A stretch of 64,000 nucleotides of DNA from Anaerolineaceae bacterium (GTDB lineage Bacteria > Chloroflexota > Anaerolineae > Anaerolineales > Anaerolineaceae), in the NCBI GenBank assembly GCA_017417055.1, contig JAFPZX010000174.1, positions 62,001 through 126,000 of the forward strand. Reading direction: 5' to 3'. The position numbers and the translations under genes were made by a program. Positions 1 through 64,000 of this stretch are shown here, piece after piece. The notes beneath the pieces are model-generated. The model worked only from the letters and a program-made list of their open reading frames with translations, did not search any database and was not told where the DNA came from. Every line of letters begins with the position of its first letter. Positions within the stretch are counted from its first letter, which is position 1.

Positions 1-463
1 CGTCGAGTTCTCCCTGATTCTGAATGAACAGCTCCATCAGCGATTTCTGTTCCGATTTTCCATCGGAATGACCGATCAGGGAGGTCTGGTAGGTAATATC
101 CGTCCTGACCAGGCGGTAAACCGGGTTGGAGATGCGGCGGACTTTGTCGGTCAGCAGCAGGTTGACACACTCATGCAGCGGGGCGAGGAAACGCTCCGAG
201 ATTTTTTCCGCCAAAAGCATCTGCGCTTCAGTCATCACCGGAACCGGATCCAAAAGTTCCTGGATTGGGTACACTTTTTTCACTTCCGGTCTTGCCCCGA
301 CAGCCCAAACCAAAGCCTGATGCACCCCGCGGTTGAAAGGAACTACAACCATCTGCCCGCGCCGTATTTTTCCGGTAAGCTCCGCGGGAACTGAATAGTC
401 AAAAAGCCCGGTCTTCGCCGGGGTATTAAGGAGTACACGGATATATTCACCAGTCTGCGTCAT
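1..463 (-). CDS. priA: Primosomal protein N' (PriA), N-terminal part, cut by the window edge
   Basis: Translated from the ATG at 463 the protein begins MTQTGEYIRVLLNTPAKTG and continues with FDYSVPAELTGKIRRGQMVV and VPFNRG. This is the pattern of the PriA 3'-DNA-end-binding domain: a short beta strand, FDYxVP, then a GxxVxVPFgrR turn. PriA is the helicase that reloads the replisome at stalled forks. Only the first 154 codons are inside the window, so the helicase motifs and zinc-binding region cannot be checked. The frame is open to the left edge. There is no Shine-Dalgarno sequence; a TATAAT lies 7 nt upstream of the ATG, so the message may be leaderless. An in-frame GTG at 469 is a less likely start. 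Confidence 0.85.
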   Translation of the reverse strand, partial: MTQTGEYIRVLLNTPAKTGLFDYSVPAELTGKIRRGQMVVVPFNRGVHQALVWAVGARPEVKKVYPIQELLDPVPVMTEAQMLLAEKISERFLAPLHECVNLLLTDKVRRISNPVYRLVRTDITYQTSLIGHSDGKSEQKSLMELFIQNQGELD

Positions 464-476
464 GAGCACAATTATA
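464..476 (-). promoter_or_regulatory. -10 element of priA, leaderless configuration
   Basis: On the minus strand TATAAT (471-476) is followed by 7 nt and then the priA ATG (463-461). A transcript starting at the usual distance from the -10 would begin at or next to the A of the start codon. No clear -35 is seen. Confidence 0.5.
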
Positions 477-539
477 AAATGGTTTTTCGTTTTATTTCAT
501 ACCGAATGAAAAATTACGATTCACGAATCCATCAATATT

Positions 540-613
540 GCTGTGACACATCACGGAGTGCAGTCTTTTTGTGTCGGCTGCGCGACACAAAAAGGCAGAC
601 CTCGAGTGCTCTT
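540..613 (+). repeat. Family A palindromic repeat, copy 1
   Basis: Core hairpin TTTTTGTGTCG / CGACACAAAAA between flanks GTGCAGTC and GGCAGACC, with a 3' GTGCTC. Other copies lie at about 2500, 44674 (inverted) and 52861. It sits between the priA promoter and the phosphodiesterase gene. Confidence 0.7.
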
Positions 614-690
614 TGAATAATAATGGTGTCACCGCTCATATTCTCTGGGGGAAACACATGGTAGAATACCAAAAAACACAGGAGATCACA

Positions 691-1386
691 ATGAAAAACA
701 TTACCATCACCGCTCATTCCGGGTGTGAAGGAACTCCCGACAATTCCATGGAATCCATATGGAAAGGGATCGAACTTGGCGCCGATTTTGTTGAAATCGA
801 TATCCGCATGGACCAGCACGGACGCATGTGGCTGACCCATGATGAACCGGAAAACTTCATGGCTCTGGTGCCATTGGAAACAGCCCTGCGAACCATCAAA
901 GAGAGCGGAATCGGTGTCAATTGTGATCTTAAGGAAGAAAGCCTGTTGTACCCCGTGCTGGAAGCGGCTGAAGCCATCGGGATTTCCCGGGAAAAGTTGG
1001 TGTTTTCCGGTTCGGTAAATGTAGGGCTGCTCAAAAAGGATCCGGACATTATCAAACGGGCACGGATCTTCTTGAACATCGAGCAGATTTTTCCGTTTCT
1101 TTCCGATGACATGCCGCAGAGCAAAGAAGAAGCCGCGCTATTTTTTGATGCGCACATCGATGAAATCGCCGCGCTGGTCCGGGAATTGGGCGTGGAGTGC
1201 ATTAACCCTTCATTCCGCCTGATGCCGCATGAACGGATCGAAGCCTGTCACTCCCGCGGGATCGGATTATCCCTGTGGACCGTCAACGAAGAAGCGGATC
1301 AGGACCGGCTGCTTAGGGAAGACCTGGTGAACATTACAACCCGAAATCCGGGGAGCGCACTGCGCCTCCGCGCGGAGAGAAACTGA
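691..1386 (+). CDS. Glycerophosphodiester phosphodiesterase family protein
   Basis: 231 aa. The GDPD TIM-barrel signature is visible: AHSGCEGTPDNS near residues 8-19 corresponds to the HRGxxxxxPENT region, EIDIRMDQHGRMWLTHDE near residues 37-54 carries the metal-binding ExD and the catalytic HD pair, and NCDLKEE and LWTVN follow in the usual order. These enzymes hydrolyse glycerophosphodiesters to glycerol-3-phosphate and an alcohol. The start at 691 is chosen because GGAG lies 7 nt upstream; longer in-frame versions from 571 run through a palindromic repeat and are rejected. HRG has become HSG, but the first histidine is kept. There is no signal peptide, so it is probably cytoplasmic. The stop codon falls in a family B repeat. 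Confidence 0.88.
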   Translation: MKNITITAHSGCEGTPDNSMESIWKGIELGADFVEIDIRMDQHGRMWLTHDEPENFMALVPLETALRTIKESGIGVNCDLKEESLLYPVLEAAEAIGISREKLVFSGSVNVGLLKKDPDIIKRARIFLNIEQIFPFLSDDMPQSKEEAALFFDAHIDEIAALVRELGVECINPSFRLMPHERIEACHSRGIGLSLWTVNEEADQDRLLREDLVNITTRNPGSALRLRAERN

Positions 1387-1464
1387 TAAATTCAGTTTCG
1401 GGGACAGTTTTGCGTGAAGAGCAGAACTGTCCTCTCGCTTTCATGGGAATTAAACAGTGTTTCC
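1381..1464 (+). repeat. Family B palindromic repeat, copy 1, overlapping the GDPD stop
   Basis: The element runs from AACTGATAAATTC to GAATTAAACAGTGTTTCC, with an internal hairpin GGGGACAGTTTTGC / GCAGAACTGTCCTC. The TGA stop of the phosphodiesterase (1384-1386) is part of its terminal repeat. Related copies lie at 4797-4893 and 51123-51218. Confidence 0.7.
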
Positions 1465-1488
1465 ACAGGTCACTTTGACTCAACAGGG
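1464..1488. repeat. Family C half-copy at the end of the DeoR gene
   Basis: CACAGGTCACTTTGACTCAA matches one arm of the family C palindrome (full copies at 13288, 23459 and 28374). The DeoR-family stop codon, TCA on the plus strand at 1480-1482, lies inside it. Confidence 0.6.
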
Positions 1489-2250
1489 CACCTGAACCAC
1501 TTCCACCCCGGCCTGTCTGAGGGCAGCGACTGCTTCTTTCGGCGCACACATCCCGGTGATAACCAAGTCCAGATCCTTCATTGAGCCGACCTTATACAGC
1601 GTCGGAATGGAAAACTTCGTATGATCGATCACCGCGTAGACCTTATCAGACTTTTCGATCATAATGGTTTTCAGCGCTGCCATGTCCACATTGAAATCAC
1701 CGATCCCATTCTCAAACCCATCCGCGGTTAGGATCGCAGCATCAATACGGGAAAAATTCTTCAGAAATTCATTCGCCAAAAAGCCGGTTGTGATCCGGTC
1801 ATCTTTTTTTACAGAACCGCCGATCAGATATATCTTGTGATCGGTGCTCCGGCTCAGCTCCGCTGTAATGTGAATATCATTGGTGATAATGCTCAGATTC
1901 TTCCGCTGGTTGAGCAGCCGAGCGACTTCCAGTACGGTTGTCCCCGAATCCAAAGCGATCGTCATACCATCATGAATATAGTTGAGCATTTGCTTCGCCA
2001 TGTTCACTTTTTCCAGATTATTCATGACGATACGCGTGTTCCATGGTTTGATGGGGTTCGGCGCGGATGAATTATCCATCAGTACAGCCCCGCCATAGAC
2101 ACGTTTAATCACACCCTCTTTTTCAAGAGAAGCAAGATCCCTGCGGACGGTTTCAATAGATACAGCAAACATATCGCAAATCTCAAGACAGCTGATCTGC
2201 TTGCGGTCAATAAGTAACTGTTTGATTTTTTCCTGACGGTCGTATTTCAT
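1480..2250 (-). CDS. DeoR/GlpR-family transcriptional regulator
   Basis: 256 aa. Residues 1-57 form the typical DeoR winged helix (YDRQEKIKQLL, SIETVRRDL, LEKEGVIKRVYGGAV). Residues from about 75 form the DeoRC sensor domain with the sugar-phosphate-isomerase-like signature ALDSGTTVLEVARLL and ITNDIHIT. Family members usually repress sugar or polyol catabolic operons and are relieved by a phosphorylated sugar. The start at 2250 is chosen over 2289 because AAGGAAG precedes it and it matches the family's usual beginning. It is divergent from the type I phosphodiesterase gene and convergent with the GDPD gene. A role in controlling these phosphodiester genes is inference only. The stop lies in a family C repeat. 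Confidence 0.9.
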   Translation of the reverse strand: MKYDRQEKIKQLLIDRKQISCLEICDMFAVSIETVRRDLASLEKEGVIKRVYGGAVLMDNSSAPNPIKPWNTRIVMNNLEKVNMAKQMLNYIHDGMTIALDSGTTVLEVARLLNQRKNLSIITNDIHITAELSRSTDHKIYLIGGSVKKDDRITTGFLANEFLKNFSRIDAAILTADGFENGIGDFNVDMAALKTIMIEKSDKVYAVIDHTKFSIPTLYKVGSMKDLDLVITGMCAPKEAVAALRQAGVEVVQVPC

Positions 2251-2288
2251 AACAGCTTCCTTAAAATATTCAATTATATAAACTACCA

Positions 2289-2369
2289 AAAATCAGCACA
2301 ACCGGTAACATGCCTGCAGCCTCCGACAAACGGATCCGCGGGCATGTTACCCGTGCTGCGCCTGATTTT
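2289..2369. repeat. Large nested inverted repeat upstream of the DeoR gene
   Basis: Nested arms: AAAATCAG (2289-2296) with CTGATTTT (2362-2369), then GGTAACATGCC (2304-2314) with GGCATGTTACC (2341-2351). GCAC/GTGC between the arms also pair. It begins 39 bp before the DeoR start, so it would fold in that gene's leader or serve as an operator. Confidence 0.6.
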
Positions 2370-2499
2370 CTGAATAGAAAAATATGATGAACAAAACTGT
2401 ATCTTATTTTACCAAATTATTGGAAATTAGCATATAAATTGACAATTTCCATTTTTACGTGGGACAAATGTCGTGTTACAATTCATGCGTTCGCCAAAA

Positions 2500-2582
2500 T
2501 TGCTGTGCCGCATCACAAAGTGCAGTCCTGCTGTGCCGGCTTCGCGGCAGCATCAGGGCAGACCTTATGTGCTCCGTGAACA
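2500..2582 (+). repeat. Family A palindromic repeat, copy 2
   Basis: Aligns with copy 1 over about 75 bp (TTGCTGTG, CATCAC, AGTGCAGTC, CGGCT, AGGCAGACCT, GTGCTC). The stem differs on both sides (CTGCTGTGCCG against CGGCAGCATCAG), so the palindrome is kept while the bases change. Confidence 0.65.
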
Positions 2583-2682
2583 GGAACGCGTAACAGATTA
2601 AAGGCCGAATTCATCTGTTTTCCCAGGTTTTTTGATAAGATAGGTTACGCAGTAATTATATGGAAACACCACGGCAGATATT

Positions 2683-3480
2683 ATGACTCAAAATAAAGTT
2701 TTATTGATCCTTGTTGACGGCATGCGCCCGGACAGTATCCCTCTTTGCGGGAATCACCCCTTTCAGAATTACTTTGAAACATGTGCTTATACCTATACCG
2801 CACAGACGACCTATCCGCCGGTAACACTTCCTGCTCATATGTCATTATTCCACAGCGTAAAAACGGAACGTCACGGCGTATGGACAAATACCTTCGTTCC
2901 GCAAAATCACCCGATCACCGGCTTGGTCGAGACACTCGATGCTGCGAAAAAAAGAAGCGCGGTATTTTACAGCTGGCAGCCGCTGCAGGATATGTGGACC
3001 GGCGCCAACAGCGTTTCCTTCTCCTGGATGATGAACCTGCACAATTACCGGAAGACAATGAACGTAGACATCGCCGAAACCGAAGCCTGTAAAGCGCACA
3101 TCACTGCATACGCACCTGATTTTGTGTGGCTTTATCTGGGTATGGTGGATGAATTCGGCCATGATTTCGGATGGATGTCACCGGAATATCTTGAATCTGT
3201 CAGAATCGCCGCGGATTGCTGCATGGATATGGTAAACTATTTACCGCTCGAATACAGTGTGATCATCACCGCCGACCATGGCGGACATGAACGCAACCAC
3301 GGAGACAATGTTCCCGAAGACATGACGATTCCGCTCAGCTGCCACGGATCGATGTTTGAATCGGGAAAAGTCCTGAAGGATGTAAACATCATTGACATCG
3401 CACCGACCATCACGGATATTCTTGGCATTGCACCGGATCCTGATTGGGAAGGCCGCAGTCTGGCCGGACGCCGATTTTAG
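2683..3480 (+). CDS. Type I phosphodiesterase / nucleotide pyrophosphatase family protein
   Basis: 265 aa, an alkaline-phosphatase-superfamily fold. LVDGMRPD (residues 8-15) gives the first metal-binding Asp. TTYPPVTLPAHMS (about 41-53) holds the nucleophilic Thr and the following conserved patch. GMVDEFGHD (about 155-163) and TADHGGH (about 200-206) give the remaining Asp and His metal ligands. Such enzymes cleave phosphodiester or pyrophosphate bonds; the substrate cannot be told from sequence. It is shorter than ENPP enzymes and has no signal peptide, so it is probably cytoplasmic. It is divergent from the DeoR-family gene across a 432-bp gap. The stop codon TAG runs directly into a GGGGACGG palindromic repeat. 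Confidence 0.88.
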   Translation: MTQNKVLLILVDGMRPDSIPLCGNHPFQNYFETCAYTYTAQTTYPPVTLPAHMSLFHSVKTERHGVWTNTFVPQNHPITGLVETLDAAKKRSAVFYSWQPLQDMWTGANSVSFSWMMNLHNYRKTMNVDIAETEACKAHITAYAPDFVWLYLGMVDEFGHDFGWMSPEYLESVRIAADCCMDMVNYLPLEYSVIITADHGGHERNHGDNVPEDMTIPLSCHGSMFESGKVLKDVNIIDIAPTITDILGIAPDPDWEGRSLAGRRF

Positions 3481-3510
3481 GGGACGGTTACTTCGGAACT
3501 GTCACCTGTT
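3478..3510 (+). repeat. Family D-like palindromic repeat at the phosphodiesterase stop
   Basis: GGGGACGGTTACTTCGGAAC followed by TGTCACC forms a hairpin that begins at the TAG stop codon. It resembles the element near 27117-27147 (GGGACGGTTCCGGAGTAACC). I recognise nothing else between it and the next gene at 3770. Confidence 0.5.
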
Positions 3511-3769
3511 TTTCCGGTTGAACACCGGGAACACTTATTCTGCAAATGTCCTGCTGTAATTTCTGATATCAGGAATCACACGAAAATTAAAACATATAAC
3601 TACAACATCACAGGATACGAAATAATGGACACAAATGAGTATCTATTCATATCAACACACACAAGAACAACTGTTATGCTGTCGGACAGCCTAAACAGCA
3701 GGGCTGCAGGCTCCTGGCAATGCGGGGTTTTGGACCGGTACTCAAATGTTTCCAATCAAGCGGGGCAAA

Positions 3770-4603
3770 ATGTCTGTCACTAATCAAAAATCAGGCCCTT
3801 TTTATATCTTTTTATCGGCACTCCTGTGGAGCCTGAGCGGTATCTTCACCAAAAGCGTGGCATGGAACGGCATCTGTCTCGCGGCACTTCGCGGGGTGAT
3901 CGCTTTTATCGGCGCCGGATGTCTGCTTGGCTGGAGGAAGATCCAGCTCAACCGGGTCAAAGTTCTCTGCGCTGTCTGTTACTTTGTCCAGGGCGTGCTT
4001 TTTATGTGCGCGAATAAATACACTACCGCGGGAAACGCGACCGTGCTGCAGAACATGTCCCCGCTTTATATCATCCTGCTGAACGCGGTCATTAACAAAA
4101 GGTCCCCGAAAAAAACGGAACTTCTGGTTTGCACACTGCTCTTTATTGGCGTAGGGCTGGCCTTTGCCGGAAACCTGGGCGGCGGCGCGGCGCTCGGCAA
4201 CATTTTAGCCATGCTCTCCGCACTGTTTTATGCCGGGGTATATTTTTACAGCAAACAGGATGGAGCCGAACCGCTCGAATCTCTGTTTATCGGCAATGCC
4301 TTATACCTGCTGCTGGTGCCCTTTATGATCACGGATCAAACCGTTCTGCACACTTCTCTCGGTGACTGGCTGTTCCTGATCCTTTTTGCTTTTCTCACCT
4401 GCTTCGGTGCCTGGTATTGTTTTTCCATCGGCATCCGAAAGACAGACGCACTTCAGGCGGGGTTCATCGCCCTCGCCGAACCGGTATTGGCCCCGGTCTG
4501 GACTTTCCTCTTTCTGGGTGAACGGATCTCGCTGCTCTCATTGGCAGGCTTTGTCATCGTGATCACAACCCTGCTCTTTTACAACCTGCACAAACACTCG
4601 TAA
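3770..4603 (+). CDS. EamA/DMT-superfamily transporter
   Basis: 277 aa with about ten hydrophobic segments arranged as two EamA repeats. Repeat 1 includes LLWSLSGIFTKSVAW and the loop KYTTAGNATVLQNMSPLYI. Repeat 2 includes TDALQAGFIALAEPVLAPVW and FLFLGERISLLSLAGFVIV. These are the hallmark sequences of drug/metabolite exporters that move amino acids, nucleosides or small metabolites across the inner membrane; the substrate is unknown. The start at 3770 is preferred for length and a weak GGGG upstream, but an in-frame ATG at 3746 is possible. It stands alone, followed by a 299-bp gap holding a family B repeat. Confidence 0.88.
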   Translation: MSVTNQKSGPFYIFLSALLWSLSGIFTKSVAWNGICLAALRGVIAFIGAGCLLGWRKIQLNRVKVLCAVCYFVQGVLFMCANKYTTAGNATVLQNMSPLYIILLNAVINKRSPKKTELLVCTLLFIGVGLAFAGNLGGGAALGNILAMLSALFYAGVYFYSKQDGAEPLESLFIGNALYLLLVPFMITDQTVLHTSLGDWLFLILFAFLTCFGAWYCFSIGIRKTDALQAGFIALAEPVLAPVWTFLFLGERISLLSLAGFVIVITTLLFYNLHKHS

Positions 4604-4796
4604 TACCTGTCATAACTGTTGCAATTGCAGAAATTTTTTCAGTAAAAATGACAGAAACCAGGGAAACGTATAATATTTTCCATTGAACCCAATATTTTTT
4701 TCCGCAAACTTGATACCGTAACGAATATCAGAAAAGCTGTGGCAGAAAAACACATTAATAAAATAGGGAAAGCACCCACACTGAAAAAAAAAACTT

Positions 4797-4893
4797 AAGG
4801 AAACGCTGATTGATTTCCGAGAGGACGGGATGACAGTTCTGCGCATTGGGCAAAACCGTCCTCGACCCTCAATTACTCAGTGCTTTTCCTAAA
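4797..4893 (-). repeat. Family B palindromic repeat, copy 2 (inverted)
   Basis: Ends AAGGAAACGCTGATTGAT and ATTACTCAGTGCTTTTCCT form terminal inverted repeats around the hairpin GAGGACGGTTTTGC / GCAGAACTGTC (read on the minus strand). It lies between two convergent genes, 10 bp past the CotH stop. Confidence 0.7.
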
Positions 4894-4902
4894 ATATGAA
4901 GA

Positions 4903-6537
4903 TTATTTTCCGAGCCGCTCGACAAACTGATCCAGCGCGTGGAGGCGGGAATGTACATAATCAGTGAAAACCGAAAGCTTCAGCGCCGGGTCTTCGCAGG
5001 TCGAATCCGGCCATCGGTCCAGATCACGGCGATAAGCACCGGAGTCAAAAACCTGTCTTTCATAAGCATCAATCTGCCGGTCAAGGGATTCCTCCGACCA
5101 CACCGTCCGCCGCAGCTCGGCATAACGGGATTTGATTGCTTCCGCCCGGTCAGGCAGCAGAAAGTTCGCAGGATTCCGCAGCATGACGTAACTGTTATCT
5201 TCCGGAGAGAGCAGATAAGAAACCGTGAAATTCTTTTCTTCCTCGACCCAGTAATTTCCCCAGGTCATGTCGAGATCCCAGGGCGTATACAATAACGTTG
5301 AACCGCTGTCCGTCTCCACGATCGTGAGGAACATATTGAAAAAACCGCCTGTCGGCTTCACTATGTCCATCCCCTGGATCAGGTTCACGAACAGCCAGAC
5401 GTCGATCGCATTGATCATCTCCGCATGAAGAAGCAGCTCATCAGATACGGAATCAGGTGCGCCGCTGCGGATCCATTGGTCATAAGCCGCCAGCAATTCC
5501 CGGGCAGCAGTTTCATTGGCTGCGGCATCCTTTCCCCGAACCTCAAAATCCCTGACCGGAATGTTTTCATCAAAAGGAGTATCTTCCGGCTCCCAGTAGA
5601 TTTTTTTGAACATGTAAATGTTTTTCACCGAATAGCTGTCAGCCTGCGGCGTCATCTGTTTGGAATCCAGCGGGTAGCCGAGGGCATAGAGTCCCCAATA
5701 CTGTCCGTTGATAAACAATTCAAGGTACCGGTATTCCATCCCGTTTTTGATTTTGAAACGGTTCTCGCCCGCGTTTCCGGTGAACCAGAGATTGGAGGAA
5801 AACACATTGCGGATCCGTTCCTGGTCATTATAGGCACTGTACAACAGCCACTCGCCATCCGTGCGGGAATCCATACCCAAAAGCGGCTGATCAAATTCAC
5901 GGATATGATTTCCGAGGCTGATTTGGTTCAATGTGAGTTTATACCCCTTTTTTGGGTAATACATCGTTGAATTACCCCGCAGATGGATTAGTCCGGACAT
6001 CGTGAGGAGACGCTGACGCACCCCTTCCCGGTTGTCAAACAGCGTCATCACCATGTCCCGGTCTTTGCCCTTTCCCTCAAAGAGCAGGATGTCGCTTTCG
6101 ATATTCATCAGGGGCAGCGTCGTGCAATACAGTTGATATTCCCGATAATGCTTTCCGTCAGAAGCCACCAGCCGAAGGGGATGGTTTTGTCCGATCGACT
6201 CAGGAGAAAGTTCACCCTCACGCAGGATCAATTTCACCCTTTTATTGACGCCCTCATATCGCACAAAGGGATCAAAGGCATCAGGATCATTTTCAACCAG
6301 GGAATAATAAAAAGACGAAGACGTTTCATCGAGGAAAATCGCATATCCATTGAAGGTGATTTTTGTCAGAAAAACATCATCCGTCGGGAGTGCGCTGCCG
6401 AGAAACGCTTCAATCTCCGATTCAGAACGTGAATATGCGGAGAGACGCAGCCGGTCATTCCGAAAAAAAATCAGCCAGCCGGGGATGATAATGCTCAAAA
6501 TGAGCAGGAGTATCCCAAAAATTTTCCGTCTTTCCAT
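4903..6537 (-). CDS. CotH-family protein kinase-like protein, membrane anchored
   Basis: 544 aa. One N-terminal transmembrane segment (IFGILLLILSIIIPGWLIFF) is followed by an extracytoplasmic region. The CotH hallmarks are present: LRGNSTMYYPKKGYKL (about 186-201, the RGxS and KKpy region), ELFINGQYWGLYALGYPLD (about 273-291) and TPWDLDMTWGN (about 418-428), the last holding the DxDxxxG-type metal-binding Asp residues. Characterised CotH proteins are atypical protein kinases acting on surface or spore-coat proteins. Last gene of a four-gene minus-strand operon (permease-GGDEF, VTC, DUF4956, CotH), 12 bp after the DUF4956 stop. An in-frame TTG at 6543 is an alternative start; neither has a good ribosome-binding site. 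Confidence 0.88.
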   Translation of the reverse strand: MERRKIFGILLLILSIIIPGWLIFFRNDRLRLSAYSRSESEIEAFLGSALPTDDVFLTKITFNGYAIFLDETSSSFYYSLVENDPDAFDPFVRYEGVNKRVKLILREGELSPESIGQNHPLRLVASDGKHYREYQLYCTTLPLMNIESDILLFEGKGKDRDMVMTLFDNREGVRQRLLTMSGLIHLRGNSTMYYPKKGYKLTLNQISLGNHIREFDQPLLGMDSRTDGEWLLYSAYNDQERIRNVFSSNLWFTGNAGENRFKIKNGMEYRYLELFINGQYWGLYALGYPLDSKQMTPQADSYSVKNIYMFKKIYWEPEDTPFDENIPVRDFEVRGKDAAANETAARELLAAYDQWIRSGAPDSVSDELLLHAEMINAIDVWLFVNLIQGMDIVKPTGGFFNMFLTIVETDSGSTLLYTPWDLDMTWGNYWVEEEKNFTVSYLLSPEDNSYVMLRNPANFLLPDRAEAIKSRYAELRRTVWSEESLDRQIDAYERQVFDSGAYRRDLDRWPDSTCEDPALKLSVFTDYVHSRLHALDQFVERLGK

Positions 6538-6549
6538 GAGCAAACAGGG

Positions 6550-7221
6550 TCAGAGAATATCCTTTGAATCGTACTCCAGGATGGAGAAGCGTTCGATGTT
6601 CCCCATAGCATTTAACTTGTCTGTCAAAGCCGCAGGATTTTTTAATGTCAGCTCATAAACATAGTCAAAACCGTTTTGTGAACAGCTGCGGCTTTTGACG
6701 CGGCAGCGTTTGGAATTTTCCTTTACCACTTTGGTCAGTTCCTCTTCGATGGAATTTTTGGAGTGGACAACGAGCATTTGTGGATTTCCGCCGATTTTCA
6801 CAAATTCAAGGATCAGCAGGACGATTGTCACCACAACAGAAGTCAGTACGGCAACCTCAAACAAACGGCAGCCGCATACGATCCCGGTATGGATGGACCA
6901 CAACAGGTAGATCATGTCCACGGGATCTTTTACCGCTGTGCGGAAGCGGATGATAGCAAGGGCACCGATCGTCCCAAGGGTAATCACCAGATTGGACTGC
7001 AGGCAAAGGATGATGGTCGCGATAAAAAAGGGCAGCACCGCAATACTGATATTGAAGGAGCGGTTATAAAACGTCCGATGAGAGATCAGTCGATATACGA
7101 CAAATTCATAAGCTGAAAGCAGCAGTACTGCCAGCAGAACCGTCAGGATCACTTCCGTCGGGACCGCCTCACTGCCATAAAATGATAGAAAATTTGCAAA
7201 AATACGGTGAAGCATGCTCAT
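6550..7221 (-). CDS. DUF4956 membrane protein
   Basis: 223 aa. About four transmembrane segments occupy residues 1-125 (VILTVLLAVLLLSAYEFVVY, ISIAVLPFFIATIILCL). They are followed by the diagnostic GTIGALAIIRFRTAVKDPVD (about 82-101) and a soluble C-terminal domain of about 80 residues. This is the DUF4956 pattern, commonly found beside VTC-domain and CotH genes; no biochemical activity is established. The start at 7221 overlaps the VTC stop by 4 bp (ATGA) and has GGAGGAG just upstream, so the two genes are translationally coupled. A longer frame from 7278 lies inside the VTC gene and is rejected. Confidence 0.87.
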   Translation of the reverse strand: MSMLHRIFANFLSFYGSEAVPTEVILTVLLAVLLLSAYEFVVYRLISHRTFYNRSFNISIAVLPFFIATIILCLQSNLVITLGTIGALAIIRFRTAVKDPVDMIYLLWSIHTGIVCGCRLFEVAVLTSVVVTIVLLILEFVKIGGNPQMLVVHSKNSIEEELTKVVKENSKRCRVKSRSCSQNGFDYVYELTLKNPAALTDKLNAMGNIERFSILEYDSKDIL

Positions 7222-7928
7222 CGATAAATCTCCTCCAGTTTTTTCCGTCCGAGGTAATATTTTGAAAACGGCACCCACTGCATCCGAACCGATTCAATGA
7301 TTTTATGCAGCCATCCGGGAAGTATATCATCAAATTTCACTTCAACGATCGTTTCACTTTCCGGAATCAGTGGGAAAACCGGGCTGCCTTCAGGAGTCGG
7401 AAAGCCGTACCCGGCATCAGCCGCCTGAATAGCGGAATCAAAGGTAACACGCACGTTCAAGGCCGGTTCAATCAGCGCAGCCCGCTGATAAGACAAAGAC
7501 AGCTTCGGCCGGAATCCGCGGTTCATGACTGCCAGACAAAACCGGCGCAGCAGATCATTTTCAGCATTCCAATAAACATCCGGCGCATTTCCCGCTATCA
7601 GTTCCATATAAACAGACTGTTCCAGCGGGCAGGAAAGCTTCCGCGTGAGTCCGTAATTTTTTTCTTTCCGTTCCAGGTGCAGCATCGCACGATCCGCGCC
7701 ATAACAGCGCACACGATATTTGGCGCGGGGTTCCGTGCCGGCTTCATTTTCCCGGGCACAGCTATCTGTCAGGTCATCGAAATACAGACTGTGAACCGCG
7801 TAAGAACCGTCCGGACCACTGTGCTCATCAAAATTCAGGGCCGGACGCAGCCGTTCATACAAACTAATCCGGGTCCGTTGATCGCAGCGAAATTTCCATT
7901 CATTCCGAAAACGTTTGTTATACAGCAT
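7218..7928 (-). CDS. VTC-domain (polyphosphate polymerase-type) protein
   Basis: 236 aa, the size of a stand-alone bacterial VTC tunnel domain. Characteristic pieces in order are NEWKFRC, HSLYFDD, KYRVRCYG, HLERKEK, PKLSLSYQRAAL, NVRVTFDSAI, VEVKFDD and KYYLGRKKLE. In yeast Vtc4 the basic residues of this tunnel bind ATP and polyphosphate and the final glutamate coordinates the metal; the matching RxR, ERK, SYQR and VEVKF positions are all present. Activity is therefore plausible, though many bacterial homologues are untested. Its start is 5 bp after the permease-GGDEF stop, and it overlaps DUF4956 by 4 bp. The operon suggests a membrane-linked function together with CotH. Confidence 0.87.
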   Translation of the reverse strand: MLYNKRFRNEWKFRCDQRTRISLYERLRPALNFDEHSGPDGSYAVHSLYFDDLTDSCARENEAGTEPRAKYRVRCYGADRAMLHLERKEKNYGLTRKLSCPLEQSVYMELIAGNAPDVYWNAENDLLRRFCLAVMNRGFRPKLSLSYQRAALIEPALNVRVTFDSAIQAADAGYGFPTPEGSPVFPLIPESETIVEVKFDDILPGWLHKIIESVRMQWVPFSKYYLGRKKLEEIYR

Positions 7929-7933
7929 TTCCG

Positions 7934-10138
7934 TTACCGGGTTTTGGCTCCCATTTTCTTCAGTGCCTGTTTTTCTTCATACATGAATTTGTCAGCCCGT
8001 TCAAAAACTTCGCGGATGTCTTTATCCTTATCGGGAATAAAATCGGAGATACCGCCGGACACCACAACATTATTCGAACCGATATGGGCTACAGAAATCT
8101 GATGAAGCTTCTGCATCAGGTACTGCCGGTTGTCATAATCACGTCCGGTCAGATAAACAACGAACTCATCGCCACCGGTCCGGAACACCGGGCTGTGCAT
8201 AAAAATCTCGCAAATGGTCTCACTGGCGGATTGAATGTAGGTATCTCCGGCTTTATGGCCGTATGTATCATTGATATGTTTTAATCCATTGACGTCGCAG
8301 ACCACAACTGCGAAGGGTTCAACATTCCCGGATGAAATTTCCTCATTGGTCATCCGTTCCCTTTCCGAATAAGCGTGCTTGCTTTTGACCCCCGTGAGCG
8401 AGTCAATATTGGCAATCTGGCTGAAAAAGGCCAGCTGAGACTCACTTTCCTGAGCTCTTTGTGTCATCAGCCGATAGTTATTCAGTAAAACGACCAAAGA
8501 AGTTCCGAACAGGGCAATAACGATCAGGATACTGCGGGCATTTGTCCGCCGGATTCGCTGCATCTCCATCGGAATGATCCGTTCATTTTCCTCCGCATGA
8601 TTTCCAATGGTGTAATAATCCTCAATATCATTCAGTGCTGTGCTCGTCACTTCCATTGTTGACTGGCTCATCCAAACCAGCGAAACAAACAGAACCAGGG
8701 AAAGCAGACCAATCCAGACGATGATTGAACGACCGAAACGGGCAGTCTTATCACGGGTTAGGATCCAGCGGAAGAAAATGAATCCAAGCACGGACCATAC
8801 AACGAACAGGAAATAGGAAGGTGCCTCCATCGACGCGGTCGTGAGCAGGTTTGGCACAAGCAGATACAGAACAAAAAGAGCCATGATCACGGCACCGGCA
8901 AGACCGGTAAATTTTTCAAGCTTATCCTTCTGTTCTCTGGCGATCTTATAGGCAGCCGCGGAAACGATGGCATAAACGATGGTTGCACCAAGCGTTGTGA
9001 CATCAACAATCCAGCCGATTGCTGTTCTTCCAAGGAAAGGAATGACCAATGAAATAAGAAAAATCAAACGGAAACCGCAGACGGGGATGCCTTTTTCATT
9101 CAAATCGGAAACACATTTCGGGAAAATACCATCCTTCCCCATCGCATAAAACAGACGGCTCAATGCAAAGGTGTTGCCGATCAGGCTGGTGATGATCAAG
9201 GCGGCCAAAGCGGCGATCAGCGTCACAACACCAAAATTACCAAAATAGTGACGGGCCGCATAAAATGCCGGAAGCGCGTCCAGACCTGACAAATTGTTGC
9301 GGTCTTTGATGTATTCCATCCAGGAATTGTATTGCGGCGGATAAGCGGTTACCGAAAGGATCATCACAAACACATAAAGCAGCGTAGTCAAAATCACGGC
9401 CCAGGTCAAAATTTTGAAAGACTTTTTTCGGGAAAAACTGAACTCCGTGGTGAAATGAGAGATGTTTTCAAAGCCGATAAACGCCCAGGGCGTAATGACA
9501 GCGATCCGGATCGTCTGTGAAAGGGCTGACTGGTCCGGAATAAAAAAAGGCTCGTAAGACATGTCATGCTTGATGACGCCGCCGGCAAAACAAATCGTGA
9601 TGCCAATCGCGAAAACTGCCGCAAACACAACCATCAGGTTCACAGACATGCGGTTCGAGCGGCTCAGGAAAAAGATCGTCAATCCAAGGCTGCAAATCGT
9701 CAGCAGCACTTCACCGGCATATACGTCATATCCAAATACCGTGTACATAAATCCGAAACGGAATAATTCACCAAAAAAATTGCGCGCAAACAAAGGAATT
9801 GCTGTCGCGTTCGCCCACAAAACAGCCAGATACGTAAGCATCAGGAACCAGGCGGTCAGGAAACCATAGTCATATCCGAACACATCCCGCGCAAAGGCAT
9901 ATGAGCCGCCCGCATCGGGATAGCTCACCATCATATAATGATAATTCCGGGCAATCAGCATCATGATCAACCCACCGACGATCATGCCAATAACGCTGCC
10001 CGCGGGGCCGGCCTGCAGCAGATAAGAGTTGCAGGTTACGACCAGTGATCCCCATCCAAGACTGGTTCCCAAAGAAAACGCCAATACGGCTGCCCGAGAC
10101 ATTGAAGTGCTGAATTTCCGCTCTGTTGTTTTTTGCAT
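7934..10138 (-). CDS. APC-type amino-acid permease fused to a GGDEF domain
   Basis: 734 aa. Residues 1-470 look like an APC-superfamily permease with about 12 transmembrane helices (FSLGTSLGWGSLVV, PDAGGSYAFARDVFGYDYGF, GFENISHFTTEF, LSRLFYAMGKDGIFPK). A further pair of membrane segments encloses a short outside loop (about 470-560). Residues from about 570 form a GGDEF domain (ANIDSLTGVKSKHAY, VVVCDVNGLKHINDTYGH, RTGGDEFVVYL near 650). The intact GGDEF and NDTYGH motifs predict diguanylate cyclase activity; no RxxD inhibitory site is visible before GGDEF. The fusion suggests that ligand binding or transport may drive cyclic-di-GMP synthesis (inference). AAGG lies upstream of the start. First gene of the VTC/DUF4956/CotH operon. 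Confidence 0.9.
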   Translation of the reverse strand: MQKTTERKFSTSMSRAAVLAFSLGTSLGWGSLVVTCNSYLLQAGPAGSVIGMIVGGLIMMLIARNYHYMMVSYPDAGGSYAFARDVFGYDYGFLTAWFLMLTYLAVLWANATAIPLFARNFFGELFRFGFMYTVFGYDVYAGEVLLTICSLGLTIFFLSRSNRMSVNLMVVFAAVFAIGITICFAGGVIKHDMSYEPFFIPDQSALSQTIRIAVITPWAFIGFENISHFTTEFSFSRKKSFKILTWAVILTTLLYVFVMILSVTAYPPQYNSWMEYIKDRNNLSGLDALPAFYAARHYFGNFGVVTLIAALAALIITSLIGNTFALSRLFYAMGKDGIFPKCVSDLNEKGIPVCGFRLIFLISLVIPFLGRTAIGWIVDVTTLGATIVYAIVSAAAYKIAREQKDKLEKFTGLAGAVIMALFVLYLLVPNLLTTASMEAPSYFLFVVWSVLGFIFFRWILTRDKTARFGRSIIVWIGLLSLVLFVSLVWMSQSTMEVTSTALNDIEDYYTIGNHAEENERIIPMEMQRIRRTNARSILIVIALFGTSLVVLLNNYRLMTQRAQESESQLAFFSQIANIDSLTGVKSKHAYSERERMTNEEISSGNVEPFAVVVCDVNGLKHINDTYGHKAGDTYIQSASETICEIFMHSPVFRTGGDEFVVYLTGRDYDNRQYLMQKLHQISVAHIGSNNVVVSGGISDFIPDKDKDIREVFERADKFMYEEKQALKKMGAKTR

Positions 10139-10331
10139 ACTTCACACCTTGTGGTCTGCTTTTTCATGAATCCAAAACAGCCACCTAAATTCGAATTAAA
10201 AAACGATAGATTTATTATAACGCAATCGTCACAGTTTCACGGAATATCACTCATGTTTTTTGAAAACAATAAAACAACCGATAAACAGTAAGGATTTAAC
10301 AGGAAAGACCTGCCCTTTTTTTATTTTTGTG

Positions 10332-10345
10332 TATAATATTGAGAT
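10332..10345 (+). promoter_or_regulatory. -10 element of the FmdB-like gene, leaderless configuration
   Basis: TATAAT at 10332-10337 lies 8 nt before the ATG at 10346, with no Shine-Dalgarno sequence between. A transcript from this -10 would start at the initiation codon. Confidence 0.55.
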
Positions 10346-10666
10346 ATGCCTACGTATACTTATCGATGTGAAACCTGCGGTCACCAGTTTGACATTTTCC
10401 AGCATTTTACTGATGATGCGCTTACTGATTGTCCTGAATGCGGAAAGCAAACACTGCATAAAGTTTATTCACCGGTTGGAATCGTGTTCAAAGGCTCCGG
10501 ATTTTACTCAACAGACAACCGTTCTCCCTCCGGGCAGACTCCGTTCCATCACGAGTCCTCCACAACTGAAGAAAGCCATCACGACACGGCAGACAAAAAA
10601 GCAGATACAACTTCCAAAACTGCCGAACCTGCTCCCGCAGCAAAAAGCGAAGGAGCCAAAGACTGA
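10346..10666 (+). CDS. FmdB-family zinc-ribbon protein
   Basis: 106 aa. It begins with the standard FmdB signature MPTYTYRCETCGHQFDIFQ, followed by CPECGK, giving a Cys4 zinc ribbon. KVYSPVGIVFKGSGFYSTD is the conserved segment after the ribbon. The C-terminal 45 residues are a low-complexity Lys/Ala/His/Ser tail, as in many family members. The family is small, widespread and of uncertain function; regulation or chaperone-like nucleic-acid binding has been suggested. The start is fixed by the family and by a TATAAT directly upstream, with no room for a leader. The next gene, a 55-aa membrane peptide, follows after 45 bp. Confidence 0.9.
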   Translation: MPTYTYRCETCGHQFDIFQHFTDDALTDCPECGKQTLHKVYSPVGIVFKGSGFYSTDNRSPSGQTPFHHESSTTEESHHDTADKKADTTSKTAEPAPAAKSEGAKD

Positions 10667-10711
10667 TTTCAATTATCACGGGTTGAATGCCCGATTTATA
10701 AGGAGTATCAA

Positions 10712-10879
10712 ATGAGAGATAAAAAGAGCAAAGCACAAAACAGAGCCGAAAAACTCAAGAAGGAAGAAAATCGGCAGAAGTCCCAACAGCAGCGGACACA
10801 AAGAACCTGGGGTATCGGGATCGCTGTCATTTCGATCCTGTTGGTACTCTCCATGGTACTTTCTTCCGTTCGCTTCTAA
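10712..10879 (+). CDS. Small membrane protein of 55 aa, function unknown
   Basis: AGGAG lies 6 nt before the ATG. Residues 1-31 are highly charged and rich in Lys, Arg, Gln and Glu (a probable helix, MRDKKSKAQNRAEKLKKEE). Residues 33-51 are one hydrophobic segment (WGIGIAVISILLVLSMVLS). With the positive charge at the N terminus the tail is probably cytoplasmic and the protein single-pass. I do not recognise a family. It follows the FmdB-like gene by 45 bp and is followed by a clear terminator, so the two are probably co-transcribed. Confidence 0.7.
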   Translation: MRDKKSKAQNRAEKLKKEENRQKSQQQRTQRTWGIGIAVISILLVLSMVLSSVRF

Positions 10880-10902
10880 GTGCAAGCTTAAATCAATTCA
10901 TC

Positions 10903-10934
10903 ACTCGCCTGAAACTCAGGTGAGTATTTTTGTT
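10903..10934 (+). terminator. Intrinsic terminator after the FmdB/small membrane protein pair
   Basis: Nine-pair stem ACTCGCCTG / CAGGTGAGT with loop AAACT, followed by a T-rich tract. It ends just before the methyltransferase start. Confidence 0.75.
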
Positions 10935-10944
10935 TAAACACACC

Positions 10945-11931
10945 ATGGCCCTTTCATACGTTTTACTGAAGCAGCTCATTCCGCAGTCATTCCGGAAACG
11001 GGATTTGCTTTTTACAGACCCGGGAACAACCGCTTATCGTCTTTTTAACGGATTTTGTGAAGGCTGTCCGGATTTTTCTGTTGACCGCTACGGGAATACC
11101 GCAGTCATCTTGTGGATGAAGAAAAGGAATGCTCCGGATAAAGATGATCTCAGCCTCCTTCGTGATTTATGTTTGAATTATATTTCCGGCATCCGGGCAG
11201 TCCTTTTCAAAAACCGTTATTCTGCTGCCGATGAAGAGAAAAAGGGCATTCTCCTGTATGGAAAACAACCGGAACAAAACATTCGGGAATGGGGTGTTTC
11301 TTACCGGATCGATTTGCAGCTCAACAAGGATTGCGGTTTTTATCTGGACAGCGCCTTGCTGAGGAAATGGCTGCTGGAAAATGCTGCCGGAAAGCGAGTC
11401 CTCAACACCTTTGCTTATACCGGAAGTCTGGGAAACGCCGCGGAAGCCGGAGGGGCTCTTTCCGTCACACAAACAGACCTGAACCGCAACTACCTTCGGG
11501 CAGTGCATAACACACAAGAATATATTTTCGGTGATTTTTTTCATGTATCAGCATCGCTGCGTCGTTCCGGCAGGCTTTTTGACATCATTCTGCTGGATCC
11601 GCCTTTTTTTGCTGCCTCCGGACGAAGCGCCAAAGTTGACCAGGCTCATAATGCAGCTGCATTGGTCAATAAAGTCCGCCCTTTAGCAGCCCATCACGGG
11701 AAGATCATCACGGTCAACAACGCCCTGTTCCTTTCCGGAAAGGATTTCCTTTCACAGCTCGAATCCTTATGCGGAGACTGTCTTTCCATTGATCAAATCA
11801 TCCCCGTTCCGGAATCATTTTATGGTTTCGCACCAATCGATACAAATAACCTTCCGACGGATCCCGCACCTTTCAACCATCCCACGAAAATCGTGATTCT
11901 GGATATATTGCGGAAGGACGAACAGGCATGA
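10945..11931 (+). CDS. Class I SAM-dependent methyltransferase, RlmI/RlmK-like
   Basis: 328 aa. An N-terminal region with DFSVDRYGNTAVI (about 45-57) resembles the EEHEE domain of RlmI-type 23S rRNA cytosine methyltransferases. The Rossmann domain has motif I VLNTFAYTGSLGNAAEAGG (about 152-170), an acidic turn TDLNRNYL and motif IV DIILLDPPFF (about 214-223). PFNHPTKIVIL at the end matches the family's last strand. The expected reaction is methylation of rRNA using S-adenosylmethionine. The ATG at 10945 is chosen; an upstream TTG at 10930 lies in the preceding terminator. There is no obvious ribosome-binding site. It overlaps the next gene by 4 bp (ATGA), indicating translational coupling. 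Confidence 0.85.
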   Translation: MALSYVLLKQLIPQSFRKRDLLFTDPGTTAYRLFNGFCEGCPDFSVDRYGNTAVILWMKKRNAPDKDDLSLLRDLCLNYISGIRAVLFKNRYSAADEEKKGILLYGKQPEQNIREWGVSYRIDLQLNKDCGFYLDSALLRKWLLENAAGKRVLNTFAYTGSLGNAAEAGGALSVTQTDLNRNYLRAVHNTQEYIFGDFFHVSASLRRSGRLFDIILLDPPFFAASGRSAKVDQAHNAAALVNKVRPLAAHHGKIITVNNALFLSGKDFLSQLESLCGDCLSIDQIIPVPESFYGFAPIDTNNLPTDPAPFNHPTKIVILDILRKDEQA

Positions 11932-13259
11932 AACAGTGTCTTTTTCTGTTTTTCGGTCTTGCCATCCTGCTGTCTGCCTGTGCGATACAAATCTACGATC
12001 TGCAGCCAATCATTATTGGGACTGATACGCCCACCCCGACGATGGTTCAGCAAAGAGTTTATGTTACTCGGACACCGACCTTACCGGTACACGATCCAAC
12101 CGCCACACCACCGGTACATATCGCCCCCACCGCAATCAGTTCCATGGTGGCGGTCAACATCCTCAAACTCACGATGATTGACGGCGGAACAGGCTGGGCT
12201 TTCGGACAAATTCCGGGCAGCAGTGACAAACTCGTCCTTCGTACAACGGACGGAGCGGAACACTGGAAAAACGTAACACCCTCGCAGGTCATCTATGATA
12301 ATGCCGGGATGGTTTCTGACGTGAGCGGCTGTTTCCGCGACGCGAACCATGCCTGGTTGATATTTCAGGAAACGGGTGAATATGATCCTCAGAAAGGCGT
12401 ACAAATTTGGCTTACAGAAGATGGCGGAACAACCTGGGAATCAGTCAGACTGCCATTGAGTGGATACACAATCCACTTTTTCAGAGAACCGCAAATCACA
12501 TTCCTTGATAACCAAACGGGATGGATCTTTGCAAGTATCGCACAAATTGAAGGCAGGGAATTCAAAGGGTTATATACGACCCATGACGGTGGGAAAACCT
12601 GGACCGCCATGATTACAACAGCAACAGCCAATCTGCCCTCATCCGGCAAAAAAAACGGCGTTGTTTTTCGCGATACTCTCGAAGGCTGGATCACCGGGGA
12701 GAGCACCGTCATAGAATCGGGAAAAGTTTTATGGCACTCATTTGACGGGGGAAACACCTGGTATGATCAGATGCTTCCGGAGCCGTGGGGGATCAATATT
12801 CCCGCGGGGTTACTCTCTGATCCATCCATAACCTGCTCACTTTCAGTGCCGAAATTTGTCGATCTTACTTACCAATGCGCCTGGTCTGTGCTAAAGTGCA
12901 GCGGCGGCAGCCTGAGTGAACCGGTCTCAATTCTTTATTGGACTTATGACCGTCTTTCAACCTGGAAGACAACGCGTCTGCCGGCAGCTGAAGGTGATCT
13001 TTCTTTCTACGGTATAGAATATGGCTGGTACGCGATCCAAAATGAGCCCGGTTCTGACTTCCCGTACCAAATTCTTTTTACCGAAGACGGCGGAGAAAAC
13101 TGGCGGACGGCATCAAAGCTGGCATGGGACAGCAAACTGCAATTCATAACACCCGCCGTCGGATATGCCATCGTCACATACAACGGGCAGCCCGCGCTGG
13201 TAAAAACTTCGAACAGCGGGTTTGATTGGGAACAGATTTTTGCCTTTATCGTTCCCTGA
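11928..13259 (+). CDS. Lipoprotein with YCF48/BNR-type beta-propeller repeats
   Basis: 443 aa. The lipobox LSAC (residues 15-18) follows a hydrophobic signal, so it should be lipid-anchored outside the membrane. A Thr/Pro linker (TPTPTMVQQ, TPTLPVHDPTATPP) leads into repeats of the type GTGWAFGQ, VLRTTDGAEHWKNVT, WLTEDGGTTWESV, GLYTTHDGGKTWTAM, WHSFDGGNTWYDQ and LFTEDGGENWRT. These Asp-box turns and W..GW strands are those of YCF48-like or sialidase-type propellers. Relatives help assemble photosystem II in phototrophs; elsewhere their role is unknown, perhaps ligand or partner binding at the surface. It starts inside the methyltransferase stop (ATGA). Confidence 0.85.
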   Translation: MKQCLFLFFGLAILLSACAIQIYDLQPIIIGTDTPTPTMVQQRVYVTRTPTLPVHDPTATPPVHIAPTAISSMVAVNILKLTMIDGGTGWAFGQIPGSSDKLVLRTTDGAEHWKNVTPSQVIYDNAGMVSDVSGCFRDANHAWLIFQETGEYDPQKGVQIWLTEDGGTTWESVRLPLSGYTIHFFREPQITFLDNQTGWIFASIAQIEGREFKGLYTTHDGGKTWTAMITTATANLPSSGKKNGVVFRDTLEGWITGESTVIESGKVLWHSFDGGNTWYDQMLPEPWGINIPAGLLSDPSITCSLSVPKFVDLTYQCAWSVLKCSGGSLSEPVSILYWTYDRLSTWKTTRLPAAEGDLSFYGIEYGWYAIQNEPGSDFPYQILFTEDGGENWRTASKLAWDSKLQFITPAVGYAIVTYNGQPALVKTSNSGFDWEQIFAFIVP

Positions 13260-13287
13260 TCCAACGTATTCTGTCAAAAGTCGTAAC

Positions 13288-13373
13288 TATTCAGAATGAG
13301 TCAACGCAACCTGTTCTGCTGACTCGGGTCTAAGTCAACGAAAACAGGTCACTTTGACTCGGTACTGAATAAT
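13288..13373 (+). repeat. Family C palindromic repeat, copy 1
   Basis: From ATTCAGAATGAGTCAACG through ACCTGTTCTGCTGACTCGG and AAGTCAACGAAAACAGGTCA to GACTCGGTACTGAAT. Two nested inverted-repeat arms form one long hairpin. It fills the gap between two convergent genes and could serve as a bidirectional terminator. Confidence 0.75.
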
Positions 13374-13382
13374 TACCAAAAA

Positions 13383-15017
13383 TCATGGATAGTAAACCGT
13401 TACGGTTCCGAATTCTTTGATGTTGAAATCCTGCTGTCTTATTTCCTCTGGTATCCAGCCATCAGTTCTGACCAGATACACCCGGTCCGGAGAAACATCC
13501 TTTACTTCAAACTGATACCTGCCCACCGACGCAACATTGGATCCGTTCATTATTTTCATTTCGTTAAAGGTATATGGATCCATATGTTTGACCAGAATCG
13601 TGTAAAGATATGGATTGGACAAGCCGTAAATTGTCACAGGCGCATCATCAGAGACCTGTTTTTCGGCAAAATCCAGTGCTTCTTCCAGGTCGTAAACAGA
13701 CGTAACGGAAAGTTCATAAGAAAGATCTTTGGGAAAATCCGCAAAATAATAACAAACAAAACTCAATGATGCAAGAAGAAAAAGTCCGCTGTAAATCAGT
13801 GCAGCTGTCCGGCTTTTTTTCAGAACCTCACAAAAGCCCTGAATCAGAAAATATATCAATGGAATAAACAAAGCACAGGCCCTATTCACGTTAGCATAAG
13901 GAAGGAATAATAAAACAGGAAAAATGGATATGAATAGAAAGAACATCATCACATCCATAGAAAACTGCCGGGCTTTGACAGCGGCAATACTTCGTTTTAC
14001 GGACAGGTAAAAACCATAAAGAATAATCGGAATATTGAAATAATATACAGTTCCAAAAGCAGGAATCACATTATAAATCAGGCCATCCCGCACAAAAATG
14101 CGGTAAAGGATGTTACTTTCACCAAAACGGAGGTTTTCAACAATATTTTTTACATGAAATTCACTGCCGCGGTAGAAAATGAGCCTGGGGATGGAGAAAA
14201 ATTTTGTTTTGACCTCATCCATTAGACCATTATTCACCGCCAGCATCATCAATAAAGGAACAGCAAGAATCATTACCGGAAATGCGAGCAAAAACAGCTC
14301 TTTCCAATTTATTTTTTTAATAATCAAAAGGTATAAGGCGGTAATTCCCAAAAATAACAGCACGATCACGTAAGAAATTGCATAAGAATAAAAAGTTACA
14401 CCAAAAAGAATTCCGGAAAGAATAAATAGAAATGTCTTTCTTTTACTCACTGCATGATAAAAGCAGCAGCAGGAAATAACCAGCATCGGAAACAGCAAAT
14501 AAGATTCCAGTCCCCAGCGGGAATGCATAATAGAAAAGGGCAGAAAACAGTATGCAATCATAGCAAAAACTGATTGAGTATTGCCATAATATGTGCGAAT
14601 TGTTAAGACAAAAACGACTGCAGAACACAAAGAAAGGAAAATTGCCGGGAGACGTACCGAAATAACGCTGTAGTTAAAAATCCTAACCAATAAGGCAGCC
14701 AGCCACGTATACAAAGCATTTTGTCCACCCCCATAATTGATAAAATAAACAGGGAACTTATATAAATAACGGTCACGGTGATATTTGGAAAGACTGACGG
14801 CATCGTAAGCCATCCCCGCTTCATCAACATGAAAAGGCAGAGGGATTCTATCTATTTTATATAAGAGCAGAAAAACAAATACAAAAAACAGGGTACATAG
14901 AATGATCCAATAACTTACAGCTGAAAGATCCCGTGGTTTTAAATTACCGCCATCAAAACACCGGCTCAGCAAGAGTACGATACATCCGGTAATTGCTCCG
15001 CATATGACCCAGACCAT
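13383..15017 (-). CDS. GT39/ArnT-like membrane glycosyltransferase
   Basis: 544 aa with about 11 hydrophobic segments. Early in the protein FHVDEAGMAYDAVSL gives the DE motif on the first outside loop that is typical of GT-C dolichyl/undecaprenyl-phosphate-dependent transferases. NYGGGQNALYTWLAALLVRIF, VRLPAIFLSL and MHSRWGLESYLLFPML match the PMT/ArnT/GT83 core. It is expected to move a sugar from a polyprenyl phosphate onto an outside acceptor. The start is uncertain: ATG at 15017 or TTG at 15038. The gene is visibly more A+T-rich than its neighbours, which may reflect transfer or relaxed selection. It follows the LCP ligase gene on the same strand after a terminator. Confidence 0.83.
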   Translation of the reverse strand: MVWVICGAITGCIVLLLSRCFDGGNLKPRDLSAVSYWIILCTLFFVFVFLLLYKIDRIPLPFHVDEAGMAYDAVSLSKYHRDRYLYKFPVYFINYGGGQNALYTWLAALLVRIFNYSVISVRLPAIFLSLCSAVVFVLTIRTYYGNTQSVFAMIAYCFLPFSIMHSRWGLESYLLFPMLVISCCCFYHAVSKRKTFLFILSGILFGVTFYSYAISYVIVLLFLGITALYLLIIKKINWKELFLLAFPVMILAVPLLMMLAVNNGLMDEVKTKFFSIPRLIFYRGSEFHVKNIVENLRFGESNILYRIFVRDGLIYNVIPAFGTVYYFNIPIILYGFYLSVKRSIAAVKARQFSMDVMMFFLFISIFPVLLFLPYANVNRACALFIPLIYFLIQGFCEVLKKSRTAALIYSGLFLLASLSFVCYYFADFPKDLSYELSVTSVYDLEEALDFAEKQVSDDAPVTIYGLSNPYLYTILVKHMDPYTFNEMKIMNGSNVASVGRYQFEVKDVSPDRVYLVRTDGWIPEEIRQQDFNIKEFGTVTVYYP

Positions 15018-15052
15018 ATTCAACCCCAAACTTTCCAAATAACAAGCACCAA

Positions 15053-15094
15053 AAATTATAAAGAGCCATCGGAACGGCTCTTTATAATTATTTC
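15053..15094 (-). terminator. Terminator after the LCP gene
   Basis: Perfect arms TTATAAAGAGCC and GGCTCTTTATAA around a short loop, followed on the minus strand by TTTTTGG. The A/T-rich stem is symmetric enough to work on both strands. Confidence 0.7.
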
Positions 15095-15117
15095 GTTAAA
15101 ACACAAACCCGTAAGTG

Positions 15118-16773
15118 TTACATCGGGTTACTGTTCGCCCAGGCATCCGTAATCGTCACGACCAAATCGACATCGGACCCCGGAGTGTAATTCATCGTAA
15201 CCGAGGAAGTCGGGATACTCATCAAATCTTTCAGGAATTTCGCTGTATAAGGCGCTCCGCCTCGAATTTCCAAAGCATTCGCATAACTGGACGTCCCTGC
15301 GGCAATACTGACGATCTGCACCCCATACCGCTGCAAAAATTCAGCTGTTTTCTCCGCAATACCCGGCACCGTTGAGCCATTAATGATCGTCACCTTCGCA
15401 GCTTCATCAATCAAGCGCTGTTCAGCTGTATATTCCCCATCAACTGTTCTTGTACTGCCCGAACCGAATTCTCTCGCAAATATATAATCACGGGCTTCCC
15501 GGATCTTGTCCGGGATTGGAACCAGAATCTGCTGACCGTCAGTACTTTTATCATACAGCACCTGTTCAGGAGGAGCAATTACAGCTCGTTTGACATACCA
15601 TGTATTCAAATCTACAACTGTCCAGGCAAGCTTTAACATATCGGACATCGTCAGATTGGTTTTGATTGCCCGTTGGACACAGGCAAATAACTGGTCAGAT
15701 TTCGTAGCTAATAATTCCGGAAGCTGCCATTGCATTTGTTCCAGTAAAGCCATAATGACATCCTGCTGACGCTGAGCACGTTCAAAGTCACCGCCTTCCG
15801 TATAACGGTAACGGGCATAAGCCAAAGCCGTTGCGCCATCAAGGTCCTGAACACCTGCTCTCAAATGAACTGTGTTTCCCTCACCAAGCGGATCAACAGT
15901 AATGTCATCACGGACGTTGATGGCCAGCTTGTCGATCGTATCGATAAATTCAATAAACCCGTAAAAGTCAATCACCGCATAATATTGAATATCGATACCG
16001 AGGAAAAGTTCCACAGTACGCATCGCAAGACCGGCGCCGCCGCCCGGTTTTCCATTCACACCCGGAAGATGTTCTCCTTCACCCATGGAATAAGCAGTAT
16101 TGATACGCCCATAACCATGGTCCGGAATCGCGACCCACAAGTCACGCGGGATAGACAACATTCCGGAATATTTAGTGGAAGGGTCATACGTCAGCAGCAT
16201 CATCGTATCGGAACGCGGCGTACCGTCATTTTGCACCCAATCACGATAATCCAGCCCCATCGCCAGACAGGTGATCCGGTTTTTGCCGTCCCATGCTTCT
16301 CCTTTTTGCGTTGTCATCTGCGCAAGGTCCAGACTGTCATTTTTTTCAATAACATCAACAGCACCGTCCCCATCTGAATCAACTGTGGAGGTATTCGAGG
16401 TGGAAGCAATAATCGGAGCACCGGGAAGCTCAATAACAGTCAGCTGTTTTGCGTAACGGTTGACAATGGAGAACGCAAATATACCGATAATGATCCCCAA
16501 TACGGCAAAAATACCGAGGGTTATCCAGCTTTTTTTGCTCTTTGCTTTTTTCTGCTTTTTCGGTTTTTTATTATTAGCAGGCACATTTTGCTGCGGAGGC
16601 ATATTCGGGGGAAAATTCATATTCCCATTTGGATAAGGCATCCCTTGCGGCATCCCCTGCTGCATCGGCGGCTGCTGATAAGGCATTCCATTATGCGGGA
16701 CCTGGCCGTTCTGCGGATAAGGCATACCCGCCGGCGGCATACCATTTTGATTTGGATATTGATTTTGTTCCAT
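15118..16773 (-). CDS. LCP-family (LytR-CpsA-Psr) cell-wall ligase with LytR C-terminal domain
   Basis: 551 aa. Residues 1-85 are a cytoplasmic low-complexity stretch rich in Pro, Gln, Met, Gly and Asn (repeats of GMPYP and QQGMPQG), then a Lys-rich segment and one transmembrane helix (ITLGIFAVLGIIIGIFAFSIV). The LCP domain follows with GTPRSDTMMLLTYDP, MLSIPRDLWVAIP, GRINTAYSMG, VIDFYGFIEFID and ALAYARYRYTEGGDFERAQRQQ, which carry the Arg and Asp residues that bind pyrophosphate-lipid. Residues from about 455 resemble LytR_C (VTIINGSTVPGIAEKTAEFL). LCP enzymes attach glycopolymers to peptidoglycan. It starts 4 bp after the Trm112-like stop; the proline-rich cytoplasmic tail is unusual. Confidence 0.92.
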   Translation of the reverse strand: MEQNQYPNQNGMPPAGMPYPQNGQVPHNGMPYQQPPMQQGMPQGMPYPNGNMNFPPNMPPQQNVPANNKKPKKQKKAKSKKSWITLGIFAVLGIIIGIFAFSIVNRYAKQLTVIELPGAPIIASTSNTSTVDSDGDGAVDVIEKNDSLDLAQMTTQKGEAWDGKNRITCLAMGLDYRDWVQNDGTPRSDTMMLLTYDPSTKYSGMLSIPRDLWVAIPDHGYGRINTAYSMGEGEHLPGVNGKPGGGAGLAMRTVELFLGIDIQYYAVIDFYGFIEFIDTIDKLAINVRDDITVDPLGEGNTVHLRAGVQDLDGATALAYARYRYTEGGDFERAQRQQDVIMALLEQMQWQLPELLATKSDQLFACVQRAIKTNLTMSDMLKLAWTVVDLNTWYVKRAVIAPPEQVLYDKSTDGQQILVPIPDKIREARDYIFAREFGSGSTRTVDGEYTAEQRLIDEAAKVTIINGSTVPGIAEKTAEFLQRYGVQIVSIAAGTSSYANALEIRGGAPYTAKFLKDLMSIPTSSVTMNYTPGSDVDLVVTITDAWANSNPM

Positions 16774-16776
16774 TTT

Positions 16777-16995
16777 TTATCCCATTACAGGCGGAATCTG
16801 TAAAGCATCAGCAGCTGTATCGATCCATTTACTGCCTTCATCGATCAGCATTACCGGAATATCATCTACAACAGGATATTTCCGTCCGCAGTCTTTACAA
16901 ATCAGCCAGCTTTCCTTATAGTAATCTAAGTTTCCTTTATTTTCTTTCGCGCAGGCAGGGCAGCGCAATATCTCCAATAAATCAGGGTGAAGCAT
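16777..16995 (-). CDS. Trm112-like small zinc-binding protein
   Basis: 72 aa. MLHPDLLEILRCPACAKEN gives the first CxxC and WLICKDCGRKYPVVDDIPVML gives the second, the standard order for Trm112/YcaR-type proteins. Eukaryotic Trm112 activates methyltransferases; bacterial relatives are less well understood. The C-terminal tail (IDEGSKWIDTAADAL) is normal length. GGGAGG-like sequence lies just before the ATG. It is 4 bp upstream of the LCP gene on the same strand, so the two are probably co-transcribed. Confidence 0.85.
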   Translation of the reverse strand: MLHPDLLEILRCPACAKENKGNLDYYKESWLICKDCGRKYPVVDDIPVMLIDEGSKWIDTAADALQIPPVMG

Positions 16996-17118
16996 ATCTT
17001 CCCTCCATTGAATAACATCTATTTCATTTTACCATAGTTGAGAACGCATCAGGAAAATTTTCATGTCCATTGTGGCGGAAATTTGGATGTAATAACTGAG
17101 AAAATAAAAATTCATCCT

Positions 17119-17156
17119 TTGAATCAGGAAGCTTTTTTTGAATTATAATGTTAGTC
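17119..17156 (+). promoter_or_regulatory. Promoter of the M28 peptidase operon, leaderless configuration
   Basis: TATAAT at 17144-17149 is followed by 7 nt and ATG at 17157. TTGAAT at 17119-17124 is a possible -35 with a long 19-nt spacer. The first ATG of the open frame (17148) overlaps the -10 and is unlikely to be used. Confidence 0.55.
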
Positions 17157-18356
17157 ATGGCTCAAAAAAAGGTTCAAAATTTTCGATGGCTGCCCTTGAT
17201 CATCGAGGGAATTGTTGTTATCGCATTAGCAGTGATATTTATTTTCAGCAACCATCTTCCAACTGCTGCACCGGACAAACAGGCTGTACCGGAAATCACG
17301 GAGGAACCTGTTTCATCTCCTGAACCGACGGAAGAGCCGTCTCCGGAACCAACAGCCGAACCGACACAAACGCCAACGATCACGCCAACGGAAACACCGG
17401 CAATGATTGACCCGATCGCATATTTTCTGCAGGACACCAATCAGGAACGATACGCCCAGTGGATCAAAGATCTTTCCGGTGATGCACCTGTCCTGATCAA
17501 CGGAGAGGAACACACGATCACGACCCGCTATTCTTATGCCATGTTCGGAAACCAGGAGAACGCAATGGCCGCACAATATCTGCTGGAAAAACTTGCACAG
17601 TGGGTCCCGCAGGAAATGATCACATATGAACCCTACGAATATCATGATGCTATGAGCGGCTACACATGGTATAACATCATCGTCACCTTTCCCGGTACTG
17701 TCTCACTGGATGAACAAATCCTTTATACGGCGCATTATGACAGCTGCGTTGCATTAACCGATGTCAACCCGCTTGAACTGGCACCGGGCGCCAATGACAA
17801 CGGAACCGGCGTCGCGGCTCTGCTTGAAGCCATGCCGACTTTCGCAAAAACTTCTTTTGAAAAGACAGTCAAAGTGATCTTTTTCAGCGGAGAAGAAAAC
17901 ATCATGCAGGGAAGCACAGCTTACGTAGCCGCACATGCAGATGACAACATCGTCGGCGTCATCAACATGGATATGTTCGGGAACGACCCGGAAGATGAAC
18001 GCTGTTTTGAAATCCATGTTGGAACGCTCCCGGAAAGCGATCCGCTCGGCCGAGCCTTTGAAGCAGCAATACATGATTACAACATCAACCTGACTTATGA
18101 CTACTTCAACTATGTTGCCTATGAACTGGGTGACCACACCCCCTTCTGGCAGCAGGGAATCCCCGCAATGACAGCCATGGAAAACTTCACTACGGACTCG
18201 ACCCCGGGAGGCTGCGGTCCCCGGCCTTATCCGAAAAACTGGCACGCTCCGACGGATTTTATCGTGGACGTTAATATTCCTTACGCCTTTGATATTGCAC
18301 GGGCAGGAACAATCACAGTTCTGCGTCTCGCGGGTGCACAGCCGTTCCCGGAATAA
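17157..18356 (+). CDS. M28-family zinc peptidase, membrane anchored
   Basis: 399 aa. An N-terminal transmembrane segment (WLPLIIEGIVVIALAVIFIF) is followed by a Pro/Glu/Thr linker and an M28 aminopeptidase domain. Metal ligands are visible in order: TAHYDSC (His), PGANDNGTGVAALLE (bridging Asp), FSGEENIMQGS (general-base Glu plus ligand Glu), NMDMFGND (Asp) and DHTPFWQQGIPAM (His). It should hydrolyse peptides, or be a glutaminyl-cyclase-like relative, on the outer face of the membrane. The start at 17157 is chosen from the -10 position. YfhO follows after 15 bp, then NhaC and TauE, in one apparent operon. Confidence 0.88.
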   Translation: MAQKKVQNFRWLPLIIEGIVVIALAVIFIFSNHLPTAAPDKQAVPEITEEPVSSPEPTEEPSPEPTAEPTQTPTITPTETPAMIDPIAYFLQDTNQERYAQWIKDLSGDAPVLINGEEHTITTRYSYAMFGNQENAMAAQYLLEKLAQWVPQEMITYEPYEYHDAMSGYTWYNIIVTFPGTVSLDEQILYTAHYDSCVALTDVNPLELAPGANDNGTGVAALLEAMPTFAKTSFEKTVKVIFFSGEENIMQGSTAYVAAHADDNIVGVINMDMFGNDPEDERCFEIHVGTLPESDPLGRAFEAAIHDYNINLTYDYFNYVAYELGDHTPFWQQGIPAMTAMENFTTDSTPGGCGPRPYPKNWHAPTDFIVDVNIPYAFDIARAGTITVLRLAGAQPFPE

Positions 18357-18371
18357 CCCCATCTATAACCG

Positions 18372-20921
18372 ATGAATAAAAACGCCCTGTCCGGAATGAA
18401 AAAAAACACGAAAAAACAAATTTATACGAATTTGCTTCCGGCATTTATTTTGCCGATGCTCATTTTTCTTCTGATCCTGTTTCGGAATCAAATCGTTCCT
18501 TTTGGAGAAACAACGCTCCTTTACAGTGACATGGACTCTCAATATATCGAGTTCATGGCTGAATACCGCCGTGTTTTACTGGGACAAGGCAGCTTTTTTT
18601 GGTCATGGCATGCGGGTCTGGGAATGAATTTTCTCGCGATTATCGCGTACTATCTGGCCAGTCCGTTCAATTTATTGCTGGCTTTATTTCCGGAAAATCA
18701 GCTTCCTCTGGCAGTGACCGTTATCACTACGCTCAAGCTGGGCTTTATCGGTGCTGCCTTTGCATACTATTTACAAAAACACTGCAAAACCCACGGTTTT
18801 CATGTCGTATTATGTGCGGTCTGTTACGCTCTATGCGCGTATTCCGTCGGTTACGCATTCAACATCATGTGGATGGACGCGATGATATGGCTGCCGCTGC
18901 TGTGCATGGGAATTGACAAGCTTCTTGAATCTGAAAAGACCGGATTGACGGGGCTGATCCTGGTTTTTGCACTTTCCTTTCTCAGCCAGTTTTATATGTC
19001 CTGGATGACCGGTGTTTTCTCAACCCTTTATCTGCTGGCAGAACTGTTCAATCGGAAATTATCTTTTCGTAAATGCCTGAAGAATATGGCGCGGTTTGGC
19101 ATCTGCGTCGGAATTGCAGCCGGACTTTCCGCTTTTCTGCTGCTGCCGACTTTTTTTGTACTCAAAAACAACATGGGATTGCTTGGACAAAGCATCCCGA
19201 CAGGAACAAATTTTTCTCTCTTTCATATACTCCCCAAGCTCTTTATCGGCAGTTTTGACGGCATCAAGGACAGCTTACCGCATATCTACTGCGGACTGCC
19301 GGCTTTGGTCGGAATGATCCTTTATTTTACAACTAAACAGGTCCCGGTTCATGAAAAAATCTCTTCCGGATTGATTACGGGAGTTTTGCTGCTCAGTTTC
19401 TGGCTGTCTCCGCTGAATTTCTTCTGGCATGTAATGGACCATCCCAGCTGGTTTCCGTTCCGATACGCGTTTCTTTTATGCTTTTGGATTCTTACACTTT
19501 CCTGTTCCGGTTTCGCAAGACCGGGTTCGCAGAAAACAAACGCAGCCGCCTGCCTGATTTGTGCCGTTTTTCTGCTGTGTTCTTTTTTCCTTAAAGAAAC
19601 AAGCGTTAAACCTTTTTTGATTTGGAACGGGATATTCACCGCCGCATATTTCATAGCATTCTGTTTTCTTAAGAAAAGATACATCGAAATCATTCTGCCG
19701 GTAATAACCATCGCGGAATTACTCCTCAACGGAAATATGATCATTTCCGGATACCGTCCCGGATATACCCGGCTTTCCGATTACCGTGCCTTTCATGTTC
19801 ACTATCAACAGTTGGTTGAACCCGTATTGCCGAAAGAGAATGACTTTTACCGGATGGAAAAAACTGCCTACAGAAACTATAATGACCCAATGGGTATCGG
19901 TTATCCGGGTATTTCCCATTTCAGCTCCACAGCGAACACCCGTCAGGCGCAGTATCTCAAGCGTCTCGGATTCAACTGCTACGCTACCTGGTGCAATTAT
20001 CAAGGAGCGACTGAAGCAACCGACGCCATGCTGCGCATCCGCTATGAATTCGGAGAAAAAGGTAAAAACAATTCCCTTCCGGCGGGAAATGAAACCTGGG
20101 AGCACACCGCACTGTTCCCGCTGTTTTATTTCGTCAATGAGGATTTTATCCGCTATGATTTCTTCAGCGACGAAGACATAATCAAGCGGCAGAATGATTT
20201 GCTCCTTCTTCTGGACGATGAAGACAGCACAGATTATTTTGGACCGATCCCGGTCAAAATCACACAAATGGAAAACCTCCGTCCGGATGGATCTGTTGAC
20301 TACAGACGGATCGATCCGGAAAAACCCGCATGGCTGGAAGTTGAGATCACCCCGTGGGATAATCAATCGAACTACCTGTATCTTCCCATGGCAAGTCTGA
20401 GTTATACAGTCACAATCAATGGCGCCGAAGTTATGAACGGACACCGGGATTACGCCCCGTTCCCAATCTGTCTGGATCCATATACATCCGGCGGTCCGGT
20501 CACAATCAGAATAGAAACGCTGAAGGACGCATTAGAAGGCGGTGTGCAAACCTTTACATTCGATTCAGATCGTTTGAACGCTCTCAGCCGGGAAATTACA
20601 TCATCCGCACCGGAATTGACGAAAACTTCCGAGACATCTTTCACGCTGAAAGCAGAACCTTCCTCCCGGGACCGGATCATTGTCTCATCCATCCCATTTG
20701 ATGCGGGTTGGGAGGTTACCTCAAATGGAGAGCGATTCCCATTGAAAGCGATCCATGACGGAGTTCTGGGCTTCATTCTTCCTGCGGGCTATGAGAACAT
20801 AGAAATAAGCTACCGGCCTTATGGCATGAAAGCCGGTCTGATTCTCAGCGGAACAGCATTGTTCCTCTGGCTGGCTTTGCTCGTTTTTGAACTGAAGAAT
20901 AAAAGAAAATTCCCATTATGA
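18372..20921 (+). CDS. YfhO-family membrane protein (GT-C-like)
   Basis: 849 aa. About a dozen transmembrane helices (LLPAFILPMLIFLLILF, VLCAVCYALCAYSVGYAFN) are followed by an outside C-terminal region and a final helix. SDMDSQYIEFMAEYRR (about 52-67) and FFWSWHAGLGMNF (about 77-89) are the YfhO signature, with the DxDxQY acidic pair on the first outside loop. Bacillus YfhO glycosylates lipoteichoic acid; here it probably modifies a surface polymer or protein with lipid-linked sugar. It overlaps the downstream NhaC gene by 4 bp (ATGA). Confidence 0.88.
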   Translation: MNKNALSGMKKNTKKQIYTNLLPAFILPMLIFLLILFRNQIVPFGETTLLYSDMDSQYIEFMAEYRRVLLGQGSFFWSWHAGLGMNFLAIIAYYLASPFNLLLALFPENQLPLAVTVITTLKLGFIGAAFAYYLQKHCKTHGFHVVLCAVCYALCAYSVGYAFNIMWMDAMIWLPLLCMGIDKLLESEKTGLTGLILVFALSFLSQFYMSWMTGVFSTLYLLAELFNRKLSFRKCLKNMARFGICVGIAAGLSAFLLLPTFFVLKNNMGLLGQSIPTGTNFSLFHILPKLFIGSFDGIKDSLPHIYCGLPALVGMILYFTTKQVPVHEKISSGLITGVLLLSFWLSPLNFFWHVMDHPSWFPFRYAFLLCFWILTLSCSGFARPGSQKTNAAACLICAVFLLCSFFLKETSVKPFLIWNGIFTAAYFIAFCFLKKRYIEIILPVITIAELLLNGNMIISGYRPGYTRLSDYRAFHVHYQQLVEPVLPKENDFYRMEKTAYRNYNDPMGIGYPGISHFSSTANTRQAQYLKRLGFNCYATWCNYQGATEATDAMLRIRYEFGEKGKNNSLPAGNETWEHTALFPLFYFVNEDFIRYDFFSDEDIIKRQNDLLLLLDDEDSTDYFGPIPVKITQMENLRPDGSVDYRRIDPEKPAWLEVEITPWDNQSNYLYLPMASLSYTVTINGAEVMNGHRDYAPFPICLDPYTSGGPVTIRIETLKDALEGGVQTFTFDSDRLNALSREITSSAPELTKTSETSFTLKAEPSSRDRIIVSSIPFDAGWEVTSNGERFPLKAIHDGVLGFILPAGYENIEISYRPYGMKAGLILSGTALFLWLALLVFELKNKRKFPL

Positions 20922-22213
20922 TATTAGCTGTCTGTATCATCCTTCTGATTCTTTCCCTCACTGGATGCATGATCCTGAAAATAGACCTCATCTATGGCAT
21001 GTTGGCGGGAATGTTTGTGTTCATCGCCGCAGCGTTATGCTCCGGATTCCGGTTCAGACAGGTTATCCGGATGATGTGGAATGGCATCCGGGAATCCTTT
21101 ATCGTCGTCGGGGTGCTCCTCATCATCGGCGCAATGACCGGCATCTGGAGAGGCTGCGGAACGATTCAGCAGCTTGTGATTTACGGAACAAAACTGATCC
21201 ATCCCGCATTGTTCATCCTTTTCGCGTTTCTGCTGCCGGCAGCAGTCTCTTATCTGATTGGGACCAGCTTCGGCACATCCGCCTCTATCGGTGTGGTAAT
21301 GATAACCCTGTGCAAAATGAGCGGAGCGGATCCGGTGATCACAGCAGGTGCGGTTATGTCCGGGATCTTCTTTGGGGACCGTGCTTCTCCTGCTTCTTCC
21401 TGTGCCCATCTGAATGCACACCTCACCGAGACCGAAATTTACGCGAATGTCAAAGCAATGCTGAAAGACTGTATTCCCGCCCTGCTGATTACCATCGGAC
21501 TCTACACTGCATTGTCGTTCCTGAACCCGGTCCGGACTGTCGACACACATATACTTGCGGGTCTGGAAAGCGAATATCACCTTTCCCCATTGCTCCTCCT
21601 GCCTGCAATGATCATACTCATTTCACCACTCATCAAAATCAACATCAGATATGCCATGGGAATCAGCATCCTGTGCGCATCCATTCTCGCGGTCTTTCTG
21701 CAGGGAATGTCTTTCAACGAACTGATACATACGCTGATTTTGGGATATGAAGCAAAAGGAGAACTCGGTCCGCTGCTGAGCGGAGGCGGATTAATTTCAA
21801 TGCTTCACAGCTGCGGCATGATCATCATCTCGGCAACATATTCGGGAATCTTCAACGGAACAAATATGCTCTCTTCGGCTGAAAAGCTGCTGGAGAAACT
21901 GTCTGCCCGGCTTTCCCCGTTCCGCCTCACCGCGCTGACCTCTCTTCCGCTGATCATGTTCAGCTGCAATCAGACACTTGCCCTGATGCTGCACGCTCCG
22001 CTGATCAAACCGCTGTATCAAAAGAAAGGCATCGCGAAAAAAAAGATGATGCTGGACCTCTCCAACACCACCGTGTTATTTTCCGCTTTGGTTCCCTGGT
22101 GTCTGGCCTGTTCCATGCCGCTTGACATGCTGAATGCCTCGCCCGCCTGTCTGCTGTATGCATTTTTCCTGTATCTTCCGGCAATTGTGGCCCTTTTCCG
22201 TGATATGAAATAA
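20918..22213 (+). CDS. NhaC-family Na+/H+ antiporter
   Basis: 431 aa, about 11-12 transmembrane segments. SYLIGTSFGTSASIGVVMITL, GAVMSGIFFGDRASPASSCAHL and LLSGGGLISMLHSCGMIIIS are diagnostic NhaC sequences. The family exchanges sodium or other cations, and in some cases organic acids, for protons. The start overlaps the YfhO stop (ATGA), which fixes the initiation codon. It is 9 bp upstream of the TauE/SafE gene. Confidence 0.88.
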   Translation: MILAVCIILLILSLTGCMILKIDLIYGMLAGMFVFIAAALCSGFRFRQVIRMMWNGIRESFIVVGVLLIIGAMTGIWRGCGTIQQLVIYGTKLIHPALFILFAFLLPAAVSYLIGTSFGTSASIGVVMITLCKMSGADPVITAGAVMSGIFFGDRASPASSCAHLNAHLTETEIYANVKAMLKDCIPALLITIGLYTALSFLNPVRTVDTHILAGLESEYHLSPLLLLPAMIILISPLIKINIRYAMGISILCASILAVFLQGMSFNELIHTLILGYEAKGELGPLLSGGGLISMLHSCGMIIISATYSGIFNGTNMLSSAEKLLEKLSARLSPFRLTALTSLPLIMFSCNQTLALMLHAPLIKPLYQKKGIAKKKMMLDLSNTTVLFSALVPWCLACSMPLDMLNASPACLLYAFFLYLPAIVALFRDMK

Positions 22214-22222
22214 AATAATGAT

Positions 22223-23011
22223 ATGTCTATCACACTTCCTTTTTCAATGAATATATGGCAGCTCGCCGGTCTTTGCGGCGTAGCCTTTGCAGCAGGTTTT
22301 ATTGACTCAATCGCCGGCGGCGGCGGACTGATCCAGCTTCCCGGTATCATGGCCTGCCTGCCGAATGTACCCGTTGTCACGCTGCTTGCGGTCAACAAAA
22401 CATCCTCCATGTTCGGGACCATGACATCCATGTTCGAATATACACGCAAGGGACTTGTCAATGCAAAGCGCATGTGGAAAAGCGCCCTGATCGCGTTCTT
22501 TACATCCGCTTTGGGTGCATTCACAGCCAAACGCGTCCCGAATGAATTACTGAAGCCGCTCATTATCGTCCTGCTGGCGTTCCTGATCCTGTTCACCCTG
22601 CTGAAGAAAGACTTTGGGGAAACCGAACACAAATCCCGTTTTACAACAGCGCAGCAGTCACTTTTAGGGCTCCTGTTAGGGCTTGTCATCGGCTTTTATG
22701 ATGGGTTTTTCGGCCCGGGAACCGGCAATTTCCTGATTATGGGATTGATTTTTATTTATGGTGAAAACTTCCTGCATGCTTCCGCGGACGCCAAAACGGT
22801 AAATGGTATGACGAACCTTTCTGCTTTTTTGATGTACACGCTTATGGGCGTCGGAAACCTCATGTTGGGAATAACGCTGGGTCTATTTAACATGGCCGGA
22901 GCGCACCTGGGCGTCAAACTGGCGGTATTGAAGGGCAGCAAATTCATACGTGTTCTTTTCATCGTCATGAGCTGCGGACTGCTCATCAAACAAATTATCG
23001 ACCTTCTTTAG
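22223..23011 (+). CDS. TauE/SafE-family (sulfite exporter-like) permease
   Basis: 262 aa, eight predicted helices. GFIDSIAGGGGLIQLPGIM (about 25-43) and GFYDGFFGPGTGNFLIMGLI (about 151-170) are the two repeat signatures of the family. Members export sulfite, sulfoacetate or related anions; the substrate here is unknown. It is the last gene of the M28-YfhO-NhaC-TauE run. The next feature is a sigma-54-like promoter 24 bp downstream. Confidence 0.9.
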   Translation: MSITLPFSMNIWQLAGLCGVAFAAGFIDSIAGGGGLIQLPGIMACLPNVPVVTLLAVNKTSSMFGTMTSMFEYTRKGLVNAKRMWKSALIAFFTSALGAFTAKRVPNELLKPLIIVLLAFLILFTLLKKDFGETEHKSRFTTAQQSLLGLLLGLVIGFYDGFFGPGTGNFLIMGLIFIYGENFLHASADAKTVNGMTNLSAFLMYTLMGVGNLMLGITLGLFNMAGAHLGVKLAVLKGSKFIRVLFIVMSCGLLIKQIIDLL

Positions 23012-23034
23012 CATAGTTAAAATACAAATACTAT

Positions 23035-23050
23035 TGGCATATTTCTTGCA
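23035..23050 (+). promoter_or_regulatory. Sigma-54-type -24/-12 promoter for the small secreted peptide
   Basis: TGGCATATTTCTTGCA: TGGCA (23035-23039), 6 nt, TTGCA (23046-23050). The -24 GG and -12 GC are at exactly the canonical separation. A transcript would start near 23061, at the first base of a 12-bp perfect stem. Confidence 0.6.
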
Positions 23051-23060
23051 ATAATTCTTT

Positions 23061-23152
23061 TTGTTGGATAATTGTATTTCAGCCCGGAGAAGCTGACTTG
23101 CCAAAAAGATTATCCAACAAGAGAGATTCCCCGGCTTTCGGGGAAAGTAAGG
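23061..23152 (+). promoter_or_regulatory. Structured 5' leader of the small secreted peptide
   Basis: TTGTTGGATAAT (23061-23072) pairs perfectly with ATTATCCAACAA (23109-23120), enclosing a second stem TCAGC/GCTGA. A separate hairpin TTCCCCG/CGGGGAA (about 23127-23145) follows just before AAGGAG. This could be a stability element or a riboregulator; it matches no riboswitch consensus that I know. Confidence 0.5.
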
Positions 23153-23162
23153 AGAAAACGGA

Positions 23163-23291
23163 ATGAAAAAAAGTGTCGTTTTAACAGCACTGCTGTGTCT
23201 GTTGATTATTTTTCAGGGGTGGTCCGCACCGTCAGCGGTTGATGGAACAGACAAGAAACATCATCACACTGAACAGAATCCTCTGAACTAA
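23163..23291 (+). CDS. Small secreted peptide (42 aa), unknown function
   Basis: AAGGAG lies 9 nt before the ATG. The peptide starts MKKSVVLTALLCLLIIFQGW, a classical signal peptide with a probable cleavage site after WSA or SA-PSA. That leaves roughly 20 residues, AVDGTDKKHHHTEQNPLN, including three consecutive histidines that could bind metal. It has its own sigma-54-like promoter, a structured leader and a strong terminator 30 bp downstream, so it is a complete single-gene unit. I recognise no family. A signalling peptide, a metal-binding peptide or a short leader with no function of its own are all possible. Confidence 0.6.
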   Translation: MKKSVVLTALLCLLIIFQGWSAPSAVDGTDKKHHHTEQNPLN

Positions 23292-23319
23292 GCTTTCTCT
23301 CCAATTGATTACCTTATGA

Positions 23320-23347
23320 AAACCCGGGCATTGTGCCCGGGTTTTTC
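23320..23347 (+). terminator. Terminator of the small secreted peptide gene
   Basis: Stem AACCCGGGCA / TGCCCGGGTT, loop TTG, then TTTTT. Confidence 0.85.
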
Positions 23348-23458
23348 ATATATTTTTTAGTGTTACTGTTCCCATGTGCGGAACTGAGCAACGGAATACA
23401 GCCTTCTCATGTGCGTCATAGCAATATTGACAAAAGCGTGAATAATAACCTTGAACAG

Positions 23459-23543
23459 ATTCAGTACTGAATCAAAACGACCTGTTCTGTTGACTCAATT
23501 TTGCGTCATCAAAAACAGGTCACTCTGACTCATTCTGAATAGT
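23459..23543 (+). repeat. Family C palindromic repeat, copy 2
   Basis: Runs from TTCAGTACTGAATC through GACCTGTTCTGTTGACTCAA and AAAAACAGGTCACTCTGACT to CATTCTGAATAG. It lies between the peptide terminator and the nrdJ stop, in a gap between convergent genes. Confidence 0.75.
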
Positions 23544-23580
23544 TTAATTACTATATCTTTAATCCTTCACGTGAGGGATA

Positions 23581-26193
23581 TCAGCACTCCGAATACCCAC
23601 AGGAATAGCATTTTCTGCAGCCTTCCTCATTGATCACCGTCGCCTGACCACATTCCGGACAGATGTCGCCGATTTTCAGCATAGGGGAAGTCGCCGGTTC
23701 AAATGGCTTTTTTTCCGGTTCATTTTCCGGCTGCGGATGTGTATGTCCCGACCGCAGTTCATCCAGCAGAGCCTGCTCTTCCAGGCGCTCCTCACGTTCA
23801 CTCAAGTATTCCTGAAAAGTGTGAGCCAATCCATCCGGCAGGGAAAGAACCCGCTTGGCACCAAAACCAAGGGAGCGGCTGCCACCAATACCACGCAGCT
23901 GGGCAGCTACTTCTTCCAGACGTGCTTTCGGCTCAATCGGAGAAGCCAGCCGCAGCACATAGGAAACCAGACGGCCGATAGCTTCGGAAACGGCAGAGAT
24001 TTCAGTTCCGGCCTTAGCGGTATTGATAAAGATTTCGAAAGGCTGGTTCCCGCCATTTTCGTTGATCGTAATGAACGCTTTCCCTACCGGTGTATCAGAA
24101 CGATAGGTAAAACCGTGCAGAGAATGTGGACGAGCCTTTTTCTTATCATGCCAGAGCGGCATTTGAGCCTGTTCCGGTTCAGCGACCTTTACTTCTGCCG
24201 GAAGCACTTCCGCGCCTTCCTGCTTGCTTTCCATGGTGGATTTCGTTTCAAGAACCACCTTATCACGTGACCCTGTCACATAAACGGTTGTCCCTTTGCA
24301 GCCAAGTTTCCAGGACTGCATATAAACCTTCGCCACATCATCCACCGTTGCCCCGGCCGGAAGGTTGACCGTTTTGGAAAGGCTGTTGTCCACAAAAGCC
24401 TGCAGAGCAGCCTGCATCCTAACGTGCTCTTCCGGTGTAATATCGGAAGACACAACAAAGGTATTGCGGATGGATTCTGGCAGATCTTTGATGTTCTGGC
24501 AGGTGCCTTCATTCATGACCTGCTCAACGATTTCCTGACGTTTTTTCTCATCCATACCGCTTGCCTTCAAAGCCTTGTCAAACAGCGGGCTGGCATACGG
24601 AAGCAGAACGTCTTTGCCGTTGTCATTCATATGACGGATATAAGCCAGGGCAAAAGCCGGTTCACAGCCATACCCTTCACATCCGGTAACAGTCGCGATG
24701 GTCCCGGTCGGTGCGATGGTTGTTTGCGCGGCATTACGGATCCCGTGAGCCTTAATTCCTTTAGTGACCTCATCCCAATGGATTTCCGGACGGCCAAAAT
24801 TCCGGGTATACGGCTTGAGCGGAAGCGGATGCGACCAGCGGAAATTTTCGGCATCATAAATAGAGCCTTTGATTGCGGGGAAAGAACCGCGCGCCTGTGC
24901 CAGTTCAACACTTTGTTTCATGGCATGATAACGGACAAATTCCATTACCTGACCGGCAAATTCCTGTCCTTCGTCGGAGCCATAACGAATACCACAATTG
25001 AACATCAAATCGCCAAGGCCCATGATCCCCAGACCGATACGGCGTGCACGCAGGGCTGCTTCCCGCAGCTGCGGGACTCCCGGAACATAACCGTTTGCAT
25101 CAATCACATTGTCGAGAAAGCGTACTGCGGTTCTGGTTGTCTGCTCAAGTTTCGCCCAGTCGACCTTGCCGTCTTCTGTGGCGTGCTGTGCCAGATTGAT
25201 GGAGCCAAGACAGCAGTTTTCATATGGACCCAGCCACTGTTCACCACAGGGATTGGTAGATTCCAGGCGATACAGATGCGGAACCGGGTTATAGCGGTTT
25301 GCCTGATCGATAAAAAGAACGCCCGGCTCGCCATTATGGTGTGCCTGTTCAACGATCTTATTGAACAAATCCCGTGCTTTGATGGTCTTGTAGACTTTAA
25401 TGCGGATCCCCGCTTCACGAGCCTGGTCCACATCGCCGTCAAAATCTTTGCTGAGAGGGTCATCCAGATCCGGATAAACCAGATCCCAATCCGCGTCTGC
25501 CTCAACAGCCTGCATGAATTTATCGGTGATCCCTACTGAAAGGTTGAAATTGGTAATTGCTGTTTCACTGGTCTTGCAGGTAATAAAAGCCTCAATATCC
25601 GGATGGTCCACACGCAGCACAGCCATATTGGCCCCGCGTCTTGACCCGCCCTGTGCAACTTCACCAAAGGCATGGTCATAAACCCGCAGGAAACCGATTG
25701 GACCGGTTGCCTGACCCGCACTGGAACGGACGATAGACCCTTCCGGACGCAGCCGGGAAAAGGAAAAACCATTCCCGCCGCCGGTCTGCTGGATCAATGC
25801 GGCATTGCGTAAAGTCTGGAAAATACCCGATTCCTTTTTCCCCATATCATCGCTGATCGGGAGCACAAAACAGGCTGCCAATTGGCCCAAAGGGGTACCG
25901 GCGCCGGTAAAAGTCGGGGAATTCGGGAAAAATTGCCGGTTCGCCAGCATCTTGTAATAGCGAACCGCGGTCTGCATAACGTCTCCGCCGTAGGACTCTT
26001 CAGCGCGGGCGACATGATATGCCACACGCCAAAAAGTTCCGTCAACTGTTTCCGCCGGTGTTCCATCCACATTCCGCCGAACATAACGTTTTTCGAAAAC
26101 CTTGCGGGCATTCTCGCTCATTTCAATGGATGGTAAACCTTCCGGCAGCGCAGGAAATTCCAGCGTGCCGTCATTATGCAGCCTTGTATCCAT
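23581..26193 (-). CDS. nrdJ: Adenosylcobalamin-dependent (class II) ribonucleotide reductase
   Basis: 870 aa. It reduces ribonucleotides to deoxyribonucleotides without oxygen, using a B12-derived thiyl radical. Visible landmarks are [11 protein letters not shown] (redox Cys of the pair), [29 protein letters not shown] (Asn-Cys-Glu active-site triad) and [19 protein letters not shown] (phosphate loop). The C terminus has a zinc ribbon (CPECG, CRKC) ending in CGYSEC, the swinging cysteine pair. A region from about 680 matches the TSCPD domain ([24 protein letters not shown]). It lies 192 bp downstream of nrdR on the same strand, with paired NrdR boxes before nrdR, so NrdR control is likely. 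Confidence 0.95.
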
Positions 26194-26278
26194 AACTCTC
26201 TCCTCACTGATTCACCAAACCCGGGAGGTATTGTCATCCCTCAAACCAAATCTGATGAATTATGTTTTTTATTTTTTA

Positions 26279-26356
26279 CGAGGACTGTTCCTTTATGGGA
26301 CTGTCCCAATGGTATTTCCAATTAGCAGGGGACTGTCCTTTTATGGGACTATCCCG
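26279..26356 (+). repeat. Two tandem family D repeats between nrdJ and nrdR
   Basis: Copy 1 (26280-26308) AGGACTGTTCC, CTTTAT, GGGACTGTCCC; copy 2 (26328-26355) GGGGACTGTCC, TTTTAT, GGGACTATCCC. Each half is itself a palindrome. They lie in the nrdR-nrdJ intergenic region and would appear in a read-through transcript. Confidence 0.75.
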
Positions 26357-26384
26357 ATATATTCCATCTGCTGATCGATGCACT

Positions 26385-26837
26385 TCAAACTTCATCAAGC
26401 AGTTTGTCGATCTCACTGCGCAGCACATGCAGGTCATCCATGCGCAAATAAACGATCGCGTAACGAAGGTAAGCGATAAGGTCAAGATTCTTCAACCCTT
26501 CGATAACCAGATCACCGATCATCCGGGAAGGAACTTCATATTTTCCTTCCATTTGAAGACGTTTTTCAATGCTGTCAACTAATTCGCTGATCTTTTCCGC
26601 AGGCACCGGACGCTTTGCACAGGCAATACGGATCCCATGGGCAAGTTTTTCTGAATCAAAAACTTCCCGTTTTCCATCAGACTTTACAACCATGGGAGTT
26701 CCCAGAAAAGGACGTTCAAAGGTGTTGAAGCGTTTTTTGCAGACCGGGCAGTACCGTCTTCGCTGAAGTTTTCCATCTTCCGGTTTTCCGGTAAAAACCA
26801 CATTTGTTTTTGGATTTCCGCAAAATGGACAGTTCAT
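26385..26837 (-). CDS. nrdR: Transcriptional repressor NrdR
   Basis: 150 aa, typical length. An N-terminal zinc ribbon (MNCPFCGN with CPVCKKRF) precedes an ATP-cone (GTPMVVKSDGKREVFDSEKLAHGIRIACAKRPV) and a short C-terminal helix region (YLRYAIVYLRMDDLHVL). NrdR senses dATP/ATP through the cone and represses ribonucleotide reductase operons through pairs of NrdR boxes. Two boxes lie about 90-120 bp upstream. nrdJ follows on the same strand. Confidence 0.95.
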   Translation of the reverse strand: MNCPFCGNPKTNVVFTGKPEDGKLQRRRYCPVCKKRFNTFERPFLGTPMVVKSDGKREVFDSEKLAHGIRIACAKRPVPAEKISELVDSIEKRLQMEGKYEVPSRMIGDLVIEGLKNLDLIAYLRYAIVYLRMDDLHVLRSEIDKLLDEV

Positions 26838-26920
26838 AACACCTCATATCTGGTAGCTTCAGCAATAAAAAATCCCCATCCGGGGTAACAAGTATTATTT
26901 ACTTAATCACTTTACGAATA

Positions 26921-26964
26921 ACTATATTTAGTGTTTGTTATTCGTTGTCTTTAGTAAATGTAGC
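26921..26964. promoter_or_regulatory. nrdR: Pair of NrdR boxes upstream of nrdR
   Basis: Box 1 around ACTATATTTAGTGT (26921-26934) matches the NrdR consensus ACACTATATWTAGTGT read on either strand. Box 2, TTAGTAAATGTAGC (26951-26964), is weaker. Their centres are about 31 bp apart, three helical turns, which is the spacing known for NrdR boxes. Confidence 0.6.
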
Positions 26965-27090
26965 TCTATTCTAACATAAAAAACAAAAAATGCAAGGAAA
27001 AACTGACATTTTGATTTCCCCGCCAAAGCCCCTGGTTACGATTCGCGGAGATGCTGACGGGGACTTTCACCGGCGGCTCAGACCAGAGCC

Positions 27091-27150
27091 AGAGGGGACT
27101 GTCCTGTTTTCCAGATCATCTAAGGGACGGTTCCGGAGTAACCGTCCCAT
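27091..27150 (+). repeat. Family D-like palindromic repeats
   Basis: GAGGGGACTGTCC is followed 13 bp later by GGGACGGTTCCGGAGTAACC and GTCCC, a hairpin related to the one at 3478. It is in the 466-bp gene-free stretch between nrdR and the next coding gene, which otherwise holds the NrdR boxes and the short-word repeat below. Confidence 0.55.
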
Positions 27151-27196
27151 TACAGGAACCTGAAAATTGCGCTGAAAGCCCTCTTCCAACGCTTTT

Positions 27197-27302
27197 TCAA
27201 AATCTATCCCCTATATCCTATATCCTATTGCCTATATCCTATATCCTATTCCCTAAAACCAGACACCTGAAACCTGAAACCTGACACTTGACACCTGAAT
27301 GA
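27197..27302 (+). repeat. Degenerate short-word repeat (ATATCCT / ACCTGAA type)
   Basis: Repeated words CTATATCCTATATCCTAT, then CCTGAAACCTGAAACCTGAC. The unit is about 7-9 bp and imperfect, unlike a CRISPR or a clean microsatellite. It ends at the stop of the 223-aa gene. The ACCTGAAACCTG words recur near 45.25 kb. Confidence 0.7.
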
Positions 27303-27303
27303 C

Positions 27304-27975
27304 TCACCCGATGTCTTCGAACTGCTGCAGGAATTGACGAATTTCACCGGACATCTTCGGATAAACCTCACAGAATCTGCTGTCGTTCACCAGTTCCCGC
27401 ATTTCCTCTTTTGTAAAGGAGTAAGCAGCCTGTCCTTCCGGAACATTGACCGAACTGTCATTTCTTTGCGCCGCTCTTGTGAGGATTTCAACCCAATGAC
27501 GATCTTCCGGTTTGAGAATTCCGTCAAGCGCGGCAGGAATGTTCTGCTTATCAGTGCAAGGCGCGGGTGAATTCAGAAGCGCGGGTGTCATATTCGGCAT
27601 CTGCTCGTCGGTTTTCACATGTTTATTTTCCGCGGAATCCCGTTTGTCTGCTGCCGGATTTCCGGGCTGAAATTCTTTTAATGGACTGAAAGCGTTAGCC
27701 TGGCGAAACGCAGAGACTTCATGATTTTTTGAGCTGAAGTCACATTTTTCTTTCGGTTGTGAGAATGCCATTCCGCTGTGATAGGGTCCCCAGCTTTCAT
27801 TGCCGTCTATGAAGTCATAATGGTATTTCTTTATTTTCGCTTCCGTGGCACGCAGACGTTCCAGCAGATTGTAATAGCGGAACTGCAGCTCCAGCAGCTC
27901 ATCGTTCATTTCCTGCTTTTCTTGAATGTATTCGCTCAATGCACGATCGATCTTGCGGAAATGATGGGATGCCAT
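27304..27975 (-). CDS. Hypothetical protein with N-terminal coiled coil (223 aa)
   Basis: Residues 5-55 are rich in Leu, Glu, Lys and Arg in a heptad-like pattern (ALSEYIQEKQEMNDELLELQ), suggesting a coiled coil. Residues 60-145 are polar and low in hydrophobics, probably disordered. Residues 150-223 look folded, with DRHWVEILTRAAQRN and a final helix (EIRQFLQQFEDIG). I recognise no family. It lies 12 bp downstream of the 115-aa gene on the same strand, so the two probably act together. No signal peptide or membrane segment is present, so it should be cytoplasmic. Confidence 0.6.
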   Translation of the reverse strand: MASHHFRKIDRALSEYIQEKQEMNDELLELQFRYYNLLERLRATEAKIKKYHYDFIDGNESWGPYHSGMAFSQPKEKCDFSSKNHEVSAFRQANAFSPLKEFQPGNPAADKRDSAENKHVKTDEQMPNMTPALLNSPAPCTDKQNIPAALDGILKPEDRHWVEILTRAAQRNDSSVNVPEGQAAYSFTKEEMRELVNDSRFCEVYPKMSGEIRQFLQQFEDIG

Positions 27976-27987
27976 CCGGTAAAGTTT

Positions 27988-28335
27988 TTAAGTCGTCAGC
28001 TGACTGAGTTCCGGGAAAGACTGTTCATTCTTTTCCAAAGCGATCTTGGTCAGGCAGCTGCCCGCAAGATAGCGGATCCTTTTGTCCAGCTGAACGGCGG
28101 TTTTGAGATATTGGGAGGAATGCCGGTTATATTTGACGGCCAGATAAAATATGTCATCAACCCTGTTAAGCATTTTCAATGACATTTCACTGAACAATAC
28201 GGCATCGGTTCCGTATTCTTCAAGCGTCTCAAACGGCAGCGAACTGTCCGCGTCCGCGGATGCATTCTGCTCGGTGCAGTCAGTCAGAACCTGATCCAAT
28301 TCTTTCAGCAGCTCTTCACCGTTTGTCTGTGCCAT
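27988..28335 (-). CDS. Hypothetical helical protein (115 aa), paired with the 223-aa gene
   Basis: The start at 28335 is chosen because GGAGG lies about 11 nt upstream; the longer frame from 28389 runs into a family C repeat. The sequence is acidic at the N terminus (GEELLKELDQVLTDCTEQN) and helical after residue 50 (SLKMLNRVDDIFYLAVKYNRH, TAVQLDKRIRYLAGSCL). No family is recognised. It is transcribed ahead of the coiled-coil gene. Confidence 0.6.
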   Translation of the reverse strand: MAQTNGEELLKELDQVLTDCTEQNASADADSSLPFETLEEYGTDAVLFSEMSLKMLNRVDDIFYLAVKYNRHSSQYLKTAVQLDKRIRYLAGSCLTKIALEKNEQSFPELSQLTT

Positions 28336-28373
28336 CTCCGGTTTCCCTCCTTTCCTTGATTTTTTTATTGTCT

Positions 28374-28457
28374 GTTCTGAATGAGTCAAAGTGACCTGTT
28401 TTCGTTGACTCAGACTTGAGTCAACAGAACAGGTTGCATTGACTCAGTGTTGAAGAA
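28374..28457 (+). repeat. Family C palindromic repeat, copy 3
   Basis: TTCTGAATGAGTCAAAGTGA, CCTGTTTTCGTTGACTCAG, CTTGAGTCAACAGAACAGG, TTGCATTGACTCAGTG. It begins 39 bp upstream of the 115-aa gene start. Confidence 0.75.
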
Positions 28458-28486
28458 TTTTGTTTTGCGTCTATTCAGGAACGAGA

Positions 28487-28527
28487 CTGTCTCCGCAGAC
28501 TCGGTATTAAGTCGGAGGGGACTGTCC
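28487..28527 (+). repeat. Family D-like palindromic repeat
   Basis: GACTGTCTCCGCAGACTCGG followed by GTCGGAGGGGACTGTCC. It is the second element in the 809-bp gap between 28336 and tRNA-Arg, which also holds the structured block at 28.7-29.04 kb. Confidence 0.45.
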
Positions 28528-28724
28528 GAAACTGCATATGAAGTATGATTTCCGCTCAATTTTTGAACAGTTGCATTTGAGATATCAACTCTTTTTATCT
28601 CAATTATATTGTTATTTTTATTCTATTTGTCTTTTCTAATTTGTCAATAGTATTCAACGCAATTCTAACAAAAACATGACAAAAGTCACATTGCTCTTTG
28701 TTAGCCGCGCACAGGAAACTGACA

Positions 28725-29045
28725 TTCTGTGCTTCATGAAGCACGATGGGGCCAGCTGCCCGATGTCGCGCAGCCACAAGGGGGCGAAGCTCCTGCTCTG
28801 CATATAAATCCAGACGAAGTCTGTACATTACAGAGCAGGGGCCTCTCGTGCGCCGCTGAGGAAGAAAGAGCGGTGTTTTTCCGGAGGACGATCCGAGGAT
28901 GTTGAAGAGACGCACATGAGGACAGAAGCCTGTGCGGGCTTTGCCGCAACAGGCAGCTGCGAAAGCCCCGGCTCCGTAAGGAACGGGCTTCGCCCATAGA
29001 AATCGAAGCCGGAGCTGCGCCTCCATGTGCTTCGTTCTAACAGTT
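28725..29045. other. Hairpin-rich, G+C-rich non-coding block (possible structured RNA)
   Basis: In about 320 bp I can pair at least six stems: GTGCTTC/GAAGCAC (28729-28744), CCTGCTCTG/CAGAGCAGG (28792-28839) enclosing CAGAC/GTCTG, CCGCT/AGCGG, GCCTGT/ACAGGC enclosing GCGG/CCGC (about 28928-28954), AAGCCC/GGGCTT, and CGAAGC/GCTTCG (about 29004-29034). The block is distinctly G+C-rich between A+T-rich flanks. Long frames cross it on the minus strand, but their proteins are full of Arg, Cys and Ser with no recognisable domain, so I do not call a gene. The end GAACGAAGCACA is shared with a family A repeat (44.67 kb). Confidence 0.5.
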
Positions 29046-29096
29046 AAATCAAATCTTTTATGACAAACCGGTTTTGTCATAAATTTATAATTTCTC

Positions 29097-29125
29097 TTGA
29101 CGAATTTGAATGAGGGGTGTATAAA
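29097..29125 (+). promoter_or_regulatory. Promoter of tRNA-Arg
   Basis: TTGACG and TATAAA about 17 nt apart, ending about 20 nt before the tRNA. Confidence 0.6.
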
Positions 29126-29144
29126 TATAAAGTCGTTAGGAAAT

Positions 29145-29218
29145 GCCCTCTTAGCTCAATTGGATAGAGCGTTTGCTTGCGGAGCAAAAGGTTGGGGATT
29201 CGAATTCCTCAGGGGGCG
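29145..29218 (+). tRNA. tRNA-Arg (anticodon GCG)
   Basis: 74 nt. Acceptor GCCCTCT (29145-29151) pairs with AGGGGGC (29211-29217). The D arm is TAGCTCAATTGGATAGAGC. The anticodon arm TTTGC-TTGCGGA-GCAAA has anticodon GCG at 29179-29181, which reads CGC (and CGU if A34-edited, which GCG is not). The T arm contains GATTCGAAT. No CCA is encoded. A promoter and terminator flank it, so it is a single-gene unit. Confidence 0.95.
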
Positions 29219-29221
29219 CTG

Positions 29222-29248
29222 AAAACCGGTCAAATAGCCGGTTTTTTG
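29222..29248 (+). terminator. Terminator of tRNA-Arg
   Basis: AAAACCGG / CCGGTTTT stem with loop around TCAAATAG, followed by TTTTTT. Confidence 0.8.
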
Positions 29249-29258
29249 CTTTAAAATA

Positions 29259-29386
29259 CTAAGGAAATGCTGATTAATAGCCATTTTACATGAAAAGAGT
29301 CAATGTAACCTGTTCTGTTGACTCATTTTTGAGTCAACGAAAACAGGTCACTTTTGACTCAGGCGAATTAATCAGCGCTTCCTTAG
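29259..29386 (+). repeat. MITE-like element: family C core with terminal inverted repeats
   Basis: Ends CTAAGGAAATGCTGATTAAT (29259-29278) and ATTAATCAGCGCTTCCTTAG (29367-29386) are near-perfect inverted repeats. Inside lies a family C palindrome (ACCTGTTCTGTTGACTCA / TGAGTCAACGAAAACAGGT). Flanks read AAAATA and ATACGA, so a short ATA or TA target duplication is possible. It sits between the tRNA-Arg terminator and the metallopeptidase remnant. Confidence 0.75.
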
Positions 29387-29938
29387 ATACGAAAGCCGGA
29401 AGATCGGAACGGGATCGGAAATTCGGCAGCTCCTATTTATCCGAAAATTCAGATTTTTCCGGAACCCACGAATTGGGCCATATTTTGGCAAGTACTCTGA
29501 TCGATACAGATAATAGTAAGACGGCCAATAAACAGCAGAACACTCATTTGAAAGAGTCTTCTGTCATGAAAAGCGTCTTTAGCAATCCGGATGTCATGCC
29601 CGAGGATTATTACAAAAATCTGAAGCGTTATACAAAAAAAAGACTTGGCAAAAACGCGGAATGACGATGGGGCCACTGGAATTGTTGAAGGCGCAATCAA
29701 TTCCAAAAATAACGACCTTTTCAAAAATGGCTATACTTCCCGTTACGGGGCAGAATCTCCAGGTGAGTTCTTCGCGGAAGCCTTCCATGATGTTTACGCC
29801 AACGGAAACAAAGCAAGAAAGGCCAGTATTGCCACTGTTCAGGAATATGAGAAACGACAGAAGACGCTCACTACAAAGAAATTCTTCCGCAAAAAGCGAG
29901 GCCTCTGGAGGAGATTCAAGAACTGGCTGAAGATGTAA
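29387..29938 (+). pseudogene. Frameshifted remnant of a phage/MuF-type metallopeptidase domain
   Basis: Frame 1 holds FSGTHELGHILASTL, an HExxH-type zinc site (HELGH), and runs to a stop at 29664. The next frame continues with NDDGATGIVEGAINSKNNDL, then YGAESPGEFFAEAFHDVYANG, whose EFFAEAF is the usual place for the third metal ligand. One base appears lost near 29660, where GAATGACG would read GAA-AAT-GAC with an added A. The intact form would be a C-terminal metallopeptidase or toxin-type domain of a phage head-associated protein. The 5' end is missing, replaced by the MITE-like element. The remnant ends in a basic tail (KKRGLWRRFKNWLKM). Confidence 0.6.
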
Positions 29939-29975
29939 ATTTCCGTGGCACGTGGAGTGAGATTGTCCGAATATC

Positions 29976-30644
29976 TTATTCAGCTGTCTGCTGAGTCTGA
30001 TACCAGTCGCAAATATCGTTGAGAAAGCACTCACCGCACTTTGGTTTCCGCGCATCGCACAAGCGTCTGCCCAGCAAAATCAGATTGATATGAGCCGGAC
30101 CGTAAACAGCAGGATCAAAAAGGTCAAGCATCAGCATATGCGTTTGCGTCACATCCGCCTTTTCCGGACGCAGCCCCAGCCGCCCGGTCACGCGGTAAAT
30201 GTGTGTATCGACAGGAAAAGCCGGCATTCCCAGCGAAAACACCATGACGATCGAAGCTGTTTTCAGTCCGACACCCTCAAAAGACGTCAGCCATTCACGT
30301 GCCTCCTCGGGAGATTTTTCTTTAAGAAAAGACAGATCATAATCAGGAGCCACCGCGGAGATCGCACGCAGTACTTTTTGAATCCGAGGCGCTTTCTGGT
30401 TCGCCAGTCCCGCGTTGCGAATACATTCAATCACATTTTCCGTCGGCGCGTCCCGCACTTCATCCCAGGTGGGATAAGTTTCTTTCAATTTTGCAAAAGC
30501 GATATCACGGTTGCGGTCATTTGTGTTTTGTGAAATGATCGTATTGACCAGCTCGTCAATCGCCGGCAGGGTGTTCCAATCCGGCAGCCCCCAATGTTCC
30601 AATATTCGATCATAAATAATCCCTGCTTTTGCTTTTGCGTCCAT
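29976..30644 (-). CDS. nth: Endonuclease III-type DNA glycosylase/AP lyase
   Basis: 222 aa. Helix-hairpin-helix LTSFEGVGLKTASIVMVF (about 118-135) contains the catalytic Lys; FPVDTHIYRVTGRLGL (about 142-157) holds the catalytic Asp. The C terminus has the Cys-X6-Cys-X2-Cys-X5-Cys iron-sulfur cluster (CDARKPKCGECFLNDIC). It removes oxidised pyrimidines from DNA and cuts the abasic site. ISQNTNDRNRDIAFAKL near residue 37 is the family's usual ILSQQTTD region, a little diverged (LSQNT is common in the archaeal/Chloroflexi branch). The symbol is by family; a more specialised EndoIII homologue is possible. Confidence 0.9.
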   Translation of the reverse strand: MDAKAKAGIIYDRILEHWGLPDWNTLPAIDELVNTIISQNTNDRNRDIAFAKLKETYPTWDEVRDAPTENVIECIRNAGLANQKAPRIQKVLRAISAVAPDYDLSFLKEKSPEEAREWLTSFEGVGLKTASIVMVFSLGMPAFPVDTHIYRVTGRLGLRPEKADVTQTHMLMLDLFDPAVYGPAHINLILLGRRLCDARKPKCGECFLNDICDWYQTQQTAE

Positions 30645-30667
30645 ACTGCTCTCCCGATGTCTTTGTT

Positions 30668-30756
30668 CTAAAGAAAGTCTGATTACCCTGTCTGAGTAAA
30701 AACAGGCTGCATTGACTCATTCAACAGAAAAAAGCCATTAATCAGCGTTTTCGTAA
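30668..30756 (+). repeat. MITE-like element, second copy with terminal inverted repeats
   Basis: Ends CTAAAGAAAGTCTGATTA and ATTAATCAGCGTTTTCGTAA, with a partial family C core (AAAACAGGCTGCATTGACTC). It lies 24 bp upstream of nth and would be in its leader or promoter region. Confidence 0.65.
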
Positions 30757-30783
30757 TAATTATACATGAAGTAAATATCGTTT

Positions 30784-30799
30784 TGGCACGAATATTGTT
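30784..30799 (+). promoter_or_regulatory. Sigma-54-like element, imperfect
   Basis: TGGCACGAATATTGTT: a full TGGCACG -24 block with the -12 block reading TTGTT instead of TTGCA, at the right spacing. It lies about 195 bp upstream of the lysozyme gene, ahead of a perfect copy. Confidence 0.35.
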
Positions 30800-30824
30800 A
30801 TCTATGTAAACATACTGAAAGAAA

Positions 30825-30894
30825 AAGCTGAAAATTGAGAAAACTAAGTATCAATCAGCTTTTCCGACAGAAATAACGGATTCTTAAAGAATCC
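30825..30894. promoter_or_regulatory. Inverted repeats upstream of the lysozyme promoter
   Basis: AAGCTGA (30825-30831) with TCAGCTT (30855-30861), and GGATTCTTAAAGAATCC (30878-30894), a perfect palindrome. Their centres lie about 95 and 50 bp upstream of the -24 element, the range used by sigma-54 activators. Confidence 0.4.
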
Positions 30895-30935
30895 GGGAAC
30901 AAAAATGATTATTTGTTCGTTTATATAGGATAAAC

Positions 30936-30951
30936 TGGCATAATAATTGCA
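30936..30951 (+). promoter_or_regulatory. Sigma-54-type -24/-12 promoter of the GH25 gene
   Basis: TGGCATAATAATTGCA: TGGCA (30936-30940), 6 nt, TTGCA (30947-30951). The transcript would start near 30963, giving a leader of about 16 nt with AGGAT before the ATG. Confidence 0.55.
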
Positions 30952-30978
30952 ATAATAATAGACAGGATACAAAAAGTT

Positions 30979-31662
30979 ATGAGCAGATTACGTGCGTTGG
31001 GAGTAGATATCAGTTTCTGGCAGGGGAAACCGGATTTTGAAAAAATGCGGAAAGCCGGGGCGTCTTTCGTTTATGTAAAAGCCAGCCAGAACCTTTGGGA
31101 AGATAAATCCTTCCGGCACAATTGGGAAGGCGCGAAGGCCGCCGGACTGCTGCGCGGAGCCTATCATTTTTATGATATGCGCGAAGGGTCCGATACGCCG
31201 AAGCGTCAGGCTGAATATTTCGCGAATCTGCTCGCTGACGATCCGGGAGAATTACTTCCCGCCATGGACTTTGAGAGCCCCGGAATCGCCGGTTATCCGG
31301 ATTATCCTGATCATGACCAGTGTGATAAGATCGTCCGGCAGTTTTCGGATAAAGTAAGGCAGATTTTGGGATATACTCCCATCCTTTACACGAACCTTGC
31401 CGGCATCACAAAACTGGATCCGCTGACCGAAATGGTAAAAAATATGGAATTGTGGATCGCCTGGTACAATCTGAAGGCCCACCGTCCGAAGTACGGCGTG
31501 TGGTCTGACTGGCGAATTTGGCAGTACAAATCCACCGGTGACGGGATTGCATTTGGGGTTGAATCCAAAGGTCTTGACATGAACGCGTTCAATGGCACAG
31601 TTGAAGATTTATATGACTATGCCAACGGGCTTGGAATGTCAAAGCGGAGATTAACATTGTAG
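30979..31662 (+). CDS. GH25-family lysozyme (muramidase)
   Basis: 227 aa, a complete GH25 barrel. GVDISFWQGKPDF (about 8-20) gives the first catalytic-site Asp, FVYVKASQN and RGAYHFYDM follow, and LLPAMDFES (about 93-101) has the DxE catalytic pair. WIAWYN and WRIWQYKSTG complete the fold. It would cut the beta-1,4 bond between N-acetylmuramic acid and N-acetylglucosamine. No signal peptide is present, so it is either released by lysis, exported otherwise, or phage-derived; nearby lies a phage-type remnant. The sigma-54-like promoter and its three-hairpin 3' region are unusual for a lysozyme. Confidence 0.9.
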   Translation: MSRLRALGVDISFWQGKPDFEKMRKAGASFVYVKASQNLWEDKSFRHNWEGAKAAGLLRGAYHFYDMREGSDTPKRQAEYFANLLADDPGELLPAMDFESPGIAGYPDYPDHDQCDKIVRQFSDKVRQILGYTPILYTNLAGITKLDPLTEMVKNMELWIAWYNLKAHRPKYGVWSDWRIWQYKSTGDGIAFGVESKGLDMNAFNGTVEDLYDYANGLGMSKRRLTL

Positions 31663-31670
31663 AAAACATA

Positions 31671-31797
31671 GTTGGGACGAAAACTCTCTCTCTCCTTACA
31701 TCGTCCCAGGGTATCTATGTTTCGTTTCGTTCTCTCTCCAAGAACGAATTTCTAACCATTGTCATGAGGGCGTCCTTCTCCGGGGCGCCCTCGACAA
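31671..31797 (+). other. Three consecutive perfect hairpins downstream of the lysozyme gene
   Basis: TGGGACGA/TCGTCCCA (31673-31680 with 31701-31708), TTCGTTCT/AGAACGAA (31726-31733 with 31741-31748), and TTGTC...GAGGGCG / CGCCCTCGACAA (31759-31797). The loops of the first two are pyrimidine tracts (CTCTCTCTC). No T-run follows, so this is not a simple terminator. Confidence 0.55.
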
Positions 31798-31801
31798 TTT
31801 A

Positions 31802-31975
31802 ATTTATAAGACTTATGATGTATGATGTATGACCTAAGACATATGACGTTAGACGTATGATGAGTGATGAAAGCCGTATGACGTATGATTAATCTAAAAG
31901 ACGTATGCTGTATGACCATACCGTTCGGTAATAATCATCCAACATACGTCATTCGTCGAATTTCATAGGTCGTAA
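31802..31975. repeat. Degenerate short-word repeat (ATGATGTATGAC type)
   Basis: Words such as ATGATGTATGATGTATGACC and GACGTATGATGAGTGATG recur, with CGTATGA/TCATACG on both strands. The block is 319 bp from the previous gene to DUF47, with no other feature than the hairpins. Confidence 0.6.
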
Positions 31976-31981
31976 TACAAA

Positions 31982-32611
31982 TTACGTATTTTTCATAATT
32001 ACAGATTCAACCGTGTTGGCAAGGTCCTCGATATCATCCATTACGGTTTCAAGGCAGGAATAAAGCTCTTTTACAGACATAAGCACTTTCGGATCGTTTT
32101 CATTTACAAACAGGTCATGCATCCCCTCTCTGTAAAGACGGTCACCGGTTTCCTCATGCTTGTTGATTTCAATGATGATTGGGGAAATACTCTGATCCTT
32201 TTTGAAGTTTTCGAATTTCTTCAGCAAATCGAGCAGCAAATTCACACTTTTTTCAATGAGGTCCATATATTTCAGAACAACATCATCGACCTGCTTGATA
32301 TCGTATTTATAGCAGGTAACCATGATATCTTCGATGCAGTCGGTCAGATTATCCAGCTCCTGAGCCATCAGAACGATATCTTCCCGTTCCAGCGGTGCGA
32401 TGAACTCCTTTATCAGGTGTTCCATGATGTCATGCTGAACCTGGTCGGCTGCGTGTTCAATACCGTGAAGTTCGATCAGGTTATCTTTTATGTCATCATG
32501 TTTGTAATTGTGAAGCAATTCAGATGTTTTGGCAGCCAGATCACAGCTGAATTTACATTGTGAAACAAAGCTGTCAAAATAATACGCGTCCCGTTTATTA
32601 TTGCCAAACAT
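31982..32611 (-). CDS. DUF47/PhoU-like phosphate-transport accessory protein
   Basis: 209 aa, all-helical. The repeated segments ELHGIEHAADQVQHDIMEHL and EREDIVLMAQELDNLTDCIEDIM, plus ELYSCLETVMDDIEDLANTVE, are the three-helix E/D-rich patches of DUF47, which bind metal clusters in PhoU-like proteins. It commonly regulates a neighbouring PiT transporter; here the PiT gene lies 87 bp upstream on the same strand. GGAG precedes the ATG. Confidence 0.88.
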   Translation of the reverse strand: MFGNNKRDAYYFDSFVSQCKFSCDLAAKTSELLHNYKHDDIKDNLIELHGIEHAADQVQHDIMEHLIKEFIAPLEREDIVLMAQELDNLTDCIEDIMVTCYKYDIKQVDDVVLKYMDLIEKSVNLLLDLLKKFENFKKDQSISPIIIEINKHEETGDRLYREGMHDLFVNENDPKVLMSVKELYSCLETVMDDIEDLANTVESVIMKNT

Positions 32612-32698
32612 TTATATCTTCTCCTCTGATAAATCGATTAGAAAAATAACTGTACAGGTACATACACTTTTCCAATGATTTCTGTACTGAATAATTGA

Positions 32699-33751
32699 TT
32701 AGAATATGTGAATAAAAACCTTCGCCATCAAATATCCGATCAAACCGGCGCCGGGAAATGTCAGAACCCATGTCATCACCATCTCCTTTACAATGCCCCA
32801 GTTCACGGAAGAAAACCGTTTTGCCGCGCCGACACCCATCACAGCAGTGGTTTTGCATTGTGTGGTGGATACCGGCAAGCTTAGCAGTGTTGAGATCAAC
32901 AAACAAATGGCTCCGGAAGTATCCGCGCAAAACCCCTGATATGGTTCGAGCTTTACCATATCCATTCCAACAGCTTTAATAATGCGGTATCCGCCGATGG
33001 AAGTTCCGAGCCCCATCGTAAGAGAGCATAAGATCATCAGCCAGAGCGGAATGGTAAAAGACTGCACATTCGGATTTCCTTTTGCCAGGAATGCTCCCAG
33101 CATAAAGACCCCGATGAACTTCTGACCATCCTGAGCACCATGCATAAAAGCCATGGCTGCTCCGCCGAAAACCTGAGCGCGGCGGAAAAAGGTCATGGTT
33201 TTCGGTCTTTCAATGTCACGGCATATTTCCGTAACAATTTTGGCTACCAGGAAACCAATCCCAAACCCGAGAATGGATGAAAGAACCAGACCGTAAAGAA
33301 CCTTGACCCACTCAGAACCATTGATAGCACGGAAACTGCCATGCAGTGCAATAGCCGCACCGGAAATACCGGCAATCAGCGCATGGCTTTCACTGGTAGG
33401 AATTCCGAAAAACCAGGCCGCAACAGCCCAGGTGACAATGGCAACCATGGCAGCACATAAGGCAACCAGAGCGTCATGCGCATCTCCGCCGAAATCGACC
33501 ATATTATAGATTGTCTCGGCCACTTTCGCATTAAAAGCCGTCATCACTACTACACCCAAGAAGTCACAAACAGCAGCCATCAGAATCGCTTTCCGCGGAT
33601 GCATGGCTCTTGTGGAAACACAGGATGCGATAGCATTTGGAGAATCCGTCCAGCCATTTACGAAAATCACACCTAAGGTCAATATCACAGTGATCGTGAA
33701 CGGCAGATTCGTTGTAAATTGGGTTATAAAATCTGAAAAAGTTATTGTCAT
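32699..33751 (-). CDS. Inorganic phosphate transporter, PiT family
   Basis: 350 aa, about 9-10 helices in two inverted PD001131-type repeats. NGWTDSPNAIASCVSTRAM (about 32-50) and GVGAAKRFSSVNWGIVKEMV (about 303-322) are the repeat signatures, with FMHGAQDGQKFIGVFML (about 207-223) as the second core motif. It carries phosphate, probably with cation or proton symport. Its partner DUF47 follows. A TATAAT lies 16 nt upstream of the ATG, giving a leader of about 9 nt. Confidence 0.9.
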   Translation of the reverse strand: MTITFSDFITQFTTNLPFTITVILTLGVIFVNGWTDSPNAIASCVSTRAMHPRKAILMAAVCDFLGVVVMTAFNAKVAETIYNMVDFGGDAHDALVALCAAMVAIVTWAVAAWFFGIPTSESHALIAGISGAAIALHGSFRAINGSEWVKVLYGLVLSSILGFGIGFLVAKIVTEICRDIERPKTMTFFRRAQVFGGAAMAFMHGAQDGQKFIGVFMLGAFLAKGNPNVQSFTIPLWLMILCSLTMGLGTSIGGYRIIKAVGMDMVKLEPYQGFCADTSGAICLLISTLLSLPVSTTQCKTTAVMGVGAAKRFSSVNWGIVKEMVMTWVLTFPGAGLIGYLMAKVFIHIF

Positions 33752-33879
33752 AGTTCAGCACACATAAATTATAATTATGAGATTATAAAGTATTCTATCA
33801 TAGAAACTGATTATTTTTATAAAAACAAGAGGAAAATATTAGTGGTTATGTTACTAATCGTTACAAATCAGATTAAACA

Positions 33880-33902
33880 AAAAAACCCGGAAACCCGGGT
33901 CT
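33880..33902 (-). terminator. Terminator of the 125-aa secreted protein gene
   Basis: On the minus strand ACCCGG / CCGGGT with loop GTTT, followed by TTTTTTG. Confidence 0.75.
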
Positions 33903-33924
33903 TTTTGTTTATAAATTATATTGA

Positions 33925-34302
33925 TTAGCTGTGGGCAGGAACGTACTGAGGAGCGACATAATCGCGGTACAGAGCTTCACGCAGATAGAACTCAGCCATA
34001 TCGAGCAGTTTGTTAAAGTCGGGAGCACCGCTGACAGCCTGGTTTGCATAATCGAGGCAGGCATTGAGTTCATCGCCACGATATTCACCCTTAGCAGCCA
34101 ATTCGCGCATACCGGCATAAACAGCCGTGCGCAGTTCAGCTAAGCCTTCATTCGCCAATTCTTTGCGACCATTGTCCAAAGCAAAGCGAATCTTTTCAAT
34201 AGCGACAACACCATCAGAATACGGAGAAGCTGAGGCTGATGCCACAACGCCGAGAATCATCGCGGCCAACACAAAAAGAATAAGGATTGTAGATTTTTTC
34301 AT
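33925..34302 (-). CDS. Secreted protein of 125 aa, unknown function
   Basis: The signal peptide MKKSTILILFVLAAMILGVV ends near SASA-SPY. The mature part is helical and soluble (AIEKIRFALDNGRKELANEG, DELNACLDYANQAVSG, KLLDMAEFYLREALYRDY). It is reminiscent of small DUF-type helical secreted proteins but I recognise no family. The start at 34302 has AGGAAG upstream; a GTG at 34308 is an alternative. A TATAAT lies about 80 nt upstream, and a terminator follows, so it is a single-gene unit, divergent from the LiaF-like gene. Confidence 0.7.
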   Translation of the reverse strand: MKKSTILILFVLAAMILGVVASASASPYSDGVVAIEKIRFALDNGRKELANEGLAELRTAVYAGMRELAAKGEYRGDELNACLDYANQAVSGAPDFNKLLDMAEFYLREALYRDYVAPQYVPAHS

Positions 34303-34437
34303 GCTCACTTCCTTTCACCTTTAGAACATAGAATGTCTAAGGGTTTCTACAAATTCAAGAGTATTATACACGATATTCCGGATTTAGCAAGAAAATAGTG
34401 ATTTTTATTTCCAACTTTGTATTTTTTACCAAACCGG

Positions 34438-34472
34438 CATAATGAATAACAACATTGTCTTTATTCATTATG
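34438..34472. promoter_or_regulatory. 12-bp perfect inverted repeat 115 bp upstream of the LiaF-like gene
   Basis: CATAATGAATAA (34438-34449) and TTATTCATTATG (34461-34472), spacer 11 nt. The centre is about 115 bp before the -24 element at 34570, typical for an enhancer-binding site of a sigma-54 activator. Confidence 0.45.
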
Positions 34473-34569
34473 ACTTGATTATACACCTTTTTTTTATTTT
34501 TTCTTGATTTTGTTTACATTATCCTTTACGATTCATAAACTTTATGGAAAAGTAAATAAAATAATATTA

Positions 34570-34585
34570 TGGCATGCAATTTGCA
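34570..34585 (+). promoter_or_regulatory. Sigma-54-type -24/-12 promoter of the LiaF-like gene
   Basis: TGGCATGCAATTTGCA: TGGCA (34570-34574), 6 nt, TTGCA (34581-34585). It overlaps the first possible ATG of the open frame (34569), making the ATG at 34599 the likely start. Confidence 0.55.
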
Positions 34586-34598
34586 ATTTATAGCTAAT

Positions 34599-35783
34599 AT
34601 GCGTACCAGATATTCACTTATTCTTCCGATTGCTGCTATTTTGTCCGGCGTTTTGCTGGAATTGAATTCACTTCATTTACTGGGTGACTTTTTACCGAAC
34701 GAAATACTATTCAAAATATGGCCGCTGGTTCTGGTTTTTGTCGGCCTGGATCTTATCATATCCCAACGAAGGATCGTTGGTTCCCTTGTCGTGTTTTTTA
34801 CCGCTGCTGCATTGCTCAGCACACAGTTTTTAGACGGCGGATGGAATAATGACCTGTGGAAACTGTTTTTGAAAGTATGGCCAATCCTCCTGATTCTCTT
34901 TGGACTCGATTGGGCATTTTCCGGCCGGAGCCTGATCAATACCGCGGTGATCATTGCCGGTATTATTATCCTTATTTATATATTGCTCAATTTTGTGGAT
35001 ATTCCTCTGGCAAAAGAACTGCCGTTTAACATCAAACTTGATTCCATTCTCCCGACATCGGTTTTCAGCGGAGAAATGCCTTCCCCTCCGGCACACACCC
35101 CCAACAACAACGAAGTACCGATGTTCAACCAACCGACAGCAGAGAATAACTCCGCTTCAGCCTATAATGAGACGAACGGATATCTGAATATCACCCTGCC
35201 GGCTCAGGATTCGGCAGCGCTTAACATCAATGCGGCATCCGGTAAAATTTCCATTAAAGCCGGCGGAGAGACCGGTCAGCTCGTGAGCGGAAACATTCAG
35301 CTGGACGCCGCTGAAAGATTTACCCATAACGCCGCATCACAAGGATCTGCCGCGAAATACACACTGAGAAGTGAAGGAAAAGCCGCGGCAAATAATGTGT
35401 CAAACTGGGATCTCTCGTTATCTTCACAGCGTACCATTGCACTCAACGCTGTATTGACCAACGGTTATATCAAAGCAGACCTGAGGTCATTAAATCTCAG
35501 CTCAGTCACTGTTGAAAACAAATACGGTCCGGTAGATGTAATGGTTCCTGTTTCGACCAGCGCACCGATTAAAATTATCACATCCTACGGTGATATACGG
35601 GTGTATGTACCGCGCGGTGCTGTCGTGAACTTTATGATAACAGGCGCAGCAAATATTGAATACCCTCAGTATTCCTATTTACTTTCCGGAAATATTTTGA
35701 CACCTGTCCGCGCGCAGCAGTCACCGATACAGGTCGAAATCAAATCAAACAACGGAATTGTCAGAATTATAGAAACTGAGTAA
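34599..35783 (+). CDS. LiaF/LiaI-like membrane protein with C-terminal beta domain
   Basis: 394 aa. Residues 1-130 hold four helices in the LiaI-LiaF-like transmembrane pattern, with repeated WP-VLVFVGLDLI and WPILLILFGLDWAF (tandem copies of the same unit). A polar linker (about 155-190) leads to a beta-rich domain of the DUF4097/toast_rack type (LNINAASGKISIKAGGE, VTVENKYGPVDVMVPVS, IITSYGDIRVYVPRGA). Such proteins are linked to envelope-stress sensing. The start at 34599 lies about 14 bp past the -12 element. The gene ends 17 bp inside the convergent cdsA stop region. Confidence 0.83.
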   Translation: MRTRYSLILPIAAILSGVLLELNSLHLLGDFLPNEILFKIWPLVLVFVGLDLIISQRRIVGSLVVFFTAAALLSTQFLDGGWNNDLWKLFLKVWPILLILFGLDWAFSGRSLINTAVIIAGIIILIYILLNFVDIPLAKELPFNIKLDSILPTSVFSGEMPSPPAHTPNNNEVPMFNQPTAENNSASAYNETNGYLNITLPAQDSAALNINAASGKISIKAGGETGQLVSGNIQLDAAERFTHNAASQGSAAKYTLRSEGKAAANNVSNWDLSLSSQRTIALNAVLTNGYIKADLRSLNLSSVTVENKYGPVDVMVPVSTSAPIKIITSYGDIRVYVPRGAVVNFMITGAANIEYPQYSYLLSGNILTPVRAQQSPIQVEIKSNNGIVRIIETE

Positions 35784-36579
35784 ATTCAAACACATAATAA
35801 GCGACGGGCATGGCAAAGAAACAGGAATCAAATCTGTCAAAAAAACCGCCATGACCGGGAATCAGGTTTGACGAATCCTTCACGTTATAACAGCGTTTGA
35901 TCATGCTTTCGCCATAATCTCCCAGCGGACCGCTGATTGAAACAGCAATACTGAGAATCATTATCTGAACAGTGCTTATTACATTGTTTATATAAGGTAT
36001 TAATAACTGAGCCAGCACAGCAACAAGCATGGTGAACAGCATGCCGCCAAAGAAACCCTCCCAGGTCTTTTTGGGACTGACAATTTTAAACATTTTATGT
36101 TTTCCAATGGCTCTGCCGACAGTAAATGCACCAACATCATTTGCCCAGACCATGAACATCACCAGCAGAAATTTCAATTCTCCAAACGGGAGCTGACGCA
36201 GTGAGATCATATAACCGCCAAGCCATCCGATATAAACCATTCCCGTGGTCAATACAACAAAGCTCAGCGCGGATTTGGGGACATTTTGTTCACATAAGAT
36301 TGTTCCGCAAAGCATCGCGGCCATAATACAGAAAGTCAATGTCCTGTGAGAAGCGTCGATCCCGATAAAATATCGTGCGAGGATCAGTACCAGAACCGAG
36401 AGAACGAGTAAAATCAACGGCGTACGAATTCCGTCATGATGGTCAAAAATACGTCCGAATTCCCAGGCAGAGATGCCACAGATAATCAGCACAACAGCCA
36501 AAAACGGAAGCCCGCCGATGATTGCGGTCCCTACAACAACAGGCACAAGAACACAGGCACTGATTACCCGAGCTTTCAT
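35767..36579 (-). CDS. cdsA: Phosphatidate cytidylyltransferase
   Basis: 270 aa, about eight helices. VSPKKTWEGFFGGMLFTM (about 172-189) and the C-terminal CYNVKDSSNLIPGHGGFFDRFDS (about 233-255) are the CTP transferase signature, including the PGHGGxxDRxDS metal-binding motif. It makes CDP-diacylglycerol from phosphatidic acid and CTP. AGAGGT precedes the ATG. It is downstream of uppS and frr on the same strand, an arrangement found widely in bacteria. Confidence 0.95.
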   Translation of the reverse strand: MKARVISACVLVPVVVGTAIIGGLPFLAVVLIICGISAWEFGRIFDHHDGIRTPLILLVLSVLVLILARYFIGIDASHRTLTFCIMAAMLCGTILCEQNVPKSALSFVVLTTGMVYIGWLGGYMISLRQLPFGELKFLLVMFMVWANDVGAFTVGRAIGKHKMFKIVSPKKTWEGFFGGMLFTMLVAVLAQLLIPYINNVISTVQIMILSIAVSISGPLGDYGESMIKRCYNVKDSSNLIPGHGGFFDRFDSCFFAMPVAYYVFEFTQFL

Positions 36580-36595
36580 AATTACCTCTTTTATC

Positions 36596-36702
36596 AGTGA
36601 TCAGTGAGCAGTAAACAGTTGTCAGATGTCATTGGTCAGACATCGATCGTATGATTTCAGAAGCTGACTACCGACTACTGGACACTGACCACTGACCACA
36701 AA
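36596..36702. repeat. Degenerate short-word repeat (CAGTGATCAGTGAGCAG type)
   Basis: Words such as CAGTGATCAGTGAGCAGT and GACACTGACCACTGACCAC fill the uppS-cdsA gap. The same words appear near 45.07 kb and, as CACTAACCACTAATC, near 55.57 kb. Confidence 0.65.
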
Positions 36703-36705
36703 TAA

Positions 36706-37431
36706 CTAAACTTTTCCAAAACGGCGGTCACGCCTGGCGTACTCATATATTGCTTCCAAAAGCTGCTCTTTTCCAAAGTCCGGCCACAGCGTTTCCGGGA
36801 ACTCCCATTCCGCATAAGCTGACTGATAAAGCAGAAAATTACTCAGCCGCTGCTCGCCCGATGTTCGTATTACCAAATCAGGGTCCGGGATCCCGGATGT
36901 AAACAGATATTCACTGATTTTCTGTTCTGTTATCTCTTCGGGCTTCAGCCCTTCCGTTACCATCCTGCGAACCGCATGCATGATCTCATTCCGGCTGCCG
37001 TAATTCAATCCGACACTGAGTACCAACCGGTCATTATTTTTGGATATCTCTACAGCTTCATCGATCTCTTTCAGCAGATCCGCGGGAATCCCTTCCCGCT
37101 GTCCCAGGTGAATGATGCGGACGCCCTGTTTATGCAGCTCCAGCAGTTCATTGGTAAATGCCTCGTGGAAAAGCTTTTCCAACCCGGATACTTCATCCTG
37201 CGGGCGGCCCCAGTTTTCCGTTGAAAAAGCATAAACGGTCAGATATTTCACCCCAAATTCAACACAGGCTTTGATAACAGCCCGCAGGCTTTCCAGCCCG
37301 GCACGGTGTCCAACAAGGCGAGGCATTCCGCGTTTTTTTGCCCATCGTCCGTTGCCATCCATGATGACAGCTATATGACGCGGAATGCGTTCCGCGGGAA
37401 TATCCCGGATATCAGGTTTTTGAGATGCCAT
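36706..37431 (-). CDS. uppS: Isoprenyl transferase (undecaprenyl diphosphate synthase)
   Basis: 241 aa. HIAVIMDGNGRWAKKRGMPRLVGH (about 19-42) contains the catalytic Asp and the diphosphate-binding NGRWA patch. TVYAFSTENWGRPQDEV and LNYGSRNEIMHAVRRM follow, and the C-terminal DPDLVIRTSGEQRLSNFLLYQ and YAEWEFPETLWPDF complete the family set. It elongates farnesyl diphosphate to the C55 lipid carrier of wall synthesis. The start is 6 bp after the frr stop. Confidence 0.95.
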   Translation of the reverse strand: MASQKPDIRDIPAERIPRHIAVIMDGNGRWAKKRGMPRLVGHRAGLESLRAVIKACVEFGVKYLTVYAFSTENWGRPQDEVSGLEKLFHEAFTNELLELHKQGVRIIHLGQREGIPADLLKEIDEAVEISKNNDRLVLSVGLNYGSRNEIMHAVRRMVTEGLKPEEITEQKISEYLFTSGIPDPDLVIRTSGEQRLSNFLLYQSAYAEWEFPETLWPDFGKEQLLEAIYEYARRDRRFGKV

Positions 37432-37437
37432 GGCGGA

Positions 37438-37995
37438 TCAGACCTCCATGATTTCTTTTTCTTTCTTTTTGCCGACTTCCTCGACCTTGGCGGTCCATGT
37501 ATCTGTCAGTTTCTGGATCTTGTCTTCACCTTTTTTCCGCTCGTCTTCCGTGATAAGCTTTTCCTTTTCAGCGTCTTTGAGATCCTTGATGATATCGCGG
37601 CGGACATTACGAATCGCGACACGGGATTCTTCCAAACGGTTGCTGACCTGCTTCACCAGATCCTTTCTGCGGTCTTCTGTCAGCGGAGGAAGCATCAAAC
37701 GAATCGCTTTTCCATCATCATTCGGTGTGAGTCCCAGGTCCGATGCCTGAATTGATTTTGTCATCGGGCGGATCAAAGAAGGATCAAACGGCCGAATCAT
37801 GATCGTACGCGCGTCCGGGATAGTAATGTTCGAGACCTGATTGAACGGCGTGGGTACACCGTAATATTCGACGGTCAGTTTTTCAACCAGCGCCGGTGTC
37901 GCGCGGCCGGTTCGAATTCCGTCCAATTCTTCCTGAAGCGCAGCGATAGCGCCTTTCATTCTGTTCTCGCCGTCATTGAGAATGTCATTGATCAT
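37438..37995 (-). CDS. frr: Ribosome recycling factor
   Basis: 185 aa, the normal length. NRMKGAIAALQEELDGIRTGRATPALVE (about 12-39), YYGVPTPFNQVSNITIPDARTIMI (about 46-69) and a C-terminal RRDIIKDLKDAEKEKLITEDE helix match RRF throughout. It splits post-termination ribosomes with EF-G. The ATG at 37995 is chosen because GGAGG lies 5 nt upstream; the longer frame from 38007 overlaps this site. A TATAAT lies about 40 nt further upstream. Confidence 0.95.
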   Translation of the reverse strand: MINDILNDGENRMKGAIAALQEELDGIRTGRATPALVEKLTVEYYGVPTPFNQVSNITIPDARTIMIRPFDPSLIRPMTKSIQASDLGLTPNDDGKAIRLMLPPLTEDRRKDLVKQVSNRLEESRVAIRNVRRDIIKDLKDAEKEKLITEDERKKGEDKIQKLTDTWTAKVEEVGKKKEKEIMEV

Positions 37996-38063
37996 GTTTA
38001 CCTCCAACTAATATAAATCTAAATGATTATAACTGTTTCTGTTGATAAAAGCACGCCTGAGCG

Positions 38064-38432
38064 TCACCTTTTTCCCGTATCACTCATATATGTCTGCAGA
38101 TCATTGATAAACGAACGGATTTGTTCATAAAACCCATGTGTATCCGGGTTATCATCGATCCGCAGGCTCATCGCCCGCAGCCGGTCAATATCGATCGGGG
38201 AGATCATTTCGGACATACGGGAATAAGCCCGTCCGATATCCCCATCCGCATGATATGCAAGGCCCACCATGACAAGATAGTCTTCCTGAAAATCCTGATG
38301 AAGAGAAACAGGCGTAATATCAAAAAACTGAACAGGGAAAATTCTGTATCCGATCAGCAGTCCCAAAGCTGCACCGATGATAAGACCGGTCAATAAATAC
38401 AGCGGCGGTTGTTTTTTCCGTTTTCCGGCCAT
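38064..38432 (-). CDS. Small membrane protein, paralogue of the next gene upstream
   Basis: 122 aa. One N-terminal helix (LYLLTGLIIGAALGLLIGYRI) is followed by a soluble domain with the pattern LHQDFQEDYLVMVGLAYHADGDIGRAYSRM. The same pattern occurs in the neighbouring 219-aa protein (LRSDYKTDYVLMTAEIYDKDHDRLHAFMRL), so the two are diverged paralogues sharing a helical, TPR-like module. No function is known. It starts 3 bp after the stop of that gene, making a two-gene operon ahead of frr. Confidence 0.75.
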   Translation of the reverse strand: MAGKRKKQPPLYLLTGLIIGAALGLLIGYRIFPVQFFDITPVSLHQDFQEDYLVMVGLAYHADGDIGRAYSRMSEMISPIDIDRLRAMSLRIDDNPDTHGFYEQIRSFINDLQTYMSDTGKR

Positions 38433-38435
38433 TCG

Positions 38436-39095
38436 TCACTCTCCATCAAAAAAGCTGTCAGGAATTCCACTGAAACCAACCGTCTCAGAAGATGAATCAT
38501 TTCCGGTATTTCCGGAAGCGGGTTCTTCCTCATACCAGTTTTCATAAGGCGTAAGATCCAGCATCGGGGCCGCGTTTGGATCTGTAGTGATGATCACTCC
38601 AACATTGAAGGGGTCGCTGTCTGCAACCGGGTCTCCGCTCACATTCGGCGTTGGTGTTTGGGACTCCTGAACTGCGGAGGCGGTAGCGGTTTGGGTCTGT
38701 TCCATCCAATAATCCCTCGTGGGGTCGTGCGTCGGCGTCGGTGTTGTTCTTTCCCCGGTAATGATTTCCTGAAGATGATACATTTTTTGAAGATCCACCG
38801 GACTGTAACCAAATCCCTCCGCCCGCTTGATTGCATCTTCAACAACAGATTCACGGGTTTCATTGCTTGAGGGCAGCAGTTTATCCAACCGCATAAAAGC
38901 ATGCAGGCGGTCATGATCTTTGTCATAAATTTCTGCCGTCATCAAAACATAGTCTGTTTTATAGTCGGAGCGAAGGTTGAACAAAGCAGCGTCTACAAAT
39001 TCGGCAGGTTTGATGTACCAGGCATAATACAGCCCGGCGGCCCCGCCGACTATAATCATGATCAAAAACCAGACAAAACGGTTAAATCTGCCCAT
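38436..39095 (-). CDS. Membrane protein with TPR-like module and Thr/Pro linker
   Basis: 219 aa. An N-terminal helix (FVWFLIMIIVGGAAGLYYAWYI) is followed by a helical module homologous to that in the 122-aa protein (PAEFVDAALFNLRSDYKTDY). Then comes a low-complexity tail: TTPTPTHDPTRDYWMEQTQT, ESQTPTPNVSG, and an acidic end. The architecture suggests an anchored module with a flexible outside or inside tail. The ATG at 39095 is chosen since GGAG lies 10 nt before it; an upstream ATG at 39113 abuts a TATAAT. No family is recognised. Confidence 0.7.
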   Translation of the reverse strand: MGRFNRFVWFLIMIIVGGAAGLYYAWYIKPAEFVDAALFNLRSDYKTDYVLMTAEIYDKDHDRLHAFMRLDKLLPSSNETRESVVEDAIKRAEGFGYSPVDLQKMYHLQEIITGERTTPTPTHDPTRDYWMEQTQTATASAVQESQTPTPNVSGDPVADSDPFNVGVIITTDPNAAPMLDLTPYENWYEEEPASGNTGNDSSSETVGFSGIPDSFFDGE

Positions 39096-39288
39096 AATCC
39101 AAAAACTCCACATTCATTATATCATTTTCCGCAGACAGACAACAGTGATTTTTCTGTTAATTTCAAAATCAGTCCTTCCTTAACAAATATTTTGTACTTT
39201 GTCTTTATATTATAGTAGAATGAAGGAAGAATATTAAAGAAAATATACAAATTTCTGTGTTTTAATTCAGGAGTTAACAGGTTATTTT

Positions 39289-41652
39289 ATGGCAGAACAA
39301 AAGATGATCAATAATCGATACAAAATCCTTTCCAATATCGGAGCGGACAAAAGCGGCTATTTTCTGACCCTTCAGGATTCAGAGGATCAAAAGAAATATT
39401 ATACAAAACTGATAAAAATAGAAAACAACAAATTGAGCGCGAAATCATTATACGCGCTGCAGCTCCGAATGCAGCGGCTCGTCAGGTTCAGTCACACGAA
39501 CATTATCAGCGTCACCGAACCTGAACTGGCTGAAGAAGGCATGCTGATCAAGCAAACATCTGTTTCCGGTTCTTCATTAAAAGAAATTATCCAAAAACAA
39601 GGGCGCCCGCTGCCGATGAAAACCGCTTACCGGATCTCTCTGGACATTGCTTCAGCACTGGCAGCGCTGCACAGTGAAGGACTGGTCCATGGTGAATTGG
39701 ATCCATCCCACATCTGGATCGATCCGGAGGGGAAAGCCTATCTTTCGTTTCTGGAGCTTCCTCCGGCCTTTGACACAGAACGTCCGATTTATGAAATGCC
39801 GGACCTGACACCGGGAACCGAACCGCAGCCGGATGCGGATATTTTTTCCTTTGGCGTACTGCTTCTGGAAATGTGCACAGCCCTTTCTCCGTACCGCTCC
39901 ACCGGAGACGCAACGGATGTGGAGGAATATTCTCATATTTTTGCCTATTACAGAGAATGTGTCAGCGAATCAGCCGGATTGGAAGTACCCGAACTGGTAC
40001 CGGTACTCTCGCGCTGTTTGACAGACAATAAAGCACTCCGTTTTAAAGATGGCGAGGAACTGTATTGGGCTATCCGGAAAATTGTGGAAAAAGATGTCCC
40101 CAAAAAGGACCTTCCTCCGAAAGAAGACCTTCCTTCCCCGCAAAAAAACAAAAAGAAATCCGGTAAAAAAACAGGTGGGCAGACAGGATTTGAGACCTCT
40201 AAGAAAAAAAGCGGATCAGCTGCACTTCCGATCGCTTTGGTTATACTGCTTTTTATTGGCGTCGGCATTTATCTTTGGCTGCATCAGCCGGAATTTTTGA
40301 ACGATTTTCCAAAAATTTCATTCAATGCAAAACAAAAAGAATCGGAAACCACGCCGGTTTATCAGGAGACACTCAGTCTGCTTCATGTGACCCAGACAGC
40401 CATGGAGGTTCAGTCCATACAAAAAATGGCAGAAGAGCTTCCGACGGAAACACCACTTCCAACAGAAACGCCGCTTCCGGAACCTACCGCAACACAGCCG
40501 CCGCGGCCTATCACAGCCCTCACCGGAAGATCGATCCGCTGGCTGGCTGATGACAGTCTGATGGCAGCCGTTCCGGAGGAGTCCTTTACCATGGGAATTG
40601 ACAATACGTTCTTATTCGATATGGACGGTATTCTGCCGCGGCATCGAGTATCTTTAAATGCTTACTGGATCGATGTAAAAGAAGTGACACAGGCACAATA
40701 TGCGCGCTGCGTCGCGGAAGGTGTATGCCAGCCGATAGAGCGGATCGCTGATGAATGGATGGGCGATGACCTGCCGATCATGAATGTCCGCTGGACTGAC
40801 GCGCAGGTTTATTGTTCCTGGGCCGGCAAACGTCTACCAACCGAAGCGGAATGGGAAAAAGCTGCCCGCGGAACAGACGGGCGACTGTACCCCTGGGGAA
40901 ATTTCAGCCGCAGCATTGGTATTTATCCCAACCGGCTGCATCGCTCCGGAGAGGATCCCGATGATCTGAGCCCGTACGGTGTGATGGATATGGCCGGAAA
41001 TGTCAGCGAATGGGTCAATGATTTCTTTTCTGAGACCCGTCTGATCAATGATTCTGAGTTGGTAAACCCCATCGGTCCGATTTCCGGTAATATGCATACC
41101 GTAAAGGGCGGCAGTTTTCTTTCCCAGGAACAGGAATCAGCCAGTTTCACCTTCAACCGCAGCGGAGCCGCACCGGATACCGTGCGGAATTACGGATTCC
41201 GCTGCGTTGTCAGCGCTGACGCTGTGGACACAACAAAAGCAGCGGAAGATGAAGCGCTGACGCTTGCATCGTCCGTCAATTCAGCTGACAATCCCGCGGA
41301 TTGTACAAACCGCGCTCGATTTGTAAGTGATATCACTATCCCGGATGGTACTGTTGTGGAAAAAGGCCAGTGGATCACCAAAACCTGGGAACTTGAAAAT
41401 TACGGCACCTGTTCCTGGACCGAAAATTATAAAGTTGTCTGGAGTGACGAAAATTACACCAACAGCCAGAAGCTTTTTGATATCGGTGTGGATCTGAAGC
41501 CCGGTGAAAGAGGGGAAATCAGCGTCACCTTCCCGGCCCAGGGAAACGGCGATACACATATCTCTTTTGTACTGGCAAATACAGACGGGGAAACCTTTGG
41601 CCTTGGTGAACGGGGAAGAGGAGACCTTTACATCGAATACAACGCAGAATAA
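39289..41652 (+). CDS. Pseudokinase - transmembrane - FGE-sulfatase - NBR1 Ig-like protein
   Basis: 787 aa. Residues 10-270 have a Hanks-type kinase fold, but the motifs are degenerate: the Gly-rich loop is IGADKSGYF, the catalytic HRD is HGE (134-136), DFG is FLE (154-156), and the alpha-C Glu is absent. DADIFSFGVLLLEM shows the C-lobe fold remains. A helix at about 305-327 (ALPIALVILLFIGVGIYLWL) crosses the membrane. Residues about 425-645 are an FGE-sulfatase/SUMF1-type domain (YWIDVKEVTQAQY, GKRLPTEAEWEKAARG, MDMAGNVSEW, GFRCV). Residues about 675-787 match the NBR1 Ig-like domain (TWELENYGTCSWT, GERGEISVTFPAQ). It is probably an intracellular sensor linked to an outside binding domain. 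A family D repeat follows 8 bp after the stop. Confidence 0.85.
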   Translation: MAEQKMINNRYKILSNIGADKSGYFLTLQDSEDQKKYYTKLIKIENNKLSAKSLYALQLRMQRLVRFSHTNIISVTEPELAEEGMLIKQTSVSGSSLKEIIQKQGRPLPMKTAYRISLDIASALAALHSEGLVHGELDPSHIWIDPEGKAYLSFLELPPAFDTERPIYEMPDLTPGTEPQPDADIFSFGVLLLEMCTALSPYRSTGDATDVEEYSHIFAYYRECVSESAGLEVPELVPVLSRCLTDNKALRFKDGEELYWAIRKIVEKDVPKKDLPPKEDLPSPQKNKKKSGKKTGGQTGFETSKKKSGSAALPIALVILLFIGVGIYLWLHQPEFLNDFPKISFNAKQKESETTPVYQETLSLLHVTQTAMEVQSIQKMAEELPTETPLPTETPLPEPTATQPPRPITALTGRSIRWLADDSLMAAVPEESFTMGIDNTFLFDMDGILPRHRVSLNAYWIDVKEVTQAQYARCVAEGVCQPIERIADEWMGDDLPIMNVRWTDAQVYCSWAGKRLPTEAEWEKAARGTDGRLYPWGNFSRSIGIYPNRLHRSGEDPDDLSPYGVMDMAGNVSEWVNDFFSETRLINDSELVNPIGPISGNMHTVKGGSFLSQEQESASFTFNRSGAAPDTVRNYGFRCVVSADAVDTTKAAEDEALTLASSVNSADNPADCTNRARFVSDITIPDGTVVEKGQWITKTWELENYGTCSWTENYKVVWSDENYTNSQKLFDIGVDLKPGERGEISVTFPAQGNGDTHISFVLANTDGETFGLGERGRGDLYIEYNAE

Positions 41653-41659
41653 TTACCAG

Positions 41660-41690
41660 TGGGGACAGTCCCATAAAGGGACAGTCCCGC
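41660..41690 (+). repeat. Family D palindromic repeat
   Basis: GGGGACAGTCCC, ATAAA, GGGACAGTCCC. This is the reverse of the form near 53765. It lies between the kinase-like gene and tRNA-Lys and could end the first transcript. Confidence 0.75.
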
Positions 41691-41777
41691 CGGCTTATCT
41701 GCAAAAAATCACGAATTTTCCAAAAAACCATTGACGAATTTATGGGTTGGTGCTAAACTAATGGACGTTGTTGTGAT

Positions 41778-41849
41778 GGGCGTGTAGCTCAATGGCAGAG
41801 CAGCGGCCTTTTAAGCCGTTTGTTGAGGGTTCGAGCCCCTCCACGCTCA
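41778..41849 (+). tRNA. tRNA-Lys (anticodon TTT)
   Basis: 72 nt. Acceptor GGGCGTG pairs with CACGCTC. The anticodon arm GCGGC-CTTTTAA-GCCGT has anticodon TTT (41810-41812). The T arm contains GGGTTCGAGCCCC. No CCA is encoded. TTGACG (from 41732) and TAAACT about 17 nt apart form the promoter, and a terminator follows at 41860. Confidence 0.95.
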
Positions 41850-41859
41850 CAAATCAATT

Positions 41860-41888
41860 ACTCTCCTGAACAAGGAGGGTATTTTTTT
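41860..41888 (+). terminator. Terminator of tRNA-Lys
   Basis: ACTCTCCT / AGGAGGGT stem (one G-T pair), loop GAACA, then seven T after one A. Confidence 0.8.
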
Positions 41889-41923
41889 CATCTATGGCTA
41901 ACACAAACTTTGTGGAGGTACCT

Positions 41924-42394
41924 ATGGCTGATACGATCCTTACCCGTGAAGGCTACAACAAAATAGAAGCGGAACTTGAATATCTGCGCAATGTAAGACG
42001 GGTTGAAGTCTCTAATCGTCTGCATGCTGCTATTGAAGGCGGCGGTGATGATCTCCTCGAAAACGCTGAATTGGAAGCGGCAAAAAATGAACAGGCATTT
42101 GTACTGGGCAGAATTGATGACCTCGCTTACCTGCTTTCCAATGCGAAAGTGGTCGATGAACCGGTCAAATCCGGAGAAGTCAGCGTGGGATCAACCGTCA
42201 TTGTTCTGGAAGATGGCGAAGATGATCCGGAAACCTACACGATCGTCGGTGCTCCGGAAGTGGACCTGATGGCGAACAAAATCTCCAATGAATCCCCAAT
42301 CGGAAATGCCGTAATGGGACATCATGCCGGAGAAACTGTTGAAGTCTCCGCACCAGCCGGTTCCTACAAAATCAAAATTCTGGAAGTCAAATAG
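41924..42394 (+). CDS. greA: Transcription elongation factor GreA
   Basis: 156 aa. ILTREGYNKIEAELEYLRNVRR (about 5-26), the coiled-coil tip DDLLENAELEAAKNEQAFVLGRI (about 40-62, with the acidic pair) and the C-terminal FKBP-like part (NKISNESPIGNAVMGHHAGETVEVSAPAGSYKIKILEV) match GreA throughout. It rescues backtracked RNA polymerase. The ATG at 41924 with GGAGG upstream is chosen over 41894, which follows the tRNA terminator. Confidence 0.95.
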   Translation: MADTILTREGYNKIEAELEYLRNVRRVEVSNRLHAAIEGGGDDLLENAELEAAKNEQAFVLGRIDDLAYLLSNAKVVDEPVKSGEVSVGSTVIVLEDGEDDPETYTIVGAPEVDLMANKISNESPIGNAVMGHHAGETVEVSAPAGSYKIKILEVK

Positions 42395-42470
42395 TTCTCT
42401 AAAAAACAAGCCCGCTGCATTGCTGCAGCGGGTCAATCGAATTGTCAGTTGTATTATAAGCATTTATCAT

Positions 42471-42497
42471 CAGAGCCTCTTGATGAGGCTCTGTTTT
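42471..42497 (+). terminator. Terminator after greA
   Basis: CAGAGCCTC / GAGGCTCTG stem, loop TTGAT, then TTTTT. A second hairpin CCCGCTGCA / TGCAGCGGG at 42410-42432 precedes it without a T-run. Confidence 0.85.
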
Positions 42498-42506
42498 TCA
42501 TTGGTT

Positions 42507-44630
42507 TTACTCCAGCATCCAGTTGGACTCATAGTCATCATCACCGTCAAGATCTGCTTCAATTGACAAACCTTCTCCGTTCTGCCAATCCACATAATTG
42601 AAGAAGAACATCCCATTTTCGGCTAAACTGACCGGTTCAGAATTTCGTGTGGAGACATGCAGTTCACCCTCATCATCCCAAAGGGTAAATTCCGCTGCCA
42701 CATCGAATGTCGCTTTGCTGAACTTATCAGCATCTTTATCATCCAATGCAGAAATCCAGATGCCAATCTCGCCTTCTTCATAGTTGTGGAAAATCAGGAA
42801 ATCAACCGCGGCATCCGGAGTCTGACGTTTGCCGTTCCGCAGCTTGGTTTCAAACTTGAAATTATATTCACCATACTCATCGGTAATAGTAAAATCGACA
42901 CCCGGCAGCTGGTCCGCGTTGGCAATCACTTCGAATGCCTCAAACTCCATATCAATATCTTTGTGATATGTCGGTGGATTGTAGACAAAATTCGGAGATT
43001 CATAAGCTTCTGGGATATTCGTGAGCTTCAGATAGCGGCCCGGAGAGGTAATGACCGCGTCAAAAGTCTTGTGTTCTTTACTTTCAGGATAATTCATCCA
43101 CAGGTAATATTTCAGCGTATTCGGTAAAAACGCGGAAGATCGTCCCATAGAACGGGAAATTTCCACGCCCGGGATCTCACGGAAAGTCTCATCCGTTTCC
43201 CAGTCATAACCGGAACGGAGGTCGTCATCGGTTTCGATGTAAATATTGACCGCGGAGGAAACGGAAATCTTGTTCATGTCCACTAATCCATCCTGAACAG
43301 ACGGCACCGCTGTCGGGACAGCAGTCGGCCGAGATAGCGGTTTCGCGGTCGGAACTGCGGTTGGAACGGCTGTCGGTTTCCGGCTGCCGCCGCCCTGCGG
43401 TGTTTGCGTCGGGAACCAGATGTCACTTCCGGAGGATGAGCTGCCGGGACCGTCCGGCATCATCCACGGGGAAAAGATATCCCAGATGGAAGAGCTGCTG
43501 TCCGGCACAGACGTCGGTGAAGTGTAGCTGTCCCCGCCATCGATCCACGGAGAAAGGATATCCCAAATCGAATATCCGCCGTCAGATGGCTGATATGGCT
43601 GCGGTTCAGCCGTCGGATACGCAGATGGACTGCCGCTGTCAGAGGGAGACATCCACGGGCTCAGAATATCCCAGATGGAAGAACCACCGTCAGAGGGTTC
43701 ATAAGGCTGCGACGGCGTATAAGGCTGCCACGGGTTCCAGGAATCCCACCCGGATGAAGCGGGTTGCTGCGTGCAGAAATCGCATTTGAAGGTACCCAGA
43801 CGTGGTTCAACCGGCCCGATCTGGATCGGGTTGGTCCTTCCATGACCAGAATAATTTCCCGCACTCACCCACGGATTGGTAGATGTTTTATAAGACCAGG
43901 TGTTTTTGTTGGTATCCACGGTGATGTAGCGTTCCTCATTGGGATAGTTGTTGTCATACACCATGATGTAATAGATTCCGTTTCCATGGTTCACCACTGC
44001 ATAAGCGGTAATGGCATGACCTCCGCTGAGATTGCTCTGATAAATACCCAGCGGGATCGGTGTATCCGGGTTGCTGTTGAAATGATCGACCAGATACTTC
44101 ACCTGGGTAGTGGGATCGTTTTCAATCAGATAATCATCCATAAACCACTGCGTTGTAAACCAGTAAGCGATCTCGCGCTGCAGTGCCCGGTTGTTCTTCA
44201 GCTGCAGTTTATTGACGCTGCTGGCACCATAGTCTGAAGGGTCAGCCAATCCGGAATAAAACAGGGAACTGAGGACAGCCATACCTTCGCAGTGACCGTT
44301 CCTGACGACCTGATTGATTTCATTCATCCACTGTTCAGCGACTTTCGTCAGCGTACAGGTGCCATCCGAAGAAACAGTCTTGCAGACCTGCGTGCCAAAC
44401 ATACGCACCATTTCCGCACTGGTCAGGTTTTCGACTCGGTAACAGGTTCCGCCCCCCCACACTGATCCGCCGGAGCAGACTTCTGAACCGTAATTTTCAA
44501 AACTAAAACCGTCTTTACCCACACGGAATCCCGTATCCGCCACCAGCGTATCCTTTGCTGAAACGGATCCGAAAATAAAGAATACCGTAATCATCAGGAC
44601 AATCAAAATGATGCGTTCTTTGTTTTTCAT
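42507..44630 (-). CDS. Large secreted protein with papain-like N-terminal domain and IWDILSPW repeats
   Basis: 707 aa. Signal peptide MKNKERIILIVLMITVFFIF ends near VSA. A Cys-His-Asn/Asp arrangement is visible: NGHCEGMAVLSS (Cys114), SGGHAITAYAVV (His205), MVYDNNYP (Asp226-Asn228), consistent with a papain-like cysteine peptidase or transglutaminase-like enzyme. Several other Cys in pairs suggest disulfides. Residues about 300-430 are Ser/Pro/Thr-rich with three copies of SIWDI(L/F)SPW and PTAVPTAVPT runs. The C-terminal part (about 440-700) is beta-rich and acidic. I do not recognise a family for the whole. It stands alone between the greA terminator and a repeat. Confidence 0.7.
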   Translation of the reverse strand: MKNKERIILIVLMITVFFIFGSVSAKDTLVADTGFRVGKDGFSFENYGSEVCSGGSVWGGGTCYRVENLTSAEMVRMFGTQVCKTVSSDGTCTLTKVAEQWMNEINQVVRNGHCEGMAVLSSLFYSGLADPSDYGASSVNKLQLKNNRALQREIAYWFTTQWFMDDYLIENDPTTQVKYLVDHFNSNPDTPIPLGIYQSNLSGGHAITAYAVVNHGNGIYYIMVYDNNYPNEERYITVDTNKNTWSYKTSTNPWVSAGNYSGHGRTNPIQIGPVEPRLGTFKCDFCTQQPASSGWDSWNPWQPYTPSQPYEPSDGGSSIWDILSPWMSPSDSGSPSAYPTAEPQPYQPSDGGYSIWDILSPWIDGGDSYTSPTSVPDSSSSIWDIFSPWMMPDGPGSSSSGSDIWFPTQTPQGGGSRKPTAVPTAVPTAKPLSRPTAVPTAVPSVQDGLVDMNKISVSSAVNIYIETDDDLRSGYDWETDETFREIPGVEISRSMGRSSAFLPNTLKYYLWMNYPESKEHKTFDAVITSPGRYLKLTNIPEAYESPNFVYNPPTYHKDIDMEFEAFEVIANADQLPGVDFTITDEYGEYNFKFETKLRNGKRQTPDAAVDFLIFHNYEEGEIGIWISALDDKDADKFSKATFDVAAEFTLWDDEGELHVSTRNSEPVSLAENGMFFFNYVDWQNGEGLSIEADLDGDDDYESNWMLE

Positions 44631-44673
44631 AGCGATTTCTCCGTAAACTTTTCTTTAAGGCTGTGATCCAGAA

Positions 44674-44745
44674 CGAAGCACACGAGTCTGCCTTTTTGCT
44701 GACGCTTCACCGGCACAAAAAGACTGCACCGTATGCTGCGCTGTC
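44674..44745 (-). repeat. Family A palindromic repeat, copy 3 (inverted)
   Basis: On the minus strand GGTGCAGTCTTTTTGTGCCGG, AAGCGTCAGCAAAAAGGCAG, GTGTGCTTCGTTC. It matches copies 1, 2 and 4. It lies 44 bp upstream of the secreted-protease start. Confidence 0.65.
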
Positions 44746-44876
44746 GGATTATGAATAGTTACGCTTAAAGTATAAATCCTTTTTTCCTCTGCGTAAAAAT
44801 TTTTCATCGAATTTGGGAATGAAAAAAAGGAATTTATAGAAATAGTTAAAAATGTATTAAAAAGTCAAAAAGGGTC

Positions 44877-44904
44877 TTGACAAAATTTGTCAGACAGCTA
44901 AAAT
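44877..44904 (+). promoter_or_regulatory. Promoter of the small RNA gene, with an overlapping palindrome
   Basis: TTGACA (44877-44882), 16 nt, TAAAAT (44899-44904). The sequence TGACAAAATTTGTCA (44878-44892) is a perfect palindrome on the -35, resembling an operator. A similar TTTGTCAAA word occurs at the 59.65-kb promoter. Confidence 0.6.
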
Positions 44905-44910
44905 ATAAGC

Positions 44911-45056
44911 ATATTGAATAACGGAACGTGCACTGCGGGCTAGTAGGGGGAAAAAAGCTTGGGTCTTTCCGGCAAGTTTTCTGGATGAAGGTTTACCCGG
45001 ATGCAGGAGACATAATTTTCATTAATAAAAGCCTCTGTTGAACAGGGGCTTTTTTA
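44911..45056 (+). ncRNA. Unidentified small RNA, about 145 nt
   Basis: A strong promoter, then a transcript with no plausible frame, ending in the hairpin GCCTCTG/CAGGGGC plus T-run (45030-45056). Possible stems are CTGCGGG with CCCGGATGCAG, and CTTG...CAAG around GGTCTTTCCGG. The region GGGCTAGTAGGGGGAAAAAA is purine-rich. I see no match to SRP, 6S, tmRNA or RNase P RNA, nor to a riboswitch I know. A family covariation search is needed for identity. Confidence 0.6.
45027..45056 (+). terminator. Terminator of the small RNA gene
   Basis: AAAAGCCTCTG / CAGGGGCTTTTTT stem with loop TTGAA. Confidence 0.85.
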
Positions 45057-45061
45057 TTGGA

Positions 45062-45328
45062 AGTAGCTGGTGGCCAGTGGACAGTGGATAGTTTTCAGCA
45101 GTCAGCAGTCAGTTATCAGTCGTCAGCTATCAGCAGCCAGTTTTCAGCAGTCAGCAGTCAGTTGTCGGCAGTCAGCAGCCGAAATATTCATTTTACCATC
45201 ATCGCCCTTTAAAACCTGGCACCTGATACCTAAAACCTAAAACCTGACACCTAAAACCTATAACCTGAAACCTGCCACCTGAAACCTAAGACCTAATCCC
45301 TAAAACCTGACACCTAATCCCCAAATCC
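45062..45328. repeat. Degenerate short-word repeat array before radA
   Basis: Words CAGCAGTCAGCAGTCAGTTA and CAGTCAGCAGCC at the left, then ACCTGACACCTAAAACCTA and ACCTGAAACCTGCCACCTGA at the right, up to the radA promoter. It combines word types seen separately at 36.6 kb and 27.25 kb. Confidence 0.7.
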
Positions 45329-45333
45329 TGATG

Positions 45334-45345
45334 TATAATTCAGGT
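45334..45345 (+). promoter_or_regulatory. radA: -10 element of radA, leaderless configuration
   Basis: TATAAT at 45334-45339, then 6 nt to the ATG at 45346. The longer frame's ATG at 45331 lies inside the -10 region and cannot be transcribed from it. No convincing -35 is seen. Confidence 0.55.
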
Positions 45346-46770
45346 ATGGCGAAATCACTAACTCATTATGTATGTCAGTCCTGCGGACGCACCAGCCCGA
45401 AATTCCTCGGCCGCTGTCCGGGATGCGGAGCCTATGGGACCATGGTGGAAGAAGTCAATGAAGAACTGCCGTCCCTTTCCACCCGCAGCCGCTCCCGCGT
45501 GCTCACCACTGGAAGTCTCACCGATGCCGTACCGCAGCGTCTGAAAGATGTCGATGAAAAAGCCGAACCCCGCATTGAGACCGGCATTTCCGAACTTTCC
45601 CAGGTATTGGGAGGCGGCATTGTCCCCGGCTCCGTGATTCTGATCAGCGGAGACCCGGGCATCGGGAAATCGACCCTGCTGCTGCAGACCGCCATGAACA
45701 TCGCACAGGAACGGACGCTTCTTTATGTCTCCGGTGAAGAATCCGAGCGGCAAATCAAAATGCGTGCGGCCCGTCTGATCGAAGCCGGCGGACGCACGGA
45801 AATCCCCGACAAACTTCTCCTGCTTACAGAAACCAGCCTGAACCACATTCTGCACCATGTCAAGGAAATCCAGCCGGACTTCCTGATTATTGACTCGATC
45901 CAGACCATGCAGCTGGATGAAATCGAATCAACCGCCGGTTCCATCACCCAGGTGCGGGAATGTGCCGGGAAGCTGCGGGAACTGGCCAAGATGAATAACA
46001 TCACTGTCTTCATGATCGGTCACGTCACCAAGGAAGGCAACATCGCCGGTCCACGTATTCTGGAACACATTGTCGATACAGTCCTCTATCTCGAAGGCGA
46101 TCGCTTTATGTCCCTGCGTCTGCTGCGTTCCGTGAAAAACCGCTACGGAGCCACATCAGAAGTGGGCGTTTTTGAAATGCTGGAAGAAGGATTGGTTGAG
46201 GTCAAAAACCCCTCCGAAGTCTTTCTGGCAGAGCGCATGGTCAACGCACCGGGCTCCGCAATCGTCGTTACCATGGAAGGCACCCGCCCGCTGCTGGTGG
46301 AAATTCAGGGACTCACCAACCCGGTTGGGCTCGGGAACCCGCGCCGCACACCGATTGGCGTGGACATCAACCGGCTGTTCCTCATCACTGCTGTTCTGAC
46401 CCGACGAATTGGCGTCCGGCTTGGCGAACAGGACGTTTTTGTGAACGTCGTCGGCGGGATGCGCATTGCCGAGCCGGCAGCGGACCTGGCTATCGCCGCG
46501 GCAATCGTCTCCTCAGCGAAAAATCAGCCGGTTCGGGCTGACGCCGTTCTAATCGGAGAGGTCGGTCTCTCCGGAGAACTGCGCGGAGCGAACAAAATAA
46601 CAGCAAGGCTGAACGAAGCAGCCAAATTGGGATTCACCATGGCTGTGATTCCCCGCGTCAATCAAAAAACCCGGGAAAGTTTCCCGAAAACCATGCAGGT
46701 CATCGAAGCCCGTTCCCTGCGGGAAGCTTTGAAAGCCGTTCTGCTGCCGGACAAAGACAGCTCACAATAA
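45346..46770 (+). CDS. radA: DNA repair protein RadA (Sms)
   Basis: 474 aa. MAKSLTHYVCQSCGRTSPKFLGRCPGCGAYGTM gives the N-terminal Cys4 zinc finger. ISGDPGIGKSTLLLQTA (about 93-109) is the Walker A motif, LLYVSGEES and FLIIDSIQTM (Walker B) follow, and KNRYGATSEVGVFEM (about 257-271) is the RadA-specific KNRFG motif. The C-terminal part is Lon-like (DVFVNVVGGMRIAEPAADLA). It processes recombination intermediates. It is first in an operon with a DUF6391-like gene (21 bp) and holA (9 bp). Confidence 0.95.
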   Translation: MAKSLTHYVCQSCGRTSPKFLGRCPGCGAYGTMVEEVNEELPSLSTRSRSRVLTTGSLTDAVPQRLKDVDEKAEPRIETGISELSQVLGGGIVPGSVILISGDPGIGKSTLLLQTAMNIAQERTLLYVSGEESERQIKMRAARLIEAGGRTEIPDKLLLLTETSLNHILHHVKEIQPDFLIIDSIQTMQLDEIESTAGSITQVRECAGKLRELAKMNNITVFMIGHVTKEGNIAGPRILEHIVDTVLYLEGDRFMSLRLLRSVKNRYGATSEVGVFEMLEEGLVEVKNPSEVFLAERMVNAPGSAIVVTMEGTRPLLVEIQGLTNPVGLGNPRRTPIGVDINRLFLITAVLTRRIGVRLGEQDVFVNVVGGMRIAEPAADLAIAAAIVSSAKNQPVRADAVLIGEVGLSGELRGANKITARLNEAAKLGFTMAVIPRVNQKTRESFPKTMQVIEARSLREALKAVLLPDKDSSQ

Positions 46771-46791
46771 ACAAAAGGCAGAGAGGTAATA

Positions 46792-47319
46792 ATGGAAATT
46801 GCAAAAACAAAAGTTCATATCGCACCGCTGCAGGTGCTCTCTCACATTCGGAAAAATCACGCGCTTGAACATGCCACAATCCACATTCTGACAAAATCCA
46901 TGCCGAACGTTTCCTTTGCCGGCTATTCTTTTATCAAAGGATACTGGATCTATGGGAACGCCGAGCTCCAGGAAATCCAAAAGGCTGTGGAAATAGCACA
47001 CGCCCGGCTCAAAAACGGCGAAGCAAGTCTGGCGGTCCACCCGAACTGCGGCACCAACATCGCCATTACTGCCCTGTGCACCGCATCAGCCTCGATGCTC
47101 ACCAATCTGATGGAATCAGAGGATGACAGCAAATTGACCCGTTTCAGCGGCCTGCTGACCGGCGGAATGATCGGCGCGCTCGCTGCCCGTCCGCTCGGGC
47201 CTAAAGTTCAGCAGCACATAACCACCGACGCCAACGTCAAAGATATATCCATCGTCAGCATCTCCTGCAGCTCTGTGCGCGGCACGCCGGTGTTCTTTGT
47301 GAAAACGGAAATGGAGTAA
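46792..47319 (+). CDS. DUF6391-like protein
   Basis: 175 aa. HIRKNHALEHATIHILTK (about 18-35) gives the conserved HALEHATI block. GYSFIKGYWIYGN and LAVHPNCGTNIAITALCTASA follow, then a hydrophobic segment near 117-133 (LLTGGMIGALAARPLGP) and VQQHITTDANVKDISIVSIS. This is the pattern I associate with DUF6391, mostly from cyanobacteria and Chloroflexota; function is unknown. GAGAGG precedes the ATG. Its position between radA and holA suggests simple co-transcription, not necessarily DNA work. Confidence 0.65.
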   Translation: MEIAKTKVHIAPLQVLSHIRKNHALEHATIHILTKSMPNVSFAGYSFIKGYWIYGNAELQEIQKAVEIAHARLKNGEASLAVHPNCGTNIAITALCTASASMLTNLMESEDDSKLTRFSGLLTGGMIGALAARPLGPKVQQHITTDANVKDISIVSISCSSVRGTPVFFVKTEME

Positions 47320-47328
47320 AGAGCGGCT

Positions 47329-48330
47329 ATGGCAAACATTCGCATTCTGCACGGGGACGATATCAGCGCAATCGATGAAGCGGTCGCTGCGCTTGTCCAG
47401 GAACAGAAAGACAGCGGATTTGCTGATCTAAACCTGACCGTCCTGCATGGAAAGGGATTGTCTGCCAATGATTTCTCCAACGCCGTACTGGCCGCACCGT
47501 TTTTGACCGATTTCCGGGTCGTGATCCTCCATGAACCGCTGGCAATGGCCGGCGGCCGGGATGGCAACCAGAAGTTTTTGAAGCTTTTGGAAGACACACC
47601 ACCTACAACGCTCCTGTACCCCGTCATCAAGGATGCCATCGAACGGAAAGACTGGGAAAAGCTCGGGAAAACATCTTTCCTGCGCAAATGGGTGGAAAAG
47701 AACCCGGACAAAGCCACCCTGACCACCTACCAGCTGCCGGCACAAAACGCCATGCCCGGCTGGATCATGAAAAAAGCCGTTGCAATGGGCGGAAAATTTG
47801 ACGGTTCCGGTGCCTCAGCCCTGGCAGCGGCAATCGGGAACGATACCCAGGCTGCCACGCATGAGATCGAAAAACTCCTGCTCTACGTCGGCTTTTCCCG
47901 TCCCGTGGATGATGCGGATGTCAATGAACTGGTCAGCGGTGTGACCTCTGTTTCTGTGTTCGATATGGTGGATTCTCTGGTGGTCGGAAATTCCAAAGTT
48001 GCGCTCACCAAACTGCACCAGCTTGAGGAAACGGAAGAGATTCCTCAGCTTTTTGCCATGATCATCCGCCAGTTCCGGCTGCTGGTACAAACACGCTCAA
48101 TCCTCGACAAGCGGGGCAATTCTCAGGTTGTGCAAAAGGAACTGGGACAGATCCCGTTTGTCGCCGACAAACTCGTCCGACAGGCATCCGCCTTCACCGC
48201 GGATAAACTGAAAACGATCTATACGCAATTATTGGAGTTCGATTATCAATTCAAAACCAGCGGAAACGACCCGGAGGCGGCTCTCGATCTCTTCATCCTG
48301 GACGTCGCCCAGCTGCTGAAAAAGAGATGA
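47329..48330 (+). CDS. holA: DNA polymerase III subunit delta
   Basis: 333 aa, the right length. An N-terminal AAA+-like module (IRILHGDDISAIDEAVAAL, LPDFRVVILHEPL-type strand) is followed by DTPPTTLLYPVIKD and helical domains 2-3 with TQAATHEIEKLLLYVG (about 166-181), FDMVDSLVVGNSKVALTKLHQL (about 208-229) and the collar domain (LLVQTRSILDKRGNSQVVQKEL, DPEAALDLFILDVAQLL). It loads the sliding clamp. The start follows the DUF6391-like stop by 9 bp. Confidence 0.9.
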   Translation: MANIRILHGDDISAIDEAVAALVQEQKDSGFADLNLTVLHGKGLSANDFSNAVLAAPFLTDFRVVILHEPLAMAGGRDGNQKFLKLLEDTPPTTLLYPVIKDAIERKDWEKLGKTSFLRKWVEKNPDKATLTTYQLPAQNAMPGWIMKKAVAMGGKFDGSGASALAAAIGNDTQAATHEIEKLLLYVGFSRPVDDADVNELVSGVTSVSVFDMVDSLVVGNSKVALTKLHQLEETEEIPQLFAMIIRQFRLLVQTRSILDKRGNSQVVQKELGQIPFVADKLVRQASAFTADKLKTIYTQLLEFDYQFKTSGNDPEAALDLFILDVAQLLKKR

Positions 48331-48366
48331 TCAATTTCGATATCTATTCGATAATTAAGCGGAATC

Positions 48367-49227
48367 TTACAATAAAGCCAGGTAACGCTTTCGATCCTCA
48401 GCAGAAATTTCCAGCACGTCCATTGCCTGTTCCGCGGTGATTTTCAGGTTTTTCATCAATTTCTGAATTGAAAAAAACTTTTCTTCTTCACGTCCTTCAT
48501 CACGCCCTTCTTGTTTGAACATATTCATGGTTTTTGCTTCATCATATTCTGTAATGCACATATTCTTTACCTCCGCTTTGTGACTCATCAGGAAGGATTT
48601 TATTACGGATTCTTCAGACATTTCCCGAAGCGCCATGTCAACAGCCGTTTCAATATCTCCGGTGAGCTCTTTATAATAACGAATCCGGTCAACCAGCCAG
48701 GAATAATCCCGCAAAGGTTCACAGGCATTCAACAAATCCATGTTTCTGCCATAATTGATGTTGAGCATCTTAACCTTTATCTCAATATCCGGATCCGAAC
48801 CTTCGGGAAAAGCTGAAGAAAGTCTCAGCTCTATACAATCTTCTTTTTCCGCAAGACCATTATAAAAGCAAATAAACTTCGGGACAGGCAGCATTTTCTG
48901 TGTAGAACTGTAAATATTGATATTATTAACCTCTATGTATTTACTGTAAACCATTCCGGCATACGGCAGAAAACGGATCGGTATATTCGGATTGTACGAA
49001 GACTGCTGCTCCCAAAAATTCATTGTCGCTTCAATCAGGAAAGAAATATCATTCTTCATGCTCATATAGATGACATTTTTAATCGTTGTGATTGTAATAT
49101 CATCCGGATTCGTGTAAGAAGTCCCGTTGATCGCATTATACAAGCTCAATGTCCAAGCCTTATTCTCCGGATTACCAAATATAAACCGAAATAATCGATC
49201 CTTGTTTTGAAAATTGATTACTGCCAT
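48367..49227 (-). CDS. Rpn-family PD-(D/E)XK nuclease / putative transposase
   Basis: 286 aa. AVINFQNKDRLFRFIFGNPENKAWTLSLYNAINGTSY (about 3-38) is the N-terminal pattern of the Rpn/PDDEXK transposase-derived family. LIEATMNFWEQQSSYNPNIPIR (about 65-86) corresponds to the ExQ...P core, and FICFYNG to the next strand. A Glu/Arg-rich segment (EGRDEGREEEKFFSIQKLM) near the C terminus is typical. Members promote recombination or act in phage and plasmid defence. The start at 49227 has AGGAGA upstream. The gene is A+T-richer than its surroundings, and these genes often multiply in genomes. Confidence 0.85.
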   Translation of the reverse strand: MAVINFQNKDRLFRFIFGNPENKAWTLSLYNAINGTSYTNPDDITITTIKNVIYMSMKNDISFLIEATMNFWEQQSSYNPNIPIRFLPYAGMVYSKYIEVNNINIYSSTQKMLPVPKFICFYNGLAEKEDCIELRLSSAFPEGSDPDIEIKVKMLNINYGRNMDLLNACEPLRDYSWLVDRIRYYKELTGDIETAVDMALREMSEESVIKSFLMSHKAEVKNMCITEYDEAKTMNMFKQEGRDEGREEEKFFSIQKLMKNLKITAEQAMDVLEISAEDRKRYLALL

Positions 49228-49429
49228 ATATCTTCTCCTGTAAATATTGTACATCTAAATTTGAATGAAATCAAGAAGCAACGGATGAGACAAAATAAAG
49301 CATTTTTTCACTGCAGAAATCATCTCAACCAATAAATTTTCCACAGAAATTCCACAAACGCGCCAAATTCTCTCCACGTTCATGTCCTATACTACAAACA
49401 ACAAAGCATGAAAGGAGTTTTCAAACATC

Positions 49430-50203
49430 ATGAAAACAAACAAAGTTGTAAAAATGCTCATTGCCATAATGGCCGTTGTTATCCTCAACTCTCTCACAGT
49501 CAGCGCATTCGCTGAAACCGGTTCCGATACCGCTCCGGAAGCCTATGCCTTCAAACGCGGACAGAAACAAAACCGGGGACAGAACTACGGATACAATGAC
49601 GATCGGTTGGAAGACTGGTTCGAAAACCGAATCGAAAAACGGGAAAATCAGGTCGATTTCAGTCAGCTTCCGGAAAGACCGACTGATGAAGAAATGCTGG
49701 AATTCTTCAAACAGTATTTCACCGGAGAAAGCACTGGACGGATCACAGACGGCAAATCCGGCCAGACCGCACCGCAGAACAACGGCTGCGGCAGGAGAGA
49801 TCAATCCTCAGCCAGACCGAATATGGGGCAGGAAAACCTTCCGATGCGTCCCATGAGACAGAATCATGACCAGGCTGACCGCTTTGAAGACTGGTTTGAA
49901 GACCGCATTGACGCCCGCAAACATCATGTCGACTTCAGCGAGCTTCCGGAAAACCCGACTGATGAAGAGATCGTTGAATTCTTCCGAAAGAACTTTATGG
50001 GTGAAAACACAGGGAACGTTCCTGCAAAACCGCAGTCTGATCAGGGAAGCGCCCCGGATACGCAGACAGAAAAGGATCCCGTGAAAGTGCAGCCCAATGA
50101 AGAACCTGTCAAGGATCCCGCAAAGATGCAGCCCACTGAAGAATCTGGCAAGGACCTTGTAAAAGCTCAGCCTGAAGAAGAATCTGTCAAGGACCCCGCA
50201 TAA
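49430..50203 (+). CDS. Secreted protein with two internal repeats and a KDP tail
   Basis: 257 aa. Signal peptide MKTNKVVKMLIAIMAVVILN ends near AFA. Residues 57-103 and 149-195 are two copies of one unit (DDRLEDWFENRIEKRENQVD against ADRFEDWFEDRIDARKHHVD; then PTDEEMLEFFKQYFTGESTG against PTDEEIVEFFRKNFMGENTG). The tail from about 215 has 3.5 copies of a 13-residue unit KDPVKVQPNEEPV. It is highly charged and probably extended. Function unknown. AAAGGAG precedes the ATG and TATACT is a probable -10 about 45 nt upstream. A terminator follows. Confidence 0.75.
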   Translation: MKTNKVVKMLIAIMAVVILNSLTVSAFAETGSDTAPEAYAFKRGQKQNRGQNYGYNDDRLEDWFENRIEKRENQVDFSQLPERPTDEEMLEFFKQYFTGESTGRITDGKSGQTAPQNNGCGRRDQSSARPNMGQENLPMRPMRQNHDQADRFEDWFEDRIDARKHHVDFSELPENPTDEEIVEFFRKNFMGENTGNVPAKPQSDQGSAPDTQTEKDPVKVQPNEEPVKDPAKMQPTEESGKDLVKAQPEEESVKDPA

Positions 50204-50230
50204 TCCGATTTTCTTCCCCATATCTCTCTC

Positions 50231-50258
50231 AAAACCGGCCGGAGTTTCGGCCGGTTTT
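50231..50258 (+). terminator. Terminator of the duplicated secreted protein gene
   Basis: AAAACCGGCCG / CGGCCGGTTTT stem with loop GAGTTT; 11 pairs. Confidence 0.8.
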
Positions 50259-50344
50259 GCCCGGCAGAAAAGATATCTATTGACAGGCAATTTGTTTCCG
50301 AATATACTGGAATTGCCTTTGAAGAAAAAAGAAGAGTTACCTTT

Positions 50345-50422
50345 CAAAATAGTCAAAGCAGCCTGACCTGTTGACTCAATTCTGAGTCAACGAAAACAGG
50401 CCGCTTGACTCATTCTGAATAG
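50345..50422 (+). repeat. Family C palindromic repeat, copy upstream of the response regulator
   Basis: ATAGTCAAAGCAGCCTGACC, TGTTGACTCAATTCTGAGTC, AACGAAAACAGG, then GACTCATTCTGAATAG. It ends 18 bp before the response-regulator start codon, covering its promoter region. Confidence 0.7.
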
Positions 50423-50439
50423 AAACAAAGAGGAGAATT

Positions 50440-51126
50440 ATGCCGCGAATTTTAGTTGTCGATGATGAACCGGATATCTGTCAATTGATCCGCCGTTATG
50501 CCGAGCATGACGGTTTTGAGACCGTCGGCGTCTCTGATGGGCTCCAGGCCGTAGAGCTCTGCCGCAAACAGGATTTTGACATCATCATCATGGATGCCAT
50601 GATGCCGGAGATGGACGGATTCACCGCCACCCGCAGGATCCGGGAGGAAAAAGACATCCCGGTGCTCATGCTCTCCGCACGCGGCGCGGAATATGATAAA
50701 CTGTACGGCTTTGAAGTCGGCGTTGACGATTACGTAACCAAGCCCTTTTCCCCCCGGGAACTGCTCGCACGCATTCATGTGATCATTAAACGGCACGAAA
50801 AACCCGGCAGTCCGGCAGAACAAAAAGACGCGGTTCTTGACTTCGGCGGCATAAAAATCGACACGCTCGGGCACGATCTTTATCTGGACGGAGTAAAAAC
50901 CGAACTGACAGCCAAAGAATATGACCTGCTGCTGTATCTTGCCAAACACAAAGGGATCGTGATGAGCCGGGATCAGATCCTCAGCAGCGTGTGGGGATAT
51001 GATTTTTATGGGTATGACCGCACCGTCGACTGGCAGATGAAACTCCTCCGCGGGAAACTCGGGAAATACCGGGATTGTATCCAGACCATCCGCGGCGTGG
51101 GGTATAAGTTTGAAATCAACAACTAA
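50440..51126 (+). CDS. OmpR/PhoB-type response regulator
   Basis: 228 aa. Receiver domain: ILVVDDEPDIC (about 4-14, acidic pair), DIIIMDAMMPEMDGF (about 48-62, phospho-acceptor Asp53), LMLSARGAEYDKL (switch Ser/Thr region) and DDYVTKPFSPREL (Lys). The winged-helix output domain follows (LTAKEYDLLLYLAKHKGIVM, GYDRTVDWQMKLLRGKLG, IQTIRGVGYKFE). It should control genes under the sensor kinase that follows. GAGGAG precedes the ATG. The final codons AAC AAC and stop TAA are the start of the family B repeat at 51123, which separates it from the kinase gene. Confidence 0.93.
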   Translation: MPRILVVDDEPDICQLIRRYAEHDGFETVGVSDGLQAVELCRKQDFDIIIMDAMMPEMDGFTATRRIREEKDIPVLMLSARGAEYDKLYGFEVGVDDYVTKPFSPRELLARIHVIIKRHEKPGSPAEQKDAVLDFGGIKIDTLGHDLYLDGVKTELTAKEYDLLLYLAKHKGIVMSRDQILSSVWGYDFYGYDRTVDWQMKLLRGKLGKYRDCIQTIRGVGYKFEINN

Positions 51127-51218
51127 GGAAGCACTGATAAATTGTGGTTCGGGGACGGTTTTGCGCGAAACGCAGAACTGTCCTCCCGCTTTCACGGGAA
51201 TTCGTCAGCGGTTTTCTA
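51123..51218 (+). repeat. Family B palindromic repeat between the two-component genes
   Basis: Ends CTAAGGAAGCACTGATAAAT and GAATTCGTCAGCGGTTTTCT, hairpin GGGGACGGTTTTGC / GCAGAACTGTCC. The TAA stop of the regulator lies in its first bases; the kinase start lies 16 bp beyond its end. Confidence 0.75.
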
Positions 51219-51233
51219 AACATAAGAGGCAGA

Positions 51234-52760
51234 ATGGGAAAAACACAATCATTTCGGACAAAACTGTGGCTATACTTTGTACTGTTTGCCGCGCTGATAT
51301 TTTCCCTTCTCTGGCTGCTGCAGACGGTCGGGCTCCAGCGGTTTTATGATGATATGATGGAAAACAACATCCGCCGCGCCGCTCAAACCATGATCGCAGC
51401 CAGCAAAAGCGATGATTTCCTTGAGATCATTGACCACCTTACTTTTGAAGACTCCCTGCTGGTTTACATCACAGATGAACAGGGAAGGGTCTATTACAGC
51501 TCGGACTCCTATAATCCCTATTTCCGCAAGAATCCCGGACCCGGGCGGAGACTTCCGGGAGGGAAAAACTTTCCTTCACGCCCAACGGATCCTTCCGACT
51601 TTCAAACAGGCACCTTCCGGAATTTACCGGCCAATTACGACGTTTTTCTGTCCGCACTGGCAGAAAGCGAAAGCGGAACGGTCGAATACACCTCCGATAA
51701 TTCTTTCATTTACGGAACACGCATCACACTCGATGATAATGCCGATAAAGATGACGACGACGATGAACCATCTGAGGTGATCCTGTTCGTCGCGGGAACG
51801 CTCGGCCCCGTCGGAGCAGCTGCCTCCATCATACGGACCCAGCTGCTGTGGGTCACCGGACTTTCCCTGGTGCTTGCCTTTGTGATCGCCTGGATCATCT
51901 CCCGCCGCTTCGACAAACCCATCAAACAGCTCAACGATCAGGCGAAAATGCTGAGCGAAGAGAAATATGAGGACCGGTTCGAAAAAGGATTCTGCCGTGA
52001 ACTGGACGAACTGAACGACTCACTCACGGAAAGCGCGGAAAAGCTGGCGGAAGCCCGGGAATACCAGAAAGACCTGCTTGCCAACGTTTCCCACGACCTG
52101 CGCACGCCGCTGACCATGATCAAAGGATACGCGGAAATGGTGCGGGATATCTCCTGGGAAGATGAAGCACAGCGCAATGAAGACACGGGCGTGATCATCA
52201 AGGAAGCAGACCGCATGACAGCGCTGGTCAATGAGATCCTTGAATATGCGCAGCTAAAGCAGACAAACGCGGCCATCAGCATGACAGCTGTGGACTTCAG
52301 CGCGCTGACAGAGCGTGTCACGGACCTTTTTGAACCGATTTTCCGGGCAGAAGGCGGAACGATCGAACGGAATATCACACCAGGATGTCTCGTGAAGGGA
52401 AATGAAAGCCTGCTGGAACGGGCAGTGTTTAACCTCATCGACAATGCGGTCCGGCACTCCGGAGACAAGGACAAGCGGATCACCGTCAGCCTTCAAAAAG
52501 ATGGCGCTCATGCCTGCCTGACAGTCCGCGATTACGGTGACGGAATCGACCCGGCGGAGCTGCCTCACATCTGGGAAAAGTATTATACGTCACGGCAGCG
52601 CAATGGCAAAGGGGTTTCCGGTCTGGGTCTGGCAATCGTAAAACAGACCGCCCAGCTGCACCATGCGGAAGTCAGCGCGGAAAGCACACCCGGTGAAGGC
52701 AGCACGTTTACTTTCAGTATGCTGAGGTTTCCGGAAAGCAATCACACAGAGTCAAAGTGA
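51234..52760 (+). CDS. Sensor histidine kinase
   Basis: 508 aa. Two transmembrane helices (LWLYFVLFAALIFSLLWLLQ and LLWVTGLSLVLAFVIAWIIS, near 195) bound an outside sensor region with an acidic DKDDDDDE run. HAMP (RFDKPIKQLNDQAKMLSEEK) leads to HisKA with LANVSHDLRTPLTMIKGYAE (about 280-299, phosphoaccepting His), then the ATPase domain with N box NLIDNAVRHS, G1 DYGDGIDPAELPHIWEKYY and G2 GLGLAIVKQTA. It partners the upstream response regulator. The start at 51234 has AAGAGG upstream; a longer frame from 51144 runs through the repeat. Its last codons GAG TCA AAG TGA are part of a family C repeat. Confidence 0.93.
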   Translation: MGKTQSFRTKLWLYFVLFAALIFSLLWLLQTVGLQRFYDDMMENNIRRAAQTMIAASKSDDFLEIIDHLTFEDSLLVYITDEQGRVYYSSDSYNPYFRKNPGPGRRLPGGKNFPSRPTDPSDFQTGTFRNLPANYDVFLSALAESESGTVEYTSDNSFIYGTRITLDDNADKDDDDDEPSEVILFVAGTLGPVGAAASIIRTQLLWVTGLSLVLAFVIAWIISRRFDKPIKQLNDQAKMLSEEKYEDRFEKGFCRELDELNDSLTESAEKLAEAREYQKDLLANVSHDLRTPLTMIKGYAEMVRDISWEDEAQRNEDTGVIIKEADRMTALVNEILEYAQLKQTNAAISMTAVDFSALTERVTDLFEPIFRAEGGTIERNITPGCLVKGNESLLERAVFNLIDNAVRHSGDKDKRITVSLQKDGAHACLTVRDYGDGIDPAELPHIWEKYYTSRQRNGKGVSGLGLAIVKQTAQLHHAEVSAESTPGEGSTFTFSMLRFPESNHTESK

Positions 52761-52813
52761 CCTGTTTTCGTTGCCTCAGGCTTGAGTTAACAGAACAGGT
52801 TGCATTGACTCTG
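52748..52813 (+). repeat. Family C palindromic repeat overlapping the kinase stop
   Basis: AGAGTCAAAGTGACCTGTTT, CGTTGCCTCAGGCTTGAGTT, AACAGAACAGGTTGCATTGA. The TGA stop at 52758-52760 lies inside. Confidence 0.75.
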
Positions 52814-52860
52814 ATTACACAAGCATACACCCCAGGGTATCACGATAAATGAATTTAGGA

Positions 52861-52931
52861 GCTCGCACAATGTGTGCAGTCTTTTTGTGTCGGCTGCATG
52901 ACAGCAAAAAGGCAGACCACGGTGTGCTTCA
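52861..52931 (+). repeat. Family A palindromic repeat, copy 4
   Basis: GTGTGCAGTCTTTTTGTGTC, GGCTGCATGACAGCAAAAAG, GCAGACCACGGTGTGCTTC. It lies between the kinase and the phosphatase genes, which are convergent. Confidence 0.7.
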
Positions 52932-52946
52932 AATCCACAGGATTAC

Positions 52947-53741
52947 CTATTCGAGATAAATAGCCCTGAGTTTCTCCCGTTCTTCGGATGTAATATTAAG
53001 GCCCTGCGTAAGATAATTATCAAAGTTCCCGTATTTCTTTTGCACAGCACCGTAAACAGCATTCAGATAATCTTCCTGCGCTCCAAAGAGGTAAGCCACT
53101 GCTTTCGAGGCTTCATCAGGCTCCACACCCGGAAATCGCAGGAACATTTCAGTAAGAGAATGGATCTCCGGCTCCAGAAAATCATTAGTCATCATGTAAT
53201 CCGCCCGGATATCCTCCCGGGGAACGCCCAGCAGCTCCTGTACGATCACTGTGGCAAACCCGGCCCGATCCTTTCCGGCGGTACAATGCCACAGAACGCC
53301 TTTTTTCCGTTCGGTCAGAAGCTGCCGGACAAATTTTGCGTACTGTCCGACGCAATAGCTGTTGTTGACAAAGCACTCGTAGGTTTGAATCATATATCTT
53401 CCGGCAACTTCAGCATCATGAACCATTTTTGAACGGATTTCTTCAAAAGATTCCTTGTCCCGGGAGACACCAGCCCGCTGCTCTTCCAGAATCGGCACCG
53501 CCAGGTAGTGAACACCGGGAATTGCCGGTTCCGGTTTTTCCGTCCGTTCCGCATCAGTGCGGAAATCCACAGAAAGCTCAATCAATCCGGAAAGCTTTTC
53601 CAGATCCGCACCGTTTGCGGCAAAAAGATGTCCGCTGCGGTACAGTTTTCCCGGTTTGATCTTCCGTCCGTCAGCTGCGGACATGCCGCCCAGATCCCGT
53701 GTGTTCAGCAGTTTGTCAAATTTGATCCTTTGACTGAGCAT
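52947..53741 (-). CDS. Tyrosine-protein phosphatase family protein
   Basis: 264 aa. NTRDLGGMSAADGRKIKPGKLYRSG (about 13-37) is the N-terminal signature of the Y_phosphatase3/LipA-type family. SVDFRTDAERTEKP carries the next conserved acid. LWHCTAGKDRAGFATVIVQ (about 150-168) has the CX5R phosphate loop (Cys153, Arg159). It should dephosphorylate phosphotyrosine or phosphoinositides. It is transcribed away from the aldo/keto reductase gene's end on the same strand, with two family D repeats between. Confidence 0.88.
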   Translation of the reverse strand: MLSQRIKFDKLLNTRDLGGMSAADGRKIKPGKLYRSGHLFAANGADLEKLSGLIELSVDFRTDAERTEKPEPAIPGVHYLAVPILEEQRAGVSRDKESFEEIRSKMVHDAEVAGRYMIQTYECFVNNSYCVGQYAKFVRQLLTERKKGVLWHCTAGKDRAGFATVIVQELLGVPREDIRADYMMTNDFLEPEIHSLTEMFLRFPGVEPDEASKAVAYLFGAQEDYLNAVYGAVQKKYGNFDNYLTQGLNITSEEREKLRAIYLE

Positions 53742-53763
53742 AATTTTTTACCCTTTCATATTC

Positions 53764-53843
53764 TCGGGGACTGTCCCTTTATGGGACTGTCCCCACCCAA
53801 TCATCTCAATTATGAGGACAGTCCCATAAAGGGACAGTCCCCG
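53764..53843. repeat. Two opposite family D repeats
   Basis: GGGGACTGTCCC-TTTAT-GGGACTGTCCCC (53765-53794) and its reverse complement (53814-53843), spaced by 19 bp. Together they make one 80-bp perfect inverted repeat between the phosphatase and the reductase genes. Confidence 0.8.
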
Positions 53844-53855
53844 ATGTGCTTCATG

Positions 53856-54800
53856 TCAGGACGCAGGAAAATCCGCTTCATCAGGCACAGGGACATCCGT
53901 CTTCCCGGTGAGCGTATCCAGCAGGCTCACCTGTTCGGGGCTCATGGACCAGCTTGCCGTCTGTGCGTTTTCGATCGCCTGGGAGAGCGTTTTCGTCCCG
54001 GGAATCGGGACAATTCCTTTGTTATAGATCCAGTTCAGCGCCACCTGGGCACAGTTTTTTCCGTTATTTTCCAGCCCGATATGGTTCATGGTCCGCAGTA
54101 AAATATCCAGACTGGGCGTATGATAGCGCAGCATCATCTGTCTGCGGCTGCCGGATGAAGGTGCTTCACTGTCATATTTTCCCGTGAGCATCCCCATCGC
54201 CAGCGGCTGCTGCGCGATAACCGTAATATTAAGGGAACGGCACAAAGCAAGCGTCCCGTCTGTTTCGATGGAGCGGTCCAGCAGGTTATAAGGCGTTTCC
54301 AGACAGGCGATGGAATACCCGAACCGGCTGAAGGCCTCATTGAATGTATCGATCTGCTGCGCGGTATATCCCGAAAGGCCGACCTGTTCGATCAATCCGA
54401 GGTCCAGCGCTTCCGCGGCACACTCAGCCATCCGCTGAATAGTCATCCGTCCCACAGGCGGACAGAGCTCATAAATCTCCAGCTTTTGCAGCTGCAAGCG
54501 GGTCAGGGACTGCTTAAGCGCCTCCATAAAATCACTGCGGCGCAAATGCCACAGCCGCGGAACATATTTAGTGGCGATCAACAGATCCACCTGTGTACGG
54601 GCATTCAGCTCGCCCAAAATCCGTTCGCTGTCCCCTTCCGCAAAGGACGAGGAAGTGGAGAAAAAACGCAAACCATCGTTCAGATAACGCTGAAAAACAG
54701 CATTCAGGTCTTCCCGTCCATATTCCCGCCCATACTCCCACAACAGGCGGTCACCCCAGGCCCAGGTACCGGAGCCAAACTTTATTTCTGCCGGGAACAT
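53856..54800 (-). CDS. Aldo/keto-reductase-like protein with altered catalytic tetrad
   Basis: 314 aa, an AKR barrel: FGSGTWAWGD at the N terminus, then FFSTSSSFAEGDSERILGEL, LLIATKYVPR, SLTRLQLQKLEIYELCPPVG, GLSGYTAQQID, FNEAFSRF and GIVPIPGTKTLSQAIENA near the cofactor site. In the usual FDTAxxYGxGxSE block the catalytic Asp is Ser and Tyr is Phe; the Lys is kept (TK); the His of LxHWPD is Cys (ELCPP). So three of four catalytic residues differ, and normal reductase activity is doubtful, though NADP binding looks kept. The start at 54800 has AGGAAG upstream and overlaps the GT2 stop by 19 bp. Confidence 0.82.
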   Translation of the reverse strand: MFPAEIKFGSGTWAWGDRLLWEYGREYGREDLNAVFQRYLNDGLRFFSTSSSFAEGDSERILGELNARTQVDLLIATKYVPRLWHLRRSDFMEALKQSLTRLQLQKLEIYELCPPVGRMTIQRMAECAAEALDLGLIEQVGLSGYTAQQIDTFNEAFSRFGYSIACLETPYNLLDRSIETDGTLALCRSLNITVIAQQPLAMGMLTGKYDSEAPSSGSRRQMMLRYHTPSLDILLRTMNHIGLENNGKNCAQVALNWIYNKGIVPIPGTKTLSQAIENAQTASWSMSPEQVSLLDTLTGKTDVPVPDEADFPAS

Positions 54801-55495
54801 GCTTCCTGTCTCGTTTCTTTGATGATCCGCCGGGCCTTCAGGCACATTTTCGGAAACCCGAAGATCTGGTCCAACGGATTCTGACTGCTTACTTCATCAG
54901 CATAAATTGTCGGGATCCGGACCCATTCGATCGGCCAGTTTTCCGCGATACACACAGCGATCATTTCCACTTCAAAATGATAGCGGGACTCTTCAGAACG
55001 CAGCATCCGTTCCATCAGTTTCCGGTCCAGCATGCGGTATCCGGACTGGTTATCCGGAATATCCATACCCACCGCGGCGCTGAAAAGCGCCCTACCGATG
55101 ATATTCGGAATACGCCGGCGCAGCGGGATCTCCCCGTAATCCCGGGCACCGATGATCAGCGGAGCATGGGTCTCATGATATTTGGCGAGGAAATCTTTGA
55201 TGCACGCAGGATCATGCTGTCCATCAGAGTCCAGCATGATGACCGCGTCATAACCATGCTCCAGTGCCCAGGAATAGCCATCCTTCAGCGACTGTCCCTT
55301 CCCGCAGTTATACCCCCGGGAAAGCAGCTCCACGCCGGCTGCCCTTGCGATTTCAGCGGTGTTGTCTTTCGACCCGTCATCCACCACCAGGATATCCGGG
55401 ATCTGTTTCTTTACGCCTTCCAGAACCCCGCCCAAATGCGCCGCCTCATTATAAGCCGGCAGCAATGCCAGAACCTTTTCGCCTTCCATACTCAT
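54782..55495 (-). CDS. Glycosyltransferase family 2 (DPM1-like)
   Basis: 237 aa. VLALLPAYNEAAHLGGVL (about 8-25) and DILVVDDGSKDNTAEIA (about 34-50) begin the GT-A fold; AVIMLDSDGQHDPACI (about 84-99) holds the DxD metal site, and IPDNQSGYRMLDRKLMERML (about 145-164) completes the DPM/GtrB-like signature. It is probably polyprenyl-phosphate sugar transferase, making lipid-linked sugars that GT39 or YfhO proteins could use. No C-terminal helices are present, so it is peripheral. It is followed by the overlapping aldo/keto reductase gene. Confidence 0.88.
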   Translation of the reverse strand: MSMEGEKVLALLPAYNEAAHLGGVLEGVKKQIPDILVVDDGSKDNTAEIARAAGVELLSRGYNCGKGQSLKDGYSWALEHGYDAVIMLDSDGQHDPACIKDFLAKYHETHAPLIIGARDYGEIPLRRRIPNIIGRALFSAAVGMDIPDNQSGYRMLDRKLMERMLRSEESRYHFEVEMIAVCIAENWPIEWVRIPTIYADEVSSQNPLDQIFGFPKMCLKARRIIKETRQEACSRQK

Positions 55496-55507
55496 AGCAA
55501 TCCTTTA

Positions 55508-55612
55508 AAACAGCAGTTAGGAGTTAGGAGTGAGGAGTGTGAAGTTAAAAATCACCAATCACCAGCCACCGGTCACCAACCACTAACCACTAATCTCTAA
55601 CAACTAACAACT
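55508..55612. repeat. Degenerate short-word repeat (ACCACTAACCACTAATC type)
   Basis: GTTAGGAGTTAGGAGTGAGG at the left, then CACCAATCACCAGCCACCGG and CACTAACCACTAATCTC, then TAACAACTAACAACTAAATC. It fills the gap between the GT2 and CpXC genes, which are divergent. Confidence 0.65.
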
Positions 55613-55690
55613 AAATCCTAAATATAGTATAATTCATTTTGCGGTTCGTGCCTTGCGAATCCGAATTTGAATTTAACAGAGGTTGTATTT

Positions 55691-57013
55691 ATGGCTCAGA
55701 CTACTACTCCCTGCCCGCGCTGCGGCGGACAAATGATCGCGGATGTCCAGCAGATTTTTGACGTCAGCGTGGACCCCATGGACAAGGAACGGCTGCTGCG
55801 CGGAGCGGCGAACATTGCCATCTGCCCATCCTGCGGCTACCAGTCACAGATCGCCATGCCGATCGTTTATCATGACCCGGAAAAAGAACTGCTGCTCACC
55901 TATTTCCCGCCTGAATTGAACATGACCGTTCCGGAACAGCAAAAAATAATCGGTCCGATGATCACAAAAGTTGTCAACAGTCTCCCTCCGGAAAAAAAGA
56001 AGGGATATCTGTTCCAGCCGCGCACCATGCTGACCTACGACACCCTCTTTGAAACCATCCTCGAGGCGGACGGGATCACCAAAGAGATGCTCAACGAACA
56101 AAAGTACAAAGGCGAACTCATCCGCCGCCTGCTCCAGACCTCACCCGAGTCCCTGGTGGAAGTGATCCATCAGGAGGAATCCCACATTGACCAGAGCTTT
56201 TTCCTGATGCTCAACAACACCCTCGATGCTGCCGTACAGATGCGTGACAAAGCCTCCTTTGAGACACTGAAAAATCTACAGGAAGTGCTTTTCCGTGAAA
56301 CTGCCTACGGGCGGGAACTGAAGGTCAAAGCCGATTTCACCCAGAAAGCCATCAGCGACCTGCAGGCTTTAGGTGAAAACCTGAACCGTGATTCCCTGCT
56401 GGAACTCGTCCTGAACTCCCCGGACGAAATTTATCTGCAAACCCTCACCGGCCTGGCCCGCAACGGCATGGATTATGAATTTTTCTCCAAACTTTCATCC
56501 CGCATCAATGCCGCGGAAGGTGAAGAAAAAGAAAAATTCACGACTATCCGCACTCAGCTGCTCGACCTCACCCAGCGCATCGACAAAGCGCTCGCCGAAG
56601 AAAAGGAAGCCCGCCGCAATCTCCTCGAAGAAATCCTGAAACAGGACGATATGGAAGCAGCTGTTTACCAGGCTGTCCGTGCCATTGACCAGGAGTTTAC
56701 GGAAGTCGTCAACGAGGAACTGGCTGCCGCCCGCAAATCCGGAGACTTTATGCGCTCCGGGAAACTGCAGCAGCTGCTCGACCTCATTCAGAAACTTTAC
56801 ACCGCACCGGATGAGATCCAGAAACTGGAAACCATGCTCAGTGCGGAAACGGAAGATGCTCTGAAAGCACTGATCGAAGAGAACCCTGACCTTGCAAGTG
56901 AAGAGATGAAGAAACTGGTCGCGGACCTGATGGAAGAAGGGAAAGCCCAGAATTCTCTCACGCCCGAAATCACAGACAAGCTCACGATGATCCAAAAGGT
57001 TCTGAGCGAATAA
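55691..57013 (+). CDS. CpXC-domain zinc protein
   Basis: 440 aa. PCPRCGGQMIADVQQIFDVSVD (about 7-28) and ICPSCGYQSQIAMPIVYHDPEKELLLTYFPPELNMT (about 46-81) are the two CxxC halves of the CpXC domain and its following strands. The C-terminal 280 residues are helical and acidic (KQDDMEAAVYQAVRAIDQEF, KLETMLSAETEDALKALIEE). CpXC proteins are common in Chloroflexota and Firmicutes but their role is unknown. GAGG lies upstream of the ATG at 55691; the longer frame from 55667 would start in the leader. A TATAAT at about 55627 gives the promoter. Confidence 0.83.
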   Translation: MAQTTTPCPRCGGQMIADVQQIFDVSVDPMDKERLLRGAANIAICPSCGYQSQIAMPIVYHDPEKELLLTYFPPELNMTVPEQQKIIGPMITKVVNSLPPEKKKGYLFQPRTMLTYDTLFETILEADGITKEMLNEQKYKGELIRRLLQTSPESLVEVIHQEESHIDQSFFLMLNNTLDAAVQMRDKASFETLKNLQEVLFRETAYGRELKVKADFTQKAISDLQALGENLNRDSLLELVLNSPDEIYLQTLTGLARNGMDYEFFSKLSSRINAAEGEEKEKFTTIRTQLLDLTQRIDKALAEEKEARRNLLEEILKQDDMEAAVYQAVRAIDQEFTEVVNEELAAARKSGDFMRSGKLQQLLDLIQKLYTAPDEIQKLETMLSAETEDALKALIEENPDLASEEMKKLVADLMEEGKAQNSLTPEITDKLTMIQKVLSE

Positions 57014-57016
57014 AAG

Positions 57017-57056
57017 AAACACCCCCGATTTACCAGTACCTATCGGGGGTGTTTTT
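57017..57056 (+). terminator. Terminator of the CpXC gene
   Basis: AACACCCCCGAT / ATCGGGGGTGTT arms with a 14-nt loop, then TTT. The stem also suits the convergent mannosidase gene. Confidence 0.85.
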
Positions 57057-57080
57057 ATCACTACCTTGTCATTCTTATAT

Positions 57081-59519
57081 TTATCTGATATCGAACACAC
57101 TGCGGGCTGAAACCTCTTCGGGAACACCGCGCAGTATCTTTATTCTGCGTTCACCCGCATTCATATCAAAGAAATTATCCTCGAGCAGCACATCCGCTCC
57201 GCACTGAATCTCGACAGATAGGGCATAAGCCTGAGCTGTGACAACGATCTCATCACCCTCTACCCGGACATTGAGCTTGGGATCCGCAAATTGGAAATGC
57301 TTTGGCGCACAGAAGAGCACGCTGCCGCTGCCGACCCTATTGCCGCAGCTGTCTGCAAGTTCATAGCTGTAATAGCAATCATAGAAGGAGTATTTGGAAA
57401 AATCCTGCGCATCACTCAGCCATACCGCGGACAAAGGCGGCACTGATACATCAAAACTTCCGGATTCAATCACAGAAGCATCCGGCGCCCTCAGGCTCCA
57501 CCGCACAGTTCCTTCAAAGACCTCCCGTGTTTCATTGGAAACGTTCAGCCGGGTACTCATTTTATCGGGGAAATGTTCCGCGTTGACATTGGTGTCCTGG
57601 GAAATGATTCCTACTTCCTCACAGGAGATCAGGACCGGAGCAAAAAAGCGTTTTTCATAATAATGCAGCGCCTTCCAGCGTCCGAAATAATCAATACTCG
57701 CCCAGCTTACGACCGGCCAGATATCATTGAGCTGCCAGACAATAGCCCCCATACAGTGTCCGCGGTGGCGGCGCCAGTGCTCTACGCCGTACTGCATGGC
57801 TTGTGCCTGCAGCAGTTGGGATGCGTAAACGAAACTGTCGAAAGATGTGGGATAAAGATACGTTTGCGAAAGATATTCCGCGATCCGTCCATTGGCTGAG
57901 GCATTGCGCTGATGTTTTTCCATGACATAGGAAAATGGATTGCGGTCTTCCGGTTCGGTAAAACTTTCGATGGTAGCCATTGGCGGGAATGACTGGAAAC
58001 CGAATTCCGATGCATATCGGAAAAGATAATTGCGGTAATCCGTAAAAGGCTTCAGTCCATGCCAGACAGCCCAGTAATGCACATCACCGCGCTCAGGATC
58101 ATTCGGACCGTCAAAGGAACCGCCGCTGGATGGGCTGGACGGCCAGTAGAAGGTGTCCGGATCTTCCTGCTTCAGGATTTGAGGGAAGATATATTCATAC
58201 ATCTTGATATAATCAGCCGCCTGTTTCTTTTCCGTGACCCAGGTTTCCTGCCTGACAAAATCTTCCATCTCGTTATTCCCGCACCACAACGCAAGAGAGG
58301 GATGATGCCGGAGCCGGCGGATATTGTCCACAGCTTCCGCACGAATATTCTGTTCAAATTCATCACTCAGTTCAAAAACTGCACAGGCAAACATAAAGTC
58401 CTGCCACACCAGCAGCCCCAGTTCGTCACATATATCATAGAACCAGTCATCAGGGTAACAGCCGCCTCCCCAAACACGGATCGAGTTCATGTTAGCCAGG
58501 CGGGCGTCTTCCAGCAAACGGTGGGTGCGGTCGGGACTGCGGCGGGCAAAGAGATTATCCTCAGGGATATAATCAGCTCCCATGGCAAACACTTTCACGC
58601 CGTTGACAATGTGACAGAATGACTCGCCTTTTCCGTCCGGATCTTTTTCCCGGCACACAGAAAGCGTACGCAGCCCGATACGCTTTGACCATACATCGGA
58701 TGTGACTTCACCAAAACTTAACTCAACTTCGACCTGATAAAGCGGCTGTTCTCCGAGTCCTGCCGGCCACCAAATTCTTGGATTCTCAATTGAGATCTCA
58801 CAATTTGTTCCGTTAGCCGTATAGATTTCTCCGTCCGGACCGATGATTTTTACATGCACATTTGAATCAGGTCCCGGTTCTCCTTCAAGGGAGGTTCTGA
58901 CAGAGAGGTTCACCCTGCCGGGTTCATGCTGCTGGCGGATGTGTACATCACCGATTCGGGCTTGATCCCAGGCAATCAGCTCGATATCACGCCATATGCC
59001 GCAGTCCGGAAGCCGCGGGCCCCAGTCCCAGCCGAACATACAGTGAGCTTTCCGAAGGTAGGGAAATCCCTCCATCGCATCCGATGAACCCTCCAGCCGA
59101 TGAGCGGCATAGGCTTCCCGGATAAACTTTGTCGGGGAGAAAAATGTTATGGAAAGTTCATTTTCACCGGCATTCAGGAATGGTTTGACATCAAACAGCC
59201 AGGTCCGGTGCATATTGTCGGCTTTCCCGATCCAATCACCGTTGAGTTTGATAGAAGCCAGCGTATCCAGACCATAACAGCGCAGATAAATATGTTCTTT
59301 AGTGAGAATATCGTTGGGTACCGTAAAACTTCTTGAATAGGAATAATCATGCTCCATCAACGGAAGCACTTTCATTTCGTTGTCTCTCCAAAACGGATCG
59401 GGAATTTTCCCCGTATTCAACAGGTCACTGTAAACACTTCCGGGCACTTCCGCTTTGATTGAAGAATCCAGCCAATCAGATTGCAGCTGCCATTTTCCAT
59501 TGAGTGAAAAAAATTTCAT
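57081..59519 (-). CDS. Glycoside hydrolase family 2 beta-mannosidase
   Basis: 812 aa. An N-terminal jelly-roll (FFSLNGKWQLQSD, EVPGSVYSDLLNTGKIPDPF, DTLASIKLNG, MFGWDWGPRLPDCGIWRDIELI) leads to a beta-sandwich and a TIM barrel. LALWCGNNEMEDFV (about 415) has the Asn-Glu acid/base pair of the family, and YASEFGFQSFPPMATI (about 530) holds the nucleophile Glu. It removes beta-linked mannose from oligosaccharides; no signal peptide is seen, so it acts inside the cell on imported sugars. The ATG at 59519 has GGAAGG upstream. It is divergent from an Opp-type ABC importer, which may bring in manno-oligosaccharides. Confidence 0.92.
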   Translation of the reverse strand: MKFFSLNGKWQLQSDWLDSSIKAEVPGSVYSDLLNTGKIPDPFWRDNEMKVLPLMEHDYSYSRSFTVPNDILTKEHIYLRCYGLDTLASIKLNGDWIGKADNMHRTWLFDVKPFLNAGENELSITFFSPTKFIREAYAAHRLEGSSDAMEGFPYLRKAHCMFGWDWGPRLPDCGIWRDIELIAWDQARIGDVHIRQQHEPGRVNLSVRTSLEGEPGPDSNVHVKIIGPDGEIYTANGTNCEISIENPRIWWPAGLGEQPLYQVEVELSFGEVTSDVWSKRIGLRTLSVCREKDPDGKGESFCHIVNGVKVFAMGADYIPEDNLFARRSPDRTHRLLEDARLANMNSIRVWGGGCYPDDWFYDICDELGLLVWQDFMFACAVFELSDEFEQNIRAEAVDNIRRLRHHPSLALWCGNNEMEDFVRQETWVTEKKQAADYIKMYEYIFPQILKQEDPDTFYWPSSPSSGGSFDGPNDPERGDVHYWAVWHGLKPFTDYRNYLFRYASEFGFQSFPPMATIESFTEPEDRNPFSYVMEKHQRNASANGRIAEYLSQTYLYPTSFDSFVYASQLLQAQAMQYGVEHWRRHRGHCMGAIVWQLNDIWPVVSWASIDYFGRWKALHYYEKRFFAPVLISCEEVGIISQDTNVNAEHFPDKMSTRLNVSNETREVFEGTVRWSLRAPDASVIESGSFDVSVPPLSAVWLSDAQDFSKYSFYDCYYSYELADSCGNRVGSGSVLFCAPKHFQFADPKLNVRVEGDEIVVTAQAYALSVEIQCGADVLLEDNFFDMNAGERRIKILRGVPEEVSARSVFDIR

Positions 59520-59642
59520 TTGATTCACCTTCCATATTGTTTCTGATTGATGATAATGACTGTATAAGAGAAAGAATCAGTGACTTTTTAGCATTTGATA
59601 TTCAGATTATTTTATCGTATTCCTTGCTATGATTTTTAGACT

Positions 59643-59713
59643 TTGTCAAATAAAGGTACTCAAATTTTTAATAAATTTGTAACTTTGACAAATAAAACTA
59701 TGCGCTTTATAAT
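59643..59713 (+). promoter_or_regulatory. Promoter of the ABC importer operon with repeated operator-like word
   Basis: TTGACA (59685-59690), 17 nt, TATAAT (59708-59713). CTTTGTCAAATAAAG (about 59641-59655) and CTTTGACAAATAAAA (about 59683-59697) are near-identical 15-bp words about 42 bp apart, one across the -35, so a repressor site is plausible. The leader has an inverted repeat CAGATAAA/TTTATCTG (59753-59777). This describes the 303-bp gap. Confidence 0.65.
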
Positions 59714-59822
59714 GTTTTATCATTTGATATTTTTTACATTTTCAGGAGCAGACAGATAAATTTGTGTGTTTTATCTGCGTGTATTCATTGCGCAGATTTA
59801 ATTTAGAAAGGAGTTATATTCA

Positions 59823-61610
59823 ATGAAAAAATACTTATCACTGTTTTTGGCCCTGGTGCTGGCGCTGAGCTTTGCAGCTGCGGTCTGTGCGGAAGAAGTA
59901 CATGACCTTCCCCGTGAAGAGACACTGTACTTCGGCGGTCAGCAGTGGGGACCCATCAATGGCTGGAACCCGCTGAGCTCAAACATGAACAACGGTATGG
60001 CCAATGCTGCGGCTCCCCGCGGTTCCCGCACTGTCATGTTCGAAACCTTGTATATGTTCAACATCCTCGACGGTGAGCTCTATCCTCTGCTCGCGGATGG
60101 CGACTATGAATGGAATGACGACCTCACCGAAATGACCGTGCAGATCAATGAAGCAGCCAAATGGAGTGACGGCACCCCTGTCACCGCTGACGACGTTGCT
60201 GCTACCTGGGAAGCCGGCATTGCGACCAAGAACGGTACCTACAACGGTTACAGCACCTATATTGAAACCGTAGAAGCTGTTGACGGCGCTGTTGTGATCA
60301 AAGCGAAGCTCACTGAAAATGGTGAACCTGTCAACCCGCTTCAGGTCCTCAACTTCCTGAGCGGCACCTATATTTGCCAGAAGGCCTGGATCGACAAGAT
60401 CACCGCTGAACACAACGGCGACGCTGATGCGATCCTGAACGACCCTGCGGAAGATGTTCCGTTCTCCGGTCCGTATGGCCCGTATTTCGCCAACAACCAG
60501 ATCGTTGCCTTCATTCGCAATGACAATTATTGGGGACAGGATGATTCCATGTGGGGTTCACTGCCGGCACCGAAATACATCGCTCACAGCATTTATCAGG
60601 ACAACGACGCGACCCTGATTGCCTTCAAGGCCGGCCAGATCGATGTAAACCAGCAGTTCATCGCCAACGTCCAGAACCTGTGGGAACAGGACGGACTGCC
60701 GATCGCCACATTCATGGATGAACCGCCGTATGGCATCTGCGCCACCATGCCTACCGCCTGGTACAACATGGAAATCCCTGTGCTGCAGGTACCTGAAGTC
60801 CGCAAGGCCATTGCCATTGCAGTTGACTATGATCAGATCATTGAAAATGCCATGACCAATCAGAGTCCTTCCTTCTCCGACGTTCCGCGTTCCGTGATGA
60901 ACCCGACCGATGGCGAACAGGATCTCTATGATCAGGAAGCTGTTGCTGATCTCCAGTGGGCCGGCAAGGATATCGAAGGCGCGAAAGCTCTGCTGGACGC
61001 TGCCGGTATCGTTGACAGTGACGGAGACGGCTGGCGCGAATATAACGGCGAAAAGATCACCCTGAACGCCGTATGCCCGGACGGCTGGACTGACTGGCAG
61101 GCTTCCATGCAGATCGTTGCTGCTGCCGGTAAGGAAATCGGCATCGACATCAACCCTGAATATCCTACCTACGATATTTATCAGACCATCTTCACCAAAG
61201 CTTCCCAGACAGATTACGCCATCTTCATGTGGAGCCCTGCCGGTGCTGAACCTGCTTCTCCGTGGGGCCGTGTCCGCGCTCTGATGAGCTCCGACTTCCT
61301 CGGCAAAGACAACAACTGGAGCGGCAACTTCGGTCACTACAGCAATCCCCGCATTGATGAAATCATCGCAAAGATTCCGCTGACCACTGACGAAGATGAA
61401 CTGGTTGAACTGTATACAGAAGCTACCAAGATTTATCTGACTGATGTCCCGAACTTCAGCCTGATGTATCGTCCTGAAACCTTCCATGCTGTGAATGAAA
61501 GTGTTTGGACCGGTTATCCGGAATACGACGATGGCGACAACATTCCGCCGGCTGACTGCACAGACGGCTATGGCATCGCCTGCCTGTATAACCTGGAACT
61601 CGCTAACTAA
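59823..61610 (+). CDS. ABC transporter substrate-binding protein, SBP family 5
   Basis: 595 aa. The signal peptide [20 protein letters not shown] ends near VCA (a possible Ala-X-Ala site or lipobox-free cleavage). [49 protein letters not shown] (about 100-133) and [19 protein letters not shown] (about 325-343) are the Bac_SBP_5 landmarks. AGAWSDG-type loops are conserved. It binds peptides or oligosaccharides outside. The divergent mannosidase hints at manno-oligosaccharides, as seen for family 5 proteins in Thermotoga. GAAAGGAG precedes the ATG, and a hairpin follows before the first permease. Confidence 0.9.
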
Positions 61611-61625
61611 TAATTCAACTTTCTG

Positions 61626-61660
61626 CCATGACCCGCGTTGCGGGTCATGGTCTTTTTTTT
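61626..61660 (+). terminator. Partial terminator between the binding protein and permease genes
   Basis: CCATGACCCG / GCGGGTCATGG stem, loop CGTT, then TTTTTTTT. In ABC operons such hairpins let the binding protein be made in excess. Confidence 0.85.
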
Positions 61661-61677
61661 ACACAGGGAGGGGCAAA

Positions 61678-62685
61678 GTGACGAAAGGAACCTGGAAATA
61701 CCTCCGAAAAAAGACTATCTGGTTTATTATCACGTTCATTGCCGCAATCATATTGAACTTCATCCTGCCGCGGATGATGCCAGGCGACCCGGTCAATGCG
61801 ATCGTGGGTAAAAACATCAGTCCGGGTGCTTCACCGGAACAGGTACAGGAGCAAATCGCTTTCTACAAACACCAGTTTGGACTTGATAAAAACCTTTTCG
61901 GACAATTCATAGATTTTGTAAAAAATGCCTTCAACGGCACATTTGGCGTAAGCTACAATCAATATCCCAAAACCGTTTCTGAAATAATCGGAGCAAGCAT
62001 CTGGTGGACGATAGCCCTGCAGCTGCCATCCATTCTTGTCGGCTGGATCCTGGGCAACGTGCTGGGTGCGCTTGCCGCCTACAAGCGCGGCATCTGGGAC
62101 AAGCTTCTCATGCCGGTCAGTCTGTTTTTCAGTGCGATTCCCGCTTTTGGCGCCGCAGTCATCCTTTTGGTTATTTTTGGGGTGAAACTGGGCTGGGCGC
62201 CGCTGAACGGAGCTTATGACCCGGGTATGGTGATGTCCTTCAACTGGAAGTTCATCTCCTCCGTGATCTCGCACTATCAGCTGCCGTTCTGGTCGGTAGT
62301 ATTGATTTCCATCGGCGGTCAGGCAGTTGGCATGCGCTCTATGTCCATTTATGAGCTGAATGCCGACTACGTGAAATACAGCCGCTTTATGGGCATCAAA
62401 GACAGCCGCATCGTGCAGTATGTTTTCCGCAATGCCATGCTGCCGCAGGTCACCGGTCTTGCCATGAGCATCGGTACTATGGTGGGCGGTGCACTGGTGG
62501 CGGAAACGATCTTCAGCTATCCCGGACTCGGTACCACCATGTACCAGGCAATCAACTCATCGGACTATCCCGTGATATCGGCTTGTACGCTGATCATCAC
62601 GATCATGGTGCTGCTGGCCTCATTCTTTCTTGATATTATCTATGCTTTTATTGATCCCCGGGTCAAAGCAGCGCAGTTTGATTAG
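61678..62685 (+). CDS. ABC transporter permease, DppB/OppB type
   Basis: 335 aa, six helices. A short cytoplasmic N terminus ([19 protein letters not shown]) precedes [14 protein letters not shown], the OppB signature. The EAA loop is [55 protein letters not shown]. It starts with GTG at 61678 after GGGAGGGG; a longer frame upstream overlaps the binding-protein gene in another frame. It is 14 bp upstream of the second permease. Confidence 0.9.
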
Positions 62686-62699
62686 GGAGGAGGAAAGTC

Positions 62700-63962
62700 A
62701 TGAAAAATACATTACGGAACGTTTTCCACTCTCCCCGTTTTTTGGTGGGTTTCATCATTTTTATGCTGATGCTCATCATTGTGCTCGTATATCCTTATAT
62801 TGTGGTCCGGGACCCGCTGCTTTCTCTGGGGAAGGGGTTCCTTGCTCCGGGAACCTACGTTTCCGTGTATGATACCAACAACACAGGAACGTACAAGCTG
62901 GACCTGCCCGAAGCAGCAGAAAACAGACTGGCGACTTCGTTCCCTGTCTCGGACCGTGAAACCATGGTGGCCTATCTGACCGCAATGGGACTGGATACAA
63001 GTGATCTGGACTCTTCAAACGAAAAACTGAACGATCTCATCGAAGCCTGGAAAACAAATTACGACGAAAAAGACGCCCGCAAAAACAAGTATACGGGTTT
63101 CAGCACCCAGGCAAAACGCAACGAACTGAAGCGTATTGACCGGTCGATTTCAGGCGCGGCAAACAACGCGAAGATGAGCGTAACAGTCGGTGAAGGCGAT
63201 GCAGCTGTTACTACAGACGTAGCTGATACCGCCTATGTAAAGGTCAACGAGGTTGCCAACGCGATCACACTGCCGTTGGGAACCGACAACTTTGGCCGCG
63301 ATACCATGTCCGAACTGGTCAAAGCCACGGGGATCAGTCTCATCATCGGGCTGATCGCGGGGACGATCGCTACGCTGATAGGGCTGCTGGTAGGACTGCT
63401 TTCCGGATATGTGGGCGGCATTGTGGATGACATTCTCATGTTCATTGCCAACATCTTTACGGTCATCCCCGGCTTTGTTCTGCTGATTTTGATCTATTAT
63501 TCACTTGGACCCGAAGCCCGAGGTACCTTGACCTGCGCCATCGTGATCGGAGTGACCAGCTGGGTCTGGACAGCCCGTTCCGTGCGTTCCCAGGTGATTT
63601 CCCTGCGTAACCGCGACCATGTGAACCTTTCCAAGCTGAGCGGACACAGCCTTTTCCGAATCATCACAACCGATATTCTGCCTTATATTCTTTCCTATGT
63701 CGTGATGGCCTTCATTTTGCAGGTATCCTCCGGCATTTTGGCCGAGGCTCAGCTGAGCCTGCTGGGGCTTGGACCCAAAACGACTGAGGTCCCTACGCTG
63801 GGTCTTATGATGAACTGGGCGAAACTCTTCGGAGCTTATACATCCTCCAATGCCTGGTGGGCATATTTCCCGGTGGTGCTGGTGATCACGCTCATTTCCT
63901 TCAGCCTGAACCTCATGAACACAGGATTGGATCAGGTATTCAACCCCACACTGCGCGATTAA
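62700..63962 (+). CDS. ABC transporter permease, DppC/OppC type, with large periplasmic insert
   Basis: 420 aa, longer than the usual 290-300. An N-terminal helix (FLVGFIIFMLMLIIVLVYPYIV) is followed by an unusual ~130-residue outside segment (about 40-185), rich in charged residues. Then come LPLGTDNFGRDTMSELVKATGISL, a normal OppC start, and helices with the EAA-like RDHVNLSKLSGHSLFRIITTDILPYILSYVVMA loop and GLGPKTTEVPTLGLMMNW. Insert proteins may help bind or gate the ligand. GGAGGAGG precedes the ATG. Confidence 0.88.
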   Translation: MKNTLRNVFHSPRFLVGFIIFMLMLIIVLVYPYIVVRDPLLSLGKGFLAPGTYVSVYDTNNTGTYKLDLPEAAENRLATSFPVSDRETMVAYLTAMGLDTSDLDSSNEKLNDLIEAWKTNYDEKDARKNKYTGFSTQAKRNELKRIDRSISGAANNAKMSVTVGEGDAAVTTDVADTAYVKVNEVANAITLPLGTDNFGRDTMSELVKATGISLIIGLIAGTIATLIGLLVGLLSGYVGGIVDDILMFIANIFTVIPGFVLLILIYYSLGPEARGTLTCAIVIGVTSWVWTARSVRSQVISLRNRDHVNLSKLSGHSLFRIITTDILPYILSYVVMAFILQVSSGILAEAQLSLLGLGPKTTEVPTLGLMMNWAKLFGAYTSSNAWWAYFPVVLVITLISFSLNLMNTGLDQVFNPTLRD

Positions 63963-63975
63963 GGAGGAAAGCAAA

Positions 63976-64000
63976 ATGGCAAAAAAAATACTTGAGGTCC
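63976..64000 (+). CDS. Start of an ABC transporter ATP-binding protein (cut by the window edge)
   Basis: Only MAKKILEV is in the window. GGAGG lies 8 nt before the ATG and the gene follows the OppC-type permease by 13 bp, where an OppD-type ATPase is expected. The product is inferred from context. Confidence 0.6.

Follow-up and report, generated by a model that had tools for sequence, protein, structure and literature searches.

Activators of sigma-54 RNA polymerase that combine a receiver with an AAA+ domain and lack an HTH are classed as group 5 bEBPs, which include FlgR of Helicobacter and CtcC of Chlamydia (PMC7175178; PMC3162934). The contact loop of FlgR reads GAFTDA (PMC3162934). In Chlamydia trachomatis the regulon of sigma-54 and CtcC comprises many membrane and secreted proteins (PMC7482065), and sigma-54 has been described more generally as a controller of the bacterial exterior (PMC3162934). 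The latter paper notes that some Chloroflexi have sigma-54 and activators; in the portions available it describes no regulon for them. Sigma-54 promoters and leaderless transcripts have both been mapped in Sinorhizobium (PMC3616915), and in the available part of that paper we found no link between them. Control of the exterior by sigma-54 and HTH-less activators are therefore already known. For the order-wide form described here no counterpart was found in the open-access literature searched, nor, judging by titles and the openings of abstracts, was a comparable regulon found there for Anaerolineae, Chloroflexota or Flexilinea.

The genome studied here, from which our window (a continuous stretch of 64,000 nucleotides) was taken, resembles the systems of FlgR and CtcC in several respects: its activator consists of a receiver and an AAA+ domain without an HTH, a kinase gene lies adjacent, and the genome contains no other strong activator match. 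What may set it apart is that here the activator gene directly follows rpoN and the kinase gene, in a unit that starts at a sigma-54 site and was found at 41 loci of one Chloroflexota order. As in the CtcC regulon of C. trachomatis, a single HTH-less activator is accompanied by many membrane or secreted targets. However, C. trachomatis belongs to another lineage, and its regulon is connected with type III effectors and a developmental cycle, whereas here we find proteases, a sortase, a GH25 enzyme, a LiaF-like protein and FtsZ, as well as a site before rpoN itself. With the exterior-control theme of PMC3162934 the present case shares the functional theme of its targets.

The sequence-only reading, which proposed a local sigma-54 regulon for the cell envelope from three promoter-like sites, would have failed had rpoN been absent. 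RpoN is encoded in the genome, with all three Pfam domains (AID, core-binding and DNA-binding). A search for AAA+ activators, also suggested there, revealed one strong match to PF00158 (E 7.5e-69) two genes downstream of rpoN, besides four weak matches (1e-7 to 6e-6) of a kind present in all 14 control genomes. On the same strand, rpoN is followed by genes for a PAS histidine kinase (631 aa), the receiver-AAA+ activator (391 aa), a small membrane protein (102 aa) and a TPR protein (885 aa). In the activator the AAA lid ends at residue 389 of 391 (Pfam), which leaves no room for an HTH, and the contact loop reads GSFTGA; the protein thus has the receiver, the AAA+ domain with a sigma-54 contact loop and the missing C-terminal HTH of a group 5 bEBP. 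Its closest named records, 83–93% identical, come from gut Chloroflexi MAGs, one of them labelled Flexilinea. Flexilinea is a genus of Anaerolineaceae, Chloroflexota.

An RpoN match was found in 53 of the 61 genomes of the order, our own included, and an activator match at 1e-20 in 57, some of these matches being other AAA+ proteins. Some genomes of the family contain a second AAA+ activator candidate. Together on enough contig, rpoN and the activator gene were found in our genome and in 40 of the 52 other RpoN-bearing genomes, which gives the 41 loci. The activator is 387–411 aa long and lacks an HTH in 39 of them, while the other two are a fragment and a gene that extends into a stretch of N. 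The Walker B core, an LDEI-type motif, is present in all 41. As contact loop, 21 loci have GAFTGA, six GSFTGA and 14 a variant, and these variants count against the preferred reading given below; a GAFTDA loop was seen in three activators. According to our own rule, a small membrane protein of 80–140 aa follows the activator in 32 of the 41 loci. An apparent fusion of these two proteins in one genome (G043, locus L275) was rejected, as the frame crosses a stretch of N.

The rpoN gene is itself preceded, at a distance of 42 nt, by a predicted promoter, TGGTACAATTCTTGCA. A site with at most one mismatch is located 36–121 nt before rpoN in 37 of 38 usable loci, our own included (23 exact and 14 with one mismatch; the 38th locus has two mismatches); this count leaves out L256 and L268, where rpoN is cut by the contig end, and L275, which is too short. 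Read at six other spacings, the rpoN upstream regions gave 0/240 exact matches and 3/240 with one mismatch. At L248 the one-mismatch site is ambiguous, a control spacing scoring equally. In 18 of the 41 loci the last part of the activator gene also contains an exact site, which lies before the position of the small protein (0/246 at other spacings). Upstream of the -24 element no conservation at fixed positions was detected among 34 rpoN promoters, the columns carrying little information. The absence of a fixed upstream element is compatible with activation from solution, and would still allow enhancers at varying positions.

Our assembly is a 4.4-Mb draft of 200 contigs, 85% complete and with 5.5% contamination, and contains 19 copies of TGGCAY-N5-TTGCA. 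At the 20 other spacings between 0 and 20 the same half-sites occur 2.1 times on average (Poisson p ~1.5e-12), and this genome-wide control is decisive for the reality of the motif. The largest count at any other spacing was eight, at N14, a peak for which we have no explanation. In total, 16 of the 19 sites lie within 170 nt of a gene start on the same strand, if the 42-aa peptide discussed below is counted as a gene. One, 299 nt before ftsZ, falls inside the final part of the gene ahead of it; the remaining two have nothing within 500 nt other than ORFs of 51 and 56 aa. With a crude ORF caller 12 of the 19 sites were intergenic; six of the other seven are read as lying in over-extended starts or short spurious ORFs. 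The sigma-54 part of the proposed local envelope regulon is supported. Its local character must be dropped, since the sites are genome-wide, and the products also extend beyond the envelope, to FtsZ, a winged-helix response regulator, a 158-aa protein and RpoN itself. A local regulon was rejected on synteny as well: in G006, G012 and G005 the LiaF-like gene and the GH25 gene are on different contigs, each with a site. In G013 the two genes are together.

It should be mentioned that genomes of the order lacking an rpoN match do not all behave alike. G047 (99% complete) has 12 sites, and all ten that were examined fall within ORFs; G060 has one site, which is intergenic; and in G021 and G030 intergenic sites make up 5/9 and 4/10, respectively, which counts against a clean rule. 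The number of sites was therefore abandoned as a marker of rpoN across relatives. G021 carries the activator near a contig end, and its rpoN may be absent from the assembly only, while G030 has neither gene. A control with the reversed pattern gave 0 against 19 in our genome. Because G047 also exceeds it (12 against 1), the reversed pattern is a poor control for composition, and we used the spacing control and the location of sites with respect to genes instead.

Within the window, three exact copies of TGGCA-N6-TTGCA had been reported, all on the plus strand; a scan of the whole window returned these three (Table 1) and none further on either strand. The accompanying estimate of about 0.1 chance matches per window proved too low, as dinucleotide shuffles give a mean of 0.29, and at least three exact matches arose in 2 of 100 shuffles. 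By itself, the count in the window is only moderately suggestive. With one mismatch allowed there are nine matches against 6.7 expected, and the excess is not significant. The clustering, described as unlikely by chance, is mild: when 19 sites were placed at random, three of them lay within 11.55 kb in ~1.8% of simulations, a test picked after the fact. Counted from the last base of the match, the gap before the start codon is 112 nt for the 42-aa peptide, 27 nt for GH25 and 13 nt for the LiaF-like gene, and not 24–130 bp as given earlier. Finally, the statement that all three precede envelope or secreted proteins holds for GH25 by family only, this protein having no signal peptide according to our hydrophobic-N-terminus rule.

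A scan of the window with a -24/-12 matrix placed the three sites first to third and the imperfect copy fourth (scores in Table 1), the next match reaching 9.6 bits. The matrix was built from 68 promoter sites of relatives, with repeats partly collapsed and a few sites omitted, and one string in it is identical to the rpoN promoter of our genome. In 30 first-order Markov copies of the window there were on average 0.47 matches of at least 14 bits, and the highest score was 18.1 bits. The start site of a sigma-54 promoter is placed 12 nt after the C of the -12 element, and the predicted +1 positions in Table 1 follow this rule.

Table 1. Features of the window around the three exact sites (coordinates of the 64,000-nt stretch)
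Feature	Sequence	Position	Strand	Remarks
Sigma-54 promoter 1 (predicted)	TGGCATATTTCTTGCA	23035..23050	+	exact match, 22.9 bits; predicted +1 at 23061
Structured leader		23061..23145	+	60-nt hairpin 23061-23120, second hairpin 23127-23145, before ribosome-binding site
42-aa peptide		23163..23291	+	mostly signal-peptide-like stretch
Terminator-like hairpin with T run		23323..23346	+	read by eye
Imperfect -24/-12 site	TGGCACGAATATTGTT	30784..30799	+	13.3 bits, fourth in window
Sigma-54 promoter 2 (predicted)	TGGCATAATAATTGCA	30936..30951	+	exact match, 24.2 bits; predicted +1 at 30962
GH25 muramidase, 227 aa		30979..31662	+	PF01183, E 6.6e-37; no signal peptide by hydrophobic-N-terminus rule
Sigma-54 promoter 3 (predicted)	TGGCATGCAATTTGCA	34570..34585	+	exact match, 20.4 bits; predicted +1 at 34596
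LiaF-like protein, 394 aa		34599..35783	+	LiaF-TM PF22570 and DUF4097 PF13349; predicted 3-nt leader

The site before the GH25 gene is present in the upstream 250 nt of all 14 genomes of the genus, our own included (nine without and five with one mismatch), at loci whose GH25 proteins are down to 57% identical. When the upstream stretches of the GH25 and LiaF-like genes were read at six other spacings, the best match of each had 2–5 mismatches. Of 13 homologous loci outside the genus, three have a GH25 site with 0–1 mismatch, and at one of these three (L175) a control spacing was nearly as good. The imperfect fourth copy noted earlier is real and is kept in the alignment of our genome with four close ones; its -12 element reads TTGT in three of the five and TTGA in two. 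This copy is possibly a second, weak promoter of GH25. Close relatives have also retained a TTCGTT block ahead of the GH25 site, so that a further regulator may be involved.

The site before the LiaF-like gene is likewise found in all 14 genomes of the genus (five exact, nine with one mismatch), and at none of eight homologous loci outside it. All 14 have their first ATG in frame, 11–15 nt past the site, and the 12-nt rule gives a predicted leader of 1–5 nt; the LiaF-like mRNA is therefore predicted to be leaderless, a property that should be conserved. No Shine-Dalgarno-like motif precedes the start in 13 of the 14.

Site 1 is followed by a leader whose predicted fold is unusually stable (z -3.9; 0/200 shuffles as stable). 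Folded from 23061, the stem begins at the predicted +1; folded from 23035, it extends a few pairs upstream of 23061, and the hairpin was accordingly not accepted as proof of where transcription starts. At gathering score the leader matched no Rfam family, and a laxer search gave ten sub-threshold matches. Over 29 aa the 42-aa peptide shares 59% identity with a signal peptide from G006, which there belongs to a long secreted protein and comes with an exact site and a two-hairpin leader. G006 was the one other genome with this arrangement in the genus search, and for a similar stretch elsewhere in our own genome no good site was detected in the part scored. Among the three predicted promoters, site 1 has the weakest support.

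The 19 sites of the genome correspond to 16 targets, tandem sites being counted once and two sites without a callable gene within 500 nt (C167:30816 and C195:43746) being dropped. According to Pfam, the targets include an O-antigen ligase, two proteins with N_BRCA1_IG, a papain, a subtilase, a sortase, a protein with Chlam_PMP repeats, GH25, LiaF-TM/DUF4097, FtsZ and a winged-helix response regulator; three proteins matched no Pfam family, and one (158 aa) gave a sub-cut-off match only. Export-type N-termini, defined by our hydrophobic-N-terminus rule, were found in 11 of the 16 targets and in 24 of the 112 genes used as background (p 2.6e-4), with target starts picked by hand, background starts picked by script and the genes of the window included in the background. 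Five targets are not of the export type. Both the N-termini and the Pfam names show the targets to be enriched in exterior functions, in line with an exterior regulon.

The three sites might be chance matches, the genes being transcribed from ordinary housekeeping promoters. The statistics of the window taken alone, with three matches reached in a few shuffles and no clear excess at one mismatch, would agree with this, but the spacing control, the conservation of two of the three sites in 14/14 genomes and the fixed distance to the ATG at all 14 LiaF loci make it very improbable. The sequence features of sigma-54 promoters are present: GG at -24 and GC at -12 at fixed spacing, as seen in the exact sites, the matrix scan and the spacing control; RpoN and an AAA+ activator encoded in the same genome; and sites kept before orthologues of GH25 and LiaF throughout the genus, with site 1 in one other genome only. 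Taken together, the three sites are very probably sigma-54 promoters. It is also probable, and we hold this with good confidence, that they belong to a genome-wide, mostly cell-surface regulon under the control of a single activator.

Specificity could instead come from separate DNA-bound regulators or enhancers, in which case the regulon would not fire as one unit. The block kept upstream of the GH25 site, the second activator candidate in some relatives and the other regulators of the genome, among them the winged-helix response regulator that is itself a target, point in this direction; against it stand the single strong PF00158 match of our genome, an activator with no room for an HTH and the rpoN promoters without fixed-position conservation upstream, which still allow enhancers at varying positions. 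On balance we find this explanation rather unlikely. Another concern is that the bias toward exported proteins could be artificial, having arisen as a small number of related families of surface proteins duplicated together with promoter and signal peptide. Such duplication would fit the resemblance of the site-1 leader and signal peptide to those in G006, and the hand-picked target starts and the presence of FtsZ, the response regulator and RpoN among the targets also weaken the bias. However, the exported or membrane targets span papain, subtilase, sortase, two N_BRCA1_IG proteins, a Chlam_PMP repeat protein, O-antigen ligase and LiaF, and an artefact of this kind appears unlikely.

For the preferred reading, control by a single activator, the DNA directly shows the sites and their conservation, the order of the genes, the activator's lack of an HTH and the target genes, and from these we infer transcription, phosphorylation, action from solution, joint firing and a signal. 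This signal would be received by the PAS histidine kinase, which would phosphorylate the receiver of the activator at Asp53. The AAA+ ring would then assemble and, without an HTH, could reach sigma-54 polymerase from solution wherever it waits at a -24/-12 site, so that all these promoters would fire together and rpoN would feed back on itself. The output would consist of exported proteins (papain- and subtilisin-type proteases, sortase and Ig-like proteins), glycan or wall enzymes (the O-antigen-ligase-like protein and GH25), the LiaF-like envelope protein made from a leaderless mRNA, and FtsZ. Since the unit led by rpoN contains both the kinase and the HTH-less activator, one phosphorelay probably fires all promoters together, and enhancer-free joint firing seems likely. 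In its broadest form, the hypothesis is that sigma-54 of the Anaerolineales is largely a single-input switch, whose autoregulated unit fires every -24/-12 promoter at once and so rebuilds the surface together with part of the machinery of division, and that in one genus the LiaF-like gene is expressed from a conserved leaderless sigma-54 mRNA; we give this hypothesis an even chance of being correct. The unit would comprise rpoN, the kinase, the HTH-less activator and often the small membrane protein.

If this is true, the regulon can be read from sequence, with one sigma factor, one activator and no enhancer, and the surface programme of uncultured Chloroflexota becomes predictable genome by genome. 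It would also allow one to examine, in a natural system, how specificity is kept by an activator that does not bind DNA, a type known from Chlamydia and Helicobacter. The predicted leaderless LiaF mRNA would couple promoter position to the start codon, a sharp and cheap experimental prediction.

Other target arrangements recur among relatives as well. Tandem sites before a similar secreted protein were found in G004, G006 and G012, and sites before an FtsZ-type N-terminus in G006 and G013, which belong to the genus, and in G025 from another genus, where the site is 24 nt ahead. This N-terminus gave a Tubulin match on 60 residues that fell below the cut-off.

Predicted sigma-54 (-24/-12) sites precede an FtsZ-type gene in the genome under study (G000), in two relatives of the same genus (G006 and G013) and in G025, which represents another genus, and therefore the regulon, i.e., the predicted genome-wide set of sigma-54 targets, may include cell division. 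An exact site was also revealed upstream of a dnaA-type gene, with only a 51-aa ORF between them. Besides single sites, a pair located ahead of one secreted-protein gene was detected; comparable pairs are present in G004, G006 and G012, and G005 also has a pair of sites.

Coordinates of the sites and of a gene located after the activator gene
Feature	Location	Strand	Remark
Sites upstream of FtsZ-type gene	L016:1501-1516; L094:1501-1516	-	
Exact site, dnaA-type gene	G000:C167:30816-30831		521 nt upstream of the gene
Two exact sites, single secreted-protein gene downstream	L018:1501-1516 and 1586-1601		85 bp apart
885-aa protein gene	L026:6056-8713, G000:C89	-	after the activator gene

The 885-aa protein encoded after the activator (receiver-AAA+, without HTH) carries TPRs at its N-terminus; its C-terminal part, which gave no Pfam match at 1e-3, appears caspase- or gingipain-like by eye.

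Genome-wide, TGGCAY-N14-TTGCA has 8 matches in G000, versus ~2 at most other spacings. In the window, a TTCGT block (30900-30935) conserved in the own and four close genomes lies ~20-30 nt 5' of the site preceding the GH25 muramidase gene and is a possible additional regulator site. By eye, the intergenic stretches at 23500-23545 and 30690-30725 are alike (AAAACAGG followed by TGACTCATTC), and both are located on the same strand, close to two of the three exact window sites.
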